Assembly (NCBI GenBank): GCA_016841955.1
Contig: JAENYE010000001.1
Coordinates: forward strand, 446,025-510,024
Source of the DNA: Methanobacteriota archaeon
GTDB taxonomy: Archaea > Halobacteriota > Methanomicrobia > Methanomicrobiales > Methanoculleaceae
Length of the DNA: 64,000 nucleotides
Direction: 5' to 3'
The translations under genes and the position numbers were made by a program. Below, one piece after another: positions 1-64,000 of this stretch (position 1 is its first letter; every line of letters starts with the position of its first letter). The notes below the pieces were generated by a model that was not told the DNA's origin, did not search any database, and saw only the letters and a list, made by a program, of their open reading frames with translations.

Positions 1-236
1 ACGTCGCCCTGATGGTCTCGTTCATGATCAGCGTCCCGGCGGTACTCGGCGCGGTGGTAATCGACCACTCCGCCGCCGCCCTCCCGACGGGTCTCATCGT
101 TACGATGTTTGCCGCTGCGTTCGTCACCGGCTACCTCTCGATGGAGGTGCTGGTAAGAGTCGCAAAGACGCTGGACTTCTCGAAGTTCTGCATCGCACTC
201 GGCCTGATCACGGTGGTGCTGGTGATCGCGCTGTAA
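1..236 (+). CDS. uppP: Undecaprenyl-diphosphatase (UppP/BacA family), C-terminal part
   Basis: The reading frame is open from the window edge and ends at 236, so only about the last 78 residues are visible. They form hydrophobic helices with the FMISVPAVLGA segment and a closing hydrophobic helix, as at the end of BacA/UppP membrane phosphatases, which recycle polyprenyl pyrophosphate carriers. In archaea the substrate would be a dolichyl- or polyprenyl-type carrier, which fits the glycosyltransferase and aglB genes a few kb downstream. The catalytic region lies outside the window, so the call rests on the C-terminal pattern only. The next gene starts 12 bp downstream, which suggests an operon. 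Confidence 0.7.
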   Translation, partial: VALMVSFMISVPAVLGAVVIDHSAAALPTGLIVTMFAAAFVTGYLSMEVLVRVAKTLDFSKFCIALGLITVVLVIAL

Positions 237-248
237 GAGAGGGAAAAC

Positions 249-1157
249 ATGAAGACCGCCTTCAGGCTGCTCATCGGCATCCTCATCATCGCCGCCCTCC
301 TCGTGCTCTTCGACCCCGCCGCGATCTTTTCCGTCATCGTCTCGGCAAGGCCGGAGTATCTCGTCTTGGCGCTCCTGGTCTACGCGTTCACCTACCTGAT
401 CCTCACCCTCCGGTGGCGATCCATCCTATCGGCGATGGGGGAGAGCCTTCCCCTGGGCCGCGCATACCAGGCCTTCGTGGGCGGAGTGCTCCTCTCCGAT
501 TTGACCCCGGGACGCATCGGGGACTTCTCCCGGCCGTTCCTTGTCCGGGACCAAATCGACCTGAACAAGGGGATCGCTTCGTTTGCCATTGACCGGTATG
601 CCGACCTCCTGACGATAGCGATCCTCGGGTTCGCCGGCCTCGTCCTCCTGTCGGTGCCCGGGGGGAAGGGGTACCTGATCCCGGCGGCATGCCTTCTCGT
701 GCTGGTCCTCCTCCCCTTCACCCTCTTCTGGCTGAAGAGGCCTCTCGTGATCCGGGCAGCCGAACGGCTCGGTTCCGCCCGGATAACCGCGTTCGTCCAC
801 ACACTCGACGATGCGGCAGGGCAGGTCCCCCACCTCCCGTCGTTGATGGCGCGGTCGGTCCTCCTCACCACGGGCGCCTGGGTCACCCACGCAGCACGGG
901 TCGCCCTGATCGCCGGGGCGGTGGGGTATTCGGTACCCCTCCCGGCACTCACGCTCCTGCAGCCGCTGGTGAGCGCGCTCTCCCTCGTTCCGGTATCGCT
1001 CTCCGGGCTGGGTCTGGTAGAGGGAGGCCTCGCAGCGGTCCTTGCCGGGCTCGGCGTGCCCGCAACGGTGGGGGTATCCATTGCGCTCCTCGACCGGGGG
1101 ATAACCGTGGCTTTCCACCTGCTCGTCGGGGGAAAATATGCGACAAAATTAGTATAG
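249..1157 (+). CDS. Flippase-like membrane protein (lysylphosphatidylglycerol synthase TM domain family)
   Basis: This 302-residue polytopic membrane protein has about eight hydrophobic helices and the family's central signature: LTLRWRSIL near residue 55, then a GRIGDFSRPFL-type loop around residue 90 and a FAIDRYADL segment near 115. These are hallmarks of the LPG_synthase_TM/UPF0104 family. Archaeal members are often labelled flippase-like and sit in glycan or lipid clusters. No catalytic aminoacyl-transferase domain is attached, so it probably transports or flips a lipid-linked substrate; the substrate is unknown. It follows uppP by 12 bp and overlaps the 3' end of the opposite-strand gene by 9 bp. 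Confidence 0.75.
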   Translation: MKTAFRLLIGILIIAALLVLFDPAAIFSVIVSARPEYLVLALLVYAFTYLILTLRWRSILSAMGESLPLGRAYQAFVGGVLLSDLTPGRIGDFSRPFLVRDQIDLNKGIASFAIDRYADLLTIAILGFAGLVLLSVPGGKGYLIPAACLLVLVLLPFTLFWLKRPLVIRAAERLGSARITAFVHTLDDAAGQVPHLPSLMARSVLLTTGAWVTHAARVALIAGAVGYSVPLPALTLLQPLVSALSLVPVSLSGLGLVEGGLAAVLAGLGVPATVGVSIALLDRGITVAFHLLVGGKYATKLV

Positions 1158-1997
1158 GCTCTGCCGGAGAACCTCAGGGTCCTCCTGCACAAGAATCCAG
1201 AAGTGAATCTCGTACGTGGTCGACGGTGAGGAGACGTCCACCGAGACCTTCTGGTAGATGTAGCGGTATTCGGTACTGGTGACCTCCTTCCGGGCGTTGA
1301 TGGTACCGTGGTCGTTATCGATAGTCCACTCGGTGCGGCTCACGGAATAGCCGGAATCAGTCACCGCGGATGCTGCGTCCTTTGCCGGCGACGTCTGGGC
1401 GGGCGAGGTACCCACCTGCGCCACGCTGGTCGTCGTGGTGCTGAAGGTCTCCCGGGTCGCGGGATCGAAGATCAGCCACCCCTCGCGATCGGGGAGGCCG
1501 AAGCCGGACAGATCTGTGGGCAGGAGTATCCGGTCCTTCCCTCCCCGGATCTCCAGGGTGCCGTTTGTAGGGACCAGGACCCCGACGGCTCCGTTATAGG
1601 TGGTCTGGAGAACAGTGGTCGTCGGTTCCCTTACCTGGACGAGACCGGGCTTATCAGGGGTGAAGATGACGTTGAAGGCCTTCTTCGTGTTCCCCCCGGT
1701 CCCGGCCGCCGGTAAGGTGAATGTCCCGGATTGGAGAACCTGGTTGTCGTACCTGACGGTATAGGTATAGGGAGTCTCGGAGAGTTCGTGAGAGACGACC
1801 GAGAAGGCAAAAGCCACCGGTTCTCCCACGTCGACCACGCTCGGGAGAACCTTCGGGCTCTCGAAGTAGAGCTCGGAGAAACTCTCCCTCATGGTGTCGG
1901 ATGTGCCGGTAAAGACCACGAGCGCCCCGATGACGGCAATTCCGAGGACGCAGGCGGCGATGATGGCGTATACGATGGTTTTATCCTCAAAATCCAT
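1149..1997 (-). CDS. Membrane-anchored extracytoplasmic protein resembling the DUF1616 ectodomain
   Basis: 282 residues with one N-terminal hydrophobic anchor (about residues 8-30) and a beta-rich outside domain. The segment after the anchor (FSELYF, then GEPVAFAFSVVSHELSETPY) resembles the C-terminal ectodomain of DUF1616 proteins, where a TEFYxLGP-like strand is followed by a 'V.NHE' strand. The divergent neighbour at 2120 encodes the other half, the four-helix DUF1616 membrane domain, so the family's two domains appear to be split between two genes. The molecular role is unknown. Residues 195-215 are rich in Ser, Thr and Ala and look like a linker. A TATA-like ATATGCAA lies just upstream on the minus strand near 2018. 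Confidence 0.6.
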   Translation of the reverse strand: MDFEDKTIVYAIIAACVLGIAVIGALVVFTGTSDTMRESFSELYFESPKVLPSVVDVGEPVAFAFSVVSHELSETPYTYTVRYDNQVLQSGTFTLPAAGTGGNTKKAFNVIFTPDKPGLVQVREPTTTVLQTTYNGAVGVLVPTNGTLEIRGGKDRILLPTDLSGFGLPDREGWLIFDPATRETFSTTTTSVAQVGTSPAQTSPAKDAASAVTDSGYSVSRTEWTIDNDHGTINARKEVTSTEYRYIYQKVSVDVSSPSTTYEIHFWILVQEDPEVLRQSLY

Positions 1998-2119
1998 AGT
2001 AATTGATATTCGTTAAATTGCATATAACCGTTGCCAGATGATGCGGGACGGGAGCCGGGGCGGAGAGAAGAACCAAAGAAAAAGCGTTAACGGATCCCGG
2101 ATCGTATCTATCAATAGTA

Positions 2120-2518
2120 ATGTCGGAACTTCGTGATCTGCTGGCGGTCATTCTCTTCATCCTCGCTGTTGCGGTGGTCATTCTGGTCCCTCCCCTGAGT
2201 GAGACACCCCTGCGGGCAATCCTCGGGTTTCCCCTGATCTTCTTTGCCCCCGGGTACGTCTTCGTCGAGGCCCTGTTCCCGGAGCGTGAAGAGTTGACGG
2301 GGATAGAACGCCTGACCCTCGGCATCGGGCTCAGCATCTGTATCGCCGTCTTTATCGGTTTCGGGTTGAACTACACTCCCTGGGGAATAAGGCCGGGATC
2401 GATCCTCCTTGCGCTTGCCGGATTCACCCTCGTATTCACGGCAATAAGTGCGGTCAGGCGGATACGCTGCCGGGTGGGAGAGGAGATTCACCGGCCGGAG
2501 GAAGAAGGGGCTCTGTGA
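2120..2518 (+). CDS. DUF1616 membrane domain protein
   Basis: 132 residues with four hydrophobic segments. The order PLRAILGFPLIFFAPGY, then LFPEREELTGIERLTLG, then GFGLNYTPWGI is the characteristic N-terminal membrane domain of DUF1616, a common archaeal family of unknown function often found with S-layer and glycosylation genes. Family members usually continue into an extracellular domain of about 200 residues, which is absent here; the divergent gene 1149-1997 looks like that missing part. The protein ends in a charged tail (about residues 113-132). Its 3' end overlaps the convergent glycosyltransferase gene by 31 bp. Confidence 0.75.
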   Translation: MSELRDLLAVILFILAVAVVILVPPLSETPLRAILGFPLIFFAPGYVFVEALFPEREELTGIERLTLGIGLSICIAVFIGFGLNYTPWGIRPGSILLALAGFTLVFTAISAVRRIRCRVGEEIHRPEEEGAL

Positions 2519-3642
2519 TCCAGGGCCCCCTCGTAGTGCTCCTCAACCTTTCTCACAATCTCCTCCCACCGGTACTCCCCGGCCGTCTCGAGACACCCCT
2601 CCCGCATCTGCGCCGCCTGATCAAGCGCCGCCAGGATCTTCTCCCCCAGCTCTCCCGCCGAGAGCCCCGAGCGATACCCGTTCACTCCCGGCACGACGAG
2701 GTCCCCCGCCGCGTTCCCCGGGTGGTCCGTCGTCACCACGGGGAGACCGCAGGCCATCGCCTCCAGCGCCGCGATCCCGAAACCCTCGCGGGTCGAGGGG
2801 AGGGCGAAGACCCTCGACGCCTTCATCGCGGCGATGACCGGGTCGTGGTCCGGCAGGAAGCCGGTGAACGTCACCGCCCCGGCAAGCCCGAGGTCGCGCG
2901 CGAGGGCTTCGAGCGCCGGCCGCTCGGGGCCGTCGCCGACGATCAGGGCCCGGAGATCGGGAACCTCCTCCCGGACCGGCACGAGCGCCCGGAGGAGGAC
3001 GTCGACGTTTTTGTCCCGGATCAGCCGGCCGGTGAAGATGACGTCCGACCCCTCTGCCGCCGGGGCGACCGAGGCGATCCGTTCCATGTCGATCCCGTTC
3101 GGGACGACCGGGACGGGGGCCGGGACCCCGAGGGCCTCGAGGGCCCGGGCCGTCGAGGGCGAGACCGCGACCGGGTGATCGGTGAGCCCTGCGGCCATCC
3201 GCTCGACGGCCTTCCCGAACGCACCCCGCCTTCCTAAGTAGTCATACCAGTAGTCGCCCCAGACCTCGTGCCAGGTGACGACGAGCGGGAAGCCCCGCCG
3301 CACCGACGCCGCCTTCGCCGCAAAGCAGGAGAAGTAGGGGAAGTTCTGGCAGTCGACGACGTCGGCGCCGGAGGAGAGAAGCGGCCGGAGCACAGAACGC
3401 CCGAACCGGAGCGCCTGCGGGACCGTCCGCCGGCCGCCGGCATAGAGGGCCTCGGCGGGAGCGACGCCGTGGAGGGTCACCCCGTCCCGCTCGATCACCG
3501 CCGGGCCGTCCCAGCAGCGCATCCCGTAGACGTGGACCTCGTGCCCCCGGTCCGCGAGCCGGACCGAGACCTCGCGGATGCGCTTCTCGACCCCACCCTT
3601 CACCCAGGGGTAGACGGCGTCGTAGACGTAGGCGATCTTCAT
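2488..3642 (-). CDS. Glycosyltransferase family 4 (GT-B fold)
   Basis: A 384-residue GT4-type glycosyltransferase. I chose the ATG at 3642 (MKIAYVYDAVYPWVKGGVEK) because it gives the canonical GT4 N-terminus; the open frame runs 32 codons further upstream without family character. Visible signatures are the GGVEKR loop near the start, the VPNGID strand-loop, VIFTGRLIRDKNVDVLL at the nucleotide-sugar domain, and a STREGFGIAALEAMACGLPVV acidic motif typical of retaining GT4 enzymes. The likely role is transfer of a sugar from a nucleotide donor during lipid-linked glycan assembly, which fits aglB just downstream on the opposite strand. Donor and acceptor cannot be read from the sequence. Confidence 0.88.
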   Translation of the reverse strand: MKIAYVYDAVYPWVKGGVEKRIREVSVRLADRGHEVHVYGMRCWDGPAVIERDGVTLHGVAPAEALYAGGRRTVPQALRFGRSVLRPLLSSGADVVDCQNFPYFSCFAAKAASVRRGFPLVVTWHEVWGDYWYDYLGRRGAFGKAVERMAAGLTDHPVAVSPSTARALEALGVPAPVPVVPNGIDMERIASVAPAAEGSDVIFTGRLIRDKNVDVLLRALVPVREEVPDLRALIVGDGPERPALEALARDLGLAGAVTFTGFLPDHDPVIAAMKASRVFALPSTREGFGIAALEAMACGLPVVTTDHPGNAAGDLVVPGVNGYRSGLSAGELGEKILAALDQAAQMREGCLETAGEYRWEEIVRKVEEHYEGALDHRAPSSSGR

Positions 3643-3775
3643 CGGCGGAAACCCTGCAGGTGTCTTCGACTGATAGGTTGCCAGAGACCGGGGAAATAAG
3701 TATTCATCCGGTGGCGGACCAAACCCCAGCCGTACCACTTAATTACCGGCCGCCCCCAAGATCAACGTACGACCT

Positions 3776-6229
3776 ATGGCTCCCGCTGCACTGAAAGATC
3801 ATAAAACAACCCTCACCGCCGCCGCGCTGCTCCTCTTCATGCTCGTGGCGGTCCTCCTCCGCGCAATCCCCCACGCCGTGCTCGTCGACGGCTCGTTCAC
3901 CAGCCTCATCGGCGCCGACGCCTGGTACAACCTCCGCCAGGTCGAGGTGATCGCGGCGAACTATCCCGGCTACGCCTGGTTCGACCCGATGACCGCCTAC
4001 CCGACCGGGAAGGAGATCGCGTGGGGACCGCTCTTCCCGTTCATCACCGCCACCGCCTGCATCGTCGCCGGGGCGGCATCCCGGCCCGAGATCGTCTACA
4101 CAGCCGCGTGGGTCCCCCCGCTCCTCGCGGCCGCCGTCGTCCCGGTGGTCTACCTCACCGGAAAGACCCTCGCCGGGAGGAAGACGGGCCTCGTCGCCGC
4201 CGGGCTCATCACGATCGTCTCGGCTTCGTTCTTCGCGCGGTCGATCTTCGGGTTCGTCGACCACCACGTCGCCGAGACCCTCTTCTCCACGCTCTTCTGC
4301 CTCGCCTACATCGCCGCGCTCGCGTATGCCGCCCGGCACCCCGTAACGCTCGCGGAGACAAAAACCGTCCTCCCCGTCGCGCTCCTCGCCCTCGGCGCCG
4401 GGGCAGCGTATCTCCTCGGCCTCCTCGTCATGCCGACGATGATCCTCTTCGCGCTCATCGCCGGAGTCTTCACGATAGCCCAGGCCGCCCGGAACCACCT
4501 CGACGGCACCGGGCCGGAAGGGCTCCTCGTCGTCAACGCCGTCGCTTTCGCCGTCCCGGCGGTCTTCCTGCCGCTATCCGGGTTCATGGTCGACTCGATG
4601 TCGCTCTCGCTCTACTCCGTCGCCCACGTCTACGCCTACCTCCTCCTGATCGGGGCGACCGTCCTCCTCTCCGGCATCTCGATGGCGCTCAAAGATAAGC
4701 GGAACGAGTACCTCGCCGCCCTTGCCGCCCTCGGCGTCGCCGCGGTCGCCTTCCTCACGCTCTCCGACATAGGAAAGGTGATGGCGAACGGCCTTGCGGC
4801 GTTCTTCGGCCAGAACATGTCGGCCACCGCCATCCGGGAGATGGGGCCCTGGGACCTCGGACTCGCGTGGCAGAGCTTCAACGTCGGCCTCCTCCTCATC
4901 CCCGCCGGGCTTGCCGTGCTCGCCCTCCGGGCCCGGCGGAAGAACCGGCCCGAACTCCTCTTTGCCATCGTCTGGTCGGTCGTCATCCTGATCGCGACCA
5001 TCCAGCACCTGCGGTTCGAGTACTACCTCGCCGTGAACCTCGCGCTCCTTGCGGCGGTCGTCATCGCGTGGGCGCTCGACTACGGGCTTGAGAAGACAAC
5101 TGCGTACCTCAGGGAGCCGGAGGGGAAGAAGAAAAAGCAGAAGACACTCCCCGCCGCAGAGGTCGCGGCCGTCGCGGTCGCCGTCCTCCTCGTCGTGGCT
5201 CTCGTCGGCGCATCGGCCTCGGAAAACATCGGCTACGCAACAAACGGCGTCCCCCGCACCATGCTCGCCGACGACTGGCGCGACGCCCTCGAGTGGATGA
5301 ACGCCAACACCCCCGGCCCCGGCGTGGACTACTACGCGATCTACGAGGAGGACGGCTTCACCTACCCCGAAGGGGCATACGGCGTCATGTCCTGGTGGGA
5401 CTACGGCCACTGGATCACGTTCATTGCACAGCGGATACCGAACACCAACCCCTTCCAGGACAACGTCCGCCGCGCCAGCGGGTTCTTCCTCGCCACCGCC
5501 GAAGAGAAGGCCGACGCGGCCCTCGCATCGGCCGGCTCCCGCTACGTCGTCACCGACGGCAGGATGGCCGCCGAAGGGTTCCCGGCCATCGCCTACTGGC
5601 AGGACGCAACAGCGGGGACCGATCCCTACGCTACGGCGCTCCTCGTGTCAGTGGGAGAGAACACCTACAGCATCGAGCCGTTCTACAAGGAGGCCTACTA
5701 CGAGACGATGGCGGTGCGGCTGCAGGCCCTCGACGGGACGGGAGTAGAGCCGGAGAAAGCCCTCTACGTCGAGTACGACACCGCATCGGTCCCGGAGACC
5801 GGCTACGCGAGACTTACCGGCAGCCGGGAGATGAGCCCGGCCGAGGCGCAGGCGGCGGTCGACGCCTACGCGGGACCGGGTAAGGCCGCGGTCTTCGGGA
5901 GCGATGCCGCGACACCGCCCGGGACCGTCCCGGCGCTCCGGCACTACCGGCTCGTCTACGAGTCCTCTCCCGACGCGGAGACGAGCGTGAAGGTCTTTGA
6001 ATTCGTCGAAGGCGCCGTGATCCCGGGCGAGGGCGTCATCGAGGTCACGGTCGTCACCAACACCGGGCGGGAGTTCGTCTACCGGCAGCAGAGCGAGAAC
6101 GGGACCTTCATCGTCCCCTACTCCACGACCGGCAACCCCTACGATGTGAAGACCGCCGGGAACTACCGGATCGTCGGCGGCACGGAAGAGTTCACGGCGA
6201 CCGAGGAGGCCGTGACGCAGGAAGCGTAG
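3776..6229 (+). CDS. aglB: Dolichyl-phosphooligosaccharide-protein glycotransferase (archaeal oligosaccharyltransferase)
   Basis: 817 residues: about 13 membrane helices in the first 480 residues, then a soluble extracytoplasmic domain. The GADAWYNLRQ motif near residue 45 is the acidic metal-binding loop after the first helix. FVDHHVAE near residue 163 is the second acidic (DxD-like) motif. SWWDYGHWI near residue 540 is the WWDYG acceptor-binding motif that defines STT3, PglB and AglB. The enzyme transfers lipid-linked glycan to Asn in N-x-S/T sequons of S-layer and other exported proteins. The neighbouring GT4 and flippase-like genes fit an N-glycosylation locus. Its 3' end overlaps the convergent lipid synthase gene by 38 bp. 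Confidence 0.95.
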   Translation: MAPAALKDHKTTLTAAALLLFMLVAVLLRAIPHAVLVDGSFTSLIGADAWYNLRQVEVIAANYPGYAWFDPMTAYPTGKEIAWGPLFPFITATACIVAGAASRPEIVYTAAWVPPLLAAAVVPVVYLTGKTLAGRKTGLVAAGLITIVSASFFARSIFGFVDHHVAETLFSTLFCLAYIAALAYAARHPVTLAETKTVLPVALLALGAGAAYLLGLLVMPTMILFALIAGVFTIAQAARNHLDGTGPEGLLVVNAVAFAVPAVFLPLSGFMVDSMSLSLYSVAHVYAYLLLIGATVLLSGISMALKDKRNEYLAALAALGVAAVAFLTLSDIGKVMANGLAAFFGQNMSATAIREMGPWDLGLAWQSFNVGLLLIPAGLAVLALRARRKNRPELLFAIVWSVVILIATIQHLRFEYYLAVNLALLAAVVIAWALDYGLEKTTAYLREPEGKKKKQKTLPAAEVAAVAVAVLLVVALVGASASENIGYATNGVPRTMLADDWRDALEWMNANTPGPGVDYYAIYEEDGFTYPEGAYGVMSWWDYGHWITFIAQRIPNTNPFQDNVRRASGFFLATAEEKADAALASAGSRYVVTDGRMAAEGFPAIAYWQDATAGTDPYATALLVSVGENTYSIEPFYKEAYYETMAVRLQALDGTGVEPEKALYVEYDTASVPETGYARLTGSREMSPAEAQAAVDAYAGPGKAAVFGSDAATPPGTVPALRHYRLVYESSPDAETSVKVFEFVEGAVIPGEGVIEVTVVTNTGREFVYRQQSENGTFIVPYSTTGNPYDVKTAGNYRIVGGTEEFTATEEAVTQEA

Positions 6230-6794
6230 CCCCCCGGACGCAGAGGAGCCGCCGGACCGCGGTGGCGTTCGTCATGACCGCGAGGATGACGAGCGCCGGG
6301 AGGACGAACCCGGTGAGCAGCCCGGCGATGACGACCGCGATCCGCTCCGGCCGGGCGAAGAGGCCGGCCCGGCACTCGACCCCGAGCCCCTCGGCCCGGG
6401 CCCGGGCGTAGCTGACCATCAGCGACCCGATCGCGGCGGCAAACGCGGCCTCGACGCCCCAGGCCGTCCCCGAACCCGCGTAGTGGACGAGGAGCCCGGC
6501 GTAGACCGCAGCCTCCGCGTAGCGGTCCAGGAACGAGTCGAAGAACGCCCCGAAGACCGAGGCGGCACCGGTTGCGCGGGCGAGCGCCCCGTCGAGGGCG
6601 TCGAAGACACAGGATGCGGCAACGGCAAGCCCGGCAAAAAAGAACGAACCGGCAGCGCAGAGGACTCCCGCACCCGCCATCCCGAAAAATCCGAACAGGG
6701 TGAGGGTGTTCGGGGTCGCCCCCGTCCGGGCGATGAGGGCCGCGATTCGCGTGAGCGCCCCGTTTGTCCTTGCCCGGAGCCGCTCCTCGATCAT
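6192..6794 (-). CDS. CDP-alcohol phosphatidyltransferase (archaeal polar lipid headgroup enzyme)
   Basis: 200 residues with about six membrane helices and the full CDP-alcohol phosphotransferase signature D-G-x2-A-R-x8-G-x3-D-x3-D around residues 67-88 (DGALAR ... G ... D ... D), preceded by the D-x2-D-G pair. Family members join CDP-archaeol to an alcohol such as inositol phosphate, glycerol phosphate or serine. Size and the N-terminal TPNTLTLFGF element resemble archaetidylinositol-phosphate synthase, but the headgroup cannot be fixed from sequence alone. The gene stands alone on the minus strand next to aglB. Confidence 0.85.
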   Translation of the reverse strand: MIEERLRARTNGALTRIAALIARTGATPNTLTLFGFFGMAGAGVLCAAGSFFFAGLAVAASCVFDALDGALARATGAASVFGAFFDSFLDRYAEAAVYAGLLVHYAGSGTAWGVEAAFAAAIGSLMVSYARARAEGLGVECRAGLFARPERIAVVIAGLLTGFVLPALVILAVMTNATAVRRLLCVRGATLPASRPPRSP

Positions 6795-7082
6795 GGGCCC
6801 GTCACCCCGGAGAGTTGATCCGCGAGTGCCCCCGACCGTACCATGGCAGGGAATCGTCGCTGCTGGGAGATAAGGGTGTCTCTGGCAGGGTAATGATGAT
6901 GCCCATAATAATTATGGATATAATCATTCTGCCGCTCGGTGACAGGGAGCAGGAACTCAGGCTGATGGAGCACCTCTACGCCCGGGCCCCCTCCTGCAGT
7001 GTCATCGTGTGACTGTTCCCGCGGGACCCTTCTTGACACGCCGCTCGGGAGAGCAACTGCCCGGTTTCGGGCCGGGGAACGG
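6795..7082. other. Gap with no supported gene; one weak small ORF
   Basis: This 288-bp stretch lies between two minus-strand genes. It holds an AT-rich patch around 6890-6930 and a possible 39-codon plus-strand ORF at 6894-7012, a hydrophobic run of Met and Ile followed by a charged segment. It has no recognisable family and only weak start context, so it is not annotated as a gene. The flanking HepT remnant suggests the region is decaying. Confidence 0.35.
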
Positions 7083-7340
7083 TTACTCTCTCTGCAGGGC
7101 CCGGATATGTTCGGCCAGGAACTGCTCAATGTCGCCGACAGTCTCTCCGAGCAGGTCGTACATCCGGTCGTTATCGATCTCCCAATAGATGCGGATCAAC
7201 CGGCTCCTGAACCGGGCCATCGTCTGCAGGCGCCCATCCGGGGTCTTTATCGAAGAACCCATGCTCCTGCAGAATACAGAACGTGTCGGCATAGGCATGA
7301 GTCGTCCGTCCCGTCACCTCATCAACCCTTTCCGGAATAC
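7083..7340 (-). pseudogene. HepT-like (DUF86) toxin remnant, frameshifted and 5'-truncated
   Basis: In one minus-strand frame (7298 down to 7083) the end reads TMARFRSRLIRIYWEID followed by a GDIEQFLAEHIRAL helix, the C-terminal signature of HepT (HEPN) RNase toxins. The preceding HepT segment (THAYADTFCILQEHGFF) lies in a different frame at about 7250-7300, so a frameshift falls between the two around 7245-7260. No N-terminal helix can be traced further upstream. The catalytic R-x4-H-x-Y motif reads R-S-R-L-I-R-I-Y here, with Arg in place of the His. Frameshift, truncation and loss of the His together indicate a dead gene. No MntA-type nucleotidyltransferase partner is adjacent. Confidence 0.7.
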
Positions 7341-7419
7341 TGAAGTGGGAGCCGGCTGCAGCGGGCCGTGCAAACCCGCGGAAAGAGCAGCCCGCCAGCA
7401 GCGTAACTCCCCGAAGTGC

Positions 7420-7426
7420 AAAAAAA
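7420..7426 (-). terminator. Oligo-T terminator after arsM
   Basis: Seven A's on the plus strand give a T7 run on the minus strand 12 bp past the arsM stop codon. Archaeal transcription commonly ends at such T-runs. Confidence 0.45.
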
Positions 7427-7437
7427 TAGGGACGCGC

Positions 7438-8292
7438 CTAGTACGTCCCGCCGCAGCCGCAGGTGCAGCCCGCCGGTTTCCTGGCGCCGACCCTGATGCT
7501 CACGATACCCTCGCGGAGCGATCTTCTCTCGTCCTCATCGAGGGAGACGCCTTCGAGGATACCGGCAAGAGCCGGCTCGCTCACGATATGCTCGAGCGGG
7601 AAGACCGTCTCCCCCTGGACCGTGATCTCCGTAAAGCCCGCATCGGCGATATAGCCGAGGTACTCCGCCTTCGCCAGCGCTCCCGATACACAGCTGCTGT
7701 AGAGGAGCCCCGAGTCTCGGATGGAGGCCGGGAGAGGCGCCGCCAGGACGATGTCGGAGACCATGAGCCTGCCGCCGGGGCGGAGGGCCCGGAACGCCTC
7801 TGCAAACACCTGCTGTTTATCGGGGGAGAGGTTGATGACGCAGTTTGAGAGGATCACGTCGACCGAGTCGTCCGCCACCGGCAGGTGCTCGATCTCGCCG
7901 AGACGGAACTCCACGTTCTTGCGGCCGCCCTTTTTTGCGTTCTCCCGCGCCTTATCAAGCATCTCGGGCGTCATGTCGACGCCGATGACGCGGCCCGTCG
8001 GGCCGACCCGCTCCGCCGCAAGGAAGCAGTCGAACCCTCCCCCCGATCCCAGGTCAAGGACGACATCGCCTTCCTGGAGAGAGGCAAGAGCTACGGGGTT
8101 GCCGCACCCGAGCCCCATGTTCGCGCCCTCCGGCGCCTGTTCGAGGTCTTGCTCCGAGTAGCCGAGACCGATGCTCACCGATTCGACCGTCCTGCCGGTG
8201 CTGCAGCACCCTGTGCCGCACCCGCACCCGTCCTGCCGGGCCACCTGCCCGTACGCACTCCGTACCTGTTTGTGAATATCTTTTTCCTTCAT
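7438..8292 (-). CDS. arsM: Arsenite S-adenosylmethionine methyltransferase
   Basis: 284 residues. A Rossmann methyltransferase core carries the SAM-binding VLDLGSGGGFD motif near residue 78 and GVDMTPEML after it. The three cysteine sites expected of ArsM are visible: an N-terminal cluster (CGCGTGCC, about residues 23-30), the Cys of SNCVINL (about 151) and the Cys of SSCVSGAL (about 200). ArsM methylates trivalent arsenic in the cytoplasm to volatile or excretable forms. The C-terminus ends in another Cys-rich tail (CTCGCGG). The gene lies 15 bp downstream of the AbrB-like gene, and the pair is probably transcribed together from a promoter near the palindrome at 8620-8644. Confidence 0.92.
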   Translation of the reverse strand: MKEKDIHKQVRSAYGQVARQDGCGCGTGCCSTGRTVESVSIGLGYSEQDLEQAPEGANMGLGCGNPVALASLQEGDVVLDLGSGGGFDCFLAAERVGPTGRVIGVDMTPEMLDKARENAKKGGRKNVEFRLGEIEHLPVADDSVDVILSNCVINLSPDKQQVFAEAFRALRPGGRLMVSDIVLAAPLPASIRDSGLLYSSCVSGALAKAEYLGYIADAGFTEITVQGETVFPLEHIVSEPALAGILEGVSLDEDERRSLREGIVSIRVGARKPAGCTCGCGGTY

Positions 8293-8307
8293 CGTAAGAC
8301 CCTCCGG

Positions 8308-8586
8308 TCAGTCATGAGAGAACTCCTCCGCCTTGGGAGAGAGCAGCGCCGTCACCATGCCGTTGAAACAGCTCGCCTTGATCAGCGTGATGCAGCAGAC
8401 GTCTCCTTCCTTCTCCCAGAAGACGACCGCAAGCCGGTCGCCGGGAGCGATCCCCGCCCGCTCGCGGATATCTTTCGGGAGCACCACCTGCCCCCGTGCG
8501 TCGACGCTCACGACCGCTTCGATCGTGTAGGCTCCGGAACAGGAGGGACTCCGCTCATCTCTCGGGGCATCTTCCATACGACTCAC
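8308..8586 (-). CDS. AbrB/SpoVT-like small protein (HgcAB-associated type)
   Basis: 92 residues. The core VVSVDARGQVVLPKDIRERAG is the swapped-hairpin AbrB/MazE/SpoVT fold, followed by LAVVFWEKEGDVCCITLIKA. The Cys in the N-terminal SPSCSG, the CC pair and a further Cys in ASCFNG match the small AbrB-fold proteins often annotated as HgcAB-associated, although no hgcA or hgcB gene is present. Location directly before arsM suggests a metal- or arsenic-linked role, possibly a thiol-based sensor or regulator, but this is inference. Two starts are possible, at 8586 and at 8577 (MEDAPRD); the longer form is given. Confidence 0.7.
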   Translation of the reverse strand: MSRMEDAPRDERSPSCSGAYTIEAVVSVDARGQVVLPKDIRERAGIAPGDRLAVVFWEKEGDVCCITLIKASCFNGMVTALLSPKAEEFSHD

Positions 8587-8619
8587 CTGATCAGGGTTGT
8601 CGGCGGAAGCATATCAATG

Positions 8620-8644
8620 TTCCGAATATTCAGAATATTCTGAA
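8620..8644 (-). promoter_or_regulatory. 25-bp perfect palindrome upstream of the AbrB-arsM pair (candidate operator)
   Basis: Two identical GAATATTC octamers (8624-8631 and 8633-8640), each itself a palindrome, flank a single central base at 8632. They are bounded by TTC at 8620-8622 and GAA at 8642-8644, so the whole 25 bp is symmetric. It lies 34 bp before the minus-strand start at 8586, where an archaeal TATA or initiation region is expected. It could bind a dimeric ArsR-type or AbrB-type regulator. No arsR gene is visible in the window. Confidence 0.6.
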
Positions 8645-8811
8645 AAATCGGTATTGCCGAAGGGTGGGCGTTCAGGCCCCGGACCTCGCCCGCGGAGACT
8701 TTAAGCGAGCTGCAGCCGTCAGTGGCCTGACCGATCTCCCGGTCGACACCGGCCCGGAACGGCAGCAACCCCTTCATCCTCCGGCCGAAGGAATCCGGGT
8801 ATAGGCCGGTC

Positions 8812-9987
8812 TCACGCGGCGAGAACCCGCTCTTTCGCCTCCTCGCTCAGGAGGTACTCGTGCGCCTCGAGCGCTGCCTTCGCCCCCTCGCCGGCGGCGA
8901 CGATGATCTGCTTGGCCCTGACGCAGGTCGCGTCCCCGGCCGCAAAGACCCCGGGAACGCTCGTGTGATTGTTTTCGTCGACGACGATCTCGCCCTGCTC
9001 GTTCAGCGCCACCAGGTCCCCGATGAACCCCGTATTCGGCACGAGCCCGATCGCGAGGAAGAGCCCCGTCACGTCGAGGAGTGTCTCCTTACCGGTATTC
9101 CGGTCGCGGATCGTGATCCCGGTCAGGGCCGCTTCACCGTGAAGGGCCGTCACCTCGTGACGGAGGTAGAACCGCACGCCCAGCTCCTCTGCCCGGGCGA
9201 CGTAGACCTCGTCGCACCGGAGATCGCTCCGGACGATCAGGGCCACGGAACTCGCGATCTTCGTCAACTCGATGGCAGTCTGGATCGCCGCGTTCCCTCC
9301 GCCGACGACGGCGATCGGCCTGTCGCGGAAGAACGGGGCGTCGCAGGTCGCGCAGACGGAGACGCCCCTCCCCATCAGCCGGTCCTCGTCCGGGAGCCCC
9401 AGGGTCCGGGGCTGCTTCCCGGGAGCAAGAATGACTGTCCGGCAACGGACGGTGTTCTCCGAGACCGTCCGGACGAGGAAGACGTCGCCCTCTTTTTTGA
9501 TGCCCCGGACGGTGTCGAGCTCGAGGCCGACGTCGAGCTCCCGGACCTGCTCCTCGAACTTCCGGACGAGGTCCTCTCCCGTGATCACCCTAAAGCCCAT
9601 ATAGTTCTCGATCGCCCAGCTCCAGGCCGCCTGGCCGCCGATGTTCTCCGATACCACGATAGTCTTCATGAGTTTCCGGGCACAGTAGACCGCAGCCGTC
9701 AGCCCGGCCGGCCCGGCGCCCACGATGACCACATCGTAGACCGCGGCCGCCAATGGCGTCCCGAAGAGCTCCCGGAGCCTCTTCGCATCGAACCCGACGA
9801 TCACCTCGTCGCCGGAGATCGTGACCGGCACCCCCCGTTGCCCCGAGACCCCGATCATCTCCCGGGCCGCCTCGCGATCCTTCCCGACGTCGACGACCTC
9901 GTATTCGACGTCGTACTTCCTGAGGAACGCCTGGACCATCCGGCAGTAGGGGCAGTTCTCCGTCGTGTAGACCTTCACACCTGCCAT
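8812..9987 (-). CDS. Glutaredoxin-thioredoxin reductase fusion protein
   Basis: 391 residues from the ATG at 9987 (an in-frame ATG at 10020 would add 11). Residues 1-75 form a glutaredoxin/NrdH-like domain with the CPYC redox motif near residue 9 and the GVPVTI cis-Pro loop. Residues 85-391 form a thioredoxin-reductase-type flavoprotein with the FAD-binding VVIVGAGPAGLTAAVY, the redox-active CATC near residue 220, the second nucleotide motif VVGGGNAAIQTA and the C-terminal GVFAAGDAT FAD motif. Where bacterial enzymes have HRRxxxR for the NADPH 2'-phosphate, this one reads VRSDLRCDEV, so the electron donor may not be NADPH. It begins a minus-strand cluster of redox genes. Confidence 0.88.
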   Translation of the reverse strand: MAGVKVYTTENCPYCRMVQAFLRKYDVEYEVVDVGKDREAAREMIGVSGQRGVPVTISGDEVIVGFDAKRLRELFGTPLAAAVYDVVIVGAGPAGLTAAVYCARKLMKTIVVSENIGGQAAWSWAIENYMGFRVITGEDLVRKFEEQVRELDVGLELDTVRGIKKEGDVFLVRTVSENTVRCRTVILAPGKQPRTLGLPDEDRLMGRGVSVCATCDAPFFRDRPIAVVGGGNAAIQTAIELTKIASSVALIVRSDLRCDEVYVARAEELGVRFYLRHEVTALHGEAALTGITIRDRNTGKETLLDVTGLFLAIGLVPNTGFIGDLVALNEQGEIVVDENNHTSVPGVFAAGDATCVRAKQIIVAAGEGAKAALEAHEYLLSEEAKERVLAA

Positions 9988-10086
9988 GGTGGGGTGTATC
10001 TCAGGAGCTTTATTTAACATGTGGGAGATGAGGCGGAGCAGACCCCGGGTGCGGGCGCGGCGGCGCCGGGCCGAAAAGAAGGGATA

Positions 10087-10587
10087 TTATTGAATTTCGC
10101 GGAACATCCGCGCCGGAACCCCGCAGATCGGGCACTTCTCCGGCGGCGCCCCGAGTTCGACGTTGCCGCAGACCGGGCAGAGATAGACCTTCTCCGCATC
10201 GAGGTCTTTCCCTTCCCGGACAGCCTCGAGCGCCTGGAGGTAGAGGTTCGCATGCACCTCCTCTGCCTTCATCGCGTGGGTAAAGACGATCGAGGCCTCG
10301 TTCTTCCGCTCCTCCTTCGCCTCGGCGACGAACGCAGGATACATCTTCGTGAACTCGTAGTTCTCTCCCTCCATCGCGCCCTTCAGGTTCTCCTCGGTGC
10401 TCCCGACGGCGTTCATGATGAAGAGGAGGCGCTTTGCGTGGACGGCTTCCGCTTCGCTTGCCGCCCGGAAGAGTTTTGCCACCGCCGGGTAACCCTCGGC
10501 GGCTGCCTTCTCTGCAAAGACCGAGTACTTCCTGTTCGCCTGGGACTCCCCGGCGTACGCATTCTGAGCGTTCTCGTCAGTCGGCAT
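10087..10587 (-). CDS. rbr: Rubrerythrin
   Basis: 166 residues. The start is placed at the ATG at 10587 (MPTDENAQNAYAGES), where homology to rubrerythrins begins; 13 upstream in-frame codons are unlikely to be used. The four-helix ferritin-like domain carries two E-x2-H diiron ligands (EAEAVH and EEVH) plus ANRKYSVFAEKA. The C-terminus has a rubredoxin-type Fe(SCys)4 knot built from CPVCG and CPICG near residues 137-157. Rubrerythrin reduces hydrogen peroxide in anaerobes using electrons from rubredoxin or flavoproteins. It sits between the glutaredoxin-reductase fusion and the metal exporter. Confidence 0.95.
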   Translation of the reverse strand: MPTDENAQNAYAGESQANRKYSVFAEKAAAEGYPAVAKLFRAASEAEAVHAKRLLFIMNAVGSTEENLKGAMEGENYEFTKMYPAFVAEAKEERKNEASIVFTHAMKAEEVHANLYLQALEAVREGKDLDAEKVYLCPVCGNVELGAPPEKCPICGVPARMFREIQ

Positions 10588-10674
10588 GGATGGATCATTG
10601 CGGGACGCCCTTATTAAACCTTTCACCTTCTTCCCCGGAAACCCTATGCCACCGGAGCACCACTATCAGGAAGT

Positions 10675-11541
10675 ATGCAGAGTGACCGGGTGCAGCGGGT
10701 CTTTGTCATCGTCCTTGTCTTAAACCTCGCCGTCGCACTCGCAAAAGCAACCTTCGGCCTCCTTGCCGGGTCGGTGAGCATGGTAGCGGACGCCCTCCAC
10801 TCGGGGTTCGACTCCTTCTCGAACGTCGTCGGAATAGTCGCCCTCTACTTCGCCGGGAAACCCCCCGACCCGGAGCACCCCTACGGCCACGGCAAGATCG
10901 AGACGCTCGGCACCCTGGCCATCGGGGCGATGCTCCTCCTGACCGCTGCCGGGATCCTCTTCGAAGGCTACCGGCGGCTCGTCGAACCCGTCGGTCCCAT
11001 GATCACCCCGGTCACCGTCGGGGTCATGGTCGGTACGCTCGTCATCAACATCGCCGTCTCCACCTACGAGCGGAGACGCGGTGAAGAGTATCGGAGCCAG
11101 ATCCTCGTCGCCGACTCCCAGCACACCCGAAGCGACGTCTTCGTCTCCGTCGCCGTCCTCGGGGGGTTCCTCGCCGTCAGGCTCGGCTACAGCGAGGCCG
11201 ACCCCATCATCGCGTTTGCCATCGGCCTCCTCATCGCGAGGATGGGGATCGGGATTCTCTACGACGCCGCCCAGGTCCTCACCGACACGATGAACCTCCC
11301 CTGCGACCCGGCGCTCGTCCGGGCGGTGGTGATGGACACCCCCGGAGTTGCCGGGTACCACGACTTCCGGTGCCGGGGAAAACCGGGCGAGATCTTTGCC
11401 GACATCCACATCGTCGTCGACCCGGCCCTCCCGGTCTCCCGGGCTCACGAGATCGCCGACGAGGTGGAGCGGCGGCTCAAAGAGACGGTGCCGGGGCTCG
11501 CCGAGGTCGTGGTCCACATCGAGCCCGCCGACTCACCCTAG
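10675..11541 (+). CDS. Cation diffusion facilitator family metal exporter
   Basis: 288 residues with six predicted membrane helices and the two CDF metal-site motifs on helices 2 and 5: ADALHSGFDSFSN (about residue 38) and ADSQHTRSDVFVS (about 147). Between them is the HPYGHGKIETLG loop typical of the family. The C-terminal 80 residues form the cytoplasmic ferredoxin-like regulatory domain with a DIHIVVDP strand. It exports a divalent metal such as Zn, Fe, Mn or Co by proton antiport; HxxxD pairs are compatible with Zn or Fe, but specificity is not certain. The gene overlaps the 3' end of the convergent flavodoxin gene by 9 bp. Confidence 0.9.
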   Translation: MQSDRVQRVFVIVLVLNLAVALAKATFGLLAGSVSMVADALHSGFDSFSNVVGIVALYFAGKPPDPEHPYGHGKIETLGTLAIGAMLLLTAAGILFEGYRRLVEPVGPMITPVTVGVMVGTLVINIAVSTYERRRGEEYRSQILVADSQHTRSDVFVSVAVLGGFLAVRLGYSEADPIIAFAIGLLIARMGIGILYDAAQVLTDTMNLPCDPALVRAVVMDTPGVAGYHDFRCRGKPGEIFADIHIVVDPALPVSRAHEIADEVERRLKETVPGLAEVVVHIEPADSP

Positions 11542-12123
11542 GAGCCGCCCGAGTTCGTAGCCCTTCCGGTACGCCGCCTCCATCACCTCCGGCCGCGTCC
11601 TGATGTCCTGGATGGTGTCCATGTCGTTTCTGAGCACCTCGTCCCAGTACGGGCAGTCGATGATCTCCCCGAACGCCCGGACGGTCATCTTCGCTCCTTC
11701 AAAGACGGTGGGCAGATTCATCCCGGCGATCGATATGAAGAGCATCTTGCGCTTTTCTCTCCGCTCGGGAGAGATAAATGACCGCCCGCGGTGGTACTTG
11801 GCCATGTAGAAGACCTGGAACCGGTCCATGAACGACTTGAGCCTTCCGGGGATGCCCATCGTCATCACCGGGGTGGCGATGATCAGGCCGTCCATCTCCC
11901 GGAACTTCCTGAAGATCTCCGTCATCTCGTCCTGGATCAGGCAGGTTTCGCTCCCCATGCACTGGAAAAACTCCATGCAGGGCAGAACGTCCATGTGCGC
12001 GACCTCGATCTTCTCGACCTCGCACCCGGCCTCCTCCGCACCCCGGATAGCCTCGTCGAGGAGGCGGGCGGTGTTCCCGTCGAGGAGGGGGCTCCCAAGC
12101 AGCGCGATAACCTTCTTAGGCAT
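11533..12123 (-). CDS. Flavodoxin-fold iron-sulfur flavoprotein-like oxidoreductase
   Basis: 196 residues of NAD(P)H-dependent FMN reductase fold. The FMN phosphate loop is GSPLLDGNTARLL near residue 10, and IIATPVMTMGIPGRLKSFMDR around 85-105 is the second FMN-contact region. A cysteine cluster at residues 48-60 (C-x5-C-x5-C) resembles the [4Fe-4S] site of archaeal iron-sulfur flavoproteins but lacks the usual tight C-x2-C spacing. The probable function is low-potential electron transfer or oxidative stress defence. Two paralogues with tighter cysteine spacing lie at 15071-16293. An AT-rich TATA-like stretch (TTATTAATAG) lies upstream near 12145. Confidence 0.8.
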   Translation of the reverse strand: MPKKVIALLGSPLLDGNTARLLDEAIRGAEEAGCEVEKIEVAHMDVLPCMEFFQCMGSETCLIQDEMTEIFRKFREMDGLIIATPVMTMGIPGRLKSFMDRFQVFYMAKYHRGRSFISPERREKRKMLFISIAGMNLPTVFEGAKMTVRAFGEIIDCPYWDEVLRNDMDTIQDIRTRPEVMEAAYRKGYELGRLLG

Positions 12124-12260
12124 GATGCAGGGTAGTACACGACCCTATTAATAAGATACGGGCTCCCCCGGATAACCGGATACCCCGGCCAAACCGGTTC
12201 CCTCCAGGGAGGACAACTGCTAAATACCTTGAAAGGACATTACCGACCCGGTGAAATTCT

Positions 12261-12506
12261 GTGGACGAACCAGAAGCAAAAAAGACAGCGAAAGCCGGTG
12301 AGAAGCCGGGCCCCGGCCGGTTCATCTGCATCGACTGCGGCCGGGAGGTCCGGCTCGGCAGCACCGATGAGGACCTCGTCAGGTGCCCGACCTGTGCCTG
12401 CGAGATCTACAACTGCCTCCCGATGACCCACATCAGGCCGGACATCAAGACGCCGGAGGATGTCATGCATCCCCCTGAAAGGAAGAAGAAACCGGAGAGC
12501 CACTGA
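12261..12506 (+). CDS. Small zinc-ribbon protein
   Basis: 81 residues from a GTG start (GTG GAC GAA). Two paired cysteine motifs, CIDCG near residue 23 and CPTCACE near residue 42, form a probable zinc ribbon or rubredoxin-like metal knot, followed by a short conserved-looking tail ([20 protein letters not shown]) and a basic C-terminus. No named family is recognised with certainty. It is the first of a tight plus-strand run with desulforedoxin and a carboxymuconolactone decarboxylase-like gene, so a redox or stress role is likely. A TATA-like CTAAATAC lies near 12221. Confidence 0.6.
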
Positions 12507-12516
12507 GGTGAGAAGA

Positions 12517-12642
12517 ATGGTGAACGTATCGGCAAAAGGGCAGGTCTACCACTGCGAGATCTGCGGAAACGTGGTCCAGGTACTGGAAGCCGGCGGCGGG
12601 GAACTGGTCTGCTGCGGCGAACCGATGGTGCTTGAGGAGTGA
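12517..12642 (+). CDS. dfx: Desulforedoxin-like protein
   Basis: 41 residues from the ATG at 12517, preceded by a GAGGTGAG ribosome site; the longer upstream frame is not needed. The pattern C-E-I-C-G (residues 16-20) followed by the vicinal pair C-C-G-E-P-M (residues 33-38) is the four-cysteine iron centre of desulforedoxin and of the N-terminal domain of two-iron superoxide reductases. Desulforedoxin is a dimeric electron carrier with Fe(SCys)4 sites. It lies 10 bp after the zinc-ribbon gene and 5 bp before the next gene, so all three are probably co-transcribed. Confidence 0.88.
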
Positions 12643-12647
12643 TCGCG

Positions 12648-12998
12648 ATGGAAGAGAAGAAACTGGAAGAGAAGATCGGGAAAGTTCCCGTGATCTTCAA
12701 GGAACTCAAAGAGACGGACCCCGATCTTTACGGCAGCGTTATGGGGCTCGACCAGATGATCTGGGCCGACGGCGCCCTCTCGAAACAGACGAAGAAGATC
12801 ATCGCGATCGCAATCGCCGCCGCGCTCCGGGACGGGCACGCCGTCCGGGCGCAGATGGCAGGTGCCGGGAGCCTCGGCGTATCGAAGGAGGAGATCGAAG
12901 AAGGGCTCCGGGTCGCGTTCCTGCTCGCGGGGATGCCCGCCTACGTCCACGGCAAGACCGCCCTCGAAGAGTACCTGGGCAACCGCCCGCGGAAGTAG
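12648..12998 (+). CDS. Carboxymuconolactone decarboxylase/AhpD-like protein lacking the catalytic cysteines
   Basis: 116 residues from the ATG at 12648, with a GGAG-type site 9-12 bases before it. The helical CMD fold is recognised from the GLDQMIWADGALSKQTKKII helix pair, then ALRDGHAVRAQMAGAGSLGVS and EEIEEGLRVAFLLAGMPA. AhpD-type members carry C-x2-C-x3-H at the position that here reads R-D-G-H-A-V-R-A, and the whole protein has no cysteine. It therefore cannot perform AhpD disulfide chemistry; either it has another activity or it is a structural partner. It ends 3 bp before the broken peroxiredoxin gene, probably its former operon partner. Confidence 0.8.
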   Translation: MEEKKLEEKIGKVPVIFKELKETDPDLYGSVMGLDQMIWADGALSKQTKKIIAIAIAAALRDGHAVRAQMAGAGSLGVSKEEIEEGLRVAFLLAGMPAYVHGKTALEEYLGNRPRK

Positions 12999-13001
12999 GT
13001 C

Positions 13002-13429
13002 ATGGAGCCGGAAGAGCTGCTTCAGATGCCGGTGCTCGGCGAGAAAGCGCCCGAGTTCGACGCGCTGACCACGGACCCCTGAAACTCTCGGATCTCCGGG
13101 GGAAGTGGGTCATCCTCTTCTCCCACCCGGCCGACTTCACGCCGGTCTGCACCACGGAGTTCATGGTGTTTGCCGGGATCGCCGACGAACTCGCGACCCT
13201 GAACGTCCAGCTCGTCGGCCTCTCCATCGACAGCGTCCACTCGCACCTTGCCTGGGTCAGGAACATCAAGGAGAAGATGGGCGTCGAGATCCCGTTCCCG
13301 ATCATCGCCGACCTCGACATGAAGGTCGCCCGGCGCTACGGGATGATCCACCCCGGGCAGAGCAGCACATCCACCATCAGGACGGTCTTTTTTATCGACG
13401 ATACAGGGGTCATGCGTGCCATGCTCTAC
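13002..13429 (+). pseudogene. Peroxiredoxin (Prx6-like) gene, 5' part, frameshifted and interrupted by a TnpB element
   Basis: From the ATG at 13002 the frame reads MPVLGEKAPEFDALTTDP and stops at 13080. The continuing peroxiredoxin sequence (HGPLKLSDLRGKWVILFSH) lies in another frame from about 13067, so one base has been lost (or two gained) near 13070-13080. It then carries the peroxidatic cysteine in DFTPVCTTEF, followed by GLSIDSVHSHLAWV and IPFPIIADLDMKVARRYGM, up to RAMLY at 13429, where the insertion begins. The family reduces peroxides in the cytoplasm. Two independent lesions make inactivity likely, although the frameshift alone could be a sequencing error. Confidence 0.88.
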
Positions 13430-14815
13430 CTTTGCGGGGCTCGGCGGCGGCACGCGCGTGAGGGCTCCCTCCGCAAGGGGGGGTGGGAGCGGCGCCCCAA
13501 CGTCTGGTTCACTTTCACCCCGCACAAGTATTCTTTATGCCGGGGGAGGCCCCACAGGAAAGTATCGTATGCTGCGGGGCTACCGATACCGGCTGTACCC
13601 TACGAAGGACCAGAAAGTCCTGATCGCCAAGCACCTCGGGTGTTGCCGGTTCGTGTACAACTGGGCGCTCGCCCGCAAGAACCGGGCCTACCGGGACAAC
13701 GGGATCAGCCTGTCCGGGTACGACCTCATGAAGGAACTCCCCGGCCTGAAAGAGGACCTCCCCTGGATGAAGGAAGTCAACGCCCAGTCGCTGCAGCAAT
13801 CGATCCACCACCTTTCTCGTGCGTTCACGAACTTCTTCGCGGGGCGGGCTGAAGAGCCGACGTTCAAGAAGAAGCACAGTCCCGAGCAGGCGTTCACGGT
13901 GCCGCAGTCCTACACCGTGGACTTCGAGCGGGGGACTGTCCGGCTTCCGAAGATCGGGGCGGTCAAGGCAGTCTTCCACCGCACCTTCACCGGGACGATG
14001 AAGGCCGCGACCGTCACCCGGACCTCTGCGGGTCGCTACACCATCAGCATCCTGGTCGAGGACGGGCAGAAGCCCCCGAAACCCGCCGACCCGATCCCGG
14101 CTCAGGCGGTCGGGATCGATATGGGTCTCAAGCACTACGCCATCCTCTCGACCGGGGAGAAGGTTGAGAACCCGAAGTATCTTCGGAACGCCCAGCAGCG
14201 GTTAGCCGTGCTCCAGCGTCGGCTCGCCCGCAAGCAGAGGGGTTCAAAGAACCGGAACAAGGCCCGGCTTGCCGTGGCCCGGTGTCACCAGAAAATCGCC
14301 GATCAACGGCGGGACTTCCAGCACCAGCTCTCTTCTCGACTGGTTCGCGAAAACCAAGCCCTTGCTGTGGAGTCCCTGGACGTGGAAGGCATGGTGAAAA
14401 GCGGGCGTGGCGCAAAGCGCCAGGCACCGCTTGCTGACAACGCACCACAGCGCGTTGTCACGCTGAATCACAAACTGGCCCGGGCGATCAGCGATGCTGG
14501 ATGGGGGTCTTTCCTCACGAGGTTAGCCTACAAGTGTCGGGCTGCAGGGAAGACACTCCTGATGATCGGGGTCTTCGAACCGTCCTCAAAGACCTGTTCG
14601 GTCTGCGGCTACCGGAACGCCGACCTGACCCCGAAGGACCGGGAGTGGACCTGCCCCGAGTGTGGCACGGCCCACGACCGGGACCTTAACGCCGCCGTCA
14701 ATATCCGAGACTTTGCATTAGCAGGCGCGGAACGCGCCGTTGAGACTGTGGACTCGCTCCCGCTGGGGAGGAGGATGAAGCAGGAAGCCCCGTCCGGAAG
14801 GGCGAGGTAGTTCAC
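13430..14815 (+). mobile_element. TnpB-only IS200/IS605-family element (IS1341-like) inserted in a peroxiredoxin gene
   Basis: Boundaries are inferred from the interrupted gene: peroxiredoxin coding sequence stops after CTCTAC at 13429 and resumes with TACCCGATG at 14816. The element is about 1.39 kb. Near its left end CTTTGCGG (13430-13437) can pair imperfectly with CCGCAAGG (13471-13478). Near its right end GCCC (14787-14790) can pair with GGGC (14800-14803), and the tip reads GTAGTTCAC. There are no long terminal inverted repeats and no target duplication, as expected for single-strand transposition. No TnpA (Y1 transposase) gene is present, so it depends on TnpA supplied elsewhere. The 3' end is where a guide (omega) RNA would be encoded. 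Confidence 0.8.
13569..14810 (+). CDS. tnpB: TnpB RNA-guided nuclease of the IS605 family
   Basis: 413 residues from the ATG at 13569 (MLRGYRYRLYPTKDQ), the usual TnpB N-terminus; the upstream open frame belongs to the interrupted gene and element leader. The RuvC-like nuclease motifs appear intact: Asp in VGIDMGLKHYA (about residue 184), Glu in LAVESLDVEGM (about 265), and Asp in CGTAHDRDLNAAVNI (about 370). The zinc finger between them has CSVCG and CPECG. TnpB proteins are RNA-guided DNA endonucleases that favour retention of the element. Length is in the normal range (about 370-430). The gene ends 5 bp before the right end of the element. Confidence 0.93.
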   Translation: MLRGYRYRLYPTKDQKVLIAKHLGCCRFVYNWALARKNRAYRDNGISLSGYDLMKELPGLKEDLPWMKEVNAQSLQQSIHHLSRAFTNFFAGRAEEPTFKKKHSPEQAFTVPQSYTVDFERGTVRLPKIGAVKAVFHRTFTGTMKAATVTRTSAGRYTISILVEDGQKPPKPADPIPAQAVGIDMGLKHYAILSTGEKVENPKYLRNAQQRLAVLQRRLARKQRGSKNRNKARLAVARCHQKIADQRRDFQHQLSSRLVRENQALAVESLDVEGMVKSGRGAKRQAPLADNAPQRVVTLNHKLARAISDAGWGSFLTRLAYKCRAAGKTLLMIGVFEPSSKTCSVCGYRNADLTPKDREWTCPECGTAHDRDLNAAVNIRDFALAGAERAVETVDSLPLGRRMKQEAPSGRAR

Positions 14816-15028
14816 TACCCGATGTCCAACGGCCGCTTCATGCCCGAGATCCTCAGGCTCACGAAAGCCCTCCAGACCTCGGACGAGCACGGCGTCGCGA
14901 CGCCGGCGAACTGGCAGCCGGGGGAGAAGGTCATCGTCCCGGCGCCAAAGACCCCCGAAGAGATTGAGAAGAGGATGAAAGAAGGTTACGAGTGCAAAGA
15001 CTGGTACCTCTGCTTCAAGAAACTCTAA
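14816..15028 (+). pseudogene. Peroxiredoxin gene, 3' part after the insertion
   Basis: This 70-codon segment continues the peroxiredoxin broken at 13429: YPMSNGRFMPEILRLTKALQ, then HGVATPANWQPGEKV and the C-terminal EGYECKDWYLCFKKL. The C-terminal pair of cysteines matches the resolving and extra cysteines of archaeal Prx6-like enzymes. An internal ATG (14822) opens a frame of 68 codons, but it lacks the peroxidatic cysteine and cannot be active alone. The coding sequence resumes exactly in register, so the insertion is probably recent. Confidence 0.88.
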
Positions 15029-15037
15029 ACCCGGCAC

Positions 15038-15044
15038 TTTTTTT
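15038..15044 (+). terminator. Oligo-T terminator
   Basis: A T7 run 10 bp after the stop codon of the peroxiredoxin remnant and 27 bp before the next gene. It is consistent with an archaeal terminator closing the former redox operon. Confidence 0.4.
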
Positions 15045-15070
15045 GCCTCCGGCCGGACAATATTCCTTGT

Positions 15071-15682
15071 ATGACCCTTGACGTCCTAGCGTTCGCTACC
15101 TCGCCCCGGCGCCACGGCAACTCCGAGACCCTCCTCGACTGGATGCTCGCGGCGATGGAGGGGGAGGGGGCTCTCGTCGAGAAGATCGTCGTCCCCGAGG
15201 TCGATATCAAGCCCTGCCGCGGGTGCAATCTCTGTGAGACGCTCAACCGGTGTGTCCAGCGGGACTACATGGACTACGTCCACGACCGGATCGTCGCGGC
15301 CGACTGCATCGTCCTCGCGTCCCCCATCTACTGCATGGGGCTTGCCGCGCAGGCGAAGGCACTGGTCGACCGGGCCCAGGTCTTCCGCTCCCGGAAGTAC
15401 GTCCTCCGCCTCCCGGTCGTCCCGCCCGAGCGCAAAGGAAAGCGGATGGGCGTCTTCCTTTCGACCGCCGGGCAGAACTGGGACTACGTCTTCGACGCGA
15501 CAATCCCGTCGGTGAAGTGCTTCTTCAACGTCGTCGATATCCAGAAGAAGGATATCAGGTACCTGATGGTGAACGGCGTCGACGAGAAGGGCGCGATCGA
15601 CCGCCACCCCACCGCGAGAGCCGACGCACAGAGCCTGGCAAAAGACGTCGTCGCACGACTGCAGGAGCTCCGGGCGGCATGA
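15071..15682 (+). CDS. Iron-sulfur flavoprotein-like flavodoxin-fold oxidoreductase (copy 1)
   Basis: 203 residues. The N-terminal SPRRHGNSETLLDWML loop binds the FMN phosphate. The cysteine motif PCRGCNLCETLNRCVQRD at about residues 47-64 gives C-x2-C-x2-C-x5-C, the compact [4Fe-4S] ligand set of archaeal iron-sulfur flavoproteins. VLASPIYCMGLAAQAKALVDRAQ around residues 78-100 is the second FMN loop. These homodimeric proteins shuttle electrons from ferredoxin to oxidants such as O2, peroxide or other acceptors. It overlaps the next gene by 4 bp and is clearly a tandem duplicate of it. Confidence 0.85.
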   Translation: MTLDVLAFATSPRRHGNSETLLDWMLAAMEGEGALVEKIVVPEVDIKPCRGCNLCETLNRCVQRDYMDYVHDRIVAADCIVLASPIYCMGLAAQAKALVDRAQVFRSRKYVLRLPVVPPERKGKRMGVFLSTAGQNWDYVFDATIPSVKCFFNVVDIQKKDIRYLMVNGVDEKGAIDRHPTARADAQSLAKDVVARLQELRAA

Positions 15683-16293
15683 CCGGACCGGTAAGAGTCC
15701 TCGGCATCTCCGGCAGCCCCCGGCGGCATGGGAACACCGAGACGCTGCTCGACGCCGTGCTCGAGGGCGCCCGGGAGGCGGGGGCCGCGGTGGAGAAAGT
15801 CGTCCTCCGGCCGCTCGATTACGCCTCGTGCCGGGGGTGCAACGTCTGCCACCGGACCGGGGTCTGCGTCATCAGCGACGAGCTCACGGTGGTGTTTGAG
15901 AAGATCGCCGCCGCCGACGTCCTCGTTCTCGCATCCCCCATCTACTCGATGGGGATCACGGCGGAGGCGAAGGGGCTGATCGACCGGGCCCAGTACCTCT
16001 GGGCGCGCAAGTTCATCAAAAAGAACCTCTACTACACGGCCGATCATATCCGCCGCCATAAGGGGATCTTCGTCTCGACCGCGGGGCTCGGGTGGGAGAA
16101 CGTCTTTGACGCGGCGTTTCCCGCGATCACCGCCTTCTTCAACACCATCGGGTTCGAGTACTGGGACAACGTGATCGCAAACGACATGGACCGCTACGGC
16201 GGGATCGCGGGACACCCCACCGCACTCGCAGAGGGGCGGGAGAAGGGGCGGGACGTGGTCGGCCTTCTCCGGAAGATGCAGACGGAGGCCTGA
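15679..16293 (+). CDS. Iron-sulfur flavoprotein-like flavodoxin-fold oxidoreductase (copy 2)
   Basis: 204 residues from the ATG at 15679, overlapping the previous stop in an ATGA junction; the much longer upstream frame is antisense-like shadow coding. Domain order matches copy 1: GISGSPRRHGNTETLLDAVL, the cysteine motif SCRGCNVCHRTGVCVISDE (C-x2-C-x2-C-x5-C), then VLASPIYSMGITAEAKGLIDRAQ. The C-terminal half has FVSTAGLGWENVFDAAFP, shared with copy 1. The tandem arrangement suggests a heterodimer or functional specialisation. A T6 run follows directly after the stop. Confidence 0.88.
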   Translation: MTGPVRVLGISGSPRRHGNTETLLDAVLEGAREAGAAVEKVVLRPLDYASCRGCNVCHRTGVCVISDELTVVFEKIAAADVLVLASPIYSMGITAEAKGLIDRAQYLWARKFIKKNLYYTADHIRRHKGIFVSTAGLGWENVFDAAFPAITAFFNTIGFEYWDNVIANDMDRYGGIAGHPTALAEGREKGRDVVGLLRKMQTEA

Positions 16294-16299
16294 TTTTTT
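16294..16299 (+). terminator. Oligo-T terminator after the flavoprotein pair
   Basis: A T6 run begins immediately after the TGA at 16293 and is followed by a GC-rich CCGGCCGTGCACGGCCGG segment that can form a hairpin. The 213 bp from here to the kinase start otherwise hold only an AT-rich promoter-like stretch near 16434-16455. Confidence 0.45.
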
Positions 16300-16512
16300 C
16301 CCCGGCCGTGCACGGCCGGCCCCGGGATGCAGGAGTGAATAATAGCCCCCGATCGCCGTTCCGGGCAGGAATACCCTTACCCGGGGCCGGCTGCACGGAA
16401 CAACAGTCTTTCCCTTCGGCTCACAAACCGGAACAAATTAATACAATTTGATAACCTCCATCTTTTGTAAGCACTCCAGGGATGCTTTTCAGGACCACGG
16501 GAGGATCTATAC

Positions 16513-19500
16513 GTGACCCCCACCGAGCCTCCGGAACACCTCTACGGCACGCAGCCGGACTACCGGATACTTGAGGGTATCGAAGACGCGATTCTCGTGG
16601 TCGACGGGAACGCCGGCATAATCTGGGCGAACACGGCTTGCCGCCGGGTGCTCGGAGTGCCCGGGAACGAACCCGGGCAGATCGCCGAAGCGCTCGGAGC
16701 GATGAGCGATCTTGCCGACAGGGTCCTTGCGGCGCCCGAGGACGGGGACAGGATCACGGAGTTCGAGTGCCGGTTCCCGAACCCGGGCGGAGAACGGCGG
16801 TATCGCTGTTCGGCCTCTCTGGCGCCGTCCGGGAAGGGGTGGGTGCTCCGGCTCCGGGAAGTTCCGGATGGAGAGGATTACGAGGCGATCGTCGAGTACA
16901 CCGGGACGGCGACGATCCTCATCGAGGGCGACGGCACCATCTCGGTGGCGAACACGGAGTTCGAGCGGCTCTCCGGATACCCGCGTCGGGAGATCGTCGG
17001 GATAAAGCGACTGACCGATTTCATCGGCTCCGAGGACGAACGCCGGCGGTTAACTAAGTACCATGCCCTCCGGCGGAAGGATCCTGCAGCCGCGCCGAAG
17101 AACTACTCCGTCTCGTTCACCGACCGTTCCGGCAACCTTCACGCCGTCGAGGTCACCATCGGCCTGATCCCGGGAACAGCCCGCTCGGTGATGTCGCTCC
17201 TTGACGTGACCGAGCGGAGGCGTGCGGAGCGGGCGCTGCGGGAGAGCGAAGAGCGGCTGAGCCTCGCGCTTTCGGCGGCGAACGAAGGGCTGGTCGACTG
17301 GGACGTCGACACCGGGGGTGTATTCTACAGTCCCCGGAGTTTCACGATGCTCGGCTACGAACCGGACGCGTTCGTGCCCACAATCCCCACGCTTCTTGCG
17401 CTCGTCCATCCTGAGGACCGCGATCGGGTGGAGGCGACGCTCACAGATCTGGCCGCCGGAAAAACCGACCGTTGCGAGATTGAGTCCCGGATGAGGTCCG
17501 CCTCCGGAGAGTGGGTCTACGTGCTCGACCGGCTCCGGGTGGTCGGCCGCGACGGCGACGGGACGCCGCTCCGGATCGCGGGGACGCACTCCGACATCAC
17601 GGAGAGGAAGCGGACGGAGAGAGAACTCCTGATCCGGGAGATGGCGATCGAGTCGTCGCATGCCGTCATCGCCATCGCCGACCTCGACGGATACCTCACG
17701 TACGCCAACCGGGCGCTGCTCGCGATGGGCGGGTTCACCGGTCTCGATGAGGTCCTCGGGAAGCATCTCTCGACACCCTGGACCGACCCCGCAAAGGTTG
17801 AAGAGGTCCTTTGTACGCTCGCTGAACGGGGGAGAACCACCGGGGAACTGGTCGGCCGGAGGGTTGACGGGACAGAGTTTATCGCCCACGTGACCGCGAA
17901 CATCGTCACCGACGAGTCCGGTAATCCTGTCTGCATCCTGGCCACCGCCGTCGATATCAGCGAGGAGAGACGCATAGAGCAGGCGCTCCGGGAGAGCGAG
18001 GAGCGCTACCGGATGCTTGCAGAGTCGGCACCGGACACCATCATCCTCGTCGGCGTGGAAGGGGATATCCACTACGTGAACAGCACCGGTGGCCGCCTGG
18101 TCGGGGTGGAGCCGGAGAGCCTGCAGGGGAAGGACGTCAGGGATATATTTCCGTCCGATGTAGCGAAGAGGTGGCTTGCGATGCTCCGGGCCGCGGCGGA
18201 TCCGGCCGGGGGGATCCTCACCGAGGAGATCCCGGTGCCCGGGGACGGCGGGGGTGCCTGGCTTGAGACGCGCCTCATCCCGATGGTGGGAAGCGACGGT
18301 ACCGTCCGGCGCCTGCTCGGGATCTGCCGCGACGTCACCGACCGGAAGCAGGCGGAAGAGCGACTCCGGTTCCAGGCCCGGGTGCTCTCGCAGGTGGACG
18401 ACGCCGTGATCGCGGTCGACACCGGAGGGCGGATCACCTACATGAACCGGGCCGCAGAACGGCTCTACGGCGTTCCTTCAAGCGAGGCTCTCGGCCGGCT
18501 TGAGGCGGAACTCTTCACCTACCAGTGGATCGACCCGGGCGACAAACAGGAGGCGCGGAGTGCCCTCCGGGCTTCAGGGGCCTGGCACGGCGTTACCATC
18601 CACCGGAAGAGGAGGGGAGAGATCATGTTCGTCGATACAACCGTCAGCACCTTGAACGACGAGCATGGGACCGTCAACGGGACACTCTGCTCCATCCGCG
18701 ACATTACCGAGCAGAAACGTGCCGAGCTCGAGCTGCGGATCAAGGATATGGCGATAGCATCGTCGCTCGACGCCATCTGCCTCATCGATCTCGACGGGAG
18801 GATCATTTACGTCAACCGTGCCTTCCTCGTCGTGCACGGGTGGGAGCGGGAGGAGGAGATCGTCGGGCAGGCGATCTCAGTGCTCTGGGCCGACCCGAAG
18901 GAGGCGAAACGGGTCGAAGCGGAGGTCATCCGGAACGGTGCCTGGTCCGGCGAGGTGGAAGCGCGGCGGAGGGACGGGTCGACCTTCCTCATGCAACTCG
19001 CCATCTCAGTCGTTACCGACGAATCGGGCAGACCGGTCTGCACGATGGGCTCGGGGATCGACATTACCAACCAGAAACAGGCCGAGGCGGAGGTCCAGGC
19101 CCGTAACCGGGAACTCTCGGTCCTGAACAGGATTATCAGCGCATCGACGTCTGCAACGGGCATCGAGGAGGGCCTGGAGAGGGTGCTCGCGGCGACTCTT
19201 GCCCTCCTCGATCTTTCGGGGGGCGGCATCTACCTGCTCGAGCCGGGGAGGCAGAGAGCGCGGCTCGTCTGCGTGCAGGGCCTTCCCGAAGACTTCCCTC
19301 CGCAGCCGTGCATCCCGGACATCACCGCACAGCCCTACACAGGGGTGCTGGTGGCAGGGGAGCCCCGCTTCTTCGACGACTACCCCGATCTCCGCTATCC
19401 GGGGGAGAGCGAGGGGACACCGCACCCGTGCGCCAGCGTCCCGATCATGGCGCATGGAAGAGTCATCGGGGCCCTGAACGTGGCGTCCGGGAGCGGCAGC

Positions 19501-20241
19501 CCGTTCACCGACGCCGACCGCTCCCTCCTTACGGCCATCGGGAGGGAGGTCGGCACCTCCGTCGAGCGCAGCATGCTGATCCGGCAACTGGAGGTGGCCG
19601 AACGGGAGGCAAACCTCTACCTCGATATCCTCAGCCACGATATCAGGAACGCCGAGAACGTCTCGGGCCTCTACACGGACCTCCTCGTCGATATGCTCGA
19701 GGGGGAGACGAGAGACCACGCAGAGAAGCTCAGAAGCAGCCTCAGGAAGAGCGTCGAGATCCTGAGGAACGTCTCGACGATCCGCCGGATCCACCACGAA
19801 TCGGCCGTGCTCGTGCCGGTCGACCTCGATGGGGTGATCCGGGACGAGATCGATCTCTTTCCGGAGATCAGGATCCGCTACGACGGCACGGATCTCGCGG
19901 TCATGGCCGACCCGCTCCTCCCCGAGGTCCTCACCAACCTCATCGGGAACGCCATCAAGTTCGGGGGGCCGGCGGTCGAGGTCACCGTCAGGGTGGAGGA
20001 GCGCGGCGACGAAGTCCGGGTCTCGGTCGAAGATACCGGGCCGGGCGTTCCCGACGAGATGAAGGAGGCCGTATTCATGCGGTTCGGGCAGAGCAGAAGC
20101 CGGAAGAGCGGCCAGGGGCTCGGGCTCTACATCACCCGGATGCTTATCCAGCGCTATGGTGGCCGGATCCGGGTCGATGACCGGGTGCCGGGCCGTCCGG
20201 AACGCGGCGCGGCCTTCCGATTCACCCTGAAGAAGGCCTGA
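16513..20241 (+). CDS. Multi-PAS sensor histidine kinase with GAF domain
   Basis: 1,242 residues from a GTG start preceded by GGGAGGATC. It has no membrane helices, so it is a soluble sensor. Reading in order: about seven PAS domains (roughly residues 15-110, 120-235, 245-365, 375-490, 500-610, 620-740 and 745-860), most followed by an 'ITERKRAE'-type linker helix; one GAF domain (about 876-1022); an H-box with LDILSHDIRNAENV (about 1037, phospho-acceptor His); and a HATPase domain with NLIGNAIKFG, VEDTGPGVPDEM and GQGLGLYITRML. No receiver domain or response regulator gene is adjacent. The ligand is unknown; PAS domains often bind haem, flavin or redox-active ligands, and the gene follows a redox cluster. 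Confidence 0.93.
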   Translation: MTPTEPPEHLYGTQPDYRILEGIEDAILVVDGNAGIIWANTACRRVLGVPGNEPGQIAEALGAMSDLADRVLAAPEDGDRITEFECRFPNPGGERRYRCSASLAPSGKGWVLRLREVPDGEDYEAIVEYTGTATILIEGDGTISVANTEFERLSGYPRREIVGIKRLTDFIGSEDERRRLTKYHALRRKDPAAAPKNYSVSFTDRSGNLHAVEVTIGLIPGTARSVMSLLDVTERRRAERALRESEERLSLALSAANEGLVDWDVDTGGVFYSPRSFTMLGYEPDAFVPTIPTLLALVHPEDRDRVEATLTDLAAGKTDRCEIESRMRSASGEWVYVLDRLRVVGRDGDGTPLRIAGTHSDITERKRTERELLIREMAIESSHAVIAIADLDGYLTYANRALLAMGGFTGLDEVLGKHLSTPWTDPAKVEEVLCTLAERGRTTGELVGRRVDGTEFIAHVTANIVTDESGNPVCILATAVDISEERRIEQALRESEERYRMLAESAPDTIILVGVEGDIHYVNSTGGRLVGVEPESLQGKDVRDIFPSDVAKRWLAMLRAAADPAGGILTEEIPVPGDGGGAWLETRLIPMVGSDGTVRRLLGICRDVTDRKQAEERLRFQARVLSQVDDAVIAVDTGGRITYMNRAAERLYGVPSSEALGRLEAELFTYQWIDPGDKQEARSALRASGAWHGVTIHRKRRGEIMFVDTTVSTLNDEHGTVNGTLCSIRDITEQKRAELELRIKDMAIASSLDAICLIDLDGRIIYVNRAFLVVHGWEREEEIVGQAISVLWADPKEAKRVEAEVIRNGAWSGEVEARRRDGSTFLMQLAISVVTDESGRPVCTMGSGIDITNQKQAEAEVQARNRELSVLNRIISASTSATGIEEGLERVLAATLALLDLSGGGIYLLEPGRQRARLVCVQGLPEDFPPQPCIPDITAQPYTGVLVAGEPRFFDDYPDLRYPGESEGTPHPCASVPIMAHGRVIGALNVASGSGSPFTDADRSLLTAIGREVGTSVERSMLIRQLEVAEREANLYLDILSHDIRNAENVSGLYTDLLVDMLEGETRDHAEKLRSSLRKSVEILRNVSTIRRIHHESAVLVPVDLDGVIRDEIDLFPEIRIRYDGTDLAVMADPLLPEVLTNLIGNAIKFGGPAVEVTVRVEERGDEVRVSVEDTGPGVPDEMKEAVFMRFGQSRSRKSGQGLGLYITRMLIQRYGGRIRVDDRVPGRPERGAAFRFTLKKA

Positions 20242-20257
20242 AAAGGGAGAGGGGGCC

Positions 20258-20869
20258 TCAGAGAAGCGACCAGACGAGGAGCCCGGCGGAGGCGGCCATG
20301 AGCACGGCAAAGACGGCCGGGTTCCAGGCGAGAACCTTGCGCCCGTCGAGAACGCTGATCGGGAGCATGTTGAAGGCAGCGATCATCGCGTTGATCCGGA
20401 GCCCGACGAGGCCTACGAGGCCGAGGAGCCCGCCGCCGAAGAGCATGAGGGCCGCGAACGGTATGCAGAGGAGGAGGTTCGTGATCGGGCCTGCCGCCGA
20501 TATCCTCCCGTTCTCGACCCGGTTCGCGTTCCCGTAGACGTAGGTCGCCCCCGGTGCCGCAAAGACGACCCCGACGAGTGCCGCCATCACCACGGCGACG
20601 AGGAGCATCTGGTTGTCCTTCTGGAACTCCGCCCAGTAGCCGTAGCGCATGGCGGCAAACTTGTGCGCCAGTTCGTGAAGGACGAAAGCGACCCCCACCG
20701 TGACGAGGGACATCACGAAGAAGAAGACGAACCCGGTGAGGTCTATCCCGCCCCGGATGTAGATCAGGGTGAAGGCGATCGAGATGGCAAGCCACGCGAT
20801 CAGGAGGTCCCGGCGTTCGCGTGGCGGTATTCGTTCCAGCATCCGGTACCAGATTTGTGCCGGCATCAT
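20258..20869 (-). CDS. Site-2 protease family zinc metalloprotease (M50)
   Basis: 203 residues with about six hydrophobic helices. The zinc-binding HELAHKF motif is at about residue 66. The second M50 motif, FNMLPISVLDGRKVL, near residue 168 supplies the third ligand (Asp of LDG). No PDZ or CBS domain is attached, so this is a minimal intramembrane protease or family relative. Substrates are unknown; the neighbouring histidine kinase ends 17 bp away on the convergent strand, so there is no operon evidence. TATA-like AGGATATTAT lies directly before the start, suggesting a short leader. Confidence 0.85.
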   Translation of the reverse strand: MMPAQIWYRMLERIPPRERRDLLIAWLAISIAFTLIYIRGGIDLTGFVFFFVMSLVTVGVAFVLHELAHKFAAMRYGYWAEFQKDNQMLLVAVVMAALVGVVFAAPGATYVYGNANRVENGRISAAGPITNLLLCIPFAALMLFGGGLLGLVGLVGLRINAMIAAFNMLPISVLDGRKVLAWNPAVFAVLMAASAGLLVWSLL

Positions 20870-20935
20870 AATATCCTTCGCTTCCCGGGAGCCGGGCCAT
20901 CAGGTTTATTCCCCGGCCGGAGCCAATCATCTAGT

Positions 20936-21220
20936 ATGTCCCTTGATGCCGTCAGGAACGGAGTCCGGGAGATAGATGAACGGATCATCGACCTGGTTGC
21001 AGAGCGGCAGAGATTGGCGGCGCGGATCGCCCGCCTCAAGCAGGAGAACGGTCTTCCCATCCGCGACGAGGAGCAGCGGAGGGCGGTCCTCGACCGGGTC
21101 TTCACCTACGCCGTCGAGAGCCGGATCGACCCGGTCGCTGTGCGGAGGCTCTTTGAGATCCTGATCGAGATGAACGAAGAGCGGCAGCGGGAATGCAGCG
21201 GCGACGGCAACCTGCCATAG
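20936..21220 (+). CDS. Chorismate mutase, AroQ class
   Basis: 94 residues from the ATG at 20936 (MSLDAVRNGVREIDERI). The three-helix AroQ pattern is visible: an N-terminal VREIDERIIDLVAERQRLA helix with Arg and Asp contacts, IARLKQENGLPIRDEEQRRAV, and a C-terminal helix FEILIEMNEERQR. It converts chorismate to prephenate for phenylalanine and tyrosine synthesis. It stands alone here, while the tryptophan branch from the same precursor is at 51-59 kb. An AT-rich promoter-like GGTTTATT is about 30 bp upstream. Confidence 0.9.
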   Translation: MSLDAVRNGVREIDERIIDLVAERQRLAARIARLKQENGLPIRDEEQRRAVLDRVFTYAVESRIDPVAVRRLFEILIEMNEERQRECSGDGNLP

Positions 21221-21289
21221 AGGTCATCCCGGAACGTCCACGAGGCCGCGTCGACGAGAGCGTTTTGCGACGACCACCTGAAGAAAAAG

Positions 21290-22159
21290 TTATCGGGAGA
21301 GCATCGTCCCGACGCCCTCGTCGGTGAAGAGCTCGAGGAGCAGGTTGTGCTCCCGGTTGCCGTTCACGACGTGAGCGCTCGTAACACCGTTCCTGACCGC
21401 TTTCATGCACCCTTCGAGCTTCGGGATCATCCCGCCGGCGATTATCCCCGCACCGATCATCGCCTCCGCCTCGGTGAGCGTCAGCCGGTGGTAAACCAGG
21501 GTCCGGTCGGGGTTCATCACCCCGTCGACGTCTGTGAGGTTGATCAGTTTGAACGCTCCGAGAGCGATCGCGATCTCGGCTGCCGCGGTATCGGCGTTGA
21601 TGTTCAGGCTCTGACCCTGCCGGTCGATGGCGATCGGGGCCACCACCGGGATGTAGTTCTGGGCGAGGAGGCAATGGAGCACCTCCGGGTCGACCTCCTC
21701 GATCTCGCCGACCTGGCCGAGATCCACCTCCTGCATGACCTCACCCACCTTCACCTGCTGGGGATCCATCTTCCGGGCGATGAGGAGGTTGCCGTCGTTG
21801 CCGGAGATCCCGACCGCACGGGTGCCGCAGTTTGCGATGAGGGAGACGATCCCGTCGTTGATCTTACCGACGAGGACCATCTGGGCGATCTCCAGGGTCT
21901 CGGTGTCCGTGATCCGCAGTCCGCCGACGAACCTGGGCTCCTTGCCCATCGCCTGCATCTTTGTGGTGATCTCGGGCCCCCCACCGTGGACCAGGACAAC
22001 CTTCATCCCCACGTAGCGGAGGAGGACGGCGTCCCGGATCACCGTCTCGAGGATGTTCTGGTCGACCATCGCGTGGCCGCCGAGCTTGATCACGATCGTC
22101 TTGCCGTGAAACTTCTGGATATAGGGGAGTGCCTCCATCAGCACGTCTTCTCGTTTCAT
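21290..22159 (-). CDS. argB: Acetylglutamate kinase
   Basis: 289 residues from the ATG at 22159 ([17 protein letters not shown]); the open frame upstream lies inside argJ. The amino-acid kinase fold is clear from [10 protein letters not shown] (about residue 23), [10 protein letters not shown] (about 60), [22 protein letters not shown] and [29 protein letters not shown]. It phosphorylates N-acetylglutamate, the second step of arginine synthesis. It is the last gene of the arg operon, and its start overlaps the argJ stop in an ATGA junction, implying translational coupling. Confidence 0.97.
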
Positions 22160-23307
22160 GTTGTATACTTCCCGTTGATCTCTACGTACTTCTCGGTGAG
22201 GTCGCACCCCCACGCCGTCGCCTTACCCTCGCCTGCGGCAAGGTCGAGGTCGAACGCGACGGTATTGCCGTGCATCGCGGCCTTCGCCTTCGCGAGGTCG
22301 GCGACTATCTCGCCGCGGAGTACGAGCGGCGTCCGCCCGGCGCCCTCCCCCACAGAGAGCGAGACCGCGTAGGGGTCGAACTCAGCGCCGGCTCTGCCGG
22401 CGGCGGCAACTACCCGGCCCCAGTTCGGGTCTTCGCCGTAGACGGCGGTCTTGACGAGCGGGGAGGCGACGATGGTCCGCGCCACCTCGGCGGCGGAGTC
22501 CTCGTCGGCGGCGCCGCGGACAGTCACCTCGAGGAGTTTCGTCGCCCCCTCGCCGTCGCGGGCGATCTGGACGGCAAGATCGCGGCAGACGGCCTCGACG
22601 GCCTTCGCGAGTTCGGCTCTGTCCACCCGGCCTGCGGCGCCGGTCGCGGTGCAGAGGGCGACGTCGTTCGTGCTCGTATCCCCGTCGACCACGACCCGGT
22701 TGAAGGACCGCCGGGCCGCCTGCCGGAGGACATCCTGCAGAACCGGGGCCTCGACCTCTGCGTCGGTGTAGATGAACGCGAGCATCGTCCCCATGTTCGG
22801 GGCGATCATCCCGCTCCCCTTGGTGATCCCGCCGACGGCAAACGACTCCGTCCTAATGAGGGCGTGTTTCGGGAACGTGTCGGTGGTCATGATCGCCTTT
22901 GCCGCCGCGTCCTCGGCTTCAACGCTCCGGGCGAGAAGCGGCGCCGCCCGCCCGCACTGGTCCCTGATGAGCGGGAGGTCGAGGTAACGCCCGATCACCC
23001 CGGTGCTCGCGACGCCGACCGATTCCGGATCGAGATCGAGGGATGCGGCCGCGATACCGCACATCTCCACCGCGTCGCGGTACCCCCGCTCGCCGGTGTA
23101 GGCGTTCGCGCACCCGCTGTTCACGACGATGGCGTCAAGGGCGCCCCGGCGCATCCGGTCCATCATCACCTCGACCGGGGCCGCCCGCATCCTGTTCGAC
23201 GTAAAGACGCCGGCCGCGGTCCCGCTCGCCCGGATCAGGGCAAGCCCGAACTTTCCTTCCTTGAGCCCCGAGGCACTGACGCCTTCGACCGCACAGATAC
23301 TTTTCAC
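22156..23307 (-). CDS. argJ: Glutamate N-acetyltransferase / ornithine acetyltransferase
   Basis: 383 residues, the normal length for ArgJ. The autocleavage site is visible as [16 protein letters not shown] near residue 175; most homologues have PNMATML, so the residue before the nucleophilic Thr is Gly rather than Ala, while the Thr itself is kept. Other signatures are [30 protein letters not shown] and [10 protein letters not shown]. The enzyme recycles the acetyl group from N-acetylornithine to glutamate. It lies between the CBS gene (4-bp overlap) and argB (4-bp overlap). Confidence 0.97.
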
Positions 23308-23789
23308 GATTCCTCCTCCCGGGAAGACGCCCCGATACCCTGGACGATATCGGCCCGGGTGACGATCCCGACCAGTTTCCCGTCGCGGAGCACCGGGAGG
23401 CGTGCGATCCCTTCATGGAGCATCAGGGAGGCCGCATCGGCGATATCAGAATCCTCGCCGATGGCGATCACCGGGCTGCTCATCACCTGCCGCACCTCCA
23501 TATCACCGATATCGGTGAGCGCACGCTTCGTCTTCTCCCAGTTGATGAACTCCCTGACCGGCACCTCGATCACCTCGAGCGGCGACGGGAGCCAGAGGTC
23601 GGCGGAGAGGTCGCCGGTATCGAGGAGCGAGAGGATATCGGTCTCGGTAACGATTCCCGCCACCCGCTCCCCGTCCATCACGGGAAGCCCGCCGATATGG
23701 TACTTCCGGAGCAGTCCCGCCGCCTCGCGCACCGGCGAGTCGACACGGACGGTCATCGGGTCCGGTGTCATAATATCCTTAACCTGCAT
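23304..23789 (-). CDS. Two-CBS-domain protein inside the arginine operon
   Basis: 161 residues from the ATG at 23789 (MQVKDIMTPDPMTVRVD). Two tandem CBS motifs occupy residues 1-65 and about 90-155, each starting with an 'IMTPDP' or 'VMSSPV' element and ending with a GIVTxxDI strand (GIVTETDIL, GIVTRADIV). CBS pairs bind adenine nucleotides such as AMP, ATP or SAM and act as energy or metabolite sensors. Its position between argC (10-bp gap) and argJ (overlapping start) suggests a regulatory link to arginine synthesis, but no partner domain is attached. Confidence 0.9.
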   Translation of the reverse strand: MQVKDIMTPDPMTVRVDSPVREAAGLLRKYHIGGLPVMDGERVAGIVTETDILSLLDTGDLSADLWLPSPLEVIEVPVREFINWEKTKRALTDIGDMEVRQVMSSPVIAIGEDSDIADAASLMLHEGIARLPVLRDGKLVGIVTRADIVQGIGASSREEES

Positions 23790-23799
23790 CTTCGTCACC

Positions 23800-24786
23800 T
23801 CAGGGGAGCATCCCGGCGCTGCGGAGACCGTCGTCTTCCGCAAACCCGCACATCAGGTTCATGTTCTGGATCGCCTGGCCGCTTGCGCCCTTGACCAGGT
23901 TGTCGATCGCCGAGACCGCGACGACCCGGTCGCCCTCGCTCTCCACCGCCACGTCGCAGAAGTTCGTCCCCCGCACGGCGGCGAGGGTCGGTTTCTGGTA
24001 GCGGACGAAGAACTCGTTCTCGTAGAATTTCCGGTAGAGCGCCTCGACCTCGTCCTGCTCCATCGGCTCCCGGAGGAGGATGTGAGCCGTCGTGAGGATG
24101 CCCCGGTTCACCGGGAGAAGGTGCGGCGTGAAGTAGCACCGGGCGTTTGAGCCGAGCCGGGCGACCTCCTGCTTCATCTCGGCGAGGTGGCGGTGGCTCG
24201 TCCACTTGTAGGCACTGAAGTTGTCGCCGACGTTGGGGTAGTGGGTGGTCGCGGAGGGGGTGTTGCCGGCCCCGGTGACCCCGGTCTTCGAGTCGTAGAT
24301 GATGGTGTGGGCGCGATTCGCGAGCGGTGCCGCCGCGAGCGTCGCCCCGGTCGGGAAGCAGCCCGGGTTCGCGACGAAAGAGGCTTCCTTGACCTCGTCC
24401 CGGTGGAGCTCGGGCAGGCCATAGGGGGCCTCGAAGTAGGCCTCGTGGGGCACGCCGTAGGTCTTCTCGTAGACGTCCTTTGCAAGCCTGTAGTCGGCCG
24501 AAAGGTCGACGGTCCTGATCCCCCGCTCTGCCAGCGTCCCGGCCACCTTCATCGCCGCCGTGTGCGGCACGGCGAGGAAGGCGAAGTCGGCATCGATATC
24601 GCCGGCTTCGGCGTTCCGGAAGACGAGATCGGTCAGTCCCCGGAGGTGGGGGTGGACCGAGGCGACGGGGGTGCCGTCCAGTTTCCGGGATGTCGCAGCG
24701 ACGACGTCCGCGGACGGGTGGTGCAGCAGGAGCCGCATCAACTCGCCGCCGGTGTATCCGGATGCACCGATAATCGCAATTTCCAT
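23800..24786 (-). CDS. argC: N-acetyl-gamma-glutamyl-phosphate reductase
   Basis: 328 residues from the ATG at 24786 ([20 protein letters not shown]); the long open frame upstream is a shadow of the next gene. The NADP-binding [10 protein letters not shown] motif, the active-site Cys in [15 protein letters not shown] (about residue 140), and [15 protein letters not shown]-like substrate residues (TGVTGAG) are all present. It reduces acetylglutamyl phosphate to the semialdehyde, the third step of arginine synthesis. It is the first arginine gene of the operon and follows the ADP-ribosylglycohydrolase gene by 26 bp. Confidence 0.96.
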
Positions 24787-24812
24787 AAGAAAGAGGTGTC
24801 GTTTATAGAATC

Positions 24813-25718
24813 TTAAGGCTTTGTGGTGTACCGTTCGTAGAGCCGGGCGGCCGTCGACTCGATCTCGTCCCGTCCTTCGAGCCCGTCGAGGAGATCCGGT
24901 GGAAGGGCGGATCTCCCGTATATTGCGCCCGCGTAGGCCCCGCAGATGAGCGCGATGGTGTCGGTGTTCCCCCCGACGTGCGCGGCGGTGGTGAGAAGGA
25001 CCGTGACGTCCCTGATATGGCTGATCAGGAAGAACGCGAGCGGGACGGTCTGGTAGACGGTCACGTCGTTGCCTATCACCGATAATGCGCTCTCGAGGCT
25101 GATTCCCTCGTTTGCCAGGCGGACGGCGTCGCGGATCTTGTTGCCGAGGGCGACGTCTTCGAGGGCGGCATGCTTCCCGGCAAGGGAGAGAGCGTCGGGG
25201 CGGCCCCGGACGGCGTAGTGGACGAGCGTCGCGACGGTGACCGCTCCCGCGTGCGCCGCCGGGTGGGTGTGGGTGACGCTGCAGGCCTGGACCACCCGTT
25301 CGGTCACGTCGATTGGGTCGCCGTAGGCGAGCCCGAACGGGACGGCGATGCCGGTGCAGCCGGCGGTGTTGGAGGAGACGCCGCCCGGCCTCTCGCCGGA
25401 GAGGAGGAGGTGCCGGCACGCGGCGTCCACGGCGCCGTCGGGGAATCGCAGCTCCTCGTTCATGTACATCCGGGCAAGGGCGGCCGCATACCCCTGCTCC
25501 GAGTAGGTGCCGTCGGCGAGCATGCCGGCCACGAGGAGCATCATCTGGGTGTCGTCGGTGAACTGCCCGGGCTTCAGTCCCGCGTTCGGGTGCCCCCGCC
25601 AGGCCCGGCGGTATCCCTCGTGGGGGCGCTGGAGGTCGGGCGGTGTGCTCTCCCGCGCCATGCCGAGCGCGTCCCCGATGGCGGCCCCGAGAAGGCAGCC
25701 CTTGAACTGATCGAGCAT
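24813..25718 (-). CDS. ADP-ribosylglycohydrolase family protein
   Basis: 301 residues of all-helical DraG fold. Metal and substrate motifs are [17 protein letters not shown] (residue 7 on), the [14 protein letters not shown] dinuclear-metal loop (about 51), and the C-terminal [20 protein letters not shown] (about 245). The family removes ADP-ribose from proteins or small substrates such as arginine-linked or dinitrogenase-reductase-linked ADP-ribose. Placement 26 bp upstream of argC, on the same strand, suggests it leads the arginine operon. Whether it acts on an arginine-pathway target is unknown. No ADP-ribosyltransferase is visible. Confidence 0.9.
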
Positions 25719-25732
25719 TTGAGTAGTATCTC

Positions 25733-25755
25733 TCTAAGGGTTCCTCTTAAGGGTT
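25733..25755 (-). promoter_or_regulatory. Tandem direct repeat upstream of the ADP-ribosylglycohydrolase/arg operon
   Basis: TCTAAGGGTT (25733-25742) and TCTTAAGGGTT (25745-25755) repeat in tandem 15-37 bp upstream of the minus-strand start at 25718, in the core promoter zone. They could be a regulator site or part of a promoter. No clear TATA box is separable from them. Confidence 0.35.
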
Positions 25756-25816
25756 GTTGTTCGGCGCGCGGGCCGGCTCCTTCCAGACCCAACGGAACCC
25801 ACCCCTTTCCTTGGCA

Positions 25817-26923
25817 TCAGTACTTCAGGTACATCCCAAGCACCGCCGATCCGCCATCTGCCGTCGGGATGAGGGACATGACCCTGCTGTACTCGTCCAG
25901 CCGCTGCGTCGACGTCCACCGCGTAGCACCGTCCTCATCGAGCCTCTCCACCCGGAGCAGGGCACCGCCGTAGTCGTTTTCGGCAAGGGCCGCCGAGAGG
26001 TACCCGCCGTCAGGGGTCCAGGTCACCGGAGCGGAGGCATTGATCGTGTTCTGCCGGAGGATGCTCCCGTCCTCGCCGAGCGAGAACTCCATAACTCCCG
26101 CCGGTTCCGCACCCGTGACCCCGGCAAGCAGGCTGTAACCGCCGGTCACGTCCTGCCGCGCCGCCGAGAGGAGGTACCGCTCCCGGGAACCGCCCCGGAT
26201 CGTCGTGTTCCAGACCTGTGCGCCCCGGTCGTCGAACCTGGCCGCTGTGATGGCTCCGGACGCCCCTGCTGCTTCTCCGGCTATGAGTAACCCTCCCATC
26301 GGGTCCGGGACGATGATCGGGATCGAATCCGGACTCACTCCCACGGCAGGCTCCTGCCAGGCGACGCTGCCGTTAGCGTCGATCCTCGCAACCCGGTCGT
26401 CACCAGCCGCGATCCAGCCCCCGGCACCCGAGGGTGCGATCGCCCAGTACTCCCCCTCCGCGGCAAGGTCCGTGCGGTGCCGTTCGCTCCCTTCTGTGTC
26501 CGTCAGGATAACGAGGCCATGGGAGGCCGCGACGGCGAACCCCTGTGCATCGGCAGGTGCGATCCCCGTCCCGCGGCGATCGTCCGGTGTCGGGTAGGTC
26601 GTATCCCATATGATCGCCCCTTCCCGATCCAGGAGGATTACCCTCGGTGTCGGGTGGAACTCGCCTATATCCGAGACCGACCCGGCGACCGCGTAGCCGT
26701 CGGGAGCCTCGACGATGGAGAACGCTTCGTCGAACTTCCCGCTGTCGATGACGGTGAGCCACTCCCGGTCCCCGGCATCGTCCAGTTTCAGCACCCAGAC
26801 GTCCCCCTCCAGCGTGCGGTGGCCCGGCGTCAGCGGCCGGTCGAGGCACCCGGCAGCGACGGTCAGCAGGATGAACATTGCAACCGTCACGAAGGTCCAG
26901 AGTCTTTTTTTGGTTTGTGTCAT
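25817..26923 (-). CDS. Secreted lipoprotein with beta-propeller-like repeats
   Basis: 368 residues. The N-terminus has a basic start, a hydrophobic stretch and a lipobox ending TVAAGC (Cys near residue 26), so it is probably lipid-anchored outside the membrane. The rest consists of repeating 40-50-residue units with phrases such as DGYAVAGSV, QGFAVAASHG, GGWIAAGDD, GGLLIAGEA, GGYSLLAGV and DGGSAVLGMY. These resemble the blades of WD40- or PQQ-type beta-propellers found in archaeal surface proteins. Ligand and function are unknown. It has its own promoter region, with no copy of the shared promoter repeat seen in the next genes. Confidence 0.7.
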   Translation of the reverse strand: MTQTKKRLWTFVTVAMFILLTVAAGCLDRPLTPGHRTLEGDVWVLKLDDAGDREWLTVIDSGKFDEAFSIVEAPDGYAVAGSVSDIGEFHPTPRVILLDREGAIIWDTTYPTPDDRRGTGIAPADAQGFAVAASHGLVILTDTEGSERHRTDLAAEGEYWAIAPSGAGGWIAAGDDRVARIDANGSVAWQEPAVGVSPDSIPIIVPDPMGGLLIAGEAAGASGAITAARFDDRGAQVWNTTIRGGSRERYLLSAARQDVTGGYSLLAGVTGAEPAGVMEFSLGEDGSILRQNTINASAPVTWTPDGGYLSAALAENDYGGALLRVERLDEDGATRWTSTQRLDEYSRVMSLIPTADGGSAVLGMYLKY

Positions 26924-27123
26924 CGCTCATCTCCCCGCTTCGCCTTCACCCGGGCTGGATAGGGAGCCTGCCCAAATTGTACCGATCGTGTCGGATGCAC
27001 CGCAACAACTCCTATCCCGAGCGAAACCGCCAGGTGCCGCTTTTCTTTTCCCAGATCTCCTATCAGGTTATGAGAACGGACGGCCATGTGAGGGCGAAGG
27101 CGATAGCCGGAAAAAAATCACAT

Positions 27124-27450
27124 TCACGATACATCCTTCCCGCTATATCTCCGGACGAGGAAGTATCCCACCGAGAGCACGATCACGGCTCCCAGAGCGC
27201 ACCCGAGATGCACGGGATTATAGAAGACGCTGAACACACTCTCGGCGCCGCGATACGCCACCGTATCTGCGGGCTTGGCAAGCACGGTCTGCCGGGTGTC
27301 CTCCGTACCGGCCTGCGATATTTCACCGCTCATCGGGTTGAACCGCACGTCTTCGCCCGGATCCGTGGCTGCATACGCCACACCGCTGCCTACCAGGATG
27401 AAGAGCAGCAGGGCGACGCTGATCAGCCCTCCCCGACCGTTACTGTTCAT
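27124..27450 (-). CDS. Small secreted or membrane protein, paralogue of 33773-34105
   Basis: 108 residues. An N-terminal signal peptide (GGLISVALLLFILVGSGVAYAA) precedes a short polar domain of about 45 residues. A second hydrophobic helix (residues 80-98, ALGAVIVLSVGYFLV) and a basic tail follow, giving one anchor with the middle outside. The paralogue at 33773-34105 shares the signal peptide (GRGGL..ALLLFIL.GSG), the middle TRQTVL...DTVAY element, FSVFY and the same C-terminal helix. Function is unknown. The gene lies directly downstream of a clear copy of the shared promoter (27526-27575). Confidence 0.65.
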   Translation of the reverse strand: MNSNGRGGLISVALLLFILVGSGVAYAATDPGEDVRFNPMSGEISQAGTEDTRQTVLAKPADTVAYRGAESVFSVFYNPVHLGCALGAVIVLSVGYFLVRRYSGKDVS

Positions 27451-27494
27451 GAATCGTCTTTCTTCCAGCGATCTTCACCTGCCGGCGCGCTCCG

Positions 27495-27575
27495 GGATAC
27501 CGATTCCGGTATTCACGAGGGAAAAGTCAACGTTCTTCTATAAACCTTTTCTGTGACATCCGTCTACACGTCGGG
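27495..27575 (-). promoter_or_regulatory. Shared envelope-gene promoter, copy A, with leader hairpin
   Basis: Read on the minus strand, 27575-27526 has a distal box GACGTGTAGACG, then GTCACAGAAAAGG (BRE-like), the TATA element TTTATAGA, and AACGTTGAC near the expected transcription start. By my count 43 of 50 bases match copy B and 42 of 50 match copy F. Just downstream GGATACCG/CGGTAT (27495-27512) forms a hairpin also present in copy B. It serves the 108-residue secreted protein that starts at 27450. The 135 bp between this site and 27712 hold no gene, only weaker upstream similarity to other copies. Confidence 0.7.
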
Positions 27576-27711
27576 TTGCCTGATCGGTTCCACACTAGAA
27601 CGTGACGTAGAATGCCGGGGGCCAGGGCCGCGCCGATAATGAAGAATACGGACCGAAGAGCCGGAGCACTGCCCGCTCCTTCAGGGTATCAGAGTTCACC
27701 CGGCAGCAGGA

Positions 27712-28218
27712 TCAACGAGAGGCACGGGACTGATCTTCCTGATTGTGGTACGTGCAGATCGAGCGATCTGTAAGATTCACCTTCATCTCGACGGGGAAAC
27801 CGGGTGGATATCGAGGCGGGTAGTCCCAGGAGCGGAGAACGACCTGTTTCGAATCATTGAGGGAGACCGAATAGATACCCACATATTCTCCATTCGGGCG
27901 ATATGTGCCATTAAATAACCAGAACCGCACGACAAGAACCTCTTCTGGCTTATCCTCCCCCCAATTCAGGTTTGAAACGGCGATTTCGGTCTCAAACGAG
28001 TGGTTGCTGACCGCATCAACCACCTGTTCGTCACGGAGGGCTATCTGCACCAGTTCGATCTCCGACTCGTTGCCCCTGCAGTCAAGAGTTTCCGTCCAGA
28101 CAACGTCATCGTGTCCCGTTCCGGACCCCTGCATACAGCCGCACGAAAGAATCAAAGAGATGAGGAGGAGGGTCGAAAGACCTCCCCTAACTCCGGTGTA
28201 AACCTTTACGGGATCCAT
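27712..28218 (-). CDS. Putative lipoprotein of unknown function
   Basis: 168 residues from the ATG at 28218 (an ATG 9 codons upstream is also in frame). The signal sequence ends in LSCGC, so the lipid-modified Cys is probably in the CGCMQG stretch. The remaining domain contains about six predicted beta strands (for example SEIELVQIAL, EEVLVVRFWLF, GIYSVSL, PVEMKVNLT) with two Cys (DCRG and SICTY). No family was recognised. It overlaps the 3' end of the preceding gene by 13 bp and probably shares its transcript from promoter copy B. Confidence 0.6.
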   Translation of the reverse strand: MDPVKVYTGVRGGLSTLLLISLILSCGCMQGSGTGHDDVVWTETLDCRGNESEIELVQIALRDEQVVDAVSNHSFETEIAVSNLNWGEDKPEEVLVVRFWLFNGTYRPNGEYVGIYSVSLNDSKQVVLRSWDYPPRYPPGFPVEMKVNLTDRSICTYHNQEDQSRASR

Positions 28219-29162
28219 GAGTCGATCCTGTATGCCTGCGACCACCAGGGGACGTACATATCCACCATCACCGGAGAGAGGCCCTGGCCATGTGTCTCCT
28301 CCGGCAGGTTATCATTCCACCATACAGCAACTTGATCGTTGTAGAGATACGAGTCCCAGAAATATGCAGTAGATACGGGTGTAAAGCTGCTGTTGGTCGC
28401 GAAATACTCGTGGTTCTCATCGGGGTTCCCTCTTGTGAATGGTACATGACCGGTGCGAATTACCTGCCCTCCCCATAAAATCATATAGGGGTACCCTTCA
28501 GGATCTTGAACACTGCTGACGTAGATCTCGAAGTTGAAATCTTGGTTTCCATTAGTGAAACTGCCATGCGGTTCAAATTGATCTTTCTCCGGGAGTGTAC
28601 TATCAGTCGTATATATTACAAACTCATCTGGGTCCCCACCAAATGTTTCAGAAAACTTTGCAACTCCGACTTCTATCCAGCAGGGATTCCCCCCGATAGG
28701 TTGCCCCAGGTGACTTGTCAGATACTGACAATTTGTACCCGACGAAGAGACTTCCATTCCTCCGGGATGCACAAAACCGTTGATGCCTCGGTAGTTATAC
28801 TCATCTATCCACATGCGACCATCTTTTTGGGTTAGGCTGCGATCCCCTATTTTCTGTTCTTCGAATTCTTTCGCTTGCGCGTAAACATGTTTAACCCTCT
28901 CGGCATCGTCTTCCGACCAGCCCGCGAGATAACTCACCCGGGGAAGTTTTTGAATTTCAGCTGCAATCGCCTTTTCAGCGTCTGCATTTGTACGATATTC
29001 CCGAATCAGTGACGAAGATCTTTCGATTAACGTAGCTTCATCGACAACATCTCCGACAACGCATTTTTTCACATCCGCGCTCACCACCGACACCATCACT
29101 GCACCCGCCAGCATTACTGCCAGAAGCACAGAGAGTGCCTGCATTCCGGCTTTTCCTTTCAT
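28206..29162 (-). CDS. Secreted protein of unknown function with PGF-protein-like signal peptide
   Basis: 318 residues from the ATG at 29162. The signal peptide KAGMQALSVLLAVMLAG closely matches that of the PGF-CTERM protein at 41887-42984 (KAGTRALSLLLAVLLA), although the mature parts differ. After a helical segment (residues 35-100) there is a beta-rich domain with many Trp, Tyr and Asn residues. Phrases such as DFNFEIYVSSVQDPEGY, RTGHVPFTRGNPDENHEY and QVAVWWNDNLPEETHG suggest a carbohydrate-binding or jelly-roll fold. The gene is visibly more AT-rich than its neighbours, consistent with recent acquisition. It has a long structured leader from promoter copy B. Confidence 0.65.
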   Translation of the reverse strand: MKGKAGMQALSVLLAVMLAGAVMVSVVSADVKKCVVGDVVDEATLIERSSSLIREYRTNADAEKAIAAEIQKLPRVSYLAGWSEDDAERVKHVYAQAKEFEEQKIGDRSLTQKDGRMWIDEYNYRGINGFVHPGGMEVSSSGTNCQYLTSHLGQPIGGNPCWIEVGVAKFSETFGGDPDEFVIYTTDSTLPEKDQFEPHGSFTNGNQDFNFEIYVSSVQDPEGYPYMILWGGQVIRTGHVPFTRGNPDENHEYFATNSSFTPVSTAYFWDSYLYNDQVAVWWNDNLPEETHGQGLSPVMVDMYVPWWSQAYRIDSWIP

Positions 29163-29188
29163 GTGGTCTACCTCCATGTCTGTTTAAA

Positions 29189-29252
29189 GCCCGGAGGCGG
29201 ACGGAGCATACATTCAAGTACACAGAATGTGTACATCCCATTGCCTCCGGGC
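29189..29252. repeat. Nested inverted repeat in the 5' leader of the 28206-29162 gene
   Basis: Outer arms GCCCGGAGGC (29189-29198) and GCCTCCGGGC (29243-29252) are perfect 10-bp complements. Inside lies GTACACA (29218-29224) GAA TGTGTAC (29228-29234), a 7-bp perfect stem. The structure is between the promoter copy at 29341-29390 and the start codon at 29162, so it would be transcribed as a leader of about 165 nt. It could be an RNA element or a protein-binding site. Confidence 0.6.
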
Positions 29253-29308
29253 ATGTGGGGTTCTTCATCCGGGCGTCAACCGTGGATGGGGGGACCCCGC
29301 GCATTTCG

Positions 29309-29390
29309 GGATACCGATTCCGGTATCCACGATGGAGAAATCAACGTTCTTCTATAAACCGTTTCTGTGACACGCAGCTACACATCGGGT
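29309..29390 (-). promoter_or_regulatory. Shared envelope-gene promoter, copy B, with leader hairpin
   Basis: On the minus strand, 29390-29341 reads GATGTGTAG, GTCACAGAAACGG, TATA element TTTATAGA and AACGTTGA, matching copy A at 43 of 50 bases by my count. The downstream hairpin GGATACCG-ATTC-CGGTATCC (29309-29328) is perfect and falls at the expected start of transcription. Similarity to copies A and D extends further upstream (GATCGACTCCG, GGGCCGCG). It drives the secreted-protein gene at 29162. Confidence 0.7.
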
Positions 29391-29505
29391 CTCCCAGATC
29401 GACTCCGAGCCAAAAACCGCCGCAACGGGCCGGGAACCGGGGCCGCGCAGGAGATCCTTCACCCTGGCAATCACCCGCCGATCGGAACCATGATGCCGGG
29501 GACCG

Positions 29506-29539
29506 TCCAATATTCTGGACATATGTCTAAAATCTTGGA
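29506..29539 (+). promoter_or_regulatory. 34-bp near-perfect palindrome centred on the start codon of the nucleotidyltransferase gene
   Basis: Outer arms TCCAA (29506) and TTGGA (ending 29539) enclose a perfect core GACATATGTC (29518-29527). Over the full 34 bp only three base pairs break symmetry. The start codon ATG (29523) sits at the centre. Such a site fits autorepression by the encoded winged-helix protein at the transcription or translation start. Confidence 0.65.
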
Positions 29540-30107
29540 CATCCGGGAGGACCATCTCAGGGTCCTCTCCCTCTTCATTCGGGGCTACGACCGCGAGATG
29601 TACATCCGGGAGGTCTCCAGGTGCCTTCCGATCAGCCGTGGAACGGCCCAGACGGCCCTCGAATACCTTGAGGCAAAGCAGGTCCTCCGCTCCGCCACCA
29701 GAGGCCGGACGCGGTTGTTCTCCCTGCGGCGGGGCGATCACGCACGGGACTTCTGCACCCTGGCAGAGGTCTACCGGAGGATCTGTCTCCGGGAGGAGGA
29801 ACCCTTCATCACCGGAGTTCTCAGCCGGATCGTCCCCCTTATCGAGGGAAGCGGTGCAGTCTTCGGGAGCCATGCAGAAGGGACCGCGGACGAGGAGTCC
29901 GACCTCGACCTTTTCGTTGCCGGAGGATGCCGGGTGGAGGAGATCGAGAGAATCGGAAAGACCTACGGCCTTCCGATCCACCTCACCGTCTACCCGCGGG
30001 AGGTCTTTGATCGTGACCTCCGTACGGACCCCTTTCTCCGGGAAGTGCTCCGGAACCATGTCTTGATCAAAGGCACCGAGCACTTCGTCGAGAAAGCGGT
30101 GGGATGA
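29523..30107 (+). CDS. Winged-helix nucleotidyltransferase (MNT-type antitoxin-like)
   Basis: 194 residues from the ATG at 29523 (MSKILDIREDHLRVL), chosen because homologous winged-helix proteins begin here and the palindrome centres on it. Residues 1-75 are a winged helix (REMYIREVSRCLPISRGTAQTALEYL). Residues 105-190 are a minimal nucleotidyltransferase with GSHAEGTADEESDLDLFV, where G-S-x8-D-x-D gives the catalytic acids. MNT proteins neutralise HEPN toxins by adding nucleotides to them. Its stop overlaps the start of the HEPN gene by 4 bp, the usual arrangement of a toxin-antitoxin pair. Confidence 0.85.
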   Translation: MSKILDIREDHLRVLSLFIRGYDREMYIREVSRCLPISRGTAQTALEYLEAKQVLRSATRGRTRLFSLRRGDHARDFCTLAEVYRRICLREEEPFITGVLSRIVPLIEGSGAVFGSHAEGTADEESDLDLFVAGGCRVEEIERIGKTYGLPIHLTVYPREVFDRDLRTDPFLREVLRNHVLIKGTEHFVEKAVG

Positions 30108-30589
30108 TGGACGAGCTCGTATGGTGCGGCCGGATCAGGAACGGCATCTCCCTCACCGCCCCAAACGAAAGCCTGGCGTCGGCATACCTGAAGAAGGCCG
30201 AAGAGGCCCTTGAGACAATGCAGACGATCACCGCTCACGACTGGAGGATAACGACCGCATACTACGCGATGTACTTCTCCCTCTACGCTGTCCTCACGCG
30301 AATCGGGATACGGTGCGAGAACCATTCCTGCACCATCCTGCTTATGGAACGGCTTCTCTCCGATCATTTCACTCCTGCAGAGGCGGCACTCGTGGAAAAG
30401 GCAAGGGGAGCACGGGTCGATGCCCAGTACTACGTCTCGCGGGAGATTCCCGACCTCTTCTGCGACGAACTTATCCGGGCCGCTCCCCGGTTCCTGGTGA
30501 AATGCACGGGCATCGTCGACGGGATGAGCGAGAAGACCATCGGGGTCCTGAGGGAACGGCTGATGGAGGCGTTGGGAGAAGATGGGTGA
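30104..30589 (+). CDS. HEPN-domain protein (toxin-like partner of the nucleotidyltransferase)
   Basis: 161 residues (an alternative ATG at 30107 shortens it by one). It is helical throughout with the HEPN helix pair: SLASAYLKKAEEALETM, then WRITTAYYAMYFSLYAVLTRIG. Near residue 105 it reads ARGARVDAQYYV; this replaces the R-x4-6-H RNase motif of HepT toxins and resembles the R-x-x-x-Q-Y variant of MNT-associated HEPN proteins. RNase activity is therefore uncertain. It is translationally coupled to the winged-helix nucleotidyltransferase upstream. Confidence 0.8.
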   Translation: MMDELVWCGRIRNGISLTAPNESLASAYLKKAEEALETMQTITAHDWRITTAYYAMYFSLYAVLTRIGIRCENHSCTILLMERLLSDHFTPAEAALVEKARGARVDAQYYVSREIPDLFCDELIRAAPRFLVKCTGIVDGMSEKTIGVLRERLMEALGEDG

Positions 30590-30614
30590 GAGCGGCGGAG
30601 CCAAGCCGCCCCGG

Positions 30615-31094
30615 TCACCCCTCACTGACCACCGATGAGGCGACCTTCGTTATCTCACCCTCAGGGAGGCTCCCCGTCATGCAGAAAGCGGCATCGTTCC
30701 ACTCCCAGCGGAACAGCCAGGGAGAGCCATCTGAACGGTCGTCACCCTCGTAGATCAGATGGCCCATAATGCCGTTACCCTGGACGATCCGTTCCTCATT
30801 TCCGGCGACCGCCGGGCCGGGGCACGGCGCGTCCGCGGACGAAAGCCTCGTGATCCGGAGGTCGCCGGCGGTGCTGGTGTAGGTGAGCGTGACGCTGCCG
30901 TCGGGGGAGCGGACGGCGTTTTCGAAGGTGTAGCCTTCGGGGAGGTAGGACGGTTCGGGAATATCGGGGCCGAAGACCTCGCGGGCCTCGGCAAGCGTGC
31001 CCGCGTGTTCCGGCACGGTCTGCTCCGCACCGGTGCAGCCGGAAGCGGCAAGGAGGCAGCAGAGCAGGAGAAGGGCAGGGAGAATATTCTTCAT
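30615..31094 (-). CDS. Lipoprotein with DUF4367-like domain
   Basis: 159 residues. The signal peptide ends in a lipobox LAASGC (Cys near residue 20). The segment EVFGPDIPEPSYLPEGYTFE followed by VTLTYTSTAGDLRITRL and, near the end, WLFRWEWNDAAFCMTGSL matches the pattern of DUF4367, a domain of anti-sigma-like and outer-surface proteins. Two Cys (in DAPCPGP and AFCMTG) could form a disulfide. The role is unknown. It follows promoter copy C by about 90 bp. Confidence 0.65.
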   Translation of the reverse strand: MKNILPALLLLCCLLAASGCTGAEQTVPEHAGTLAEAREVFGPDIPEPSYLPEGYTFENAVRSPDGSVTLTYTSTAGDLRITRLSSADAPCPGPAVAGNEERIVQGNGIMGHLIYEGDDRSDGSPWLFRWEWNDAAFCMTGSLPEGEITKVASSVVSEG

Positions 31095-31180
31095 GATGGT
31101 TCTTCGGGATATCCGGTGCGGGAGAAAGATGTGCTCCCCTGCAGGGGGTCGGCTCCGACATCCACACCGGGAGACTTTCG

Positions 31181-31225
31181 CCCCGGCCCTTATACCTTTT
31201 CTGTGTCAAGAAGCTACACGTCGGG
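31181..31225 (-). promoter_or_regulatory. Shared envelope-gene promoter, copy C (distal half conserved)
   Basis: On the minus strand, 31225 down to about 31191 reads CCCGACGTGTAG and CACAGAAAAGG, identical or nearly so to copy A, followed by a variant TATA element GGTATAAGG. The proximal AACGTTGAC block is not conserved. It lies 87-130 bp upstream of the lipoprotein start at 31094. Confidence 0.55.
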
Positions 31226-31358
31226 CTGATCCGACCGATTCCAGACCTGAAACCTATCACGGCAGGCCGGAAACAGGTTCCGCCGCCAACCACCCGGGCG
31301 AAGCGGGGAGGCAGAACAGTAAAGGGGCACCAGCACCCACACCGGGAACCGGCCCCCC

Positions 31359-32291
31359 ATGAATGATACGGTCATGGATTTCCTGCTCGTCGCCGACCAG
31401 ATCTTCATCCTGGTGCTCCTGATCGCCGCAGGCTACGTCGCCGTCTCCACAAGGATCGTGGACCCCCGGACCACCCGTGGGCTCTCCGGGCTCCTCATCA
31501 ACATCACCATCCCGGCGCTGATCGTCGCCTCGATGCAGGTGCCCTTCACCCCCGAACGCCTCGCCGGAGCCGAGACCCTGGTCCTCGCGACCGGGGCTCT
31601 CTACATCTTCTCGTTCGCCCTCGCCTGGGCCGTCTCAAAAGCCATGCGGGTTCCGCCCGCGGAGGAGGGGGTCCTCCAGTTCGCCATCGTCTTCGGGAAC
31701 GTGGGGTTCATGGGGTTCCCGGTCGCCCTGACGCTCTTTGGTGAGGAGGCCCTCTTCTACGTCGCCATCTTCAACCTCTTCTTCAACGTCCTCGTCTTCT
31801 CGGTCGGGATTGCGATGCTCACCGAGGGGAGGGGTAAGGGGTTCGACCCGCGACTCCTCGCGAACCCGGGAATCGCGGCCTCCGTCGTCGGGCTCGCCCT
31901 CTTCCTCGGCTCGGTGGAGATCCCGTCGCCGTTCATCGACTCGATCGAACTCCTCGGCGGGGTGACCACGCCGCTTGCGATGATCATCGTCGGGGCGATG
32001 CTCGCGACGTTCCCGGCGCGGGAGATGGTCGGGAACTGGCGGATCTGGGTGGCGAGCGCCGTCCTCCTCCTCGCGGTCCCGGTGGCCTACTACTACCTCT
32101 TCTCCCCGGTCTTCCCCGACCCCTTCATCAACGGCATCATGATCACGATGGCCGCGATGCCCGCCGCCGCGAACACCGTCATCTTCGCGGAGCAGTACGG
32201 CGCCGACTCCCGGCTTGCGTCGCAGATCGTCTTCGTCTCGACGATCGGCTCGCTTGTTACGATCCCGCTGATCGCGACGGTGCTGTTGTAG
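31359..32291 (+). CDS. AEC family (auxin efflux carrier-type) transporter
   Basis: 310 residues with about ten hydrophobic helices arranged as two halves of five, the standard AEC/PIN fold. Signatures are GLLINITIPALIVASMQ near residue 45, FGNVGFMGFPVALTLFG (about 110), and MPAAANTVIFAEQYGADSRLASQIVFVSTIGSLVTIP at the end. The family exports organic anions such as malate or other carboxylates; the substrate here is not predictable. It stands alone on the plus strand between two groups of minus-strand surface-protein genes. Confidence 0.88.
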   Translation: MNDTVMDFLLVADQIFILVLLIAAGYVAVSTRIVDPRTTRGLSGLLINITIPALIVASMQVPFTPERLAGAETLVLATGALYIFSFALAWAVSKAMRVPPAEEGVLQFAIVFGNVGFMGFPVALTLFGEEALFYVAIFNLFFNVLVFSVGIAMLTEGRGKGFDPRLLANPGIAASVVGLALFLGSVEIPSPFIDSIELLGGVTTPLAMIIVGAMLATFPAREMVGNWRIWVASAVLLLAVPVAYYYLFSPVFPDPFINGIMITMAAMPAAANTVIFAEQYGADSRLASQIVFVSTIGSLVTIPLIATVLL

Positions 32292-32310
32292 GGCGGGAGT
32301 TCAGGGCGGT

Positions 32311-32316
32311 AAAAAA
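32311..32316 (-). terminator. Oligo-T terminator on the minus strand
   Basis: Six A's on the plus strand give T6 on the minus strand about 60 bp past the end of the frameshifted membrane-protein gene at 32379. It also sits just past the AEC transporter gene on the other strand. Confidence 0.3.
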
Positions 32317-32378
32317 GGGTATATATTCGCCCCGACGAGCCATCCGGCCGGCACTCCCTGCAGACCAGCCACCGATCG

Positions 32379-33004
32379 TCAGTCAGTTCTCCCCGGCACA
32401 CGCCGCCGTTCCCAGAGATAGATGATGGGGAAGGAAACAACCCCCACAAGCACGATCCCCTGGAGAAGGGGGAGTACGGGATACCCCAGCACCAGGTAGC
32501 GCAGAAGGAGAATCCCGGACACCGTGAGGTAGAAGACAAGAAGACAACCGATCGTGCTAAGGTGATGCGGCGCTCGCCGCCGTCGATGAAGACGATGCGT
32601 GCCAGGAGTATGCCGATGACGACAAGGATGGGGAACCAGAAGACCTGGCTGATAGAAGTTGCGAGAGACGCATAGAGATAGATCAGGAGGAACGCCACGA
32701 CAAGAGCGGCATCGACCGCCTTCTCGACGACGACTCTTCTCTGCTTTTTACTCTCTTCCCCCGACCGGAGGGCATGACGGAGGATGCTCACGGGGCTGGG
32801 GTCGGCCTGGTTTTCCTTCCGCCTGTACCAGACCATGACGAAGAAGTGCGCCGCAGTGGGGATCAGCGCCAGGGGGAACGCATAGGATAGCGGTATCGGG
32901 AGGTAGCCGCCCAGTATGAGAAGAGCGACGGCAAAAGACGATATCCAGTAGATCGCTCCAATCGAGCGCCAGAGTTCCTCTTTGACGATGAAGTCGATCT
33001 TCAT
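32379..33004 (-). pseudogene. Polytopic membrane protein gene with a frameshift
   Basis: From the ATG at 33004 (MKIDFIVKEELWRSIGAIYW) the frame codes for about 150 residues with four hydrophobic helices, ending in IVFIDGGERRITL. Continuing in that frame gives poor, Cys-rich sequence. The +1 frame from about 32560 instead gives STIGCLLVFYLTVSG, two further helices and a basic end (ERRRVPGRTD), stopping at 32379. A single missing base near ACCTTAGCACG (about 32555-32566) explains this. The intact protein would be about 208 residues with six helices. The family is unknown. Sequencing error is possible. The gene overlaps the next one by 4 bp. Confidence 0.65.
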
Positions 33005-33684
33005 TGGAACCCGATACCTCCCTCAATAACCCGGTATTCGACCGGAACCGGCAAAAACCCTGACTCTGTGCTCGAAACGGCCGTATCCACCGTCGCCGTC
33101 CAGGTATCGTCTTTGACCAGGTGTTTCATGCCCCCGCCGCCCCGGTACTCAAGGCTGAACGAGACCGGGGCTGCCTCTCCCTGCGGCGGGACGAAGCCGT
33201 CGAGGAATACGACGGTGGTGTAGGTCCCGCTCGATAACCGGCTGAACTCGGCGACGGTTGAGTTGTCGGGCGTCGCGAGCACGGGCACGAGCAGCCGCGG
33301 CTCTTCTTTCGTCTCAAATTCGCCGAACGGTATGAAAATGTCCGGTGCGTATCCTTCCGTCGTCGTGAACGCGAGCATCTTGCCATACGGCGTCTCCCGG
33401 ACCGCCGCCTGCCACCCGGAGGGCTGGCGGTCGCCGGCGAGCACCCTCTCCGAGATCGCCGGTTCGCCCTCTGCGTTCGCGGGAATCGGGACCATGACCG
33501 TAGCGGTGCCGTTCACGGCAAGACCGGAAAGGCCGGTGATCCTAACCGCGTATGCGTTGTTCGGCAGGGTGGTCTCGACGAGCGCAGGAGCAAGGAGGAG
33601 CAGGAGGGTTGCCGCGATGAGGAGAGAGATCGCTGCGAGCGGGATCAGTATGGTTTTTCCGGTTTTTTGATGTTTTTCGTCCAT
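33001..33684 (-). CDS. Membrane-anchored extracellular protein of unknown function
   Basis: 227 residues. One N-terminal hydrophobic anchor (residues 12-36) is followed by a beta-rich outer domain with strand phrases such as YAVRITGLSGLAVNGTATVMVPIPA, PRLLVPVLATP and TYTTVVFLDGF. It has no cysteines. The GEPAISERVLAGDRQPSGWQ region resembles surface proteins of related methanogens, but no domain can be named. It starts 4 bp overlapping the frameshifted membrane-protein gene, which indicates a two-gene operon. No copy of the shared promoter was found upstream. Confidence 0.6.
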   Translation of the reverse strand: MDEKHQKTGKTILIPLAAISLLIAATLLLLLAPALVETTLPNNAYAVRITGLSGLAVNGTATVMVPIPANAEGEPAISERVLAGDRQPSGWQAAVRETPYGKMLAFTTTEGYAPDIFIPFGEFETKEEPRLLVPVLATPDNSTVAEFSRLSSGTYTTVVFLDGFVPPQGEAAPVSFSLEYRGGGGMKHLVKDDTWTATVDTAVSSTESGFLPVPVEYRVIEGGIGFQ

Positions 33685-33772
33685 CTTTTCACCAAACAGT
33701 GATTGTTCGGTTGACGCATCGCATACTCGACGAGATTCGTATCATCCGACAAAACCGCGAACCCCGCCGCAC

Positions 33773-34105
33773 TTACGGTGCATCCTTCCTGCGATGCTTT
33801 CGGATGAGGTAGTACCCCACCGAGAGCACGATCACGGCTCCCAGGGCATACCACAGAAGCACGGGTCTATAGAACACGCTGAACGCACTTCCGGATCCGT
33901 GATACGCCACCGTATCTCCCACCTCAGGCTCCTCAAGCACAGTTTGTCGGGTATTTCCCGCATCGGCCGGCGATGCCTCACCATTTGTCGGATTTATCTG
34001 CATGCCTTCGCCGGGATACGTGGATGCATGCGCTATGCCGCTGCCGGTCAGGATGAAGAGCAGCAGGGCAATGCAGAACAGCCCTCCACGACCAGCACCA
34101 TTCAT
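33773..34105 (-). CDS. Small secreted or membrane protein, paralogue of 27124-27450
   Basis: 110 residues from the ATG at 34105 (MNGAGRGGLFCIALL); an upstream ATG at 34135 adds 10 residues without signal-peptide character. The layout equals the 27124-27450 protein: signal peptide, short polar domain with an N-T-R-Q-T-V-L element, then the YALGAVIVLSVGYYLIRKH helix and basic end. The shared C-terminal helix and basic tail suggest membrane retention rather than archaeosortase processing. Function is unknown. A degenerate shared-promoter copy lies upstream at 34142-34188. Confidence 0.65.
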   Translation of the reverse strand: MNGAGRGGLFCIALLLFILTGSGIAHASTYPGEGMQINPTNGEASPADAGNTRQTVLEEPEVGDTVAYHGSGSAFSVFYRPVLLWYALGAVIVLSVGYYLIRKHRRKDAP

Positions 34106-34141
34106 GACTCGCCCGCCTCCAATCGATTCATACAATGACCT

Positions 34142-34188
34142 GAACGTCGATCTACCTATAAGTTCTGTCCTATTTCTTTACGCGTCCG
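34142..34188 (-). promoter_or_regulatory. Shared envelope-gene promoter, degenerate copy G
   Basis: On the minus strand GACGCGTAAAG, GGACAGAA and CTTATAGG align in register with the GATGTGTAGAC, GTCACAGAA and TTTATAGA blocks of the other copies, though with many changes (15 of 24 bases in the distal half, by my count). It is placed 37-83 bp before the start at 34105. Its downstream gene is a paralogue of the gene behind copy A. Confidence 0.4.
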
Positions 34189-34275
34189 GGCGATGTTCCC
34201 AAAACCGAAGGGAACGATCCCTCCCCGGGAGGGAAAAACACCTGAGATAGCCCTTTTTCGCGGCCGTAAATACGG

Positions 34276-34482
34276 TTACCGGCTTATGTTCCGCACTTTA
34301 AGGCCGAAGTAGATAAACGACAACGTCAACGCCGAGGCATACACCGCTCCGACCAAAAGCCGCGGATCAGGCTCAATCCAGATTTTCATCGAAGAAACGA
34401 CCATCCACAGGGGGAAGAACGCCAGGACGATGACCGGCACCGACAGGGCTCGTAAGAGTTGATTGGACTTTTCTTCATCCAT
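34276..34482 (-). CDS. Small two-helix membrane protein of unknown function
   Basis: 68 residues from the ATG at 34482 (MDEEKSNQLLRAL). Two hydrophobic helices (about residues 13-33 and 42-61) are linked by a short loop with Trp and acidic residues (MKIWIEPDPRLL), and the end is basic. No family was recognised. A longer frame to 34578 exists, but that ATG lies upstream of the TATA box of promoter copy D and so would not be transcribed from it; this decides for the shorter form. Confidence 0.5.
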   Translation of the reverse strand: MDEEKSNQLLRALSVPVIVLAFFPLWMVVSSMKIWIEPDPRLLVGAVYASALTLSFIYFGLKVRNISR

Positions 34483-34534
34483 TAAGGCAACTCCAAAATG
34501 CAAGCCGGTGCGAACAGGTATCCATTGGTGAGAG

Positions 34535-34584
34535 GTCAACGTTCTTCCATATACCTTTTCTGTGACGCGCGTCTCCACGTAGAG
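34535..34584 (-). promoter_or_regulatory. Shared envelope-gene promoter, copy D
   Basis: On the minus strand the blocks are TACGTGGAGACG, GTCACAGAAAAGG, TATA variant GTATATGG and GAACGTTGAC. By my count 42 of 50 bases match copy A. Similarity continues upstream (GATCGACTCCG). It lies 53-102 bp upstream of the small membrane protein start at 34482. Confidence 0.65.
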
Positions 34585-34690
34585 CCTGCCGGATCGACTC
34601 CGGGGCCAAAAAAACAGCCGCCAGGGGTCAGGAGTGGGTGCCGCGCCGAACAGTAGAAGAAATTACACAGCGGGAATACCAGGGGGCGCC

Positions 34691-35812
34691 TCACCCCCCA
34701 AGCGCCCGCATGAACCGCTCCCGGATCTCGGCCGGGGCGAGCGGGATGTTCGGGACCGGTGCGTTCCCGGGCGCGAGGACGACGTGGATGAAGTTCGGGC
34801 CCCGTCCCCGGTTCTCCCAGGCGTCCGCGAGCTCCTCCTCGTCCTGCACCTTGCAGGTCTTTTTGATCCCGGCGGCGAGGGCGAGGAGTTCCATGTCCAC
34901 CAGACCGGAGGCCGGGGTAGGCTGGTTCCCGGTGCTCCCGAAGGCCCCGTTGTCCAGGCAGACGATCGTGAGGTTCTCCGGGGCTTCCGCCGCCACCACC
35001 GGGAGGACGGCGGTCCCGAGCAGGCTCCCGTCGCCGTCGAGGACGACGACGTCCTTATCCGTCGCGAGCGAAAGCCCGAGGCCGATCGGCGTCGCCTGGG
35101 TGTAACTCCCGAGCATGTAGAAGTTCAGGTCCCGGTCTCGGGCCGCGTAGAGTTCCTTTGAGGGGACACCGATGTTCGCGACGACCGCCTCGCCGTCGAG
35201 GACGGCGGCGATCGCGCGGATCGCGTCGTTCCGGGTCATCACCGGGTCGCGGAACGTCCGCCGGTAGTCCAGCGCCGACTCCCGGGCCCGGGCCGGGAAG
35301 ACCCGTTCCGGCAGGCAGGCCTCATCCGCCCCCTCCCAGAACGAGGGGAGGATCAGCCCCACGTGCGGCCGCATGGAATCGTAGGCGTCGCGGACAACCG
35401 CGTCGATCAGTTCTTCGTCCTCGGGACCGCGGATGACGGTGCAGGGGATCCCGAGCGCCGCGAGCACGTCCGGGACCGCCCGGTTGAACGGCACCTGGGC
35501 CGGGATCGCCTCCCGGTAGACGCCCCGCCAGCTCGCGAGGACGGGGAGGGGGAGGCCGAAGGTGACGGTGAGCGACATGATGGCGTTCAGGGAGTTGCCG
35601 AGCCCCGAACTCTGCATATGCAGCACCGATCGCGCCCCGGCCATCGCGAGCCCGGCGCAGATCCCGACGCCGTCCTCCTCCCGGGTGAGGTTGACCGAGC
35701 GGAACCGCTCCGGGATGAGGGCGCAGAGGTCCTGCGTCCGGTCGCAGGGGAGCGATGCCACGACATCGACCCCGAGAGCGGAGAGGCGGTCGAGGACGCA
35801 GCCTTCACGCAC
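34691..35812 (-). CDS. comDE: Sulfopyruvate decarboxylase, fused alpha and beta subunits
   Basis: 373 residues from the GTG at 35812, which overlaps the end of the cysteate synthase gene by 8 bp. The N-terminal half is the ComD-like thiamine diphosphate half-domain (ASLPCDRTQDL, LTREEDGVGICAGLAMAG). The C-terminal half is ComE-like with the TPP and Mg motif GDGSLLGTAVLP followed by LDNGAFGSTGNQPT. It decarboxylates sulfopyruvate to sulfoacetaldehyde in coenzyme M synthesis. In some methanogens the halves are separate genes; here they are fused. It is the last gene of a six-gene minus-strand run. Confidence 0.92.
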   Translation of the reverse strand: MREGCVLDRLSALGVDVVASLPCDRTQDLCALIPERFRSVNLTREEDGVGICAGLAMAGARSVLHMQSSGLGNSLNAIMSLTVTFGLPLPVLASWRGVYREAIPAQVPFNRAVPDVLAALGIPCTVIRGPEDEELIDAVVRDAYDSMRPHVGLILPSFWEGADEACLPERVFPARARESALDYRRTFRDPVMTRNDAIRAIAAVLDGEAVVANIGVPSKELYAARDRDLNFYMLGSYTQATPIGLGLSLATDKDVVVLDGDGSLLGTAVLPVVAAEAPENLTIVCLDNGAFGSTGNQPTPASGLVDMELLALAAGIKKTCKVQDEEELADAWENRGRGPNFIHVVLAPGNAPVPNIPLAPAEIRERFMRALGG

Positions 35813-37100
35813 GGGCAGCCACCTCCGCCTGCTCCGCGAGCCACGCCGCGACCTCCTGCCGGAGGTTCCCGTCAAAGGCCGCACCGGCCGCTACGCGGAG
35901 GAAAGGCTCGACCAAGTAGCGGTCGAGGTCCTCGGCCGCACGCTCGTAGCCCCCACCGGTCACGTTCAGGAGCACCCGCTTCTCCGGGTCGACGAACCCC
36001 TCCTCCACCGCCCGGGCGAGCGACGCCACGGCGACGGCGGCGGCCGGGTCGAGGTCGATCTCCTCGGTCTCCGCAAAAAGCCTCCCGGCGCTCCGGGCGT
36101 CCTCGTTTGCGACGGCATACATCCTCCCGCCCGAGGCCGCGAGCGCGTCCCGGACCCCGCCCCGGATCCCCCAGGGGGGATGGCGGTTGGTGAGGACGTC
36201 GGCGTAGACCCGGGCGATCGAGGCCTCCGCGTCGGGCATGTCCTCGGCCGGGACGATCACGCCCCTCCCTGCCTCCCAGGCCCGGACCATCGGGACGAAG
36301 GGGAGGTTCTGGGAGAGGTGGAGTTCCGGGAGGCGGGACCCGAACCGCCCGTCGGCGACCAGCCGCCCGGCCGCCTCCCACGCGGCGATCCCCCCGGTCC
36401 CGCTCCCGACCGCCTGGAAGTAGTAGTCGGGAAGCCGGCCGGCGGCAAGCGTCCCGTCCAGCACCACCGTCCCCATCCCGTCCCGGCGGGCGACGTTCTT
36501 CGCCCCGCCCTCCGGAACGATCCCGTGGAGGGAGCAGACCTCCCTCCCGAACGTTATGGAGTCGGAGTAGTCCCCGTCGACCGTGATGAGGCAGACGTTT
36601 GCCGTCGGGATGGTCGTCCAGAGCCGGCCGGCGGCCGCCGTCGGGACCACCACCACGACCGGGGCCCCGGTCAGGCCCGAGATCTGGCAGAACGCCCGGC
36701 CGGTGTTCCCCGCCGACGAGACCTGGAGGACACCGGCCCCTTTCTCCCGGAGGCGGAGGACCGTCGGTTGCGCCTCGAGCTCCTTGAAGGAGCAGGTCTC
36801 CATCCCCCCGCCCCGTTCGGGCCAGTAGCCCGAGAAAGTGACGGTGAGGTTTGAGAGACCGAGTTCCCGGGCGAGACCAACGCTCTCGTAGGAGACCGGG
36901 CCGGCATCGAGGGGGAGGTGGCCCTCGACCGGGAGCCAGTCCTTGTAGCGGAAGATCCCGGGGAGATTCCGGGGGGTGAGCCGGCGCTCCGCGTAGACCG
37001 TCCGGAGCAGGGCGTCGCACCCCGACGGGCAGTCGAGTGTGTAATGGTCCGGGAAGGACCGGCCGCACCCCGGGCACCGGAGGAGGTACTTCTCCCTCAC
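35805..37100 (-). CDS. Cysteate synthase (PLP enzyme, threonine-synthase-like)
   Basis: 431 residues from the GTG at 37100, overlapping the preceding stop in a GTGA junction; the much longer open frame upstream is shadow. The N-terminus has a zinc-like pair, LRCPGCGRSFPDH and a later Cys in DCPSGC, as in archaeal threonine synthases. The PLP lysine is likely in CSFKELEAQP (about residue 103), and the PLP-phosphate loop is SSAGNTGRAF. QAVGSGTGGIAAWEA is the Gly-rich loop. Methanosarcinales and Methanomicrobiales make L-cysteate from phosphoserine and sulfite with this enzyme; transamination then yields sulfopyruvate for ComDE next door. Confidence 0.88.
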   Translation of the reverse strand: MREKYLLRCPGCGRSFPDHYTLDCPSGCDALLRTVYAERRLTPRNLPGIFRYKDWLPVEGHLPLDAGPVSYESVGLARELGLSNLTVTFSGYWPERGGGMETCSFKELEAQPTVLRLREKGAGVLQVSSAGNTGRAFCQISGLTGAPVVVVVPTAAAGRLWTTIPTANVCLITVDGDYSDSITFGREVCSLHGIVPEGGAKNVARRDGMGTVVLDGTLAAGRLPDYYFQAVGSGTGGIAAWEAAGRLVADGRFGSRLPELHLSQNLPFVPMVRAWEAGRGVIVPAEDMPDAEASIARVYADVLTNRHPPWGIRGGVRDALAASGGRMYAVANEDARSAGRLFAETEEIDLDPAAAVAVASLARAVEEGFVDPEKRVLLNVTGGGYERAAEDLDRYLVEPFLRVAAGAAFDGNLRQEVAAWLAEQAEVAARA

Positions 37101-38338
37101 CGCATCGCGCCCCCGGTGAAGGTGAACCGGCGGTCGAGGATCATCTCTTTCAGGTCCCGGCAGAGGTCCTCGGCGAGCGTCCGGCCCGACTGGCGGAGGG
37201 TGATCGGGACCTTCCGCCCCCGGACCCGGATCGAGCCTTCCCCCGCCTCGAGGGCGTTGTTCGGGCAGACGGCGAGACAGGCGGTGCAGGCGAGGCAACG
37301 GTCCCGGTCGATACCGGTCTCGCGGGAGAACGCGCCGGTGGGGCAGACCGCGGCCGCAACGCAGGCCGAGCACTCCCCGCACCACTCGGGATAGTAAGTC
37401 ACCTCCCGGTCGGGCTGCTGCCAGACGTCGGCGTAGGTCCCTTCCCCGAGAACGGCACGGGTGTTGATGTCGGCAACCGGGAGGGGGATGCACTCGTCGA
37501 GGACGCGGAGGGCCGCGACCTGCCGGTCGTCGAGGACGGGGATCGCGACGCCGAGGCTCGTGATGCACTCCGGCCCGGCGGAGGTCTTGAACCCGCCCAT
37601 GTAGCGGGGCTGCATCCCGGCCATATCGGCGATGAGCGTGAGGTTCGGCCGGGCCGGGGTGCTCCGGGTCCCTTCGCCGGTCACGAGCCCTACCGAGCCG
37701 TTCAGGAGGACCGGTGTCCCATTCCGGATCGCGAGCCTTGCGGGATCGTTCTCGAGCGGGTTGATCTCGCCGCACCCGCTGACCGAGACCTCCCGGCAGG
37801 GTCCCTGCAGCCCCTCGATGGAGAAGATCGTCTTCACCCGGGTCGGCCGGGTGTTTACGTAGGCGGTGTAGTTCTTGTAGGCGCTCCGGGTGGTGAAGAG
37901 CCGGGCGTAGGAGAAGTCGTCGAGCGTCACCCGCGCCTCGACCGACCGGTCGGCGGCCTCCACCACCACCTCGATCTCGCGGCCCTCGACGATGTCGCGG
38001 AAGAGGTGGCCGCCCCCGTAGCCGGCCCCGGCGTGGGCGGTTCCCGAGACGATCAGGTCCAGGAGCCCGAGGCGCTCGTTCGGGCAGGGGCCGGGCATGC
38101 AGGGGACCCCGTTCGCCCAGGCTCGCTCCGCGCGTTCGAAGGTCCCCGGCTCCGCCACCGGCACCGAGAGGATCGCCGCGGTCCCCGACATCACCCCGCA
38201 GGTCCCGGTGGTGACCACGTCCACGTCCGCGGCCGAAACTCCCGCACCCTCGCGGACGAGGCGCTTGAACTCCGCAGCGGTGTAGACGATCGCCGAACCG
38301 TTCCGGATCTTCTCGTCGATCTCTGTTATCGTCTTCAT
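37097..38338 (-). CDS. DUF39/COG1900 protein with two 4Fe-4S clusters (methanogenesis marker 16 type)
   Basis: 413 residues. Residues 1-325 are the DUF39 domain (AIVYTAAEFKRLV, TTGTCGVMSGTAAILSV, AHAGAGYGGGHLF, IFSIEGLQGPCREVSVSGCGEINPLEND). Residues 335-385 are a bacterial-ferredoxin-type double cluster: CGECSACVAAAVCPTGA and CLACTACLAVCPNNAL. COG1900 relatives convert an aldehyde to a thiol, as in homocysteine synthesis from aspartate semialdehyde. In a coenzyme M locus the analogous reaction would be sulfoacetaldehyde to 2-mercaptoethanesulfonate, the final step; this is inference from family and context. It overlaps both neighbours by 4 bp. Confidence 0.85.
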   Translation of the reverse strand: MKTITEIDEKIRNGSAIVYTAAEFKRLVREGAGVSAADVDVVTTGTCGVMSGTAAILSVPVAEPGTFERAERAWANGVPCMPGPCPNERLGLLDLIVSGTAHAGAGYGGGHLFRDIVEGREIEVVVEAADRSVEARVTLDDFSYARLFTTRSAYKNYTAYVNTRPTRVKTIFSIEGLQGPCREVSVSGCGEINPLENDPARLAIRNGTPVLLNGSVGLVTGEGTRSTPARPNLTLIADMAGMQPRYMGGFKTSAGPECITSLGVAIPVLDDRQVAALRVLDECIPLPVADINTRAVLGEGTYADVWQQPDREVTYYPEWCGECSACVAAAVCPTGAFSRETGIDRDRCLACTACLAVCPNNALEAGEGSIRVRGRKVPITLRQSGRTLAEDLCRDLKEMILDRRFTFTGGAMR

Positions 38339-38955
38339 AGCAACCTGATATCCTCCACCCGCACATGGAGACCGCCGGATTGCGCGAGAACCATATTCAC
38401 GACACCCGTATGCCCGAGGTTCATCATGCAGTAGCCGGGCAGGAACCGCTGCCGCATCCCGAAGACCGGCTCGCGCCGCACCGTCCGGGCAATTCCCTCG
38501 AAACCGACGATGTGGTAGGCCTCTACGTCCTTAAACCCTCCGCCACGCGAGGCCTGCGGGCCGACGACCAGACAGGTGAGGAGGCCGCTTGTCCGGCTTG
38601 CATGGAGGACCGAGAGGACGTGCTGGACCGGGCAGCCCGCACCGGCCGGCCTCCCGACGACGATATCCCCGGCCGCTATCTCCCACTTCTCCACCAGGTC
38701 CGGGCGGAAGGGGAGGACGATCTTCCGGGCCGAGACCTCGCCGGGCAGGGGATCGAGGATGAAGTCGTACTCGCCGCCGAGGATGTCCCGGCCGGTATGA
38801 AGGGCCTCGCCCTCGAACCGGGAGGCTGCGGTCCCGGCGGGGTAGAAGACGCAGTCCAAAAGGTCCTTTTCTCCCCGCCGGATCCGTTCGAGGAAGGCCT
38901 CGCAGGTCGGGGCGCCGCAGGCCCCGCAGTCCTTCCCCGGAGGGGTCCACGCCAC
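38335..38955 (-). CDS. 4Fe-4S-binding protein of the coenzyme M locus
   Basis: 206 residues from a GTG start at 38955, the first start after the previous stop at 38960. The N-terminal motif PGKDCGACGAPTCEAFLERI followed by a Cys near residue 32 (LLDCVFY) is the four-cysteine FeS domain (C-x2-C-x4-C-x17-C type) seen in Rnf, ACS and related proteins. The rest is a beta-rich domain (DIVVGRPAGAGCPVQHVLSV, TCLVVGPQASRGGGF) without clear homology that I can name. It overlaps the DUF39 gene by 4 bp, so it may donate electrons or supply sulfur to that enzyme. Confidence 0.72.
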   Translation of the reverse strand: MAWTPPGKDCGACGAPTCEAFLERIRRGEKDLLDCVFYPAGTAASRFEGEALHTGRDILGGEYDFILDPLPGEVSARKIVLPFRPDLVEKWEIAAGDIVVGRPAGAGCPVQHVLSVLHASRTSGLLTCLVVGPQASRGGGFKDVEAYHIVGFEGIARTVRREPVFGMRQRFLPGYCMMNLGHTGVVNMVLAQSGGLHVRVEDIRLL

Positions 38956-38959
38956 CGGA

Positions 38960-39667
38960 TCAGTCCCCCCGGAAGAGGTAGTCGGCTCCCTCGAGCCTCC
39001 GGACGACCCCGAAGTGGTGCTGCCACCCGATCTCCGTCTTCCCGATGCAGACGGTGCAGACCCCGAGCGGCGGCGCACCCCGGAGGACGATTGTATCGGG
39101 ATCGGTTATCGGCGGGTAGCCCTCGATTGCCCGGAGGAGGTAGCGCATCCCGGTACCCTGGACAGCGTTCGTCTCCACGATATCGAGGTCGGGGTTCACC
39201 TCCCGGATCCGCTCCCGGAAGACCTCCTTCTCGGCCTGGGAGACGAGGTCGATCCGGGTCACGACCGCGATATCGGCGAGGGCAAGCATCGCGGCCATCT
39301 TCAGGGGCGTATTCGTGCCCGATACGGCGGAGAGGACGACGACCCCGAGCCCCTGCGTCGTGTAGGGAGAGCAGCGCAGGCAGAGCCCGGCACTCTCGAC
39401 CAGGAGGAGGTCGGCCCCCTCCTCTTCGGCCCAGGCGATAGCGTCCCGCATCACCATCACCCCGGCATGGTCCGGGCAGAGGTCGCCGGAGCAGACCTTC
39501 CGCGTCGAGATCGAAAACTCGGCCGCGAGCTCCTCGTCCTCGAACGCCCTGACGACGTCGATCTTTAAGTAGGCGATCCGGTGTCGGTCGCAGAGGGAGC
39601 GGACGGTCTGCCGCACGACGGCGGTCTTCCCGGCCGACGGCGGACCGGCGACGACAGCGAGCCTCAT
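38960..39667 (-). CDS. HypB/CobW-like P-loop GTPase with cysteine motifs
   Basis: 235 residues. The P-loop GPPSAGKTAVVRQ is at residue 8, a switch-like DLLLVESAG near residue 90, and the base-recognition motif VVTRIDL near 150, a layout close to HypB and UreG metallochaperone GTPases. Three cysteine pairs are notable: KVCSGDLCPDH, GLCLRCSPY and GVCTVCIGK, plus QHHFG, all able to bind metal or an Fe-S cluster. A maturation role, for example loading metal or Fe-S onto the DUF39 or Fe-S partner, is plausible but unproven. It overlaps the ABC gene by 4 bp. Confidence 0.78.
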   Translation of the reverse strand: MRLAVVAGPPSAGKTAVVRQTVRSLCDRHRIAYLKIDVVRAFEDEELAAEFSISTRKVCSGDLCPDHAGVMVMRDAIAWAEEEGADLLLVESAGLCLRCSPYTTQGLGVVVLSAVSGTNTPLKMAAMLALADIAVVTRIDLVSQAEKEVFRERIREVNPDLDIVETNAVQGTGMRYLLRAIEGYPPITDPDTIVLRGAPPLGVCTVCIGKTEIGWQHHFGVVRRLEGADYLFRGD

Positions 39668-40443
39668 GCCCCGACCGGTCCCGTGATCAGGTCGCCCGCC
39701 CGGATCTGCTCGCGCATCCGGCGGAGGATGCCGTCGAGGCGGAGGGCCTCCCTGAGGGCTTCGTTTTCGCGATTTCTGGGCTCGATGACCCGCTCGACCG
39801 CCCCGTCCCGCATGACGATCCGCCGGGCGGAGAGGAGGGAGACCAGGGGGTCGTGCGTGACGAAGATGACCGCCTTCCCCCCGGCCCGGAGCACCTCGAT
39901 CACCCGTTCCTTGAAGATCCCGGCGTTCTCCACCTCGTCGAGGAGGAGGACCGGTGCTGCCGCGACGAGGACCGCATCCGCCACCAGGAGCGACCGGGTC
40001 TGCCCGCCGGAGAGCGCGGTCATCCGGGCGCAGGATCGGATCTCCTCGCCCGTGAACTCGTTCGCGAGGTCGATCGTCCGGCCGACGATGCCGTCGTCGG
40101 CGATCTTCCGGGACCGGACGTGCATCGCAAGGAACTCCGCGACCGTGAGGTCGGCGAGGCACCGGGTGTTCTGGGTGATCAGGGCGACGGGCTTGTGCGC
40201 CGGGTCGCGGACGACCTCTTCGGGAGGGTAGGCGCCGTTGACGAGGACCGTGCGCCCCGTCGCGGTGTCGTTCCGGGCGAAGACCTCGATGTCGTTGATG
40301 AGGGCGCTCTTCCCCGAGCCGGTGGGGCCGACGATGGATATCGTGTCGCCCGGGCGGATGGTGATTGCGTCGAACCGCTCCGGCTCGCCGTGCCGACTCC
40401 GGCCGGGGAGGATCGTGATCTCCCGGATGGATGAGGAGTCCAT
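39664..40443 (-). CDS. Soluble ABC-type ATPase of the coenzyme M locus
   Basis: 259 residues with all ABC motifs: Walker A GPTGSGKSALI (about residue 39), the Q-loop ALITQNTRCLADLT, signature LSGGQTRSLLVA (about 143), Walker B VLLLDEVE and the H-loop VTHDPLV. There is only one nucleotide-binding domain, no membrane helix and no permease gene nearby, so transport is not obvious. Stand-alone ATPases of this kind in methanogens include the component A2 factor for methyl-coenzyme M reductase, but that protein has two ABC domains. This is the first gene of the minus-strand locus, divergent from the HTH regulator. Confidence 0.85.
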   Translation of the reverse strand: MDSSSIREITILPGRSRHGEPERFDAITIRPGDTISIVGPTGSGKSALINDIEVFARNDTATGRTVLVNGAYPPEEVVRDPAHKPVALITQNTRCLADLTVAEFLAMHVRSRKIADDGIVGRTIDLANEFTGEEIRSCARMTALSGGQTRSLLVADAVLVAAAPVLLLDEVENAGIFKERVIEVLRAGGKAVIFVTHDPLVSLLSARRIVMRDGAVERVIEPRNRENEALREALRLDGILRRMREQIRAGDLITGPVGA

Positions 40444-40512
40444 AGGGGAGGGTTGTCATACGGAGTGATAAGAGTTGTTCTCTGTAGCGCCATACTTCAC
40501 CATAACAGGAAA

Positions 40513-40540
40513 ATTTTATCCCAAATATAATACTATAGTA
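40513..40540. promoter_or_regulatory. Promoter region between the coenzyme M locus and the HTH gene
   Basis: An AT-rich stretch contains TTTTATCC and AAATATAATACTATAG just before the ATG at 40546, so the HTH gene probably has a TATA box and a very short leader. The 102-bp divergent gap to 40443 must also hold the promoter of the six-gene minus-strand locus. Confidence 0.5.
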
Positions 40541-40545
40541 GAGCA

Positions 40546-41031
40546 ATGCTGTCGAGAAAGATTTTCGAGACCGACTTTGCCGGGGCGCTCCTGGAGGAAC
40601 TTGCCCGGCAGGACATGAGCATCCGGGACCTCGCGGATCGGGCCGGGATCCCGCCCGCCACCCTCTACAAACTTACGTCGGGAAAGGCGGACCCGCGCCT
40701 CTCGACCGTCAGGCGGATCGTCAATGTCCTCGAGCCCCGGGAGAAGAGCTTCATCGCGGTGATCGCGGCGCGGTTCCTGCTCGACGACCTCGACAACCGC
40801 GACCTTCCCATCGGCGAGCGGAAGTTCCGGATCCGGGGTTACTCGGCGGACTCCCTCGACGAGTGCATCATCGCCGCGGTGCGGGCGGACAAGGAGGGGG
40901 CGCTCGGGATCATCTGCGCCCCGATCCTCGCGCCGATCGTGGAGAAGATCGTCGACTGCCCGGTGGCGATCATCAAGCCGCAGCAGCAGACGCTGATCGA
41001 GGCGATCGAGACGATAGCAAAGAGGGTTTAG
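40546..41031 (+). CDS. XRE-type HTH transcriptional regulator divergent to the coenzyme M locus
   Basis: 161 residues. Residues 18-65 are a Cro/XRE-type helix-turn-helix (LARQDMSIRDLADRAGIPPA and LYKLTSGKADPRLSTVRRI). The C-terminal domain (residues 95-161) has RGYSADSLDECIIAAVRADK, GIICAPILAPIVEKIVDCPVAIIKP and a closing helix, a compact alpha/beta ligand-binding domain of a kind found in archaeal regulators. Divergent placement suggests it controls the locus and itself. Two Cys (in ECII and DCPV) could sense redox or sulfur status, but that is speculation. Confidence 0.8.
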   Translation: MLSRKIFETDFAGALLEELARQDMSIRDLADRAGIPPATLYKLTSGKADPRLSTVRRIVNVLEPREKSFIAVIAARFLLDDLDNRDLPIGERKFRIRGYSADSLDECIIAAVRADKEGALGIICAPILAPIVEKIVDCPVAIIKPQQQTLIEAIETIAKRV

Positions 41032-41045
41032 GGGACCGTCACAGC

Positions 41046-41885
41046 CTAACCTTCGAAGAGGTCGATCCGGTAGTAGTTCCCGCGGTACTCCGCGATCTTC
41101 CCCCGGTAGCCCCTGGCGATACGCACCGTCTCGTTGTCGGACATCGGCACCTCACTGAAGCCGGTGCGAAGGGTCTCGTTCACCTTGGGGAGGTCGGCGA
41201 GATCGGCATCGGTGAGCGGGACGACCTCGTATCCGGCCCTCCGGAAGTCGGCTTCCGTCCAGTCTGCAGGGATTCCGGAATCTTCCAGCTCCCAGTTGCT
41301 GATGTTGTCCACCATGAGGAAGCAGCCGCTCAACCCTTTCACGTCGGCAGAGGAGTAGACATAGTGGAGAACTTTCTCCGGGGATTCGGTGTCATACCGT
41401 CCCGTGCTCTCCACCCAGTACGCGACGCCGCCGATCTTGAAATAGGCACGAAGAACGTTGCCGCTGATGGTCAGATACGCCTCGCCGTCCCCGGAAAGGG
41501 TGCCGGTGAAGGAGTGCCTCCCCGCACTGCGGGCTTCTGGGTCGTGCAGCATCTCCTGCAGATCCGCCGTGCAGGGCCGCCCGGCGATATGCACCGCCAG
41601 CGGTTCGCCGCGAAGCAGGCGATCCCGGATTGCCTGCGTATCGTAGACCGCGAGTTCGTAACGCCGGATAGAGGACAGGATATCCACGCCCTCGACCGGG
41701 GCATCCCTCTTCTCCGTGAAAAAGTCCACATGGACCAGGGCTTGATCCTCTGCGGCTATCTGCTCCTGCGGGATTATGGTTCCGGTGACCTCCGTGCCGG
41801 GCCAGAAGACCACAAACCCTGCCGCCAGCGCCGTGAATGCGGCCGCGAGGAGGAGCGCCGGGATTACCGAGCCTTTCTGTACCAT
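41046..41885 (-). CDS. Membrane-anchored extracellular protein, paralogous domain with 43002-43433
   Basis: 279 residues from the ATG at 41885 (MVQKGSVIPALLLAAAF); longer upstream frames overlap the PGF-CTERM gene. One N-terminal anchor precedes an outer domain. Its C-terminal 80 residues contain YEVVPLTDADLADLPKVNE and a terminal IAEYRGNYYRIDLFEG, which parallel GIVIPLDEDAFRSLPVLDA and KYFEYEGRYYRVGTIYRD in the 43002-43433 protein, so the two share a domain. Function is unknown. It is the last gene of a three-gene operon downstream of promoter copy E. Confidence 0.62.
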   Translation of the reverse strand: MVQKGSVIPALLLAAAFTALAAGFVVFWPGTEVTGTIIPQEQIAAEDQALVHVDFFTEKRDAPVEGVDILSSIRRYELAVYDTQAIRDRLLRGEPLAVHIAGRPCTADLQEMLHDPEARSAGRHSFTGTLSGDGEAYLTISGNVLRAYFKIGGVAYWVESTGRYDTESPEKVLHYVYSSADVKGLSGCFLMVDNISNWELEDSGIPADWTEADFRRAGYEVVPLTDADLADLPKVNETLRTGFSEVPMSDNETVRIARGYRGKIAEYRGNYYRIDLFEG

Positions 41886-41886
41886 C

Positions 41887-42984
41887 TCACCACCTCTTCC
41901 GGCCGATGAGGAGGAACGCTCCCATGAGCGAGAGAACAGCGAGCGCGGGACCGAACCCCGGAACCGTCCGGCTCGACAGCTCCAGTTCCAGGTCGAGGGT
42001 GTTTGTTGGGTTTTCAAAGATGAACTCCTCTCGGAGGGTGGAGTAGCCCTCCTTCTCGACCGTGACCGTCTGCCGGTAACCGGGCGTGTCTACCAGGTAG
42101 CCGCCGTCTTTTCCCGTCACGTTCGTCCCCGCAAGGGGTTCGCCGTCGAGCGTAAACACCGACTCGAACCGCACCAGTGCACCGGGGACCGGGTTGCCGC
42201 CGGCGTCCGTCACCCTGCCCGAGACAGCGATCGCCGGGGGCGGCGGGATGCCGATGCGGACGGTCACGTTCACGGTCTTCTCGGCCCGGCGTCCGTGGTT
42301 GCCTGCCACGATGGTGATCGTGTTCTCCCCGGCGGAGACCGGCACCGAGCAGGCGAACTCGGGCCGGTTCCCGCACGAGACCTCTCCGATTCCGCTCCGC
42401 ACAACCACGCTGTGCAGACCTGCAGGGGCATGCACCTCCCCGACGACGGCAACGTGCGGCGGAACGACGTCGATCCAGACAGTCTCGCCCTCACGCGGGG
42501 AGGTAATGTTGATGGTGATCGGGTCTTCGACGGGCGGCGGACTTTCGTCGATGACGGTGAGGATGAGTTCCCCGGCCTTGCCGAAGACGAAGGTCACGTC
42601 ACCGCGGGTGTTGACCCGGGAGTCGTTCGGGAGCTGGTGCACCCGGGTGCAGGGCTTCTCGACACCCGCGGGGGTGGGGACTTTCGCGGAGCGTTCGTCG
42701 CTGATCGAGAGCAGCTGGTTCCCGTCGCTACCGAAGACCAGTGTCTTTGCGTCGGCAGTATGGACCATGATCGAACCGAACGGTATCCCGGTGGTCACAC
42801 TCCCGTCCCATGCCGGCTGAAGGCTCAACTCCCTGGAGATGGCGATCGTCTCGATCGACTCGTTCACCTTCAGTTCCGGGATCAGGTGTTGATTGGGACC
42901 GGGATCTGCGCCTGCCGCCGGGACAGCCGCGAGCAGCACCGCGAGGAGGAGGGAGAGTGCCCGTGTTCCGGCTTTTTCGTTCAT
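41887..42984 (-). CDS. Secreted PGF-CTERM protein with carboxypeptidase-regulatory-like domain
   Basis: 365 residues. The N-terminal signal peptide (KAGTRALSLLLAVLLA) resembles that of the 28206-29162 protein. The middle has an Ig-like segment (ENTITIVAGNHGRRAEKTVNVTVRI) and a carboxypeptidase-regulatory-like domain (VSGRVTDAGGNPVPGALVRFE ... PGYRQTVTVEKEGYSTL). The C-terminus is a canonical PGF-CTERM tail: PGFGPALAVLSLMGAFLLIG and basic end RKRW, the substrate signal for an archaeosortase that swaps the tail for a lipid anchor. It is likely N-glycosylated by AglB. No archaeosortase gene lies in this window. Confidence 0.8.
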   Translation of the reverse strand: MNEKAGTRALSLLLAVLLAAVPAAGADPGPNQHLIPELKVNESIETIAISRELSLQPAWDGSVTTGIPFGSIMVHTADAKTLVFGSDGNQLLSISDERSAKVPTPAGVEKPCTRVHQLPNDSRVNTRGDVTFVFGKAGELILTVIDESPPPVEDPITINITSPREGETVWIDVVPPHVAVVGEVHAPAGLHSVVVRSGIGEVSCGNRPEFACSVPVSAGENTITIVAGNHGRRAEKTVNVTVRIGIPPPPAIAVSGRVTDAGGNPVPGALVRFESVFTLDGEPLAGTNVTGKDGGYLVDTPGYRQTVTVEKEGYSTLREEFIFENPTNTLDLELELSSRTVPGFGPALAVLSLMGAFLLIGRKRW

Positions 42985-43001
42985 TCTCGATCCCTCACCG
43001 T

Positions 43002-43433
43002 TCAGTCCCGGTAAATCGTCCCGACCCGGTAGTACCGACCCTCGTACTCGAAGTATTTCCGCTTGCCGGTCTCGCTATCGAAGATGTAGGCATCAATCGT
43101 CTCCTGGCGGATCTTCTCCGGGTACTCCACGCTCCCCACCAGCCGGATGTCCCCGGGCATATACGGGCCTCCCTCGGCGTTATGCCCCTCACCCCGGAGG
43201 AGCGCGTCCAGAACCGGCAGGCTCCTGAACGCATCTTCGTCGAGGGGGATGACGATGCCCTCCCGGGCCGTCTCCTCCGTGACTTCGTAGAGCAGGAGTT
43301 CGTCGGGCGGAACGGTCGCGGCGATGTAGGAGGCTACAGCGGTATAGCAGCCGAGCAGGACGATCCCGGCGACCGCGACCGCGATGAGGTATCGCTCCAG
43401 CCGGGTGCTCTTCTCAGGGTGAGAGGGAGTCAT
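43002..43433 (-). CDS. Membrane-anchored extracellular protein of unknown function
   Basis: 143 residues. One N-terminal anchor (residues 14-38) precedes a 100-residue outer domain. The domain has IVIPLDEDAFRSLPVLDALL and a closing KYFEYEGRYYRVGTIYRD, shared in pattern with the C-terminal part of the 41046-41885 protein. No named family was recognised. It is the first gene after promoter copy E and lies 17 bp upstream of the PGF-CTERM gene, so the three genes form an operon of surface proteins. Confidence 0.6.
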   Translation of the reverse strand: MTPSHPEKSTRLERYLIAVAVAGIVLLGCYTAVASYIAATVPPDELLLYEVTEETAREGIVIPLDEDAFRSLPVLDALLRGEGHNAEGGPYMPGDIRLVGSVEYPEKIRQETIDAYIFDSETGKRKYFEYEGRYYRVGTIYRD

Positions 43434-43528
43434 CGATTCCCCTCAAGAATGACTGCATCTTCATCCGTTTACCCTCCCGGGGTGTTCGGTCCCCCGGTTG
43501 ACCGCACGGGCGAACCCATGCGGGAGAG

Positions 43529-43577
43529 GTCGACGTACTCCTATAAACGATTTCTGTGACGATCGTCTACGTATCGA
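43529..43577 (-). promoter_or_regulatory. Shared envelope-gene promoter, copy E
   Basis: On the minus strand: GATACGTAGACGATCGTC, ACAGAAATCG, TATA element TTTATAGG and GTACGTCGAC. By my count 37 of 50 bases match copy A, and the distal AGACGATCGT block is identical to copy F. It lies about 95-145 bp before the operon start at 43433. Confidence 0.6.
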
Positions 43578-43693
43578 ACCGCTTCGAGCCGTTATGCTCC
43601 CGGAACGGGCCGCGACGGGTAGAAGAGGGGATGGCGCCCGGGTACGGATCGTGGTAAAAGAAGGGTGTGCCCGGACTCGGGCACGAAGGACGT

Positions 43694-46093
<2,400 letters not shown>

Positions 46094-46133
46094 TTAGTTC
46101 GCATTTACCTAACATTTATGCCGGCCAAAAAAA

Positions 46134-46553
46134 TTATCCGACCTTTCTCAAGATCTCGACCAGGAGATCCACTTCTTCTTCGTCGAGCGCCCGCATCATC
46201 CTCTCGATCATCCGGTTCAGCGCGTCCTGCTCGGCGTTTGCCATCATCCGCCCCTTCTCGGTCAGGCGGATGTACGTGATCCTTCCGTCGTCGGGGGATT
46301 TCTGCCGGTAGGCACACTCCATCCGGACGAACCTGTTGATCATCTCCGTGACGGTGGGCTTTGAGTTCCTGGTTATCTCGGCGAGTCTGCTGAACGTCAC
46401 GTCGCCGTGCTCGTCGATGATCTTCAGGTAAGCGATCTGCTTCACCGTTACGTCCGCGAGCCCGCATTCGGAGAAGATCGCAGAGGAGCATTCGTCTTTG
46501 ATGGCGAACAGGCGATTAAACACTTCGAACAGATGCTCAACTCTTGCCGCCAT
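46134..46553 (-). CDS. MarR family transcriptional regulator
   Basis: 139 residues with a winged helix: VKQIAYLKIIDEHGDVTFSRLAEITRNSKPTVTEMINRFV, then the wing YRQKSPDDGRITYIRLTEKG. N- and C-terminal helices (residues 5-25 and 105-139) make the dimer. A single Cys pair in KDECSSAIFSECGL near residue 22-30 could be redox-sensitive. It lies 40 bp upstream of lon on the same strand and may regulate both; a symmetric TTAGG...CCTAA site lies before its start. Confidence 0.88.
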   Translation of the reverse strand: MAARVEHLFEVFNRLFAIKDECSSAIFSECGLADVTVKQIAYLKIIDEHGDVTFSRLAEITRNSKPTVTEMINRFVRMECAYRQKSPDDGRITYIRLTEKGRMMANAEQDALNRMIERMMRALDEEEVDLLVEILRKVG

Positions 46554-46570
46554 AACCGATACCTGGTTAA

Positions 46571-46585
46571 TTAGGTTACCCCTAA
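46571..46585 (-). promoter_or_regulatory. Candidate MarR operator
   Basis: TTAGG-TTACC-CCTAA is an inverted repeat with 5-bp arms located 18-32 bp before the marR start at 46553, next to an AT-rich element (AACTATAAAGG). A looser related site, TTAG...CCTAA, lies before lon at 46094-46113, which would fit joint control. Confidence 0.45.
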
Positions 46586-46661
46586 CTATAAAGGTTGTGG
46601 TGGGTCGGGTCTCACCCGAAGGCCGGTTTCGGGAGGGGCGCCAGAAAACAGATTATACCGC

Positions 46662-46711
46662 CCCGATGTGTAGACGATCGTGACAGAAATCGTTTATAGA
46701 GGAACGTTGAC
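46662..46711 (+). promoter_or_regulatory. Shared envelope-gene promoter, copy F (plus strand)
   Basis: Directly readable on the plus strand: CCCGATGTGTAGACG, ATCGTGACAGAAATCG, TATA element TTTATAGAGG and AACGTTGAC. By my count 42 of 50 bases match copy A. It lies about 75 bp upstream of the membrane-protein gene at 46787. This is the only copy in the plus orientation, and it again precedes an envelope gene. Confidence 0.65.
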
Positions 46712-46786
46712 TTCTCACGCAGAGTTACAGGATCCGACAGCCGAACCGCGGAACCCGTCCCGGTTCACGTCCAGAATGGTGCAGAT

Positions 46787-47344
46787 ATGCCAGGCAACGT
46801 CATCATCTCTTTACCCCGGAGCCGGCTACGGCCGGTAATCCCTCCGCTCGTTGCGGTCGTGGCATGTGCAGCCTGGGCGTGTATCGCCGTGACCGTCTCC
46901 GGGACACCGGGGCCGGCGCCGCAGTCCGTCCTCCCCGTCTTCGTTATCGTGATCGTCACCCTTGCGGTCGCTGGAGCCGCGACACCCCTCCCGCTCATCG
47001 CGGGCGGCGTCCCGGTTCGGAGGCAGAGACAGGCGATGCTCGTCGCCGTTGCAGCCTCGGTTCCGTTCGTCGCCGCCCTGCTGATAAACCCGGATCAATG
47101 GGTGGAAGGGTCCACCCCGCTCCTCGCGGACAGGGTGCCGGTCTTCGGGTGGCTCTTCGACGGCATCATGAGCGCCCTGCCGCTCACGGCGGACACACCC
47201 GCGTATAGCCTGCTCTTCTCCGCGCTCACGGATCTCGGGTTCTACCTCGAGTGCGTGCTCGCCGCCACGGTACTCTACGCCGCTCTCCGGGTGACCGCCG
47301 CCCCGGGCCCGGGGTTCCGGGAAGAAGGGCGGCCGGAGGAGTAG
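46787..47344 (+). CDS. Polytopic membrane protein of unknown function
   Basis: 185 residues with four or five hydrophobic segments (about residues 18-38, 47-73, 85-102, 140-170). Loops contain INPDQWVEGSTPLLADRVPVFG and an Asp-Thr-Pro rich stretch. The C-terminal tail is acidic (REEGRPEE). No family recognised. It ends 2 bp before the next membrane-protein gene and probably works with it. It lies downstream of promoter copy F. Confidence 0.55.
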   Translation: MPGNVIISLPRSRLRPVIPPLVAVVACAAWACIAVTVSGTPGPAPQSVLPVFVIVIVTLAVAGAATPLPLIAGGVPVRRQRQAMLVAVAASVPFVAALLINPDQWVEGSTPLLADRVPVFGWLFDGIMSALPLTADTPAYSLLFSALTDLGFYLECVLAATVLYAALRVTAAPGPGFREEGRPEE

Positions 47345-47346
47345 GT

Positions 47347-47934
47347 ATGGCACCTGAAAGAACACTGCTCGCCCTCGCCCTCACCGCGGCGTACTTCATC
47401 GCCGTTCCCGTGACCGGGATGTATACCCGGTTCGCTTATGCCGGCCAGTTCGAGTACCGGGTTGCAGACCTCGCACCGGTGCTACTCCTCTTCTGCATCG
47501 TCTCCCTTGCAGGAGCGGCGCTTTTTATCGCAGCAATGCGGGAGGAAGGAGGCAGGTGGTGGGCAGCGGGGCCCCTCGCGGCGCTCCTCCTGGTACTCGC
47601 CGTCTTCGGGCCGTCGCCCTGGTCCACCGGGCTCGGCCAGGTCGCGACCGTGCTCCTCGCTCCGGCGGTCGTCGTCCTCCTGCTCGGAGCGCTCCCGCTC
47701 GAGAAGGGATCGACGGCATGGTTTTCGGCTATCGAGGCAGGGCTCATCAGCCTCCCCGGCCTGCTCTGGGCATACGGCCTCTTCCTCGCCCCAACGCTCC
47801 CGGAGAATATCATAATCGACTCGCCGTCGCTCTACGAGTTCGCCGGAACAACCTACATCTACGCCGGGTTCCCGTTCCTCGGCATCCTGCTCCTCGTCCT
47901 CGCCTGGCGGCGGAGTGCGGCACAGCGTCGATAA
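47347..47934 (+). CDS. Polytopic membrane protein of unknown function
   Basis: 195 residues with six hydrophobic segments and a basic end (RRSAAQRR). Outer-loop candidates include FAYAGQFEYRV near residue 28 and LPENIIIDSPSLYEFAGTTYIY near residue 155. No named family recognised. It starts 2 bp after the previous gene and carries a GGAGTAGG ribosome site overlapping that gene's stop. The pair probably forms a membrane complex; nothing in the sequence shows a substrate. Confidence 0.55.
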   Translation: MAPERTLLALALTAAYFIAVPVTGMYTRFAYAGQFEYRVADLAPVLLLFCIVSLAGAALFIAAMREEGGRWWAAGPLAALLLVLAVFGPSPWSTGLGQVATVLLAPAVVVLLLGALPLEKGSTAWFSAIEAGLISLPGLLWAYGLFLAPTLPENIIIDSPSLYEFAGTTYIYAGFPFLGILLLVLAWRRSAAQRR

Positions 47935-48008
47935 AACTGGCCCTGTTGAAATGCTTTAGACAACCTCCGGATAACACCAGAGTACCAATAGAGGTCAGTG
48001 GTGTGACC

Positions 48009-48084
48009 TCACGCGAAGACGCGAAGACGCGAACTCTGGATGGGTACTGAAGGTCTCCTTCGCGTTCTTCGCGGCTTCGTGTGA
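48009..48084. repeat. Large imperfect inverted repeat made of GCGAAGAC tandem units
   Basis: The left arm (48009-48033) is ACGCGAAG-type units repeated in tandem; the right arm (48059-48084) is nearly its reverse complement (TTCGCG, TTCTTCGCG, GCTTCG, TGTGA). Arms of about 25 bp are separated by a 25-bp loop. It lies in the 297-bp gap between the two membrane-protein genes and the Na/Pi cotransporter, which otherwise contains no gene. It resembles small palindromic or MITE-like elements; it could also act as a terminator or an RNA structure. Confidence 0.6.
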
Positions 48085-48231
48085 GTAGATGATGAATGGA
48101 TAATCCGGAGATGATTCGTCCTCTGGGAGAGGATTTCAACAAAGCCATAAAACCCCTCTTCCATGACTCCCCGCCCGAGATGCATTTAGAGAGGTATTTC
48201 AGAGCGGAGGCTCCATACTCCTCGAACAGCA

Positions 48232-50010
48232 ATGGTCCCGTGGGAGCTCGTATTCGCCATTATTCCCGGCCTGATCCTCTTCTTCTACGGGATAGAGAAC
48301 TTCTCCCGGGAGATCCTGGCGGTCGCGAAAGGCAGTTTCGCGAGGGGCCTCGGCAGGGTGACGTCGCGGCCGGTCGTCGGCGCACTCCTCGGCGCCGTCG
48401 TCACCGCCCTCGTTCAGTCGAGCGCGGCGACCACGATCATCACCATCGGGCTCGTCAACGCCGGGACGCTCTCGTTTCTCCAGAGCCTCGGGATCATCAT
48501 CGGCTCGAACATCGGCACGACCGTCACCGCCCAGCTCGTCGCCTTCAAGATGACGGCCCTCGGGCAGGTGCTGATCCCGGTCGGCTTCCTCGTCGGGATC
48601 TTCGGCCGTCGGTACCGGTTCCTGGGTAAACCTCTCTTCTACTTCGGCCTGGTCTTCTTCAGCTTAAACCTCATCTCCACGGCCCTCGCACCGTTCCAGA
48701 ACGATCCCGAAATCATCGGACTCGTCACGGAGTTCTCGGCGCTCCCGCTCGCCATCCTGATCGGGTTCCTCTTCACCACCGCGGTGCAGTCGAGCTCCGT
48801 AACCACCGGCCTCGTCGTCGTCCTCGCTCAGCAGGGGCTGCTCACCCTCCCGCAGGCGATCCCCATCCTGCTCGGCGCAAACATCGGCTCGACCACGACG
48901 ACCCTCATCGCCTCCGCCCGGATGAACCTCCACTCCCGGCGGGCGGCAGTAGCCCATTTCGCCTTCAACCTCGGCGGCGTGCTCCTTATCCTGCCGTTCC
49001 TCGTGCCGTTCACCGGTCTCGTGACGGCGATCGGCGGGACCGAGGCGCAGATGGTGGCGAACGCCCACCTCATCTTCAACCTGATCGCTGCAGCGGTATT
49101 CCTCCTCTTCATCGGGCGGTTCGGTCAGATCGTGGAACGGGCGGTGCCCGGGAGCGAACCCGAGATCCTGATGCGGACGCGCCACCTCGAGGAGGGCATC
49201 CCCGACGACACGCACCTCGGGTCCGAGCTGATCCAGAAGGAGCTCAAACACGCCCACGAGGTCACGCTCGACCTCTTCCGGGCGGCGATGACCTACCTCG
49301 CCACATCGAAGGAAGCGGACTACCAGATGGTCGAGCGGCTCAAGAGCCTGAACAACTACCTTGACGGGAGGATCGAACAGGCGCTCCGGACGATCTCCGG
49401 GAGGCAGCTCTCTGATGGGGAAGCGACCGAGGTGGTCTTCCTTGTCCGGATGTCAAACGAGATCGAGCGGCTCGGCGACCTCGGGGCGGATCTCGGGGAG
49501 TTCTTCCGCAGGGCGTCCCGAAACGGAAACGGTGCTCCCGCCGGCCTGGTGAGAAAGACGGAAGGCGTCTACCGGATCCTCGACGAGAACATCGTCGGGC
49601 TCGGGCTCCTCTTCCCGAGGATCCTGGATACGACCGTCGCGGAACTCCGCGCCCGGGACGTCGAACTCCAGCGCGCCATCAACGAGCGCTACCGCGAGCA
49701 GCTCGTGAGCCTCAAGAGGGAGGGCGCTTTCGCGGACAGCCGTTACCTGGAGGTTCTCTCCATCATCGAGGCGGCGAACGCCAAAGTGCGGGATCTCCGC
49801 AAGCTTGCCGAGCAGTACTCCGTCCAGAAAAGGGGCGAGCCGGCGTCAATCGGGGTGGACGACCCTTTTTCGTTGCGCAATCCGGTAGCCGGAAATGACC
49901 TGCAGGGAGTCCACGACCTCCCGGTCGAGCGCCGGATCCCCGGAGTCGACGTAGAGGAGGGGTGTTGCGGCGAGCTTCGCGGGCGTGGCGACCACGACCA
50001 GGTTCCGTAG
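48232..50010 (+). CDS. Na/Pi cotransporter (NptA family) with PhoU-like domain
   Basis: 592 residues as the frame stands. Two repeated transport halves show the QSS motifs: LVQSSAATTIITIG (about residue 63) and AVQSSSVTTGLVVV (about 185), each followed by GxNIGTTVT or GANIGSTTTT. About eight helices span residues 5-305. Residues 340-540 form a helical PhoU-like domain. The natural C-terminus should lie near residue 540; beyond it the frame reads through about 165 bp that are the 3' end of the convergent gene, giving an odd Gly/Arg/Glu-rich tail. It probably imports phosphate with sodium. Confidence 0.85.
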   Translation: MVPWELVFAIIPGLILFFYGIENFSREILAVAKGSFARGLGRVTSRPVVGALLGAVVTALVQSSAATTIITIGLVNAGTLSFLQSLGIIIGSNIGTTVTAQLVAFKMTALGQVLIPVGFLVGIFGRRYRFLGKPLFYFGLVFFSLNLISTALAPFQNDPEIIGLVTEFSALPLAILIGFLFTTAVQSSSVTTGLVVVLAQQGLLTLPQAIPILLGANIGSTTTTLIASARMNLHSRRAAVAHFAFNLGGVLLILPFLVPFTGLVTAIGGTEAQMVANAHLIFNLIAAAVFLLFIGRFGQIVERAVPGSEPEILMRTRHLEEGIPDDTHLGSELIQKELKHAHEVTLDLFRAAMTYLATSKEADYQMVERLKSLNNYLDGRIEQALRTISGRQLSDGEATEVVFLVRMSNEIERLGDLGADLGEFFRRASRNGNGAPAGLVRKTEGVYRILDENIVGLGLLFPRILDTTVAELRARDVELQRAINERYREQLVSLKREGAFADSRYLEVLSIIEAANAKVRDLRKLAEQYSVQKRGEPASIGVDDPFSLRNPVAGNDLQGVHDLPVERRIPGVDVEEGCCGELRGRGDHDQVP

Positions 50011-50952
50011 CCCCGCCTTCCGGAGGACGCCTGGGCTGATCTGCTGGTTTCCCCGGCCAAGGACGAAGCCCTGGGCACCGATGGGGCTGACGACGATCTT
50101 CGCCCGCGGGTATTCGTCGAGGAGGGCAAGGAGTGTTTTTTCGTCGGCATCGCGGGCGACGACCTCCCCGTTCCTGACGGCATCGACCCCGAGCAGCGTC
50201 GCCGGGAGGCCGAGCCGCTCCAGGATCCGTGCCGTCGTGCTCCCGGCGCCGACGACATAAAGCGTCTCCGGCAGCATGACCTCGTTGATGAACGCGGCGA
50301 TATCGTCCTTCGCCCGCTCTTCGTCCTGCTGCTCGAAGACCTGTTTCCCGCCCTGCGTCCGCTCCGGGATGTAGGGGACGCATGCATACCCGTACAGCCG
50401 GGCGGCAAGACGGCCCGAGCGGTAGGCCTCCTCGTCGACGTCCATCACCTCGGAGTCCCGGCAGGCGATCCGCCCGGCCTGTCGGATGAGGTCGGCCGCC
50501 GCCGCCGGGTTGACCGCAAAGACCGCCGAGTACATCTTCACCCCGGCGGGGATGCCGAGGACCGGCACCTCCCGGCCGACGGCATCAAAGACGTCCCGGG
50601 CCGTCCCGTCCCCGCCGCAGAAGACGATCAGGTCGACCCCGGAATCGAGGAACGCCCGGCACGCGGCCCTTGTGTCGGCGGCAGCGGTCGGGTTGCAGGG
50701 CCGGTAGAGGACGGTGAAGCGGTCGATCCCGGCGCTCACGAGGGTGTCTTCGCCCATCGGCGCGGCACAGGTATGCCACGAAATATCGTCGCCCCGGAGG
50801 AGGGAGAGGGCCCGCACCGCACGATCGGCGGCGTGCGGGACCGCGCCACGGCGGAGAGCCTCCTCCTCCTGCCCGTCCGTCCCCTTCAGCCCCACGGCGC
50901 CGCCCATCCCGGCGATCGGGTTGAGCAAAAACCCGACGGTCAGTCTCATCAC
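49846..50952 (-). CDS. ATP-NAD kinase family protein (COG3199-type)
   Basis: 368 residues (an ATG one codon in, at 50949, is also possible). The kinase motif VFCGGDGTARDVF is at about residue 111, preceded by the N-terminal FLLNPIAGMGG loop, and later GIPAGVKMYSAVFA and FVLGRGNQQISPGVL follow. It resembles archaeal COG3199 proteins, which combine the NAD-kinase fold with extra C-terminal strands and phosphorylate NAD or a related substrate, but the substrate is not certain. Its own 3' end (GDPALDREVVDSLQVISGYR) looks intact, so the overlap with the convergent transporter is due to readthrough of that gene. Confidence 0.8.
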   Translation of the reverse strand: MMRLTVGFLLNPIAGMGGAVGLKGTDGQEEEALRRGAVPHAADRAVRALSLLRGDDISWHTCAAPMGEDTLVSAGIDRFTVLYRPCNPTAAADTRAACRAFLDSGVDLIVFCGGDGTARDVFDAVGREVPVLGIPAGVKMYSAVFAVNPAAAADLIRQAGRIACRDSEVMDVDEEAYRSGRLAARLYGYACVPYIPERTQGGKQVFEQQDEERAKDDIAAFINEVMLPETLYVVGAGSTTARILERLGLPATLLGVDAVRNGEVVARDADEKTLLALLDEYPRAKIVVSPIGAQGFVLGRGNQQISPGVLRKAGLRNLVVVATPAKLAATPLLYVDSGDPALDREVVDSLQVISGYRIAQRKRVVHPD

Positions 50953-50976
50953 TCTACTCTTTCCCGCCGGGGTATA

Positions 50977-51783
50977 TCAGGTTCGGGATCGGGGAACAAG
51001 CCCGCCCCGCAACGCGATGATCGCCGTCCGGAGCGCTTCGTGCATCGCGGCCTCGTCGTCAATGTGCTCCTCGATCAGCCGGACGAGAGCGCTCCCCACG
51101 ATGACGCCGTTCGCACCGGCCTCCGCGACGGTCCGGACGTGCTCGGGGCGCGAGACCCCGAACCCGACAGCGAGCGGGAGATCTGTCTTCTCCCGCACCG
51201 CACCGACCAGCCCGGCGAGGTTGGGGGGAAGCCGGTCGCGCTCGCCGGTAACCCCCTCGAGCGAGATCAGGTAGACGAACCCGGAGGCCTCCCGGAGGAT
51301 CGCATGCTGCCGCTCCGGCGACGTCGTCGGGGCGATGAGGGCGATCCGGTCGATGCCGTGCCGGGCGGCGGACGGCGCGACCTCGCCCGACTCCTCGACG
51401 GGGAGGTCGACGATGAGGACGCCGTCCGCACCGGCGGCGGCAGCCTCCGCGAAGAACCGGTCGGGCCCCCGGCGGTGGATGATGTTGTAGTAGGTGAAGA
51501 GGACGAGGGGTAGCGCCGGCGCGTAATTCCTGACCTGCCGGACGAGGGCGAAGGCGTCGTCCGGGGTGGTGCCTGCCCGGAGAGCACGGGCATGCGCCCG
51601 CTCTATGACGGGGCCGTCCGCCACCGGGTCGGAGTAGGGGATGGCGATCTCGAGGAGGTCGACGCCCGCGTCGATCATCGTTTTTGCCACCCGGAATGAC
51701 GCCTCAATACCGGGGTCTCCGGCGACGGTAAAGCCGATGATGGACGGATTTTCCCGGGCAAAGAGCCCCTCGATCCGGCTCAT
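50977..51783 (-). CDS. trpA: Tryptophan synthase alpha chain
   Basis: 268 residues. The catalytic acids sit in [19 protein letters not shown] (Glu about 46, Asp about 57), followed by [26 protein letters not shown] and the phosphate-binding [10 protein letters not shown] and VGSALVR loops. It cleaves indole-3-glycerol phosphate to indole, which passes to TrpB. It is the last gene of the tryptophan operon and overlaps trpB by 4 bp (ATGA). Confidence 0.97.
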
Positions 51784-52952
51784 GGCGCACCACGGGGGAG
51801 TTTCGCCACGTCGGCAACGTCTTTGTCACCCCTCCCCGAGAGGTTGATGATGAGGATACCGTCCCGGTCGAGGTTTTCGGCCTCCCGGAAAGCGTAGGCA
51901 ACCGCATGGGCTGACTCGAGCGCCGGGATGATCCCCTCGGTGCGGGAGAGGTGGCGGAAGGCCGCGAGTGCTTCGGCGTCGGTGACCGCCTCGTAGCGGA
52001 CCCGTCCCGAGTCCTTCAGCATGGCGTGCTCGGGTCCGACGGAGGGGTGGTCGAGGCCCGCCGCGATGGAGTGCGTCTCGAGCGCCTGGCCGTCGTCGTC
52101 CTGGAGGAGGTAGGAGAGCGCCCCCTGGAAGACCCCGACCGAGCCCCGCGAGAGCGAAGCCCCGTGACGGGCGGTATCGAGCCCCTCGCCGCCCGCCTCA
52201 ACGCCGACCAGCGCCACGTCGTCGTTCACGAACGGGTAGAAGATGCCGATCGCGTTCGAACCGCCGCCGACGCAGGCGACGACGGTATCGGGGAGCCGTC
52301 CTTCCCGTTCGAGCACCTGCCGCCGCGCCTCCTCGCCGATGACCGACTGGAAGTCCCGGACGATCCGGGGGAAGGGGTGCGGGCCGACGCAGGAGCCGAG
52401 CAGGTAGTGGGTCTCCCGGAGGTTCGCCACCCAGTCGCGCATCGCCGCGTTGATGGCGTCCTTAAGCGTCCGCGACCCCGAAGCGACCGGGATGACCCGG
52501 GCCCCGAGGAGTTCCATCCGGAATACGTTGAGCGCCTGGCGCCGGGTATCCACCTCGCCCATATAGACCTCGACGGGCAGACCGAGGGTCGCACCCGCGA
52601 TCGCCGTCGCCACGCCGTGCTGCCCGGCACCGGTCTCGGCGATGAGCCGGCGCTTACCCATGAACTTCGCCATGAGCGCCTGGCCGAGGGTGTTGTTCAG
52701 TTTATGCGCACCGCCGTGGAGGAGGTCCTCCCGCTTTAAGTAGACGCGGCACCCGAGGTCGCGGGAGAGGTTCTCGCAGTAGGTGAGCGGGGTCTCCCGG
52801 CCGGCGTACTCGTGCAGGTACCAGCCGAGCCGGCGGGAGAACTCCGGGTCCGTGAGGACCCGGCCGTAGGTCTCCTCAAGCTCGATCAGCGCACTCATCA
52901 GTGTCTCGGGCACGTACTGCCCGCCGTATACTCCGTATCGTCCTGCTGTCAT
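51780..52952 (-). CDS. trpB: Tryptophan synthase beta chain (TrpB1)
   Basis: 390 residues from the ATG at 52952 ([17 protein letters not shown]). The PLP lysine is in [16 protein letters not shown] (about residue 87). [29 protein letters not shown] (PLP phosphate loop) and the C-terminal NLSGRGDKD are typical of the TrpB1 class that pairs with TrpA. It joins indole and serine. Overlaps with trpA and trpF (ATGA at each side) imply coupled translation. A distinct TrpB2 is encoded at the operon's head. Confidence 0.97.
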
Positions 52953-53521
52953 GGATCCATCGTCCTGCATATCTTCACGAACGCTCTCACGAGACGCTCG
53001 TCCTTGACCCCCGGCGCCGCCTCGACGCCCGAGCAGACGTCGACGGCATACGGCCGCACAGCCCGTATCGCGTCATCCACGTTCCGGGGGGCGAGCCCGC
53101 CCGCGAGGATGACCGGCACCGGCGATGATGCCACACATCTTCTCGCGTATTCAGGGTCGAACGCCTGTCCGGTGCCGTGGCTGCCGTCGACGATCACCGC
53201 ATCGCAGTCGTCCCGCAGGGGGTCGCCGGGCGAGAGCATCCGGATGACCCGGACCCCCGCATCCCGGGGCACGGCAAGATCGCCCGCCACCTGCACCGCG
53301 TCCGGCCGCGAGAAGAAGATCGCCGCGAGGTCTTCCGCCCGGTCGGTCGACGTGACGGCGACCGTGGTCACGAACGGCGGGACCGCCGCAAATATCTCCC
53401 GCGCCAGATCAGGTGTCACGGACCGCGGCGAGGGGCTCGCAAGCACCACGCCGATCGCGTCGGCTCCGGCCGCTACGGCCAGAAGAGCGTCGCCGACCGA
53501 GGTGGTACCGCAGATCTTCAC
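52949..53521 (-). CDS. trpF: Phosphoribosylanthranilate isomerase
   Basis: 190 residues. The barrel begins [15 protein letters not shown] with the catalytic Cys at residue 4, and [26 protein letters not shown] (catalytic Asp) and [10 protein letters not shown] are the expected strands and loops. It is somewhat shorter than many TrpF proteins (about 200-210). The enzyme performs the Amadori rearrangement of phosphoribosylanthranilate. It overlaps trpC and trpB by 4 bp each. Confidence 0.95.
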
Positions 53522-54276
53522 GCGAATACAAATCCCTCCAGTCTTTTCCGCCGGTCCCGGGCCGACATCAGGGCGGACCCGATCAGGAACGCATCGCAGT
53601 GCCGGGCGAGGTTCCTGACATCGTAGGGCCAGGCGATGCCGCTCTCCGAGACCACGGTCCTCCCCTCGTCGCGTGCCGCCTCCGCAAGGCGGACGGTTGT
53701 CGAGAGATCGATCCTCATCGTCTCAAGGTTACGGTTGTTGATACCGATAAGGTTCGCTTTCGTGTCGAGGGCATGCTCCATCTCGCTTCTATTGTGGACC
53801 TCGACGAGCGGCTCAAGGCCGAGCGCGTGCGCCTCGTCGACGAATGCGGAGAGGCGGTCGCCGAGCACCCGGGCGATCAGGAGGACGGCGTCGGCGCCGA
53901 GCGTCCGGGTCTCGGCGAGCTGGCGTTCGTCGATGATGAAGTCCTTCCGGAGGATGGGGATGGAGACCTCACGCCGCACCCGGACGAGGAACTCGGTGCT
54001 CCCCCCGAAAAAGGTGGGTTCGGTGAGCACCGAGAGACCGGCGGCTCCGGCGGCGACAAACTCCCTCGCGATCGCCTCAGGGGTGCAGCCTTCGTGAATC
54101 CTGCCCCTGGACGGGGAGGCGTACTTCACCTCGGCGATGATCGCGTTCTTCCCCCGGCACGCCCGTATAGATTTTTCAAGACTCCGGTGGGGCATCCCAG
54201 TGGGATCTAAGGCCTGGAGAGGCCCGAGGCCTGCGAGGCGCTCCCCGGTCGACCTGATGATCTCGTCGAGGATCAC
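53518..54276 (-). CDS. trpC: Indole-3-glycerol-phosphate synthase
   Basis: 252 residues from the GTG at 54276 (GTG ATC CTC GAC), which overlaps the trpD stop in GTGA; longer frames are shadow. The IGPS barrel shows [15 protein letters not shown] (catalytic Lys about 50), [25 protein letters not shown] (catalytic Lys), [11 protein letters not shown] and [10 protein letters not shown]. It closes the indole ring in tryptophan synthesis. Overlaps with trpD and trpF show tight operon packing. Confidence 0.96.
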
Positions 54277-55289
54277 ACCAAGCCTCCGGTTGCCTCGATC
54301 AGCCGGCGGAGCCGGTCGAGCGCCGCCCCCGAGTCGATCGACGTCTCCGCACGGGCGATACCCCCGGCGATGCCGCCGGCCTTCCCGCCGAGGTAGATCG
54401 CTGCCCCGGCGTTGAGAAGGACGATATCCCGGGCGGGGCCGCCCTCGCCCGCGAGGATGGCGAGGAGGGTCCGGGCGTTCTCCTTGGGCCCGCCGCCCCG
54501 GATGGCGGCGACGGACGAGCACGGGATCCCGAACTCCGTGCAGTCGAGGGTGTAGGAGAGGACCTCGCCGTTCCGGAGCTCCGCAACCGTCGTCGGCCCG
54601 GCCGTCGCGATCTCGTCGAGCCCCGCGCCGTGGACCACCATCGCCCGCTCCGCCCCGAGGTCCCCGAGCACCCGGGCGACCGGAACGGCGAGAAGGGGAT
54701 CGTAGACGCCGAGGAGGTGCGCTCCGGCACCGGCCGGGTTCGTGAGGGGGCCGAGGAGGTTAAAGACCGTCCGGATCCCGATCTCCTGCCGGGCAGACCG
54801 GGCGTGCTGCATCGCCGGGTGGTAGGCCGGAGCGAAGAGGAATGCAATCCCGGCGGCCGCGAGGACCTCCGCGACCCGGTCGGGCGGGATCGCGACGGAG
54901 ACCCCGAGCGCCTCGAGAACGTCGGCAGAGCCGCACCGGCTTGAGACGCCCCGGTTCCCGTGCTTCACGATGGGCACCCCGGCACCGGCCGCAACGAAGG
55001 CGGCCGCGGTGCTGATGTTGAAGGTCCCCGCACCGTCGCCCCCGGTCCCGCAGGTATCCACCCGCGCCTCCGGGGCCGGGAGGGAGACCGGGACGGCCGC
55101 CGCCCGCATCGCCCGGGCGAACGCCGCGATCTCCGCGACGGTCTCCCCCTTCATCCGCAGCGCCGTGAGGAAACCGCCGATCTGGGCAGGGGTCGCCGTC
55201 CCCCGCATGATCTCTTCCATCACCGCTCCCGCCTCGGCCGGGGTGAGGTCCGTGCCCGAGGAGACGCGGGCGATCGCCTCGCGGATCAT
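54273..55289 (-). CDS. trpD: Anthranilate phosphoribosyltransferase
   Basis: 338 residues of usual length. The PRPP-binding motif [17 protein letters not shown] (about residue 78), [21 protein letters not shown] (about 107) and [13 protein letters not shown] (about 158) are conserved, and [16 protein letters not shown] matches the anthranilate-side loop. It transfers phosphoribose to anthranilate. It overlaps trpG and trpC by 4 bp each. Confidence 0.97.
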
Positions 55290-55867
55290 GCTGCGTCCCC
55301 CGTGCCGAAGAGGAAGTTCGCAATCAGCCGGTTCCCCTCGGGGGTGAGGATGCTCTCCGGGTGGAACTGCACCCCCTCGATCGGAAACTCCCGGTGCCGG
55401 ACGCCCATGACCGCCCCGTCGTCGTCGCTGTGGGCCGTCACTTCGAGGCAGTCCGGGACGGTGGCGGGGTCGATGACGAGCGAGTGGTAGCGGGTCGCGA
55501 CGAGAGGATCGGGCACCCCCGCGTAGATCCCCGCACCGTCGTGCCGGATCGTCGACCGCTTCCCGTGCATCAGCCGGCCGGCCCGGGCGATGCGGGCCCC
55601 GAAGGCGAGGCCGATCGCCTGGTGGCCGAGGCAGACCCCGAGCGTCGGGACGGTCCGGCTGATCGTCCCAAGGACCGCCCGGTAGAGGGCGGAGTCCCGG
55701 GGATGCCCCGGCCCGGGCGAGAGGACGACCCGGTCGAAAGATTCGGATCGGATCCGCTCAAACGGCGTATCGCTCTTCACCACGACCGGTTCCGCCCCGA
55801 GCATTCCGATCTGCTGGCAGAGGTTGAAGGTGAAACTGTCGTAGCTGTCGATGACGAGCACCCGCAT
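55286..55867 (-). CDS. trpG: Anthranilate synthase, glutamine amidotransferase component
   Basis: 193 residues from the ATG at 55867 ([16 protein letters not shown]). Class I amidotransferase triad: Cys in [12 protein letters not shown] (about 79), and His-Glu in GVQFHPES near residue 170. The oxyanion loop VLSPGPGHP is also present. It supplies ammonia from glutamine to TrpE. Its start overlaps the TrpE stop by one base, and its end overlaps trpD by 4 bp. Confidence 0.97.
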
Positions 55868-57282
55868 CACTGCACCTCCGCGCCGAGCGCCGCAAGCATC
55901 GCCCGCCCTTTGTTGGCGGTCTCGGTCCACTCCCGGCCGGGGTCGGAATCGGCCACGATCCCGGCCCCCACCTGGACGGAAGCGACGCCGTCCTGCACGA
56001 CGACCGTCCGGATGGCTATCGCAAGGTCCATCGTGCCGGTAAAGCCGATGTAGCCGACGGCCCCGGCGTAGATCCCGCGCCGGAGCCCTTCCACCTCGCC
56101 GATGATCTGCATCGCCCGGACCTTCGGGGCTCCCGAGACGGTTCCCGCGGGGAAGCAGGACCTGAGGGCGTCGAACCGGTCGCACCCCGGACGAAGCGTG
56201 CCCGAGACCGTGGAGACGATGTGCTGGACGTGCGAGAACCGCTCGACGGTCATGAACCCCTCCACCGAGACGCTCCCGAAGGCGGAGACCGCCCCGACGT
56301 CGTTCCTCGCAAGGTCGACGAGCATGATGTGCTCGGCCCGCTCCTTCTCGTCGGCGAGGAGCTCGGCCGCGAGGCTGTCGTCTTCCGCCGGGGTCCGCCC
56401 CCGCGGCCGGGTGCCGGCGATCGGGACGGTCGTCACCCGGCCGTTCTCCACCCGGACGAGCATCTCGGGGCTGCTCCCGGCGACCTGGCAGTCCCCGAAG
56501 TCCAGGTAGTACATGTAGGGGCTCGGGTTTTTTGCCCGCAGCCGCCGGTAGACACCGAACGGGTCGCCCTCGATACCGCAGGTGAGCCTCCGGGAGAGGA
56601 CCGCCTGGAAGATATCGCCCGCCGCGATATGCTCCTTGACCCGCATGACCGCTCTCGAGAACTCCTCCGGGGTGCAGGACGACGCCGGAACGCCGGACCT
56701 GCCCGGAGCGCCCGGGCGTGCCGGGGCGAGGTCACGTATCCGGGCGATCTTTCCGGCGATCGTCGCCCGGCCCCGGTGGTACTCCTCCTCCGCATCAGCC
56801 CCGTCGGTGACGAGCAGGTTCCCGATGACCGCGAGCCGCTCTCTCCGGTGGTCGAGGGCGAGGCAGTCCCGCGCCAGCATGAACCGGGCGACGGGTTCCT
56901 CGCGGTCCTCCGCCGTCTCCATCCGGGGCATCGGGTAGATGGAAGAGACGAGGTCGTAGGAGAAGTAGCCGGCAAGCCCTCCCGGGAACCTCTGGAGCGG
57001 CGAGGGGGCGACCCGGAACCGGCCCATGAACGAGCGGACGGCATCGACGGCGTCGGCAGCCTCGATGCCGGCGGCAAGCTCGCGGATGCGGGGGTCGCCG
57101 GAGGCCGTCATCGTGCCGTCGGAGGCCACGGCGATGATCGCAGCCGGGGCGGTGCAGATGAAGGAGTAACGGGCGGTCTTCTCGCTCCCCTCGAGCGACT
57201 CCAGCAGGAACCCGGGTCCTTCGCGGAGAGAGGCGTAGAGGTCGGCCGGTGAAGGCCCGGGGAGCGGGATCTCTCTATACAC
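55867..57282 (-). CDS. trpE: Anthranilate synthase component I
   Basis: 471 residues from the GTG at 57282. The chorismate-binding domain is complete: YLDFGDCQVAGSSPEMLVR, PIAGTRPRGRTPAEDD, AEHIMLVDLARNDVG and AGTVSGAPKVRAM. The family usually has another 15-25 residues before YREIP. Here the upstream frame reads NPGCEEVVAAANAGVRPLV-VPVYREI in register back to about 57348, but without an ATG, GTG or TTG start. The N-terminus may therefore be longer, perhaps from the CTG at 57348, or the original start has been lost. It forms the synthase with TrpG. Confidence 0.92.
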   Translation of the reverse strand: MYREIPLPGPSPADLYASLREGPGFLLESLEGSEKTARYSFICTAPAAIIAVASDGTMTASGDPRIRELAAGIEAADAVDAVRSFMGRFRVAPSPLQRFPGGLAGYFSYDLVSSIYPMPRMETAEDREEPVARFMLARDCLALDHRRERLAVIGNLLVTDGADAEEEYHRGRATIAGKIARIRDLAPARPGAPGRSGVPASSCTPEEFSRAVMRVKEHIAAGDIFQAVLSRRLTCGIEGDPFGVYRRLRAKNPSPYMYYLDFGDCQVAGSSPEMLVRVENGRVTTVPIAGTRPRGRTPAEDDSLAAELLADEKERAEHIMLVDLARNDVGAVSAFGSVSVEGFMTVERFSHVQHIVSTVSGTLRPGCDRFDALRSCFPAGTVSGAPKVRAMQIIGEVEGLRRGIYAGAVGYIGFTGTMDLAIAIRTVVVQDGVASVQVGAGIVADSDPGREWTETANKGRAMLAALGAEVQ

Positions 57283-57385
57283 CGGGACGACGAGAGGCCG
57301 GACGCCCGCGTTCGCCGCGGCGACGACCTCTTCGCATCCCGGGTTCAGGTTAGGCTCTCTTAGAGCGCTGTCCAGTCCACCGGCA

Positions 57386-58744
57386 TCACCCCGTCACCGG
57401 CAGTCGGGAGAGCGACTCTTTGATCAACTCCACCGGGTATTCGTAGTCGACGAGCTGCCCTGCAAAGTAGGCTTCGTAGGAGGAGAAGTCGAAGTTGCCG
57501 TGCCCGGAGTTGTTGAAGAGGATTACCTTCGCGTCACCGGTCTCCCGGCACCGGAGGGCCTCGTCGATCGTGGCTTTCACGGCATGGGCGGCCTCCGGGG
57601 CGACGACGATCCCCTCGGTCCTGGCAAACGTCACGGCAGCCTCGAAGACCTCGTTCTGGCGGTAGGCGACGGGTCGGGCCACGCCGTCGTGGGCGAGCCG
57701 GGAGACGAGCGGCGACATCCCGTGGTAACGGAGACCCCCGGCGTGGATCGCCGGCGGGACGAAGTCGTGGCCGAGGGTGAACATCCGCATGAGCGGGGTC
57801 AGCCCCGCGACATCCCCGAAGTCGTAGGCGTAAAGCCCCTTCGTCAGGGTAGGGCAGGCGGCCGGCTCCACCGCAACGATATCGGTGTCGGGGTGCTTCC
57901 CGGTCATCTTATCACCGGCGAACGGGAAGGCGAGCCCTGCGAAATTGCTCCCGCCGCCGACACACCCGATCACTACGTCGGGGTAGGTGTCCTCCATCGC
58001 GAGCTGCTGCTTTGTCTCCTGGCCGATGATCGTCTGGTGGAGACAGACGTGGTTGAGAACGGAGCCGAGCGAGTAGTTGGTGTTCTCGTGGCCGGCCGCG
58101 TCCTCGACCGCCTCGGATATGGCGATGCCGAGGGAACCGGGAGTCTCGGGGTCGCGGGCGAGCACCGCCTGGCCCGACCGGGTCTTATTCGACGGGCTCG
58201 GGATGCATTCGGCGCCGTAGACCTGCATCATGCTCTTGCGGTAGGGCTTCTGGTCGTAGGAGGTTCTGACCATGTAGACGGTGCACTCCATGTCGAAGAG
58301 GCTCGTTGCAAACGCGAGCGACGAGCCCCACTGTCCCGCCCCGGTCTCGGTCGCGAGCCGCTCGATCCCTTCCTCGCGGTTGTAGTAGGCCTGGGGGATG
58401 GCAGTGTTGGGCTTATGCGAACCCGGCGGGCTTACGCCCTCCCACTTGTAGTAGATCTTCGCCGGAGTCTTCAAGGCCGCCTCGAGCCTTCTCGCCCGGT
58501 AAAGAGGGCTCGGCCTCCAGAGGGTGAGAATTTCGCGGACTTCTGCGGGGACATCGATGTAGCGTTCCGTGCTCATCTCCTGCCGGATCAGTTCCATCGG
58601 GAAGATGTGGCGGAGGTCGTCGGGGACTGCGGGTTTCCCGGTCGCCGGGTGGAGAACCGGATCCATGGGCGTCGGGAGGTCTGCCTGGATGTTGTACCAC
58701 CGTTTCGGCATCTCCTCCTCGTCAAGGAGGATCTTCGTCTGCAT
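57386..58744 (-). CDS. Tryptophan synthase beta chain homologue TrpB2
   Basis: 452 residues from the ATG at 58744 ([19 protein letters not shown]), longer than TrpB1 (390). PLP lysine in [18 protein letters not shown] (about residue 110), [31 protein letters not shown] and [10 protein letters not shown] are the TrpB2 features, with the N-terminal 'YNI.ADLP.P..P.L' extension. TrpB2 works without TrpA and may salvage indole or act as a serine deaminase. It is the first gene of the tryptophan operon, ahead of trpE by about 100 bp. Confidence 0.93.
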
Positions 58745-58760
58745 ACACCATGGTAACCTC

Positions 58761-58783
58761 TGCGCACATATATACATTGTGCA
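58761..58783 (-). promoter_or_regulatory. Tryptophan operon promoter with inverted repeat
   Basis: Minus-strand TATA element TGTATATATG lies between TGCGCACA (58761-58768) and TTGTGCA (58777-58783), which are partly inverted. The site is 17-39 bp upstream of the TrpB2 start. A repressor bound here would cover the TATA box. The regulator is not identified in this window. Confidence 0.5.
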
Positions 58784-58911
58784 TCATCGTTGATCAGCGT
58801 GGGATGTATTCGTACACAATAATCACGGAGCTCCCGCCCGCTCCCGGGCAGGGAGGGGCCGGGTATGCCTCCGGGAAAAATGGTATATGGTCGCCTTGCC
58901 ACTGGACAGCG

Positions 58912-59496
58912 ATGTACTTCCTCGCCCATGCCATGGTCGGTGTCCTCATAGGGGTCATGATCGCGGCGATCGCCGGCGACCGGCGGGTTATCGCGCTCAC
59001 CGCGCTGGGCGCCGTGCTCCCCGACCTGATCGACAAGCCAATCGGACATATCATCCTCGCCGGGACCGTAGACTACGGCAGAATATACTTCCACGGTCTC
59101 ACCGTCCTCTTCCTGATCCTCATCGCCGGCCTCCTCCTCTACCACCACCGCCACCGGATCGGTCTCCTCGCGCTTACCGCGGGCATGGCGAGCCACCAGT
59201 TCTTCGACGGGATGTGGCGGCACCCCGTCGAGTGGTTCTGGCCGTTCTTCGGCCCTCTCCCCCGGCACGACTACTCAGAAGGTTTCCTCTGGGACGCAAT
59301 CCGGCAGGGACTCGCCCAGCCGAGCGAGTGGGTCTTCCTCCTCCTGATCGCCGGACTGTTCGCCTACCTCTACCGGCGGGAACTCGAGGCCGCCCTCGCC
59401 CGATTTAAGAGCCCCTCTTTCCGCCTGGCGCTCTTCGCGACGCTCGGCCTCGTCATTCTCGCTGCGCTGGCCGTGGGCGGGCGGCTCCTCCTCTGA
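58912..59496 (+). CDS. Membrane-bound metal-dependent hydrolase-like protein (DUF457 type)
   Basis: 194 residues from the ATG at 58912 (MYFLAHAMVGVLIGVM); the longer frame from 58750 crosses the trp promoter and is not credible. About five hydrophobic helices. The HAM near residue 5, LGAVLPDLIDKPIGHI (about 38), HGLTVLF (about 63) and SHQFFDGMW (about 102) match the His/Asp pattern of YdjM/DUF457 membrane hydrolases. Substrate unknown. A TATA-like GGTATATGG is about 30 bp upstream. Confidence 0.75.
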   Translation: MYFLAHAMVGVLIGVMIAAIAGDRRVIALTALGAVLPDLIDKPIGHIILAGTVDYGRIYFHGLTVLFLILIAGLLLYHHRHRIGLLALTAGMASHQFFDGMWRHPVEWFWPFFGPLPRHDYSEGFLWDAIRQGLAQPSEWVFLLLIAGLFAYLYRRELEAALARFKSPSFRLALFATLGLVILAALAVGGRLLL

Positions 59497-59755
59497 TGCC
59501 CCCACCCCCGCTTCCGCCACCGGATCGCGGCGTAGGTCGAAGAACCGGTGAGGGCGAGCCTTTCGTCCCGGAGGACCTCCCGCTGCTCCGGGATCTCCAC
59601 GCTCATCCGGGGCAGTAGCATCCTCCATAAGCCGGTCGGTCGCCTCACGGGCGTAAGCAGGTATCCATCCGCCTCCGGATAGGCATCCTGCGGCCGCAGG
59701 GAAACCCCAACTATTATATACGAGGCCGGAGAGTGGAATACCTGTGGTGAATGGT
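59497..59755. other. Non-coding gap before the GerW gene
   Basis: This 259-bp gap is GC-rich until about 59705 and then holds an AT-rich element (CTATTATATACG near 59711) that is the likely promoter of the GerW-family gene. A minus-strand frame (about 59700-59500) with weakly protein-like composition exists, but has no convincing start or homology, so it is not called as a gene. Confidence 0.4.
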
Positions 59756-60208
59756 ATGACTGGCGAATCGATGCTCCAGATAACCGTCGATCAACTTGCA
59801 CGAACACTCTGCGCGAGCGCGGTCCTCGGTGCCCCGATCGAGGCCGGCGAGCGGGTTATCATACCGGTCGCCGAGTTCGGGTTCGGATTCGGCGGCGGGG
59901 AAGGTACGGGAGGACGAAAAGAAGGCGAGCAGGGTGGCGGATCCGGAACCGGCGGCGGAGGCGGCATATCGGCCGTAGCCCTGATCATCATCACCAAAGA
60001 CGTTCCCGGCCCCGAGGGCATCCAGGTGGTGTCGCTGAAGAAGAAGAGCGAGATCGCCGAGGTGATCTCGACGATCGGGGAGACGGTCGGCCCCCACGTC
60101 GAGAAGATGCTCGAAAAGGGCTCCGAGATGATGCAGCAGCGCAAGGGTAAAATGCCCGGGGCACCGGGAGGAACAGAGATCCCGGTCAGCGGTGAAGGAG
60201 AGGCGTAA
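59756..60208 (+). CDS. GerW/YtfJ family protein
   Basis: 150 residues from the ATG at 59756 (GTG starts four and three codons upstream are possible). The GerW pattern is clear: GAPIEAGERVIIPVAEFGFGFGGG, a long Gly-rich insert (residues 42-72), then GGISAVALIIITKD and GIQVVSL, with a helical tail. In Bacillus GerW is a spore protein, but archaeal homologues exist with unknown roles. It is followed 21 bp later by a DUF2953 gene, the usual partner of GerW in bacteria as well. Confidence 0.85.
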   Translation: MTGESMLQITVDQLARTLCASAVLGAPIEAGERVIIPVAEFGFGFGGGEGTGGRKEGEQGGGSGTGGGGGISAVALIIITKDVPGPEGIQVVSLKKKSEIAEVISTIGETVGPHVEKMLEKGSEMMQQRKGKMPGAPGGTEIPVSGEGEA

Positions 60209-60229
60209 GGTTCTCTTCTCCTCTATTCT

Positions 60230-60916
60230 ATGGCCGCGACCCTTCTCTTCTCCATCCTCATTGTCGTCGCCGTCATCCTCCTGCTCGTCCTGCTTGCCCT
60301 GTACCTGGTCCCGGTGACCGTCTCGACGGTCGCTGACTGCAGACGGGAGAGTGCACGGGCGACGGCAGCCGTAGCCTGGGGTATCGCGGGAGCGAGGGTC
60401 CGGGTCGCCGACGGAGTGCAGGTACTCGAGGTCCTCCTCGCCGGCCGGCCGGTCATGACCAGGGATCTCCGGGAGATGGCGGCAGCAGAGCCGGAGAAAG
60501 AGAAGAAGAAGAAGGAGGAGGAGGAGGAGCGAAAACCGGCTCTTTCAGTGAGAGAATACCTCGATGCCGCCGGCGACCTCTGGCCTCATCTCCAGAGGAT
60601 CCTTGCCGCCTTCGTTCGCTCCCTCTGCCTCGAGACACTCCGGGGGGACTTCACCCTCGGCCTCGAGAGCCCCGCCGACACCGGCATCGTCTACGGCTAC
60701 TGTACCGCCGTCCGCTACGCCCTCTGGCCGGCTGAGGCGATCGACTTCGTGATGACCCCGGTCTTCGACCGCAAGGTCTTCGAAGGCACCTTCACGCTCC
60801 GGATGCAGATACGCCGCCCGCTCCTGATCCTCATCCCTGTAGTGAGGGCTCTTTTACAGAAACAGGTGCGACAGCGGCTCCGCCAGGTATCGGGAAGAGG
60901 TGCTCCGGGTGCGTGA
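60230..60916 (+). CDS. DUF2953 membrane-associated protein
   Basis: 228 residues. One N-terminal hydrophobic helix (residues 5-27), a DUF2953-type strand region (AVAWGIAGARVRVADG), a highly charged Lys/Glu stretch (about residues 87-105), then FTLGLESPADTGIVYGYCTAVRYALWP, the family's most recognisable part, and a basic C-terminus. DUF2953 proteins are linked with GerW across bacteria and archaea, function unknown. It overlaps the next small gene by 17 bp. Confidence 0.82.
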   Translation: MAATLLFSILIVVAVILLLVLLALYLVPVTVSTVADCRRESARATAAVAWGIAGARVRVADGVQVLEVLLAGRPVMTRDLREMAAAEPEKEKKKKEEEEERKPALSVREYLDAAGDLWPHLQRILAAFVRSLCLETLRGDFTLGLESPADTGIVYGYCTAVRYALWPAEAIDFVMTPVFDRKVFEGTFTLRMQIRRPLLILIPVVRALLQKQVRQRLRQVSGRGAPGA

Positions 60917-61163
60917 AGAGACCGAACTCGTCGTCGGCGGCTCCCGCAGGGTCGGCGACCGGTGCATCATCCCCATCGTCAGGGCGTTCACGATCTGCAT
61001 GGGGGGAGCCGCCACGGCCAGCCTGACCCCGGTTGCGCTCCTCGTCATCGAAGGGGGGCATGAGTATCTCTCCCTCCTCCCTGGCGCGCCCCCGAAAGCC
61101 GCCGAGATCATCGACACGCTTCGTGACGAGATCGAGCGGGAAAAAGAGAAGTGTGCGGGATAG
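60900..61163 (+). CDS. Short GerW-like protein
   Basis: 87 residues from a GTG at 60900 (a second GTG at 60909 is possible). The core RCIIPIVRAF-TICMGG and TASLTPVALLVIEGGHEYLSLLPG is a compressed version of the GerW pattern without the long Gly-rich insert. Its C-terminus is a charged helix. It overlaps the DUF2953 gene by 17 bp, so the three genes form an operon with two GerW-type subunits. It could also be a truncated duplicate. Confidence 0.65.
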   Translation: MLRVREETELVVGGSRRVGDRCIIPIVRAFTICMGGAATASLTPVALLVIEGGHEYLSLLPGAPPKAAEIIDTLRDEIEREKEKCAG

Positions 61164-61167
61164 CTCG

Positions 61168-62309
61168 TCACTCGTGGCGCAACGCCTGGATCGGGTTCAA
61201 CTGCGCTGCCTTCCAGGCCGGGTAGAGGCCGGAAGCCACGCTCGTGATGACGCCGAACGCCATCCCGAAGACGATGTAGAGGAGGCTCGTCGGGTCGAAG
61301 AGATAGTCCGCGTTCCCGACGAAGACCGCCGTCACAACGTACCCGGCGCAGAAACTGAGCGCTCCCCCGATGACGGCACCCGCAAGGCCGAGGAAGAGGG
61401 CCTCGTAGATGAACATCCGCATCACCTCGCTCCGGCGGGTGCCGATGCTCCGCAGGACGCCGATCTCCTTGATCCGCTCGGTCACCGACATCAGCATCAC
61501 GTTCAGGATCGAGACACCGGCGACGATGAGCGATACCGCGCCGATGCCCATCAAAAAGACCGTGATCGAATCGGTGGCCGCAAAGACGCTCTCGAGGATC
61601 CCCCTGGTGTCCATGACGGTGACGACGTCCTCCCGCCGGTTCATCCTCTGCTCGATCGACTCCTTGACGGCGTCGAGATCGTTGACGTCCCTGACCTTCA
61701 CGATCACCTGGTCGTACCCGTCCTCGTCGTAGTGGCTCGAGTACCAGGAGTAGGGCACGACGATGGCGTAGTCGGGGTTGATATCAAACCCCATCCCCCG
61801 CTCCTCGAGCACGCCCACGACCCGGAGGGTCTCGTCGCCGATCCTGACCCGGGCGCCGAGTTTCAGGCCGTTCTCCCTGCCGTTCGCGGCAAGCTGGCTC
61901 CCGATCAGGCACCCGGCGCCCGTGTCTCTCGGGTAGGCCCCCGACTCCACCTCGAGCAGAGATGGCATATCCCCGGCAGGGATCGCGTAGAGCATCGCGC
62001 CGCCCTCCTTTTCGCCCACGGATATCTTATCGGCGGTGCTCGCGAACGGTATGACCAGGTTGGAGCCGACCGCCCGGGTGATATCGTCCACCTGCCGTTC
62101 GGTGAGTTTGCCGCCGCCCACACCCGTCGCCGGGGAGACGACGAGGGTGTCGCCGACGTCGGTGACCATGTCGCCGAACATGAGGCCGATGCTGTTGCCC
62201 ATGATGCCGAGGGTGGCAATCGCGATCACCCCGATGACGATCCCGATGACCGCAAGGACCGACCGGAGCCAGTGGCGGCTGACGTTCCGGCGGGCGAGGT
62301 CGAAGAAGG

Positions 62310-62313
<4 letters not shown>
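61168..62313 (-). CDS. ABC transporter permease (MacB/FtsX type)
   Basis: 381 residues. Four membrane helices: one near the N-terminus (residues 18-40), then an extracytoplasmic domain of about 220 residues (MacB-PCD type), and three C-terminal helices (about 262-375) with LMSVTERIKEIGVLRSIGTRRSE, the FtsX-family coupling motif, and a closing LYPAWKAAQLNPIQALRHE. Such permeases power efflux or lipoprotein extraction rather than import. Its start overlaps the ATPase gene stop by 4 bp. Confidence 0.93.
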
Positions 62314-62978
<665 letters not shown>

Positions 62979-62983
62979 CGTCG

Positions 62984-64000
62984 TTACGTCCGTCTCCAGG
63001 AGTAATAGATTGCCCCGGCGATCCCGAGCGCGACCAGCGCGACGACGACGATCCCGGCGACCGGGAGGCCGCCGTCCCGCTCTTCGAGGGGCGCCGCGGC
63101 GCTGTCGATCCCGACCAGCGTCGTTGCGGTGTAGCGGTTGCCGTCGTCGTCCCGGTACTCGACGACGACCGGGACCTCGGTCACGCCCGCGTCGGCCTTA
63201 AACGTCACCTCGAACGTTGAGATGTCGTCGGGGTCGAGGGTCCCGACGACGTAGACCCGGAACGGGTCGGTGGGGGTCGCGGGCGCGCCGGGGGTGACGA
63301 GCACCGACCGGGCGGACTCGAGGCCCGCGTTCATGACGTCGCCCACGATCCGGTACCCGCCGGCGATGGGCGTGACCTCGACGTTGGTGATGACGGGGTC
63401 GGCCTGCCGCTTGTCCTCGCCGAAGACGATCGGGAGCGCGAGGTCGGCGGTGTGGGTGTTGATCCCGTTGCGCCAGACCACCTGGAAGGTGGCGGTCGTC
63501 TCGGCGGTCGGGGTCAGGTTGAAGACGACGGTCCCGGACCCGTCGGCGGCGAGAGCGCCGATGAAGGCGCTGGTCGGAGTGACGGTGAAATTCGTCCCCT
63601 GCGGGATGACCTGGACGCCGGAAGCGGCGTTCGGGCGGGGGTTGCCGACCCGGACGGTGATGTCGGCCGTCCTGCCTGCGGCGAAGGCATCCGGTTTTTC
63701 GATCACCGACGCGCTGAGCGGGGTGTTCTCGACCTGGACCGGGACCGGGTAGCGGAGGCTGCCGGCACCGTCGCGGAAGTCAAGCACGAATATGGGGTAG
63801 AACGTCCCCTCGCCCCCGTCCGCCCGGACGGTGAAGGTGAACGTCTTGCTGTTCCCGGCGCCGATCTCCCCGACCGACGCGTAGGATTCGCTCAAGGGGA
63901 CGACCCCGCTGCCGTAGAGCCGGGCGCTCCGGATGGCAACGGTCTCGGCACCGTTGTTCTGGATCGCGACCGTCAGCGTCCCGGTATCCCCTTTCATCAG
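62984..64000 (-). CDS. S-layer-like extracellular protein (COG1361 type), 5' end outside window
   Basis: At least 337 residues; the frame is open to the window edge at 64000, so the N-terminus is missing. It is made of repeated Ig-like or CARDB-type beta domains (TLTVAIQNNGAETV, KTFTFTVRADG, ADITVRVGNPRPNA, GTVVFNLTPTAE, GYRIVGDVMNAGLESA). A C-terminal membrane helix (about 28 residues from the end) and basic end YSWRRT follow. COG1361 proteins of methanogens are often next to MacB-type ABC genes, where they probably form the outer part of the export complex. Confidence 0.8.
   Translation of the reverse strand: MMKGDTGTLTVAIQNNGAETVAIRSARLYGSGVVPLSESYASVGEIGAGNSKTFTFTVRADGGEGTFYPIFVLDFRDGAGSLRYPVPVQVENTPLSASVIEKPDAFAAGRTADITVRVGNPRPNAASGVQVIPQGTNFTVTPTSAFIGALAADGSGTVVFNLTPTAETTATFQVVWRNGINTHTADLALPIVFGEDKRQADPVITNVEVTPIAGGYRIVGDVMNAGLESARSVLVTPGAPATPTDPFRVYVVGTLDPDDISTFEVTFKADAGVTEVPVVVEYRDDDGNRYTATTLVGIDSAAAPLEERDGGLPVAGIVVVALVALGIAGAIYYSWRRT

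Follow-up and report, generated by a model that had tools for sequence, protein, structure and literature searches.

The stretch of DNA analyzed here (the window; 64,000 nt, to whose positions all coordinates refer) contains a coenzyme M (CoM) biosynthesis operon of the phosphoserine type. The operon lies on the minus strand from 40443 down to 34691, in the order ABC ATPase–HypB-like GTPase–Fe-S protein–ComF–cysteate synthase (CS)–comDE, next to a divergent gene for an XRE-type regulator. All seven genes lie where a first-pass annotation of this DNA had put them, and profile searches matched each to the family expected. The features are as follows.

39664..40443, minus strand: soluble ABC-type ATPase, 259 aa, opening both the operon and the trio (PF00005, 51 bits)
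38960..39667, minus strand: HypB/UreG-like SIMIBI GTPase, 235 aa (PF02492, 50.6 bits; alignment A1)
38335..38955, minus strand: Fe-S protein, 206 aa, GTG start (PF04060, 44.4 bits; alignments A2/A3)
37097..38338, minus strand: ComF, 413 aa, methanogenesis marker 16 (TIGR03287, 500.9 bits; PF01837, 317.6 bits)
35805..37100, minus strand: cysteate synthase (CS), GTG start (TIGR03844, 654.3 bits)
34691..35812, minus strand: comDE, fused sulfopyruvate decarboxylase alpha/beta, GTG start (TIGR03845, TIGR03846)
40546..41031, plus strand: XRE-type regulator, 161 aa, divergent (PF01381, 36.5 bits)
40500..40513, minus strand: candidate operator TTTTCCTGTTATGG between regulator and operon (TT[CA]CT-N3to5-GG pattern)

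The overlaps of 4 to 8 bp said to join these genes are present at four junctions, namely ABC/GTPase (4 bp, 39664-39667), Fe-S/ComF (4 bp), ComF/CS (4 bp), and CS/comDE (8 bp), but not between the GTPase and Fe-S genes, where 4 nt separate the GTPase stop (38960) from the GTG start (38955). The biosynthetic enzymes all passed their family cut-offs: CS that of TIGR03844 (324.9 bits), ComDE those of TIGR03845 (211.3 vs 147.95 bits) and TIGR03846 (249.2 vs 221.5 bits), and ComF that of TIGR03287 (363.95 bits). ComF combines a COG1900/HcyBio domain with two ferredoxin-type cluster motifs and has a Fer4 match at 343-364. This string of genes is beyond chance, as it recurs across many other genomes.

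Genetics in M. acetivorans has identified methanogenesis marker 16 as ComF, the coenzyme M synthase (PMC12068725). By extension from this relative, the window ComF is a candidate for the last step of CoM synthesis from sulfoacetaldehyde, and the proposal of that step for a DUF39/COG1900 protein has thus been borne out. The same paper reports frequent colocalization with CoM genes for three others, which encode an ATPase, a Ni-binding GTPase, and a COG2000 Fe-S protein, and proposes no role for them (PMC12068725, Fig 2 legend). Judged by description, these are the same three genes as those at the head of the window operon (hereafter the trio: ABC ATPase, HypB-like GTPase, and Fe-S protein), whose company with the CoM genes had also been pointed out in the first-pass annotation; we take the Fe-S protein to be the COG2000 protein. 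The two main points of that annotation are therefore already published. What is new here is that linkage of the trio, whose function is unpublished, is resolved to CS and the alternative sulfonation enzyme ComA rather than to ComF, and that the trio is found in Bacteroidetes too. The window locus shares the CS, ComDE, and ComF enzymes with MA3296-MA3299 of M. acetivorans (PMC12068725, PMC12713407), but the gene list reported there lacks the trio, whereas in the window the trio comes first and comF lies on the same strand between the Fe-S and CS genes.

The XRE-type regulator, with an N-terminal HTH and a C-terminal domain, is divergent in many Methanomicrobia loci. At one locus that lacks the trio, the XRE gene adjoins comF–cs–comDE (L135), implying that it belongs with the CoM genes. 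The pattern TT[CA]CT-N3to5-GG, mostly 34-36 nt from the regulator start, occurred in 11 of 12 related intergenic regions compared with 0.24 expected from shuffles. Because it was derived by looking at these sequences, themselves related to one another, the candidate operator TTTTCCTGTTATGG at 40500..40513 is suggestive only. In M. acetivorans, cs and comDE transcripts rise under CoM starvation (PMC12068725), which makes a CoM-responsive regulator plausible, a part that the window XRE protein might play.

Distribution of the trio relative to CS, ComF, and ComA

When the Fe-S protein was used to search 60 Halobacteriota genomes, every match adjoined a GTPase match, and wherever an Fe-S gene was adjacent, the ABC gene nearly always lay 5' of the GTPase gene. 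Thus, the trio is a separate unit that forms the first three genes of the window operon. Among 39 Methanomicrobia (raw genome counts here and below, with kinship ignored), trio and CS were both present in 20, the trio without CS in 1, CS without the trio in 0, and neither in 18, an agreement of 38/39. The corresponding numbers for trio and comF were 16, 5, 1, and 17, an agreement of 33/39. Four genomes (G007, G047, G052, and G053; loci L106, L113, L127, and L128) have a trio+CS+comDE operon that lacks comF, and no comF of the marker-16 type was found genome-wide in any of them; conversely, G041 contains comF and neither the trio nor CS. In the 10 genomes in which the trio is near just one of the two genes, that gene was CS in 9. 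The operon of Methanotrichaceae (L116, L117, and L125) has the order CS–ABC–GTPase–FeS; comF is about 1 Mb distant or on a separate contig, and neither comDE nor comF occurred in the stretches read around these trio loci.

These results bear on the role first proposed for the trio, which was to mature ComF or to bring electrons or sulfur to it. Consistent with that role, the trio and comF share one operon in the window and lie within about 10 kb of each other in 21 of the 27 surveyed genomes that have both, and ComF carries Fe-S clusters. However, the trio does not track ComF: the two separate in both directions, and 28 comF+ genomes of 80 lack the trio. The latter include two comF+ CS+ genomes (G147 and G150) with the gene order of M. 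acetivorans MA3296-MA3299, the locus at which ComF function was demonstrated; from this order we infer that they are Methanosarcina-like. Moreover, CoM production by M. jannaschii ComF has been reported in E. coli (PMC12068725). A role in ComF maturation or electron delivery is therefore not supported, and we consider it quite unlikely. The trio was also absent from 20 of 52 CS+ genomes and from all 8 comA+ Halobacteriota in the sample. Extra trio copies at three loci (L107, L109, and L112) adjoin neither CS nor comA, and a Methanocella-like trio operon (L114) includes a gene for a NifS-type cysteine desulfurase.

Methanobacteriota make CoM by a route that uses ComA instead of CS. The trio was present in 16 and absent from 81 of 97 Methanobacteriota genomes, and all 16 loci have the arrangement comA–ABC–GTPase–FeS, in which, where measured, the reading frames of comA and ABC either overlap or leave 2 bp between them. 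ComA identity was assigned by TIGR03849 (333 bits vs a cut-off of 280). No comDE or comF gene was found within about 8 kb of these 16 loci, two of which were covered by shorter stretches that reach contig ends; this linkage to comA is further evidence against service to ComF. Methanothermococcus shows a similar arrangement (L181) with a slightly larger comA/ABC gap, and the Methanopyri trio (L188) adjoins neither CS nor comA. By published gene numbers, comA of Methanothermobacter (MTH1674) is far from comB, comC, and comDE (PMC3087415). Gene order thus gave a divided answer to the question of whether the trio lies away from comDE and the DUF39 gene in other genomes: com genes do accompany the trio, yet comF and the trio each occur apart from the other, many comF+ genomes have no trio, and the Methanobacteriota loci pair the trio with comA and have neither comDE nor comF close by.

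CS converts L-phosphoserine and sulfite to cysteate. ComA and CS differ in family and in carbon substrate, and each attaches sulfite to a three-carbon acid (PMC3087415, PMC12713407). The linkage to both enzymes suggests that the trio follows the sulfonation step of the two CoM pathways, and the simplest factor common to CS and ComA linkage is sulfite, because both enzymes add it. The trio could instead be a passenger, cotranscribed with the CoM genes but irrelevant to CoM synthesis, as its frequent absence from CoM-making genomes and the extra unlinked copies would allow. Its linkage to two sulfonation enzymes that are unrelated, with varied gene order and tight spacing, and its co-distribution with CS in Methanomicrobia make this explanation highly improbable.

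The trio also occurs in Bacteroidetes, including places with no CoM genes nearby. A gene for a CysP-like permease, which scores under the curated cut-off for true CysP, adjoins the trio in several of these bacteria (L174, L175, L183, and L306), and a NarL-type two-component system lies beside it in some. Archaeal-type CS was found in 7 of 14 trio+ Bacteroidetes compared with about 30% of 247 Bacteroidales (p about 0.13); an early count of 6/12 looked attractive as a sign of a trio–CS link, but with this background the excess is not significant. Occurrence in Bacteroidetes is incompatible with maturation of MCR or F430 as the sole role of the trio. Together with its absence from many CoM-making genomes, it implies that the trio is neither essential for CoM synthesis nor specific to it.

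Features of the trio proteins

The ABC ATPase translation contains a Walker A motif (GPTGSGKS) and an ABC signature (LSGGQ). In the profile ranking, SufC was absent from the best 25 of 131 NCBIfam matches, and there is no SufB/D gene among the seven genes. We considered whether the ABC ATPase energizes a separately encoded sulfite, sulfate, or sulfonate permease, the GTPase and the Fe-S protein having regulatory roles. The ABC domain and the SsuA-like and CysP-like genes that adjoin some trio loci are in keeping with such a transport or sensing function, but no permease partner was found in the window operon and none recurs in the related methanogen trio loci, and we regard this function as improbable.

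The closest PDB relatives of the GTPase are HypB and UreG, with which it shares a SIMIBI G-domain, and its conserved cysteines could, to judge from the alignment, bind metal. It differs from them in several respects. Its score against the HypB equivalog TIGR00073 (67.3 bits) is under the cut-off of 121.2, which places it outside HypB proper; it has motifs of its own; and it has no hydrogenase or urease gene neighbors in the loci read. The conserved Cys/His residues are C64-P-D-H67, C96-x-R-C99, and C202-x-x-C205 near the C terminus (numbered as in row 1 of alignment A1), and the CPDH, CxRC, and CxxC motifs are invariant in 14 GTPases, which include the related type that lacks the Fe-S protein. 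The "three extra cysteine pairs" described earlier do not amount to three conserved pairs, because the cysteine of the KVC sequence in the window protein is replaced in most close relatives, which read KVY. Matches of the GTPase profile to RecA look like artefacts of long repeat chains.

In a GTPase tree rooted with HypB, whose long branch leaves the root uncertain, the Fe-S-linked proteins form several lineages: Methanomicrobiales with Methanocella-like sequences; Methanosarcinales; and Bacteroidetes with Methanobacteriota and Methanothermococcus. CS linkage and ComA linkage fall in different branches, and the SBP-linked bacterial systems form a single clade nested among the Fe-S-linked lineages. 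A second GTPase/ABC pair, which lacks the Fe-S protein, represents a different, mostly bacterial system. In related type-B systems, the GTPase and ABC genes often occur with a gene for a HypA-like zinc ribbon, and Hcp is near some of them.

These comparisons raise the possibility that the trio has a general function in metal-center maturation, in which the GTPase and ABC ATPase would insert a metal into the Fe-S protein or into some other metalloprotein that acts in sulfur metabolism, with CoM genes as frequent, non-unique clients. The grouping of the GTPase with HypB and UreG, its invariant Cys/His motifs, the type-B relatives, and the Bacteroidetes trios away from CoM genes all point in this direction. 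To our knowledge, however, neither CS nor ComA is an Fe-S or nickel enzyme, the informative neighbors of the trio are sulfur genes, and maturation by itself would not account for adjacency to CS and ComA. We therefore view general maturation as possible, though on the doubtful side.

The Fe-S protein comprises an N-terminal [4Fe-4S] domain, PF04060, which is its sole profile match, and a C-terminal domain. Described at first as a four-cysteine protein, it has six invariant cysteines (alignments A2/A3): C10, C13, C18, and C35 of the PF04060 cluster, and C108 and C176. In the C-terminal domain, R102, C108, H112, C176, and H182 are invariant; invariance of these and the cluster residues was scored over 36 Fe-S proteins. 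The N-terminal domain resembles that of the corrinoid iron-sulfur protein (CFeSP) and RnfB, but this part alone matches and there is no corrinoid or membrane part, so that the protein falls outside both families. The AlphaFold model (pLDDT of 82.6 overall) predicts a mainly beta C-terminal domain, mostly with confidence, and a Foldseek search of the PDB with the predicted structure returned no match at E ≤ 0.001 and no homologue of the C-terminal domain, which in this differs further from CFeSP and RnfB. None of the trio proteins resembles known sulfur-oxidizing enzymes.

A possible role in sulfite supply or handling

Methane formation depends on CoM, whose sulfonate sulfur derives from sulfite. 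The source of this sulfite for CoM synthesis has been described as unsettled (PMC3448663), and the in situ source in methanogens as unclear (PMC6286981). An earlier proposal was a sulfite reductase running backwards, for which some methanogens have no candidates, and free sulfite inhibits methanogenesis (PMC3448663). The data establish which genes make up the trio, how its operons are built, that it is linked to CS and ComA and comes apart from ComF, and which residues are invariant. We tentatively favor the interpretation, which has a real though less than even chance of being right, that it is an NTP-driven module that serves the sulfonation step catalyzed by CS or ComA, most likely by supplying or handling sulfite. 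The NifS-type desulfurase gene in L114 and the CysP-like permease genes beside some Bacteroidetes trios favor it by placing the trio among sulfur genes. The GTPase would load a metal ion, by way of its conserved Cys/His motifs, into the putative Cys2His2 set that the Fe-S protein has in its C-terminal domain. The Fe-S protein would be the sulfur-handling part, and its N-terminal [4Fe-4S] cluster would pass electrons. The ABC ATPase would contribute energy or gating, such that little free sulfite would be released, and ComF would then perform the known last step of CoM synthesis.

A more specific version of the sulfite module, in which the trio makes and delivers sulfite in both CoM pathways and in some bacteria with the COG2000 protein as the catalyst, is speculative and in our view unlikely. 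Several observations speak against the sulfite interpretation in general. Many CS+ and comA+ genomes lack the trio, which implies that other sources of sulfite exist or that the role of the trio is conditional. In addition, some trio copies lie away from CS and comA, the Bacteroidetes trio does not clearly follow CS, and the trio proteins look unlike known sulfur-oxidizing enzymes.

In each of the two CoM pathways, the trio is tied to the enzyme that adds sulfite, which provides concrete genes for study, and this linkage probably corrects the natural assumption that the trio serves the ComF step. If it does make and deliver sulfite, the trio would answer how strict anaerobes that live on sulfide obtain the sulfite that they need for CoM.

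Variant trios and GTPase homologues in archaea

The trio of ABC ATPase, HypB-like GTPase, and Fe-S protein genes is interrupted in a Methanocella-like genome, where an inserted gene splits the GTPase and Fe-S genes:

L114 6965-8128, minus strand: NifS-type cysteine desulfurase gene

Additional trio copies lie amid large surface-type protein genes at L107, L109 (ABC gene not detected), and L112, distant from any coenzyme M gene. Some ANME-2 / Methanosarcinales GTPase homologues (L165-L170), next to which an Fe-S gene was not detected, form a separate clade of their own in the GTPase tree.

Type B operons in bacteria

The second kind of GTPase/ABC system, type B, is widespread and mostly bacterial:

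L189-L225 (example, L189 8360-10315): type B operons

Gene order is solute-binding protein (PF13343, cytosolic-looking, with DUF1858 in some), HypB-like GTPase, soluble ABC ATPase, and often an 80-aa HypA-like zinc ribbon. Some loci have a gene for a hybrid cluster protein, or regulators of the Rrf2/Crp type, next to the operon.

Cysteate synthase relatives and a fused GTPase-comDE gene

About 30% of genomes in the Bacteroidales sample encode a close relative of archaeal cysteate synthase, most scoring >300 bits, perhaps with a role in sulfonolipids. In genome G001, the N-terminal half of the GTPase is joined in frame to the ComDE C-terminus:

L124 7870-8517, minus strand: GTPase-comDE fusion gene

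The Fe-S, comF, and cysteate synthase genes and most of comDE are missing, in what looks like a single internal deletion by which a relative of the window's organism lost coenzyme M synthesis.
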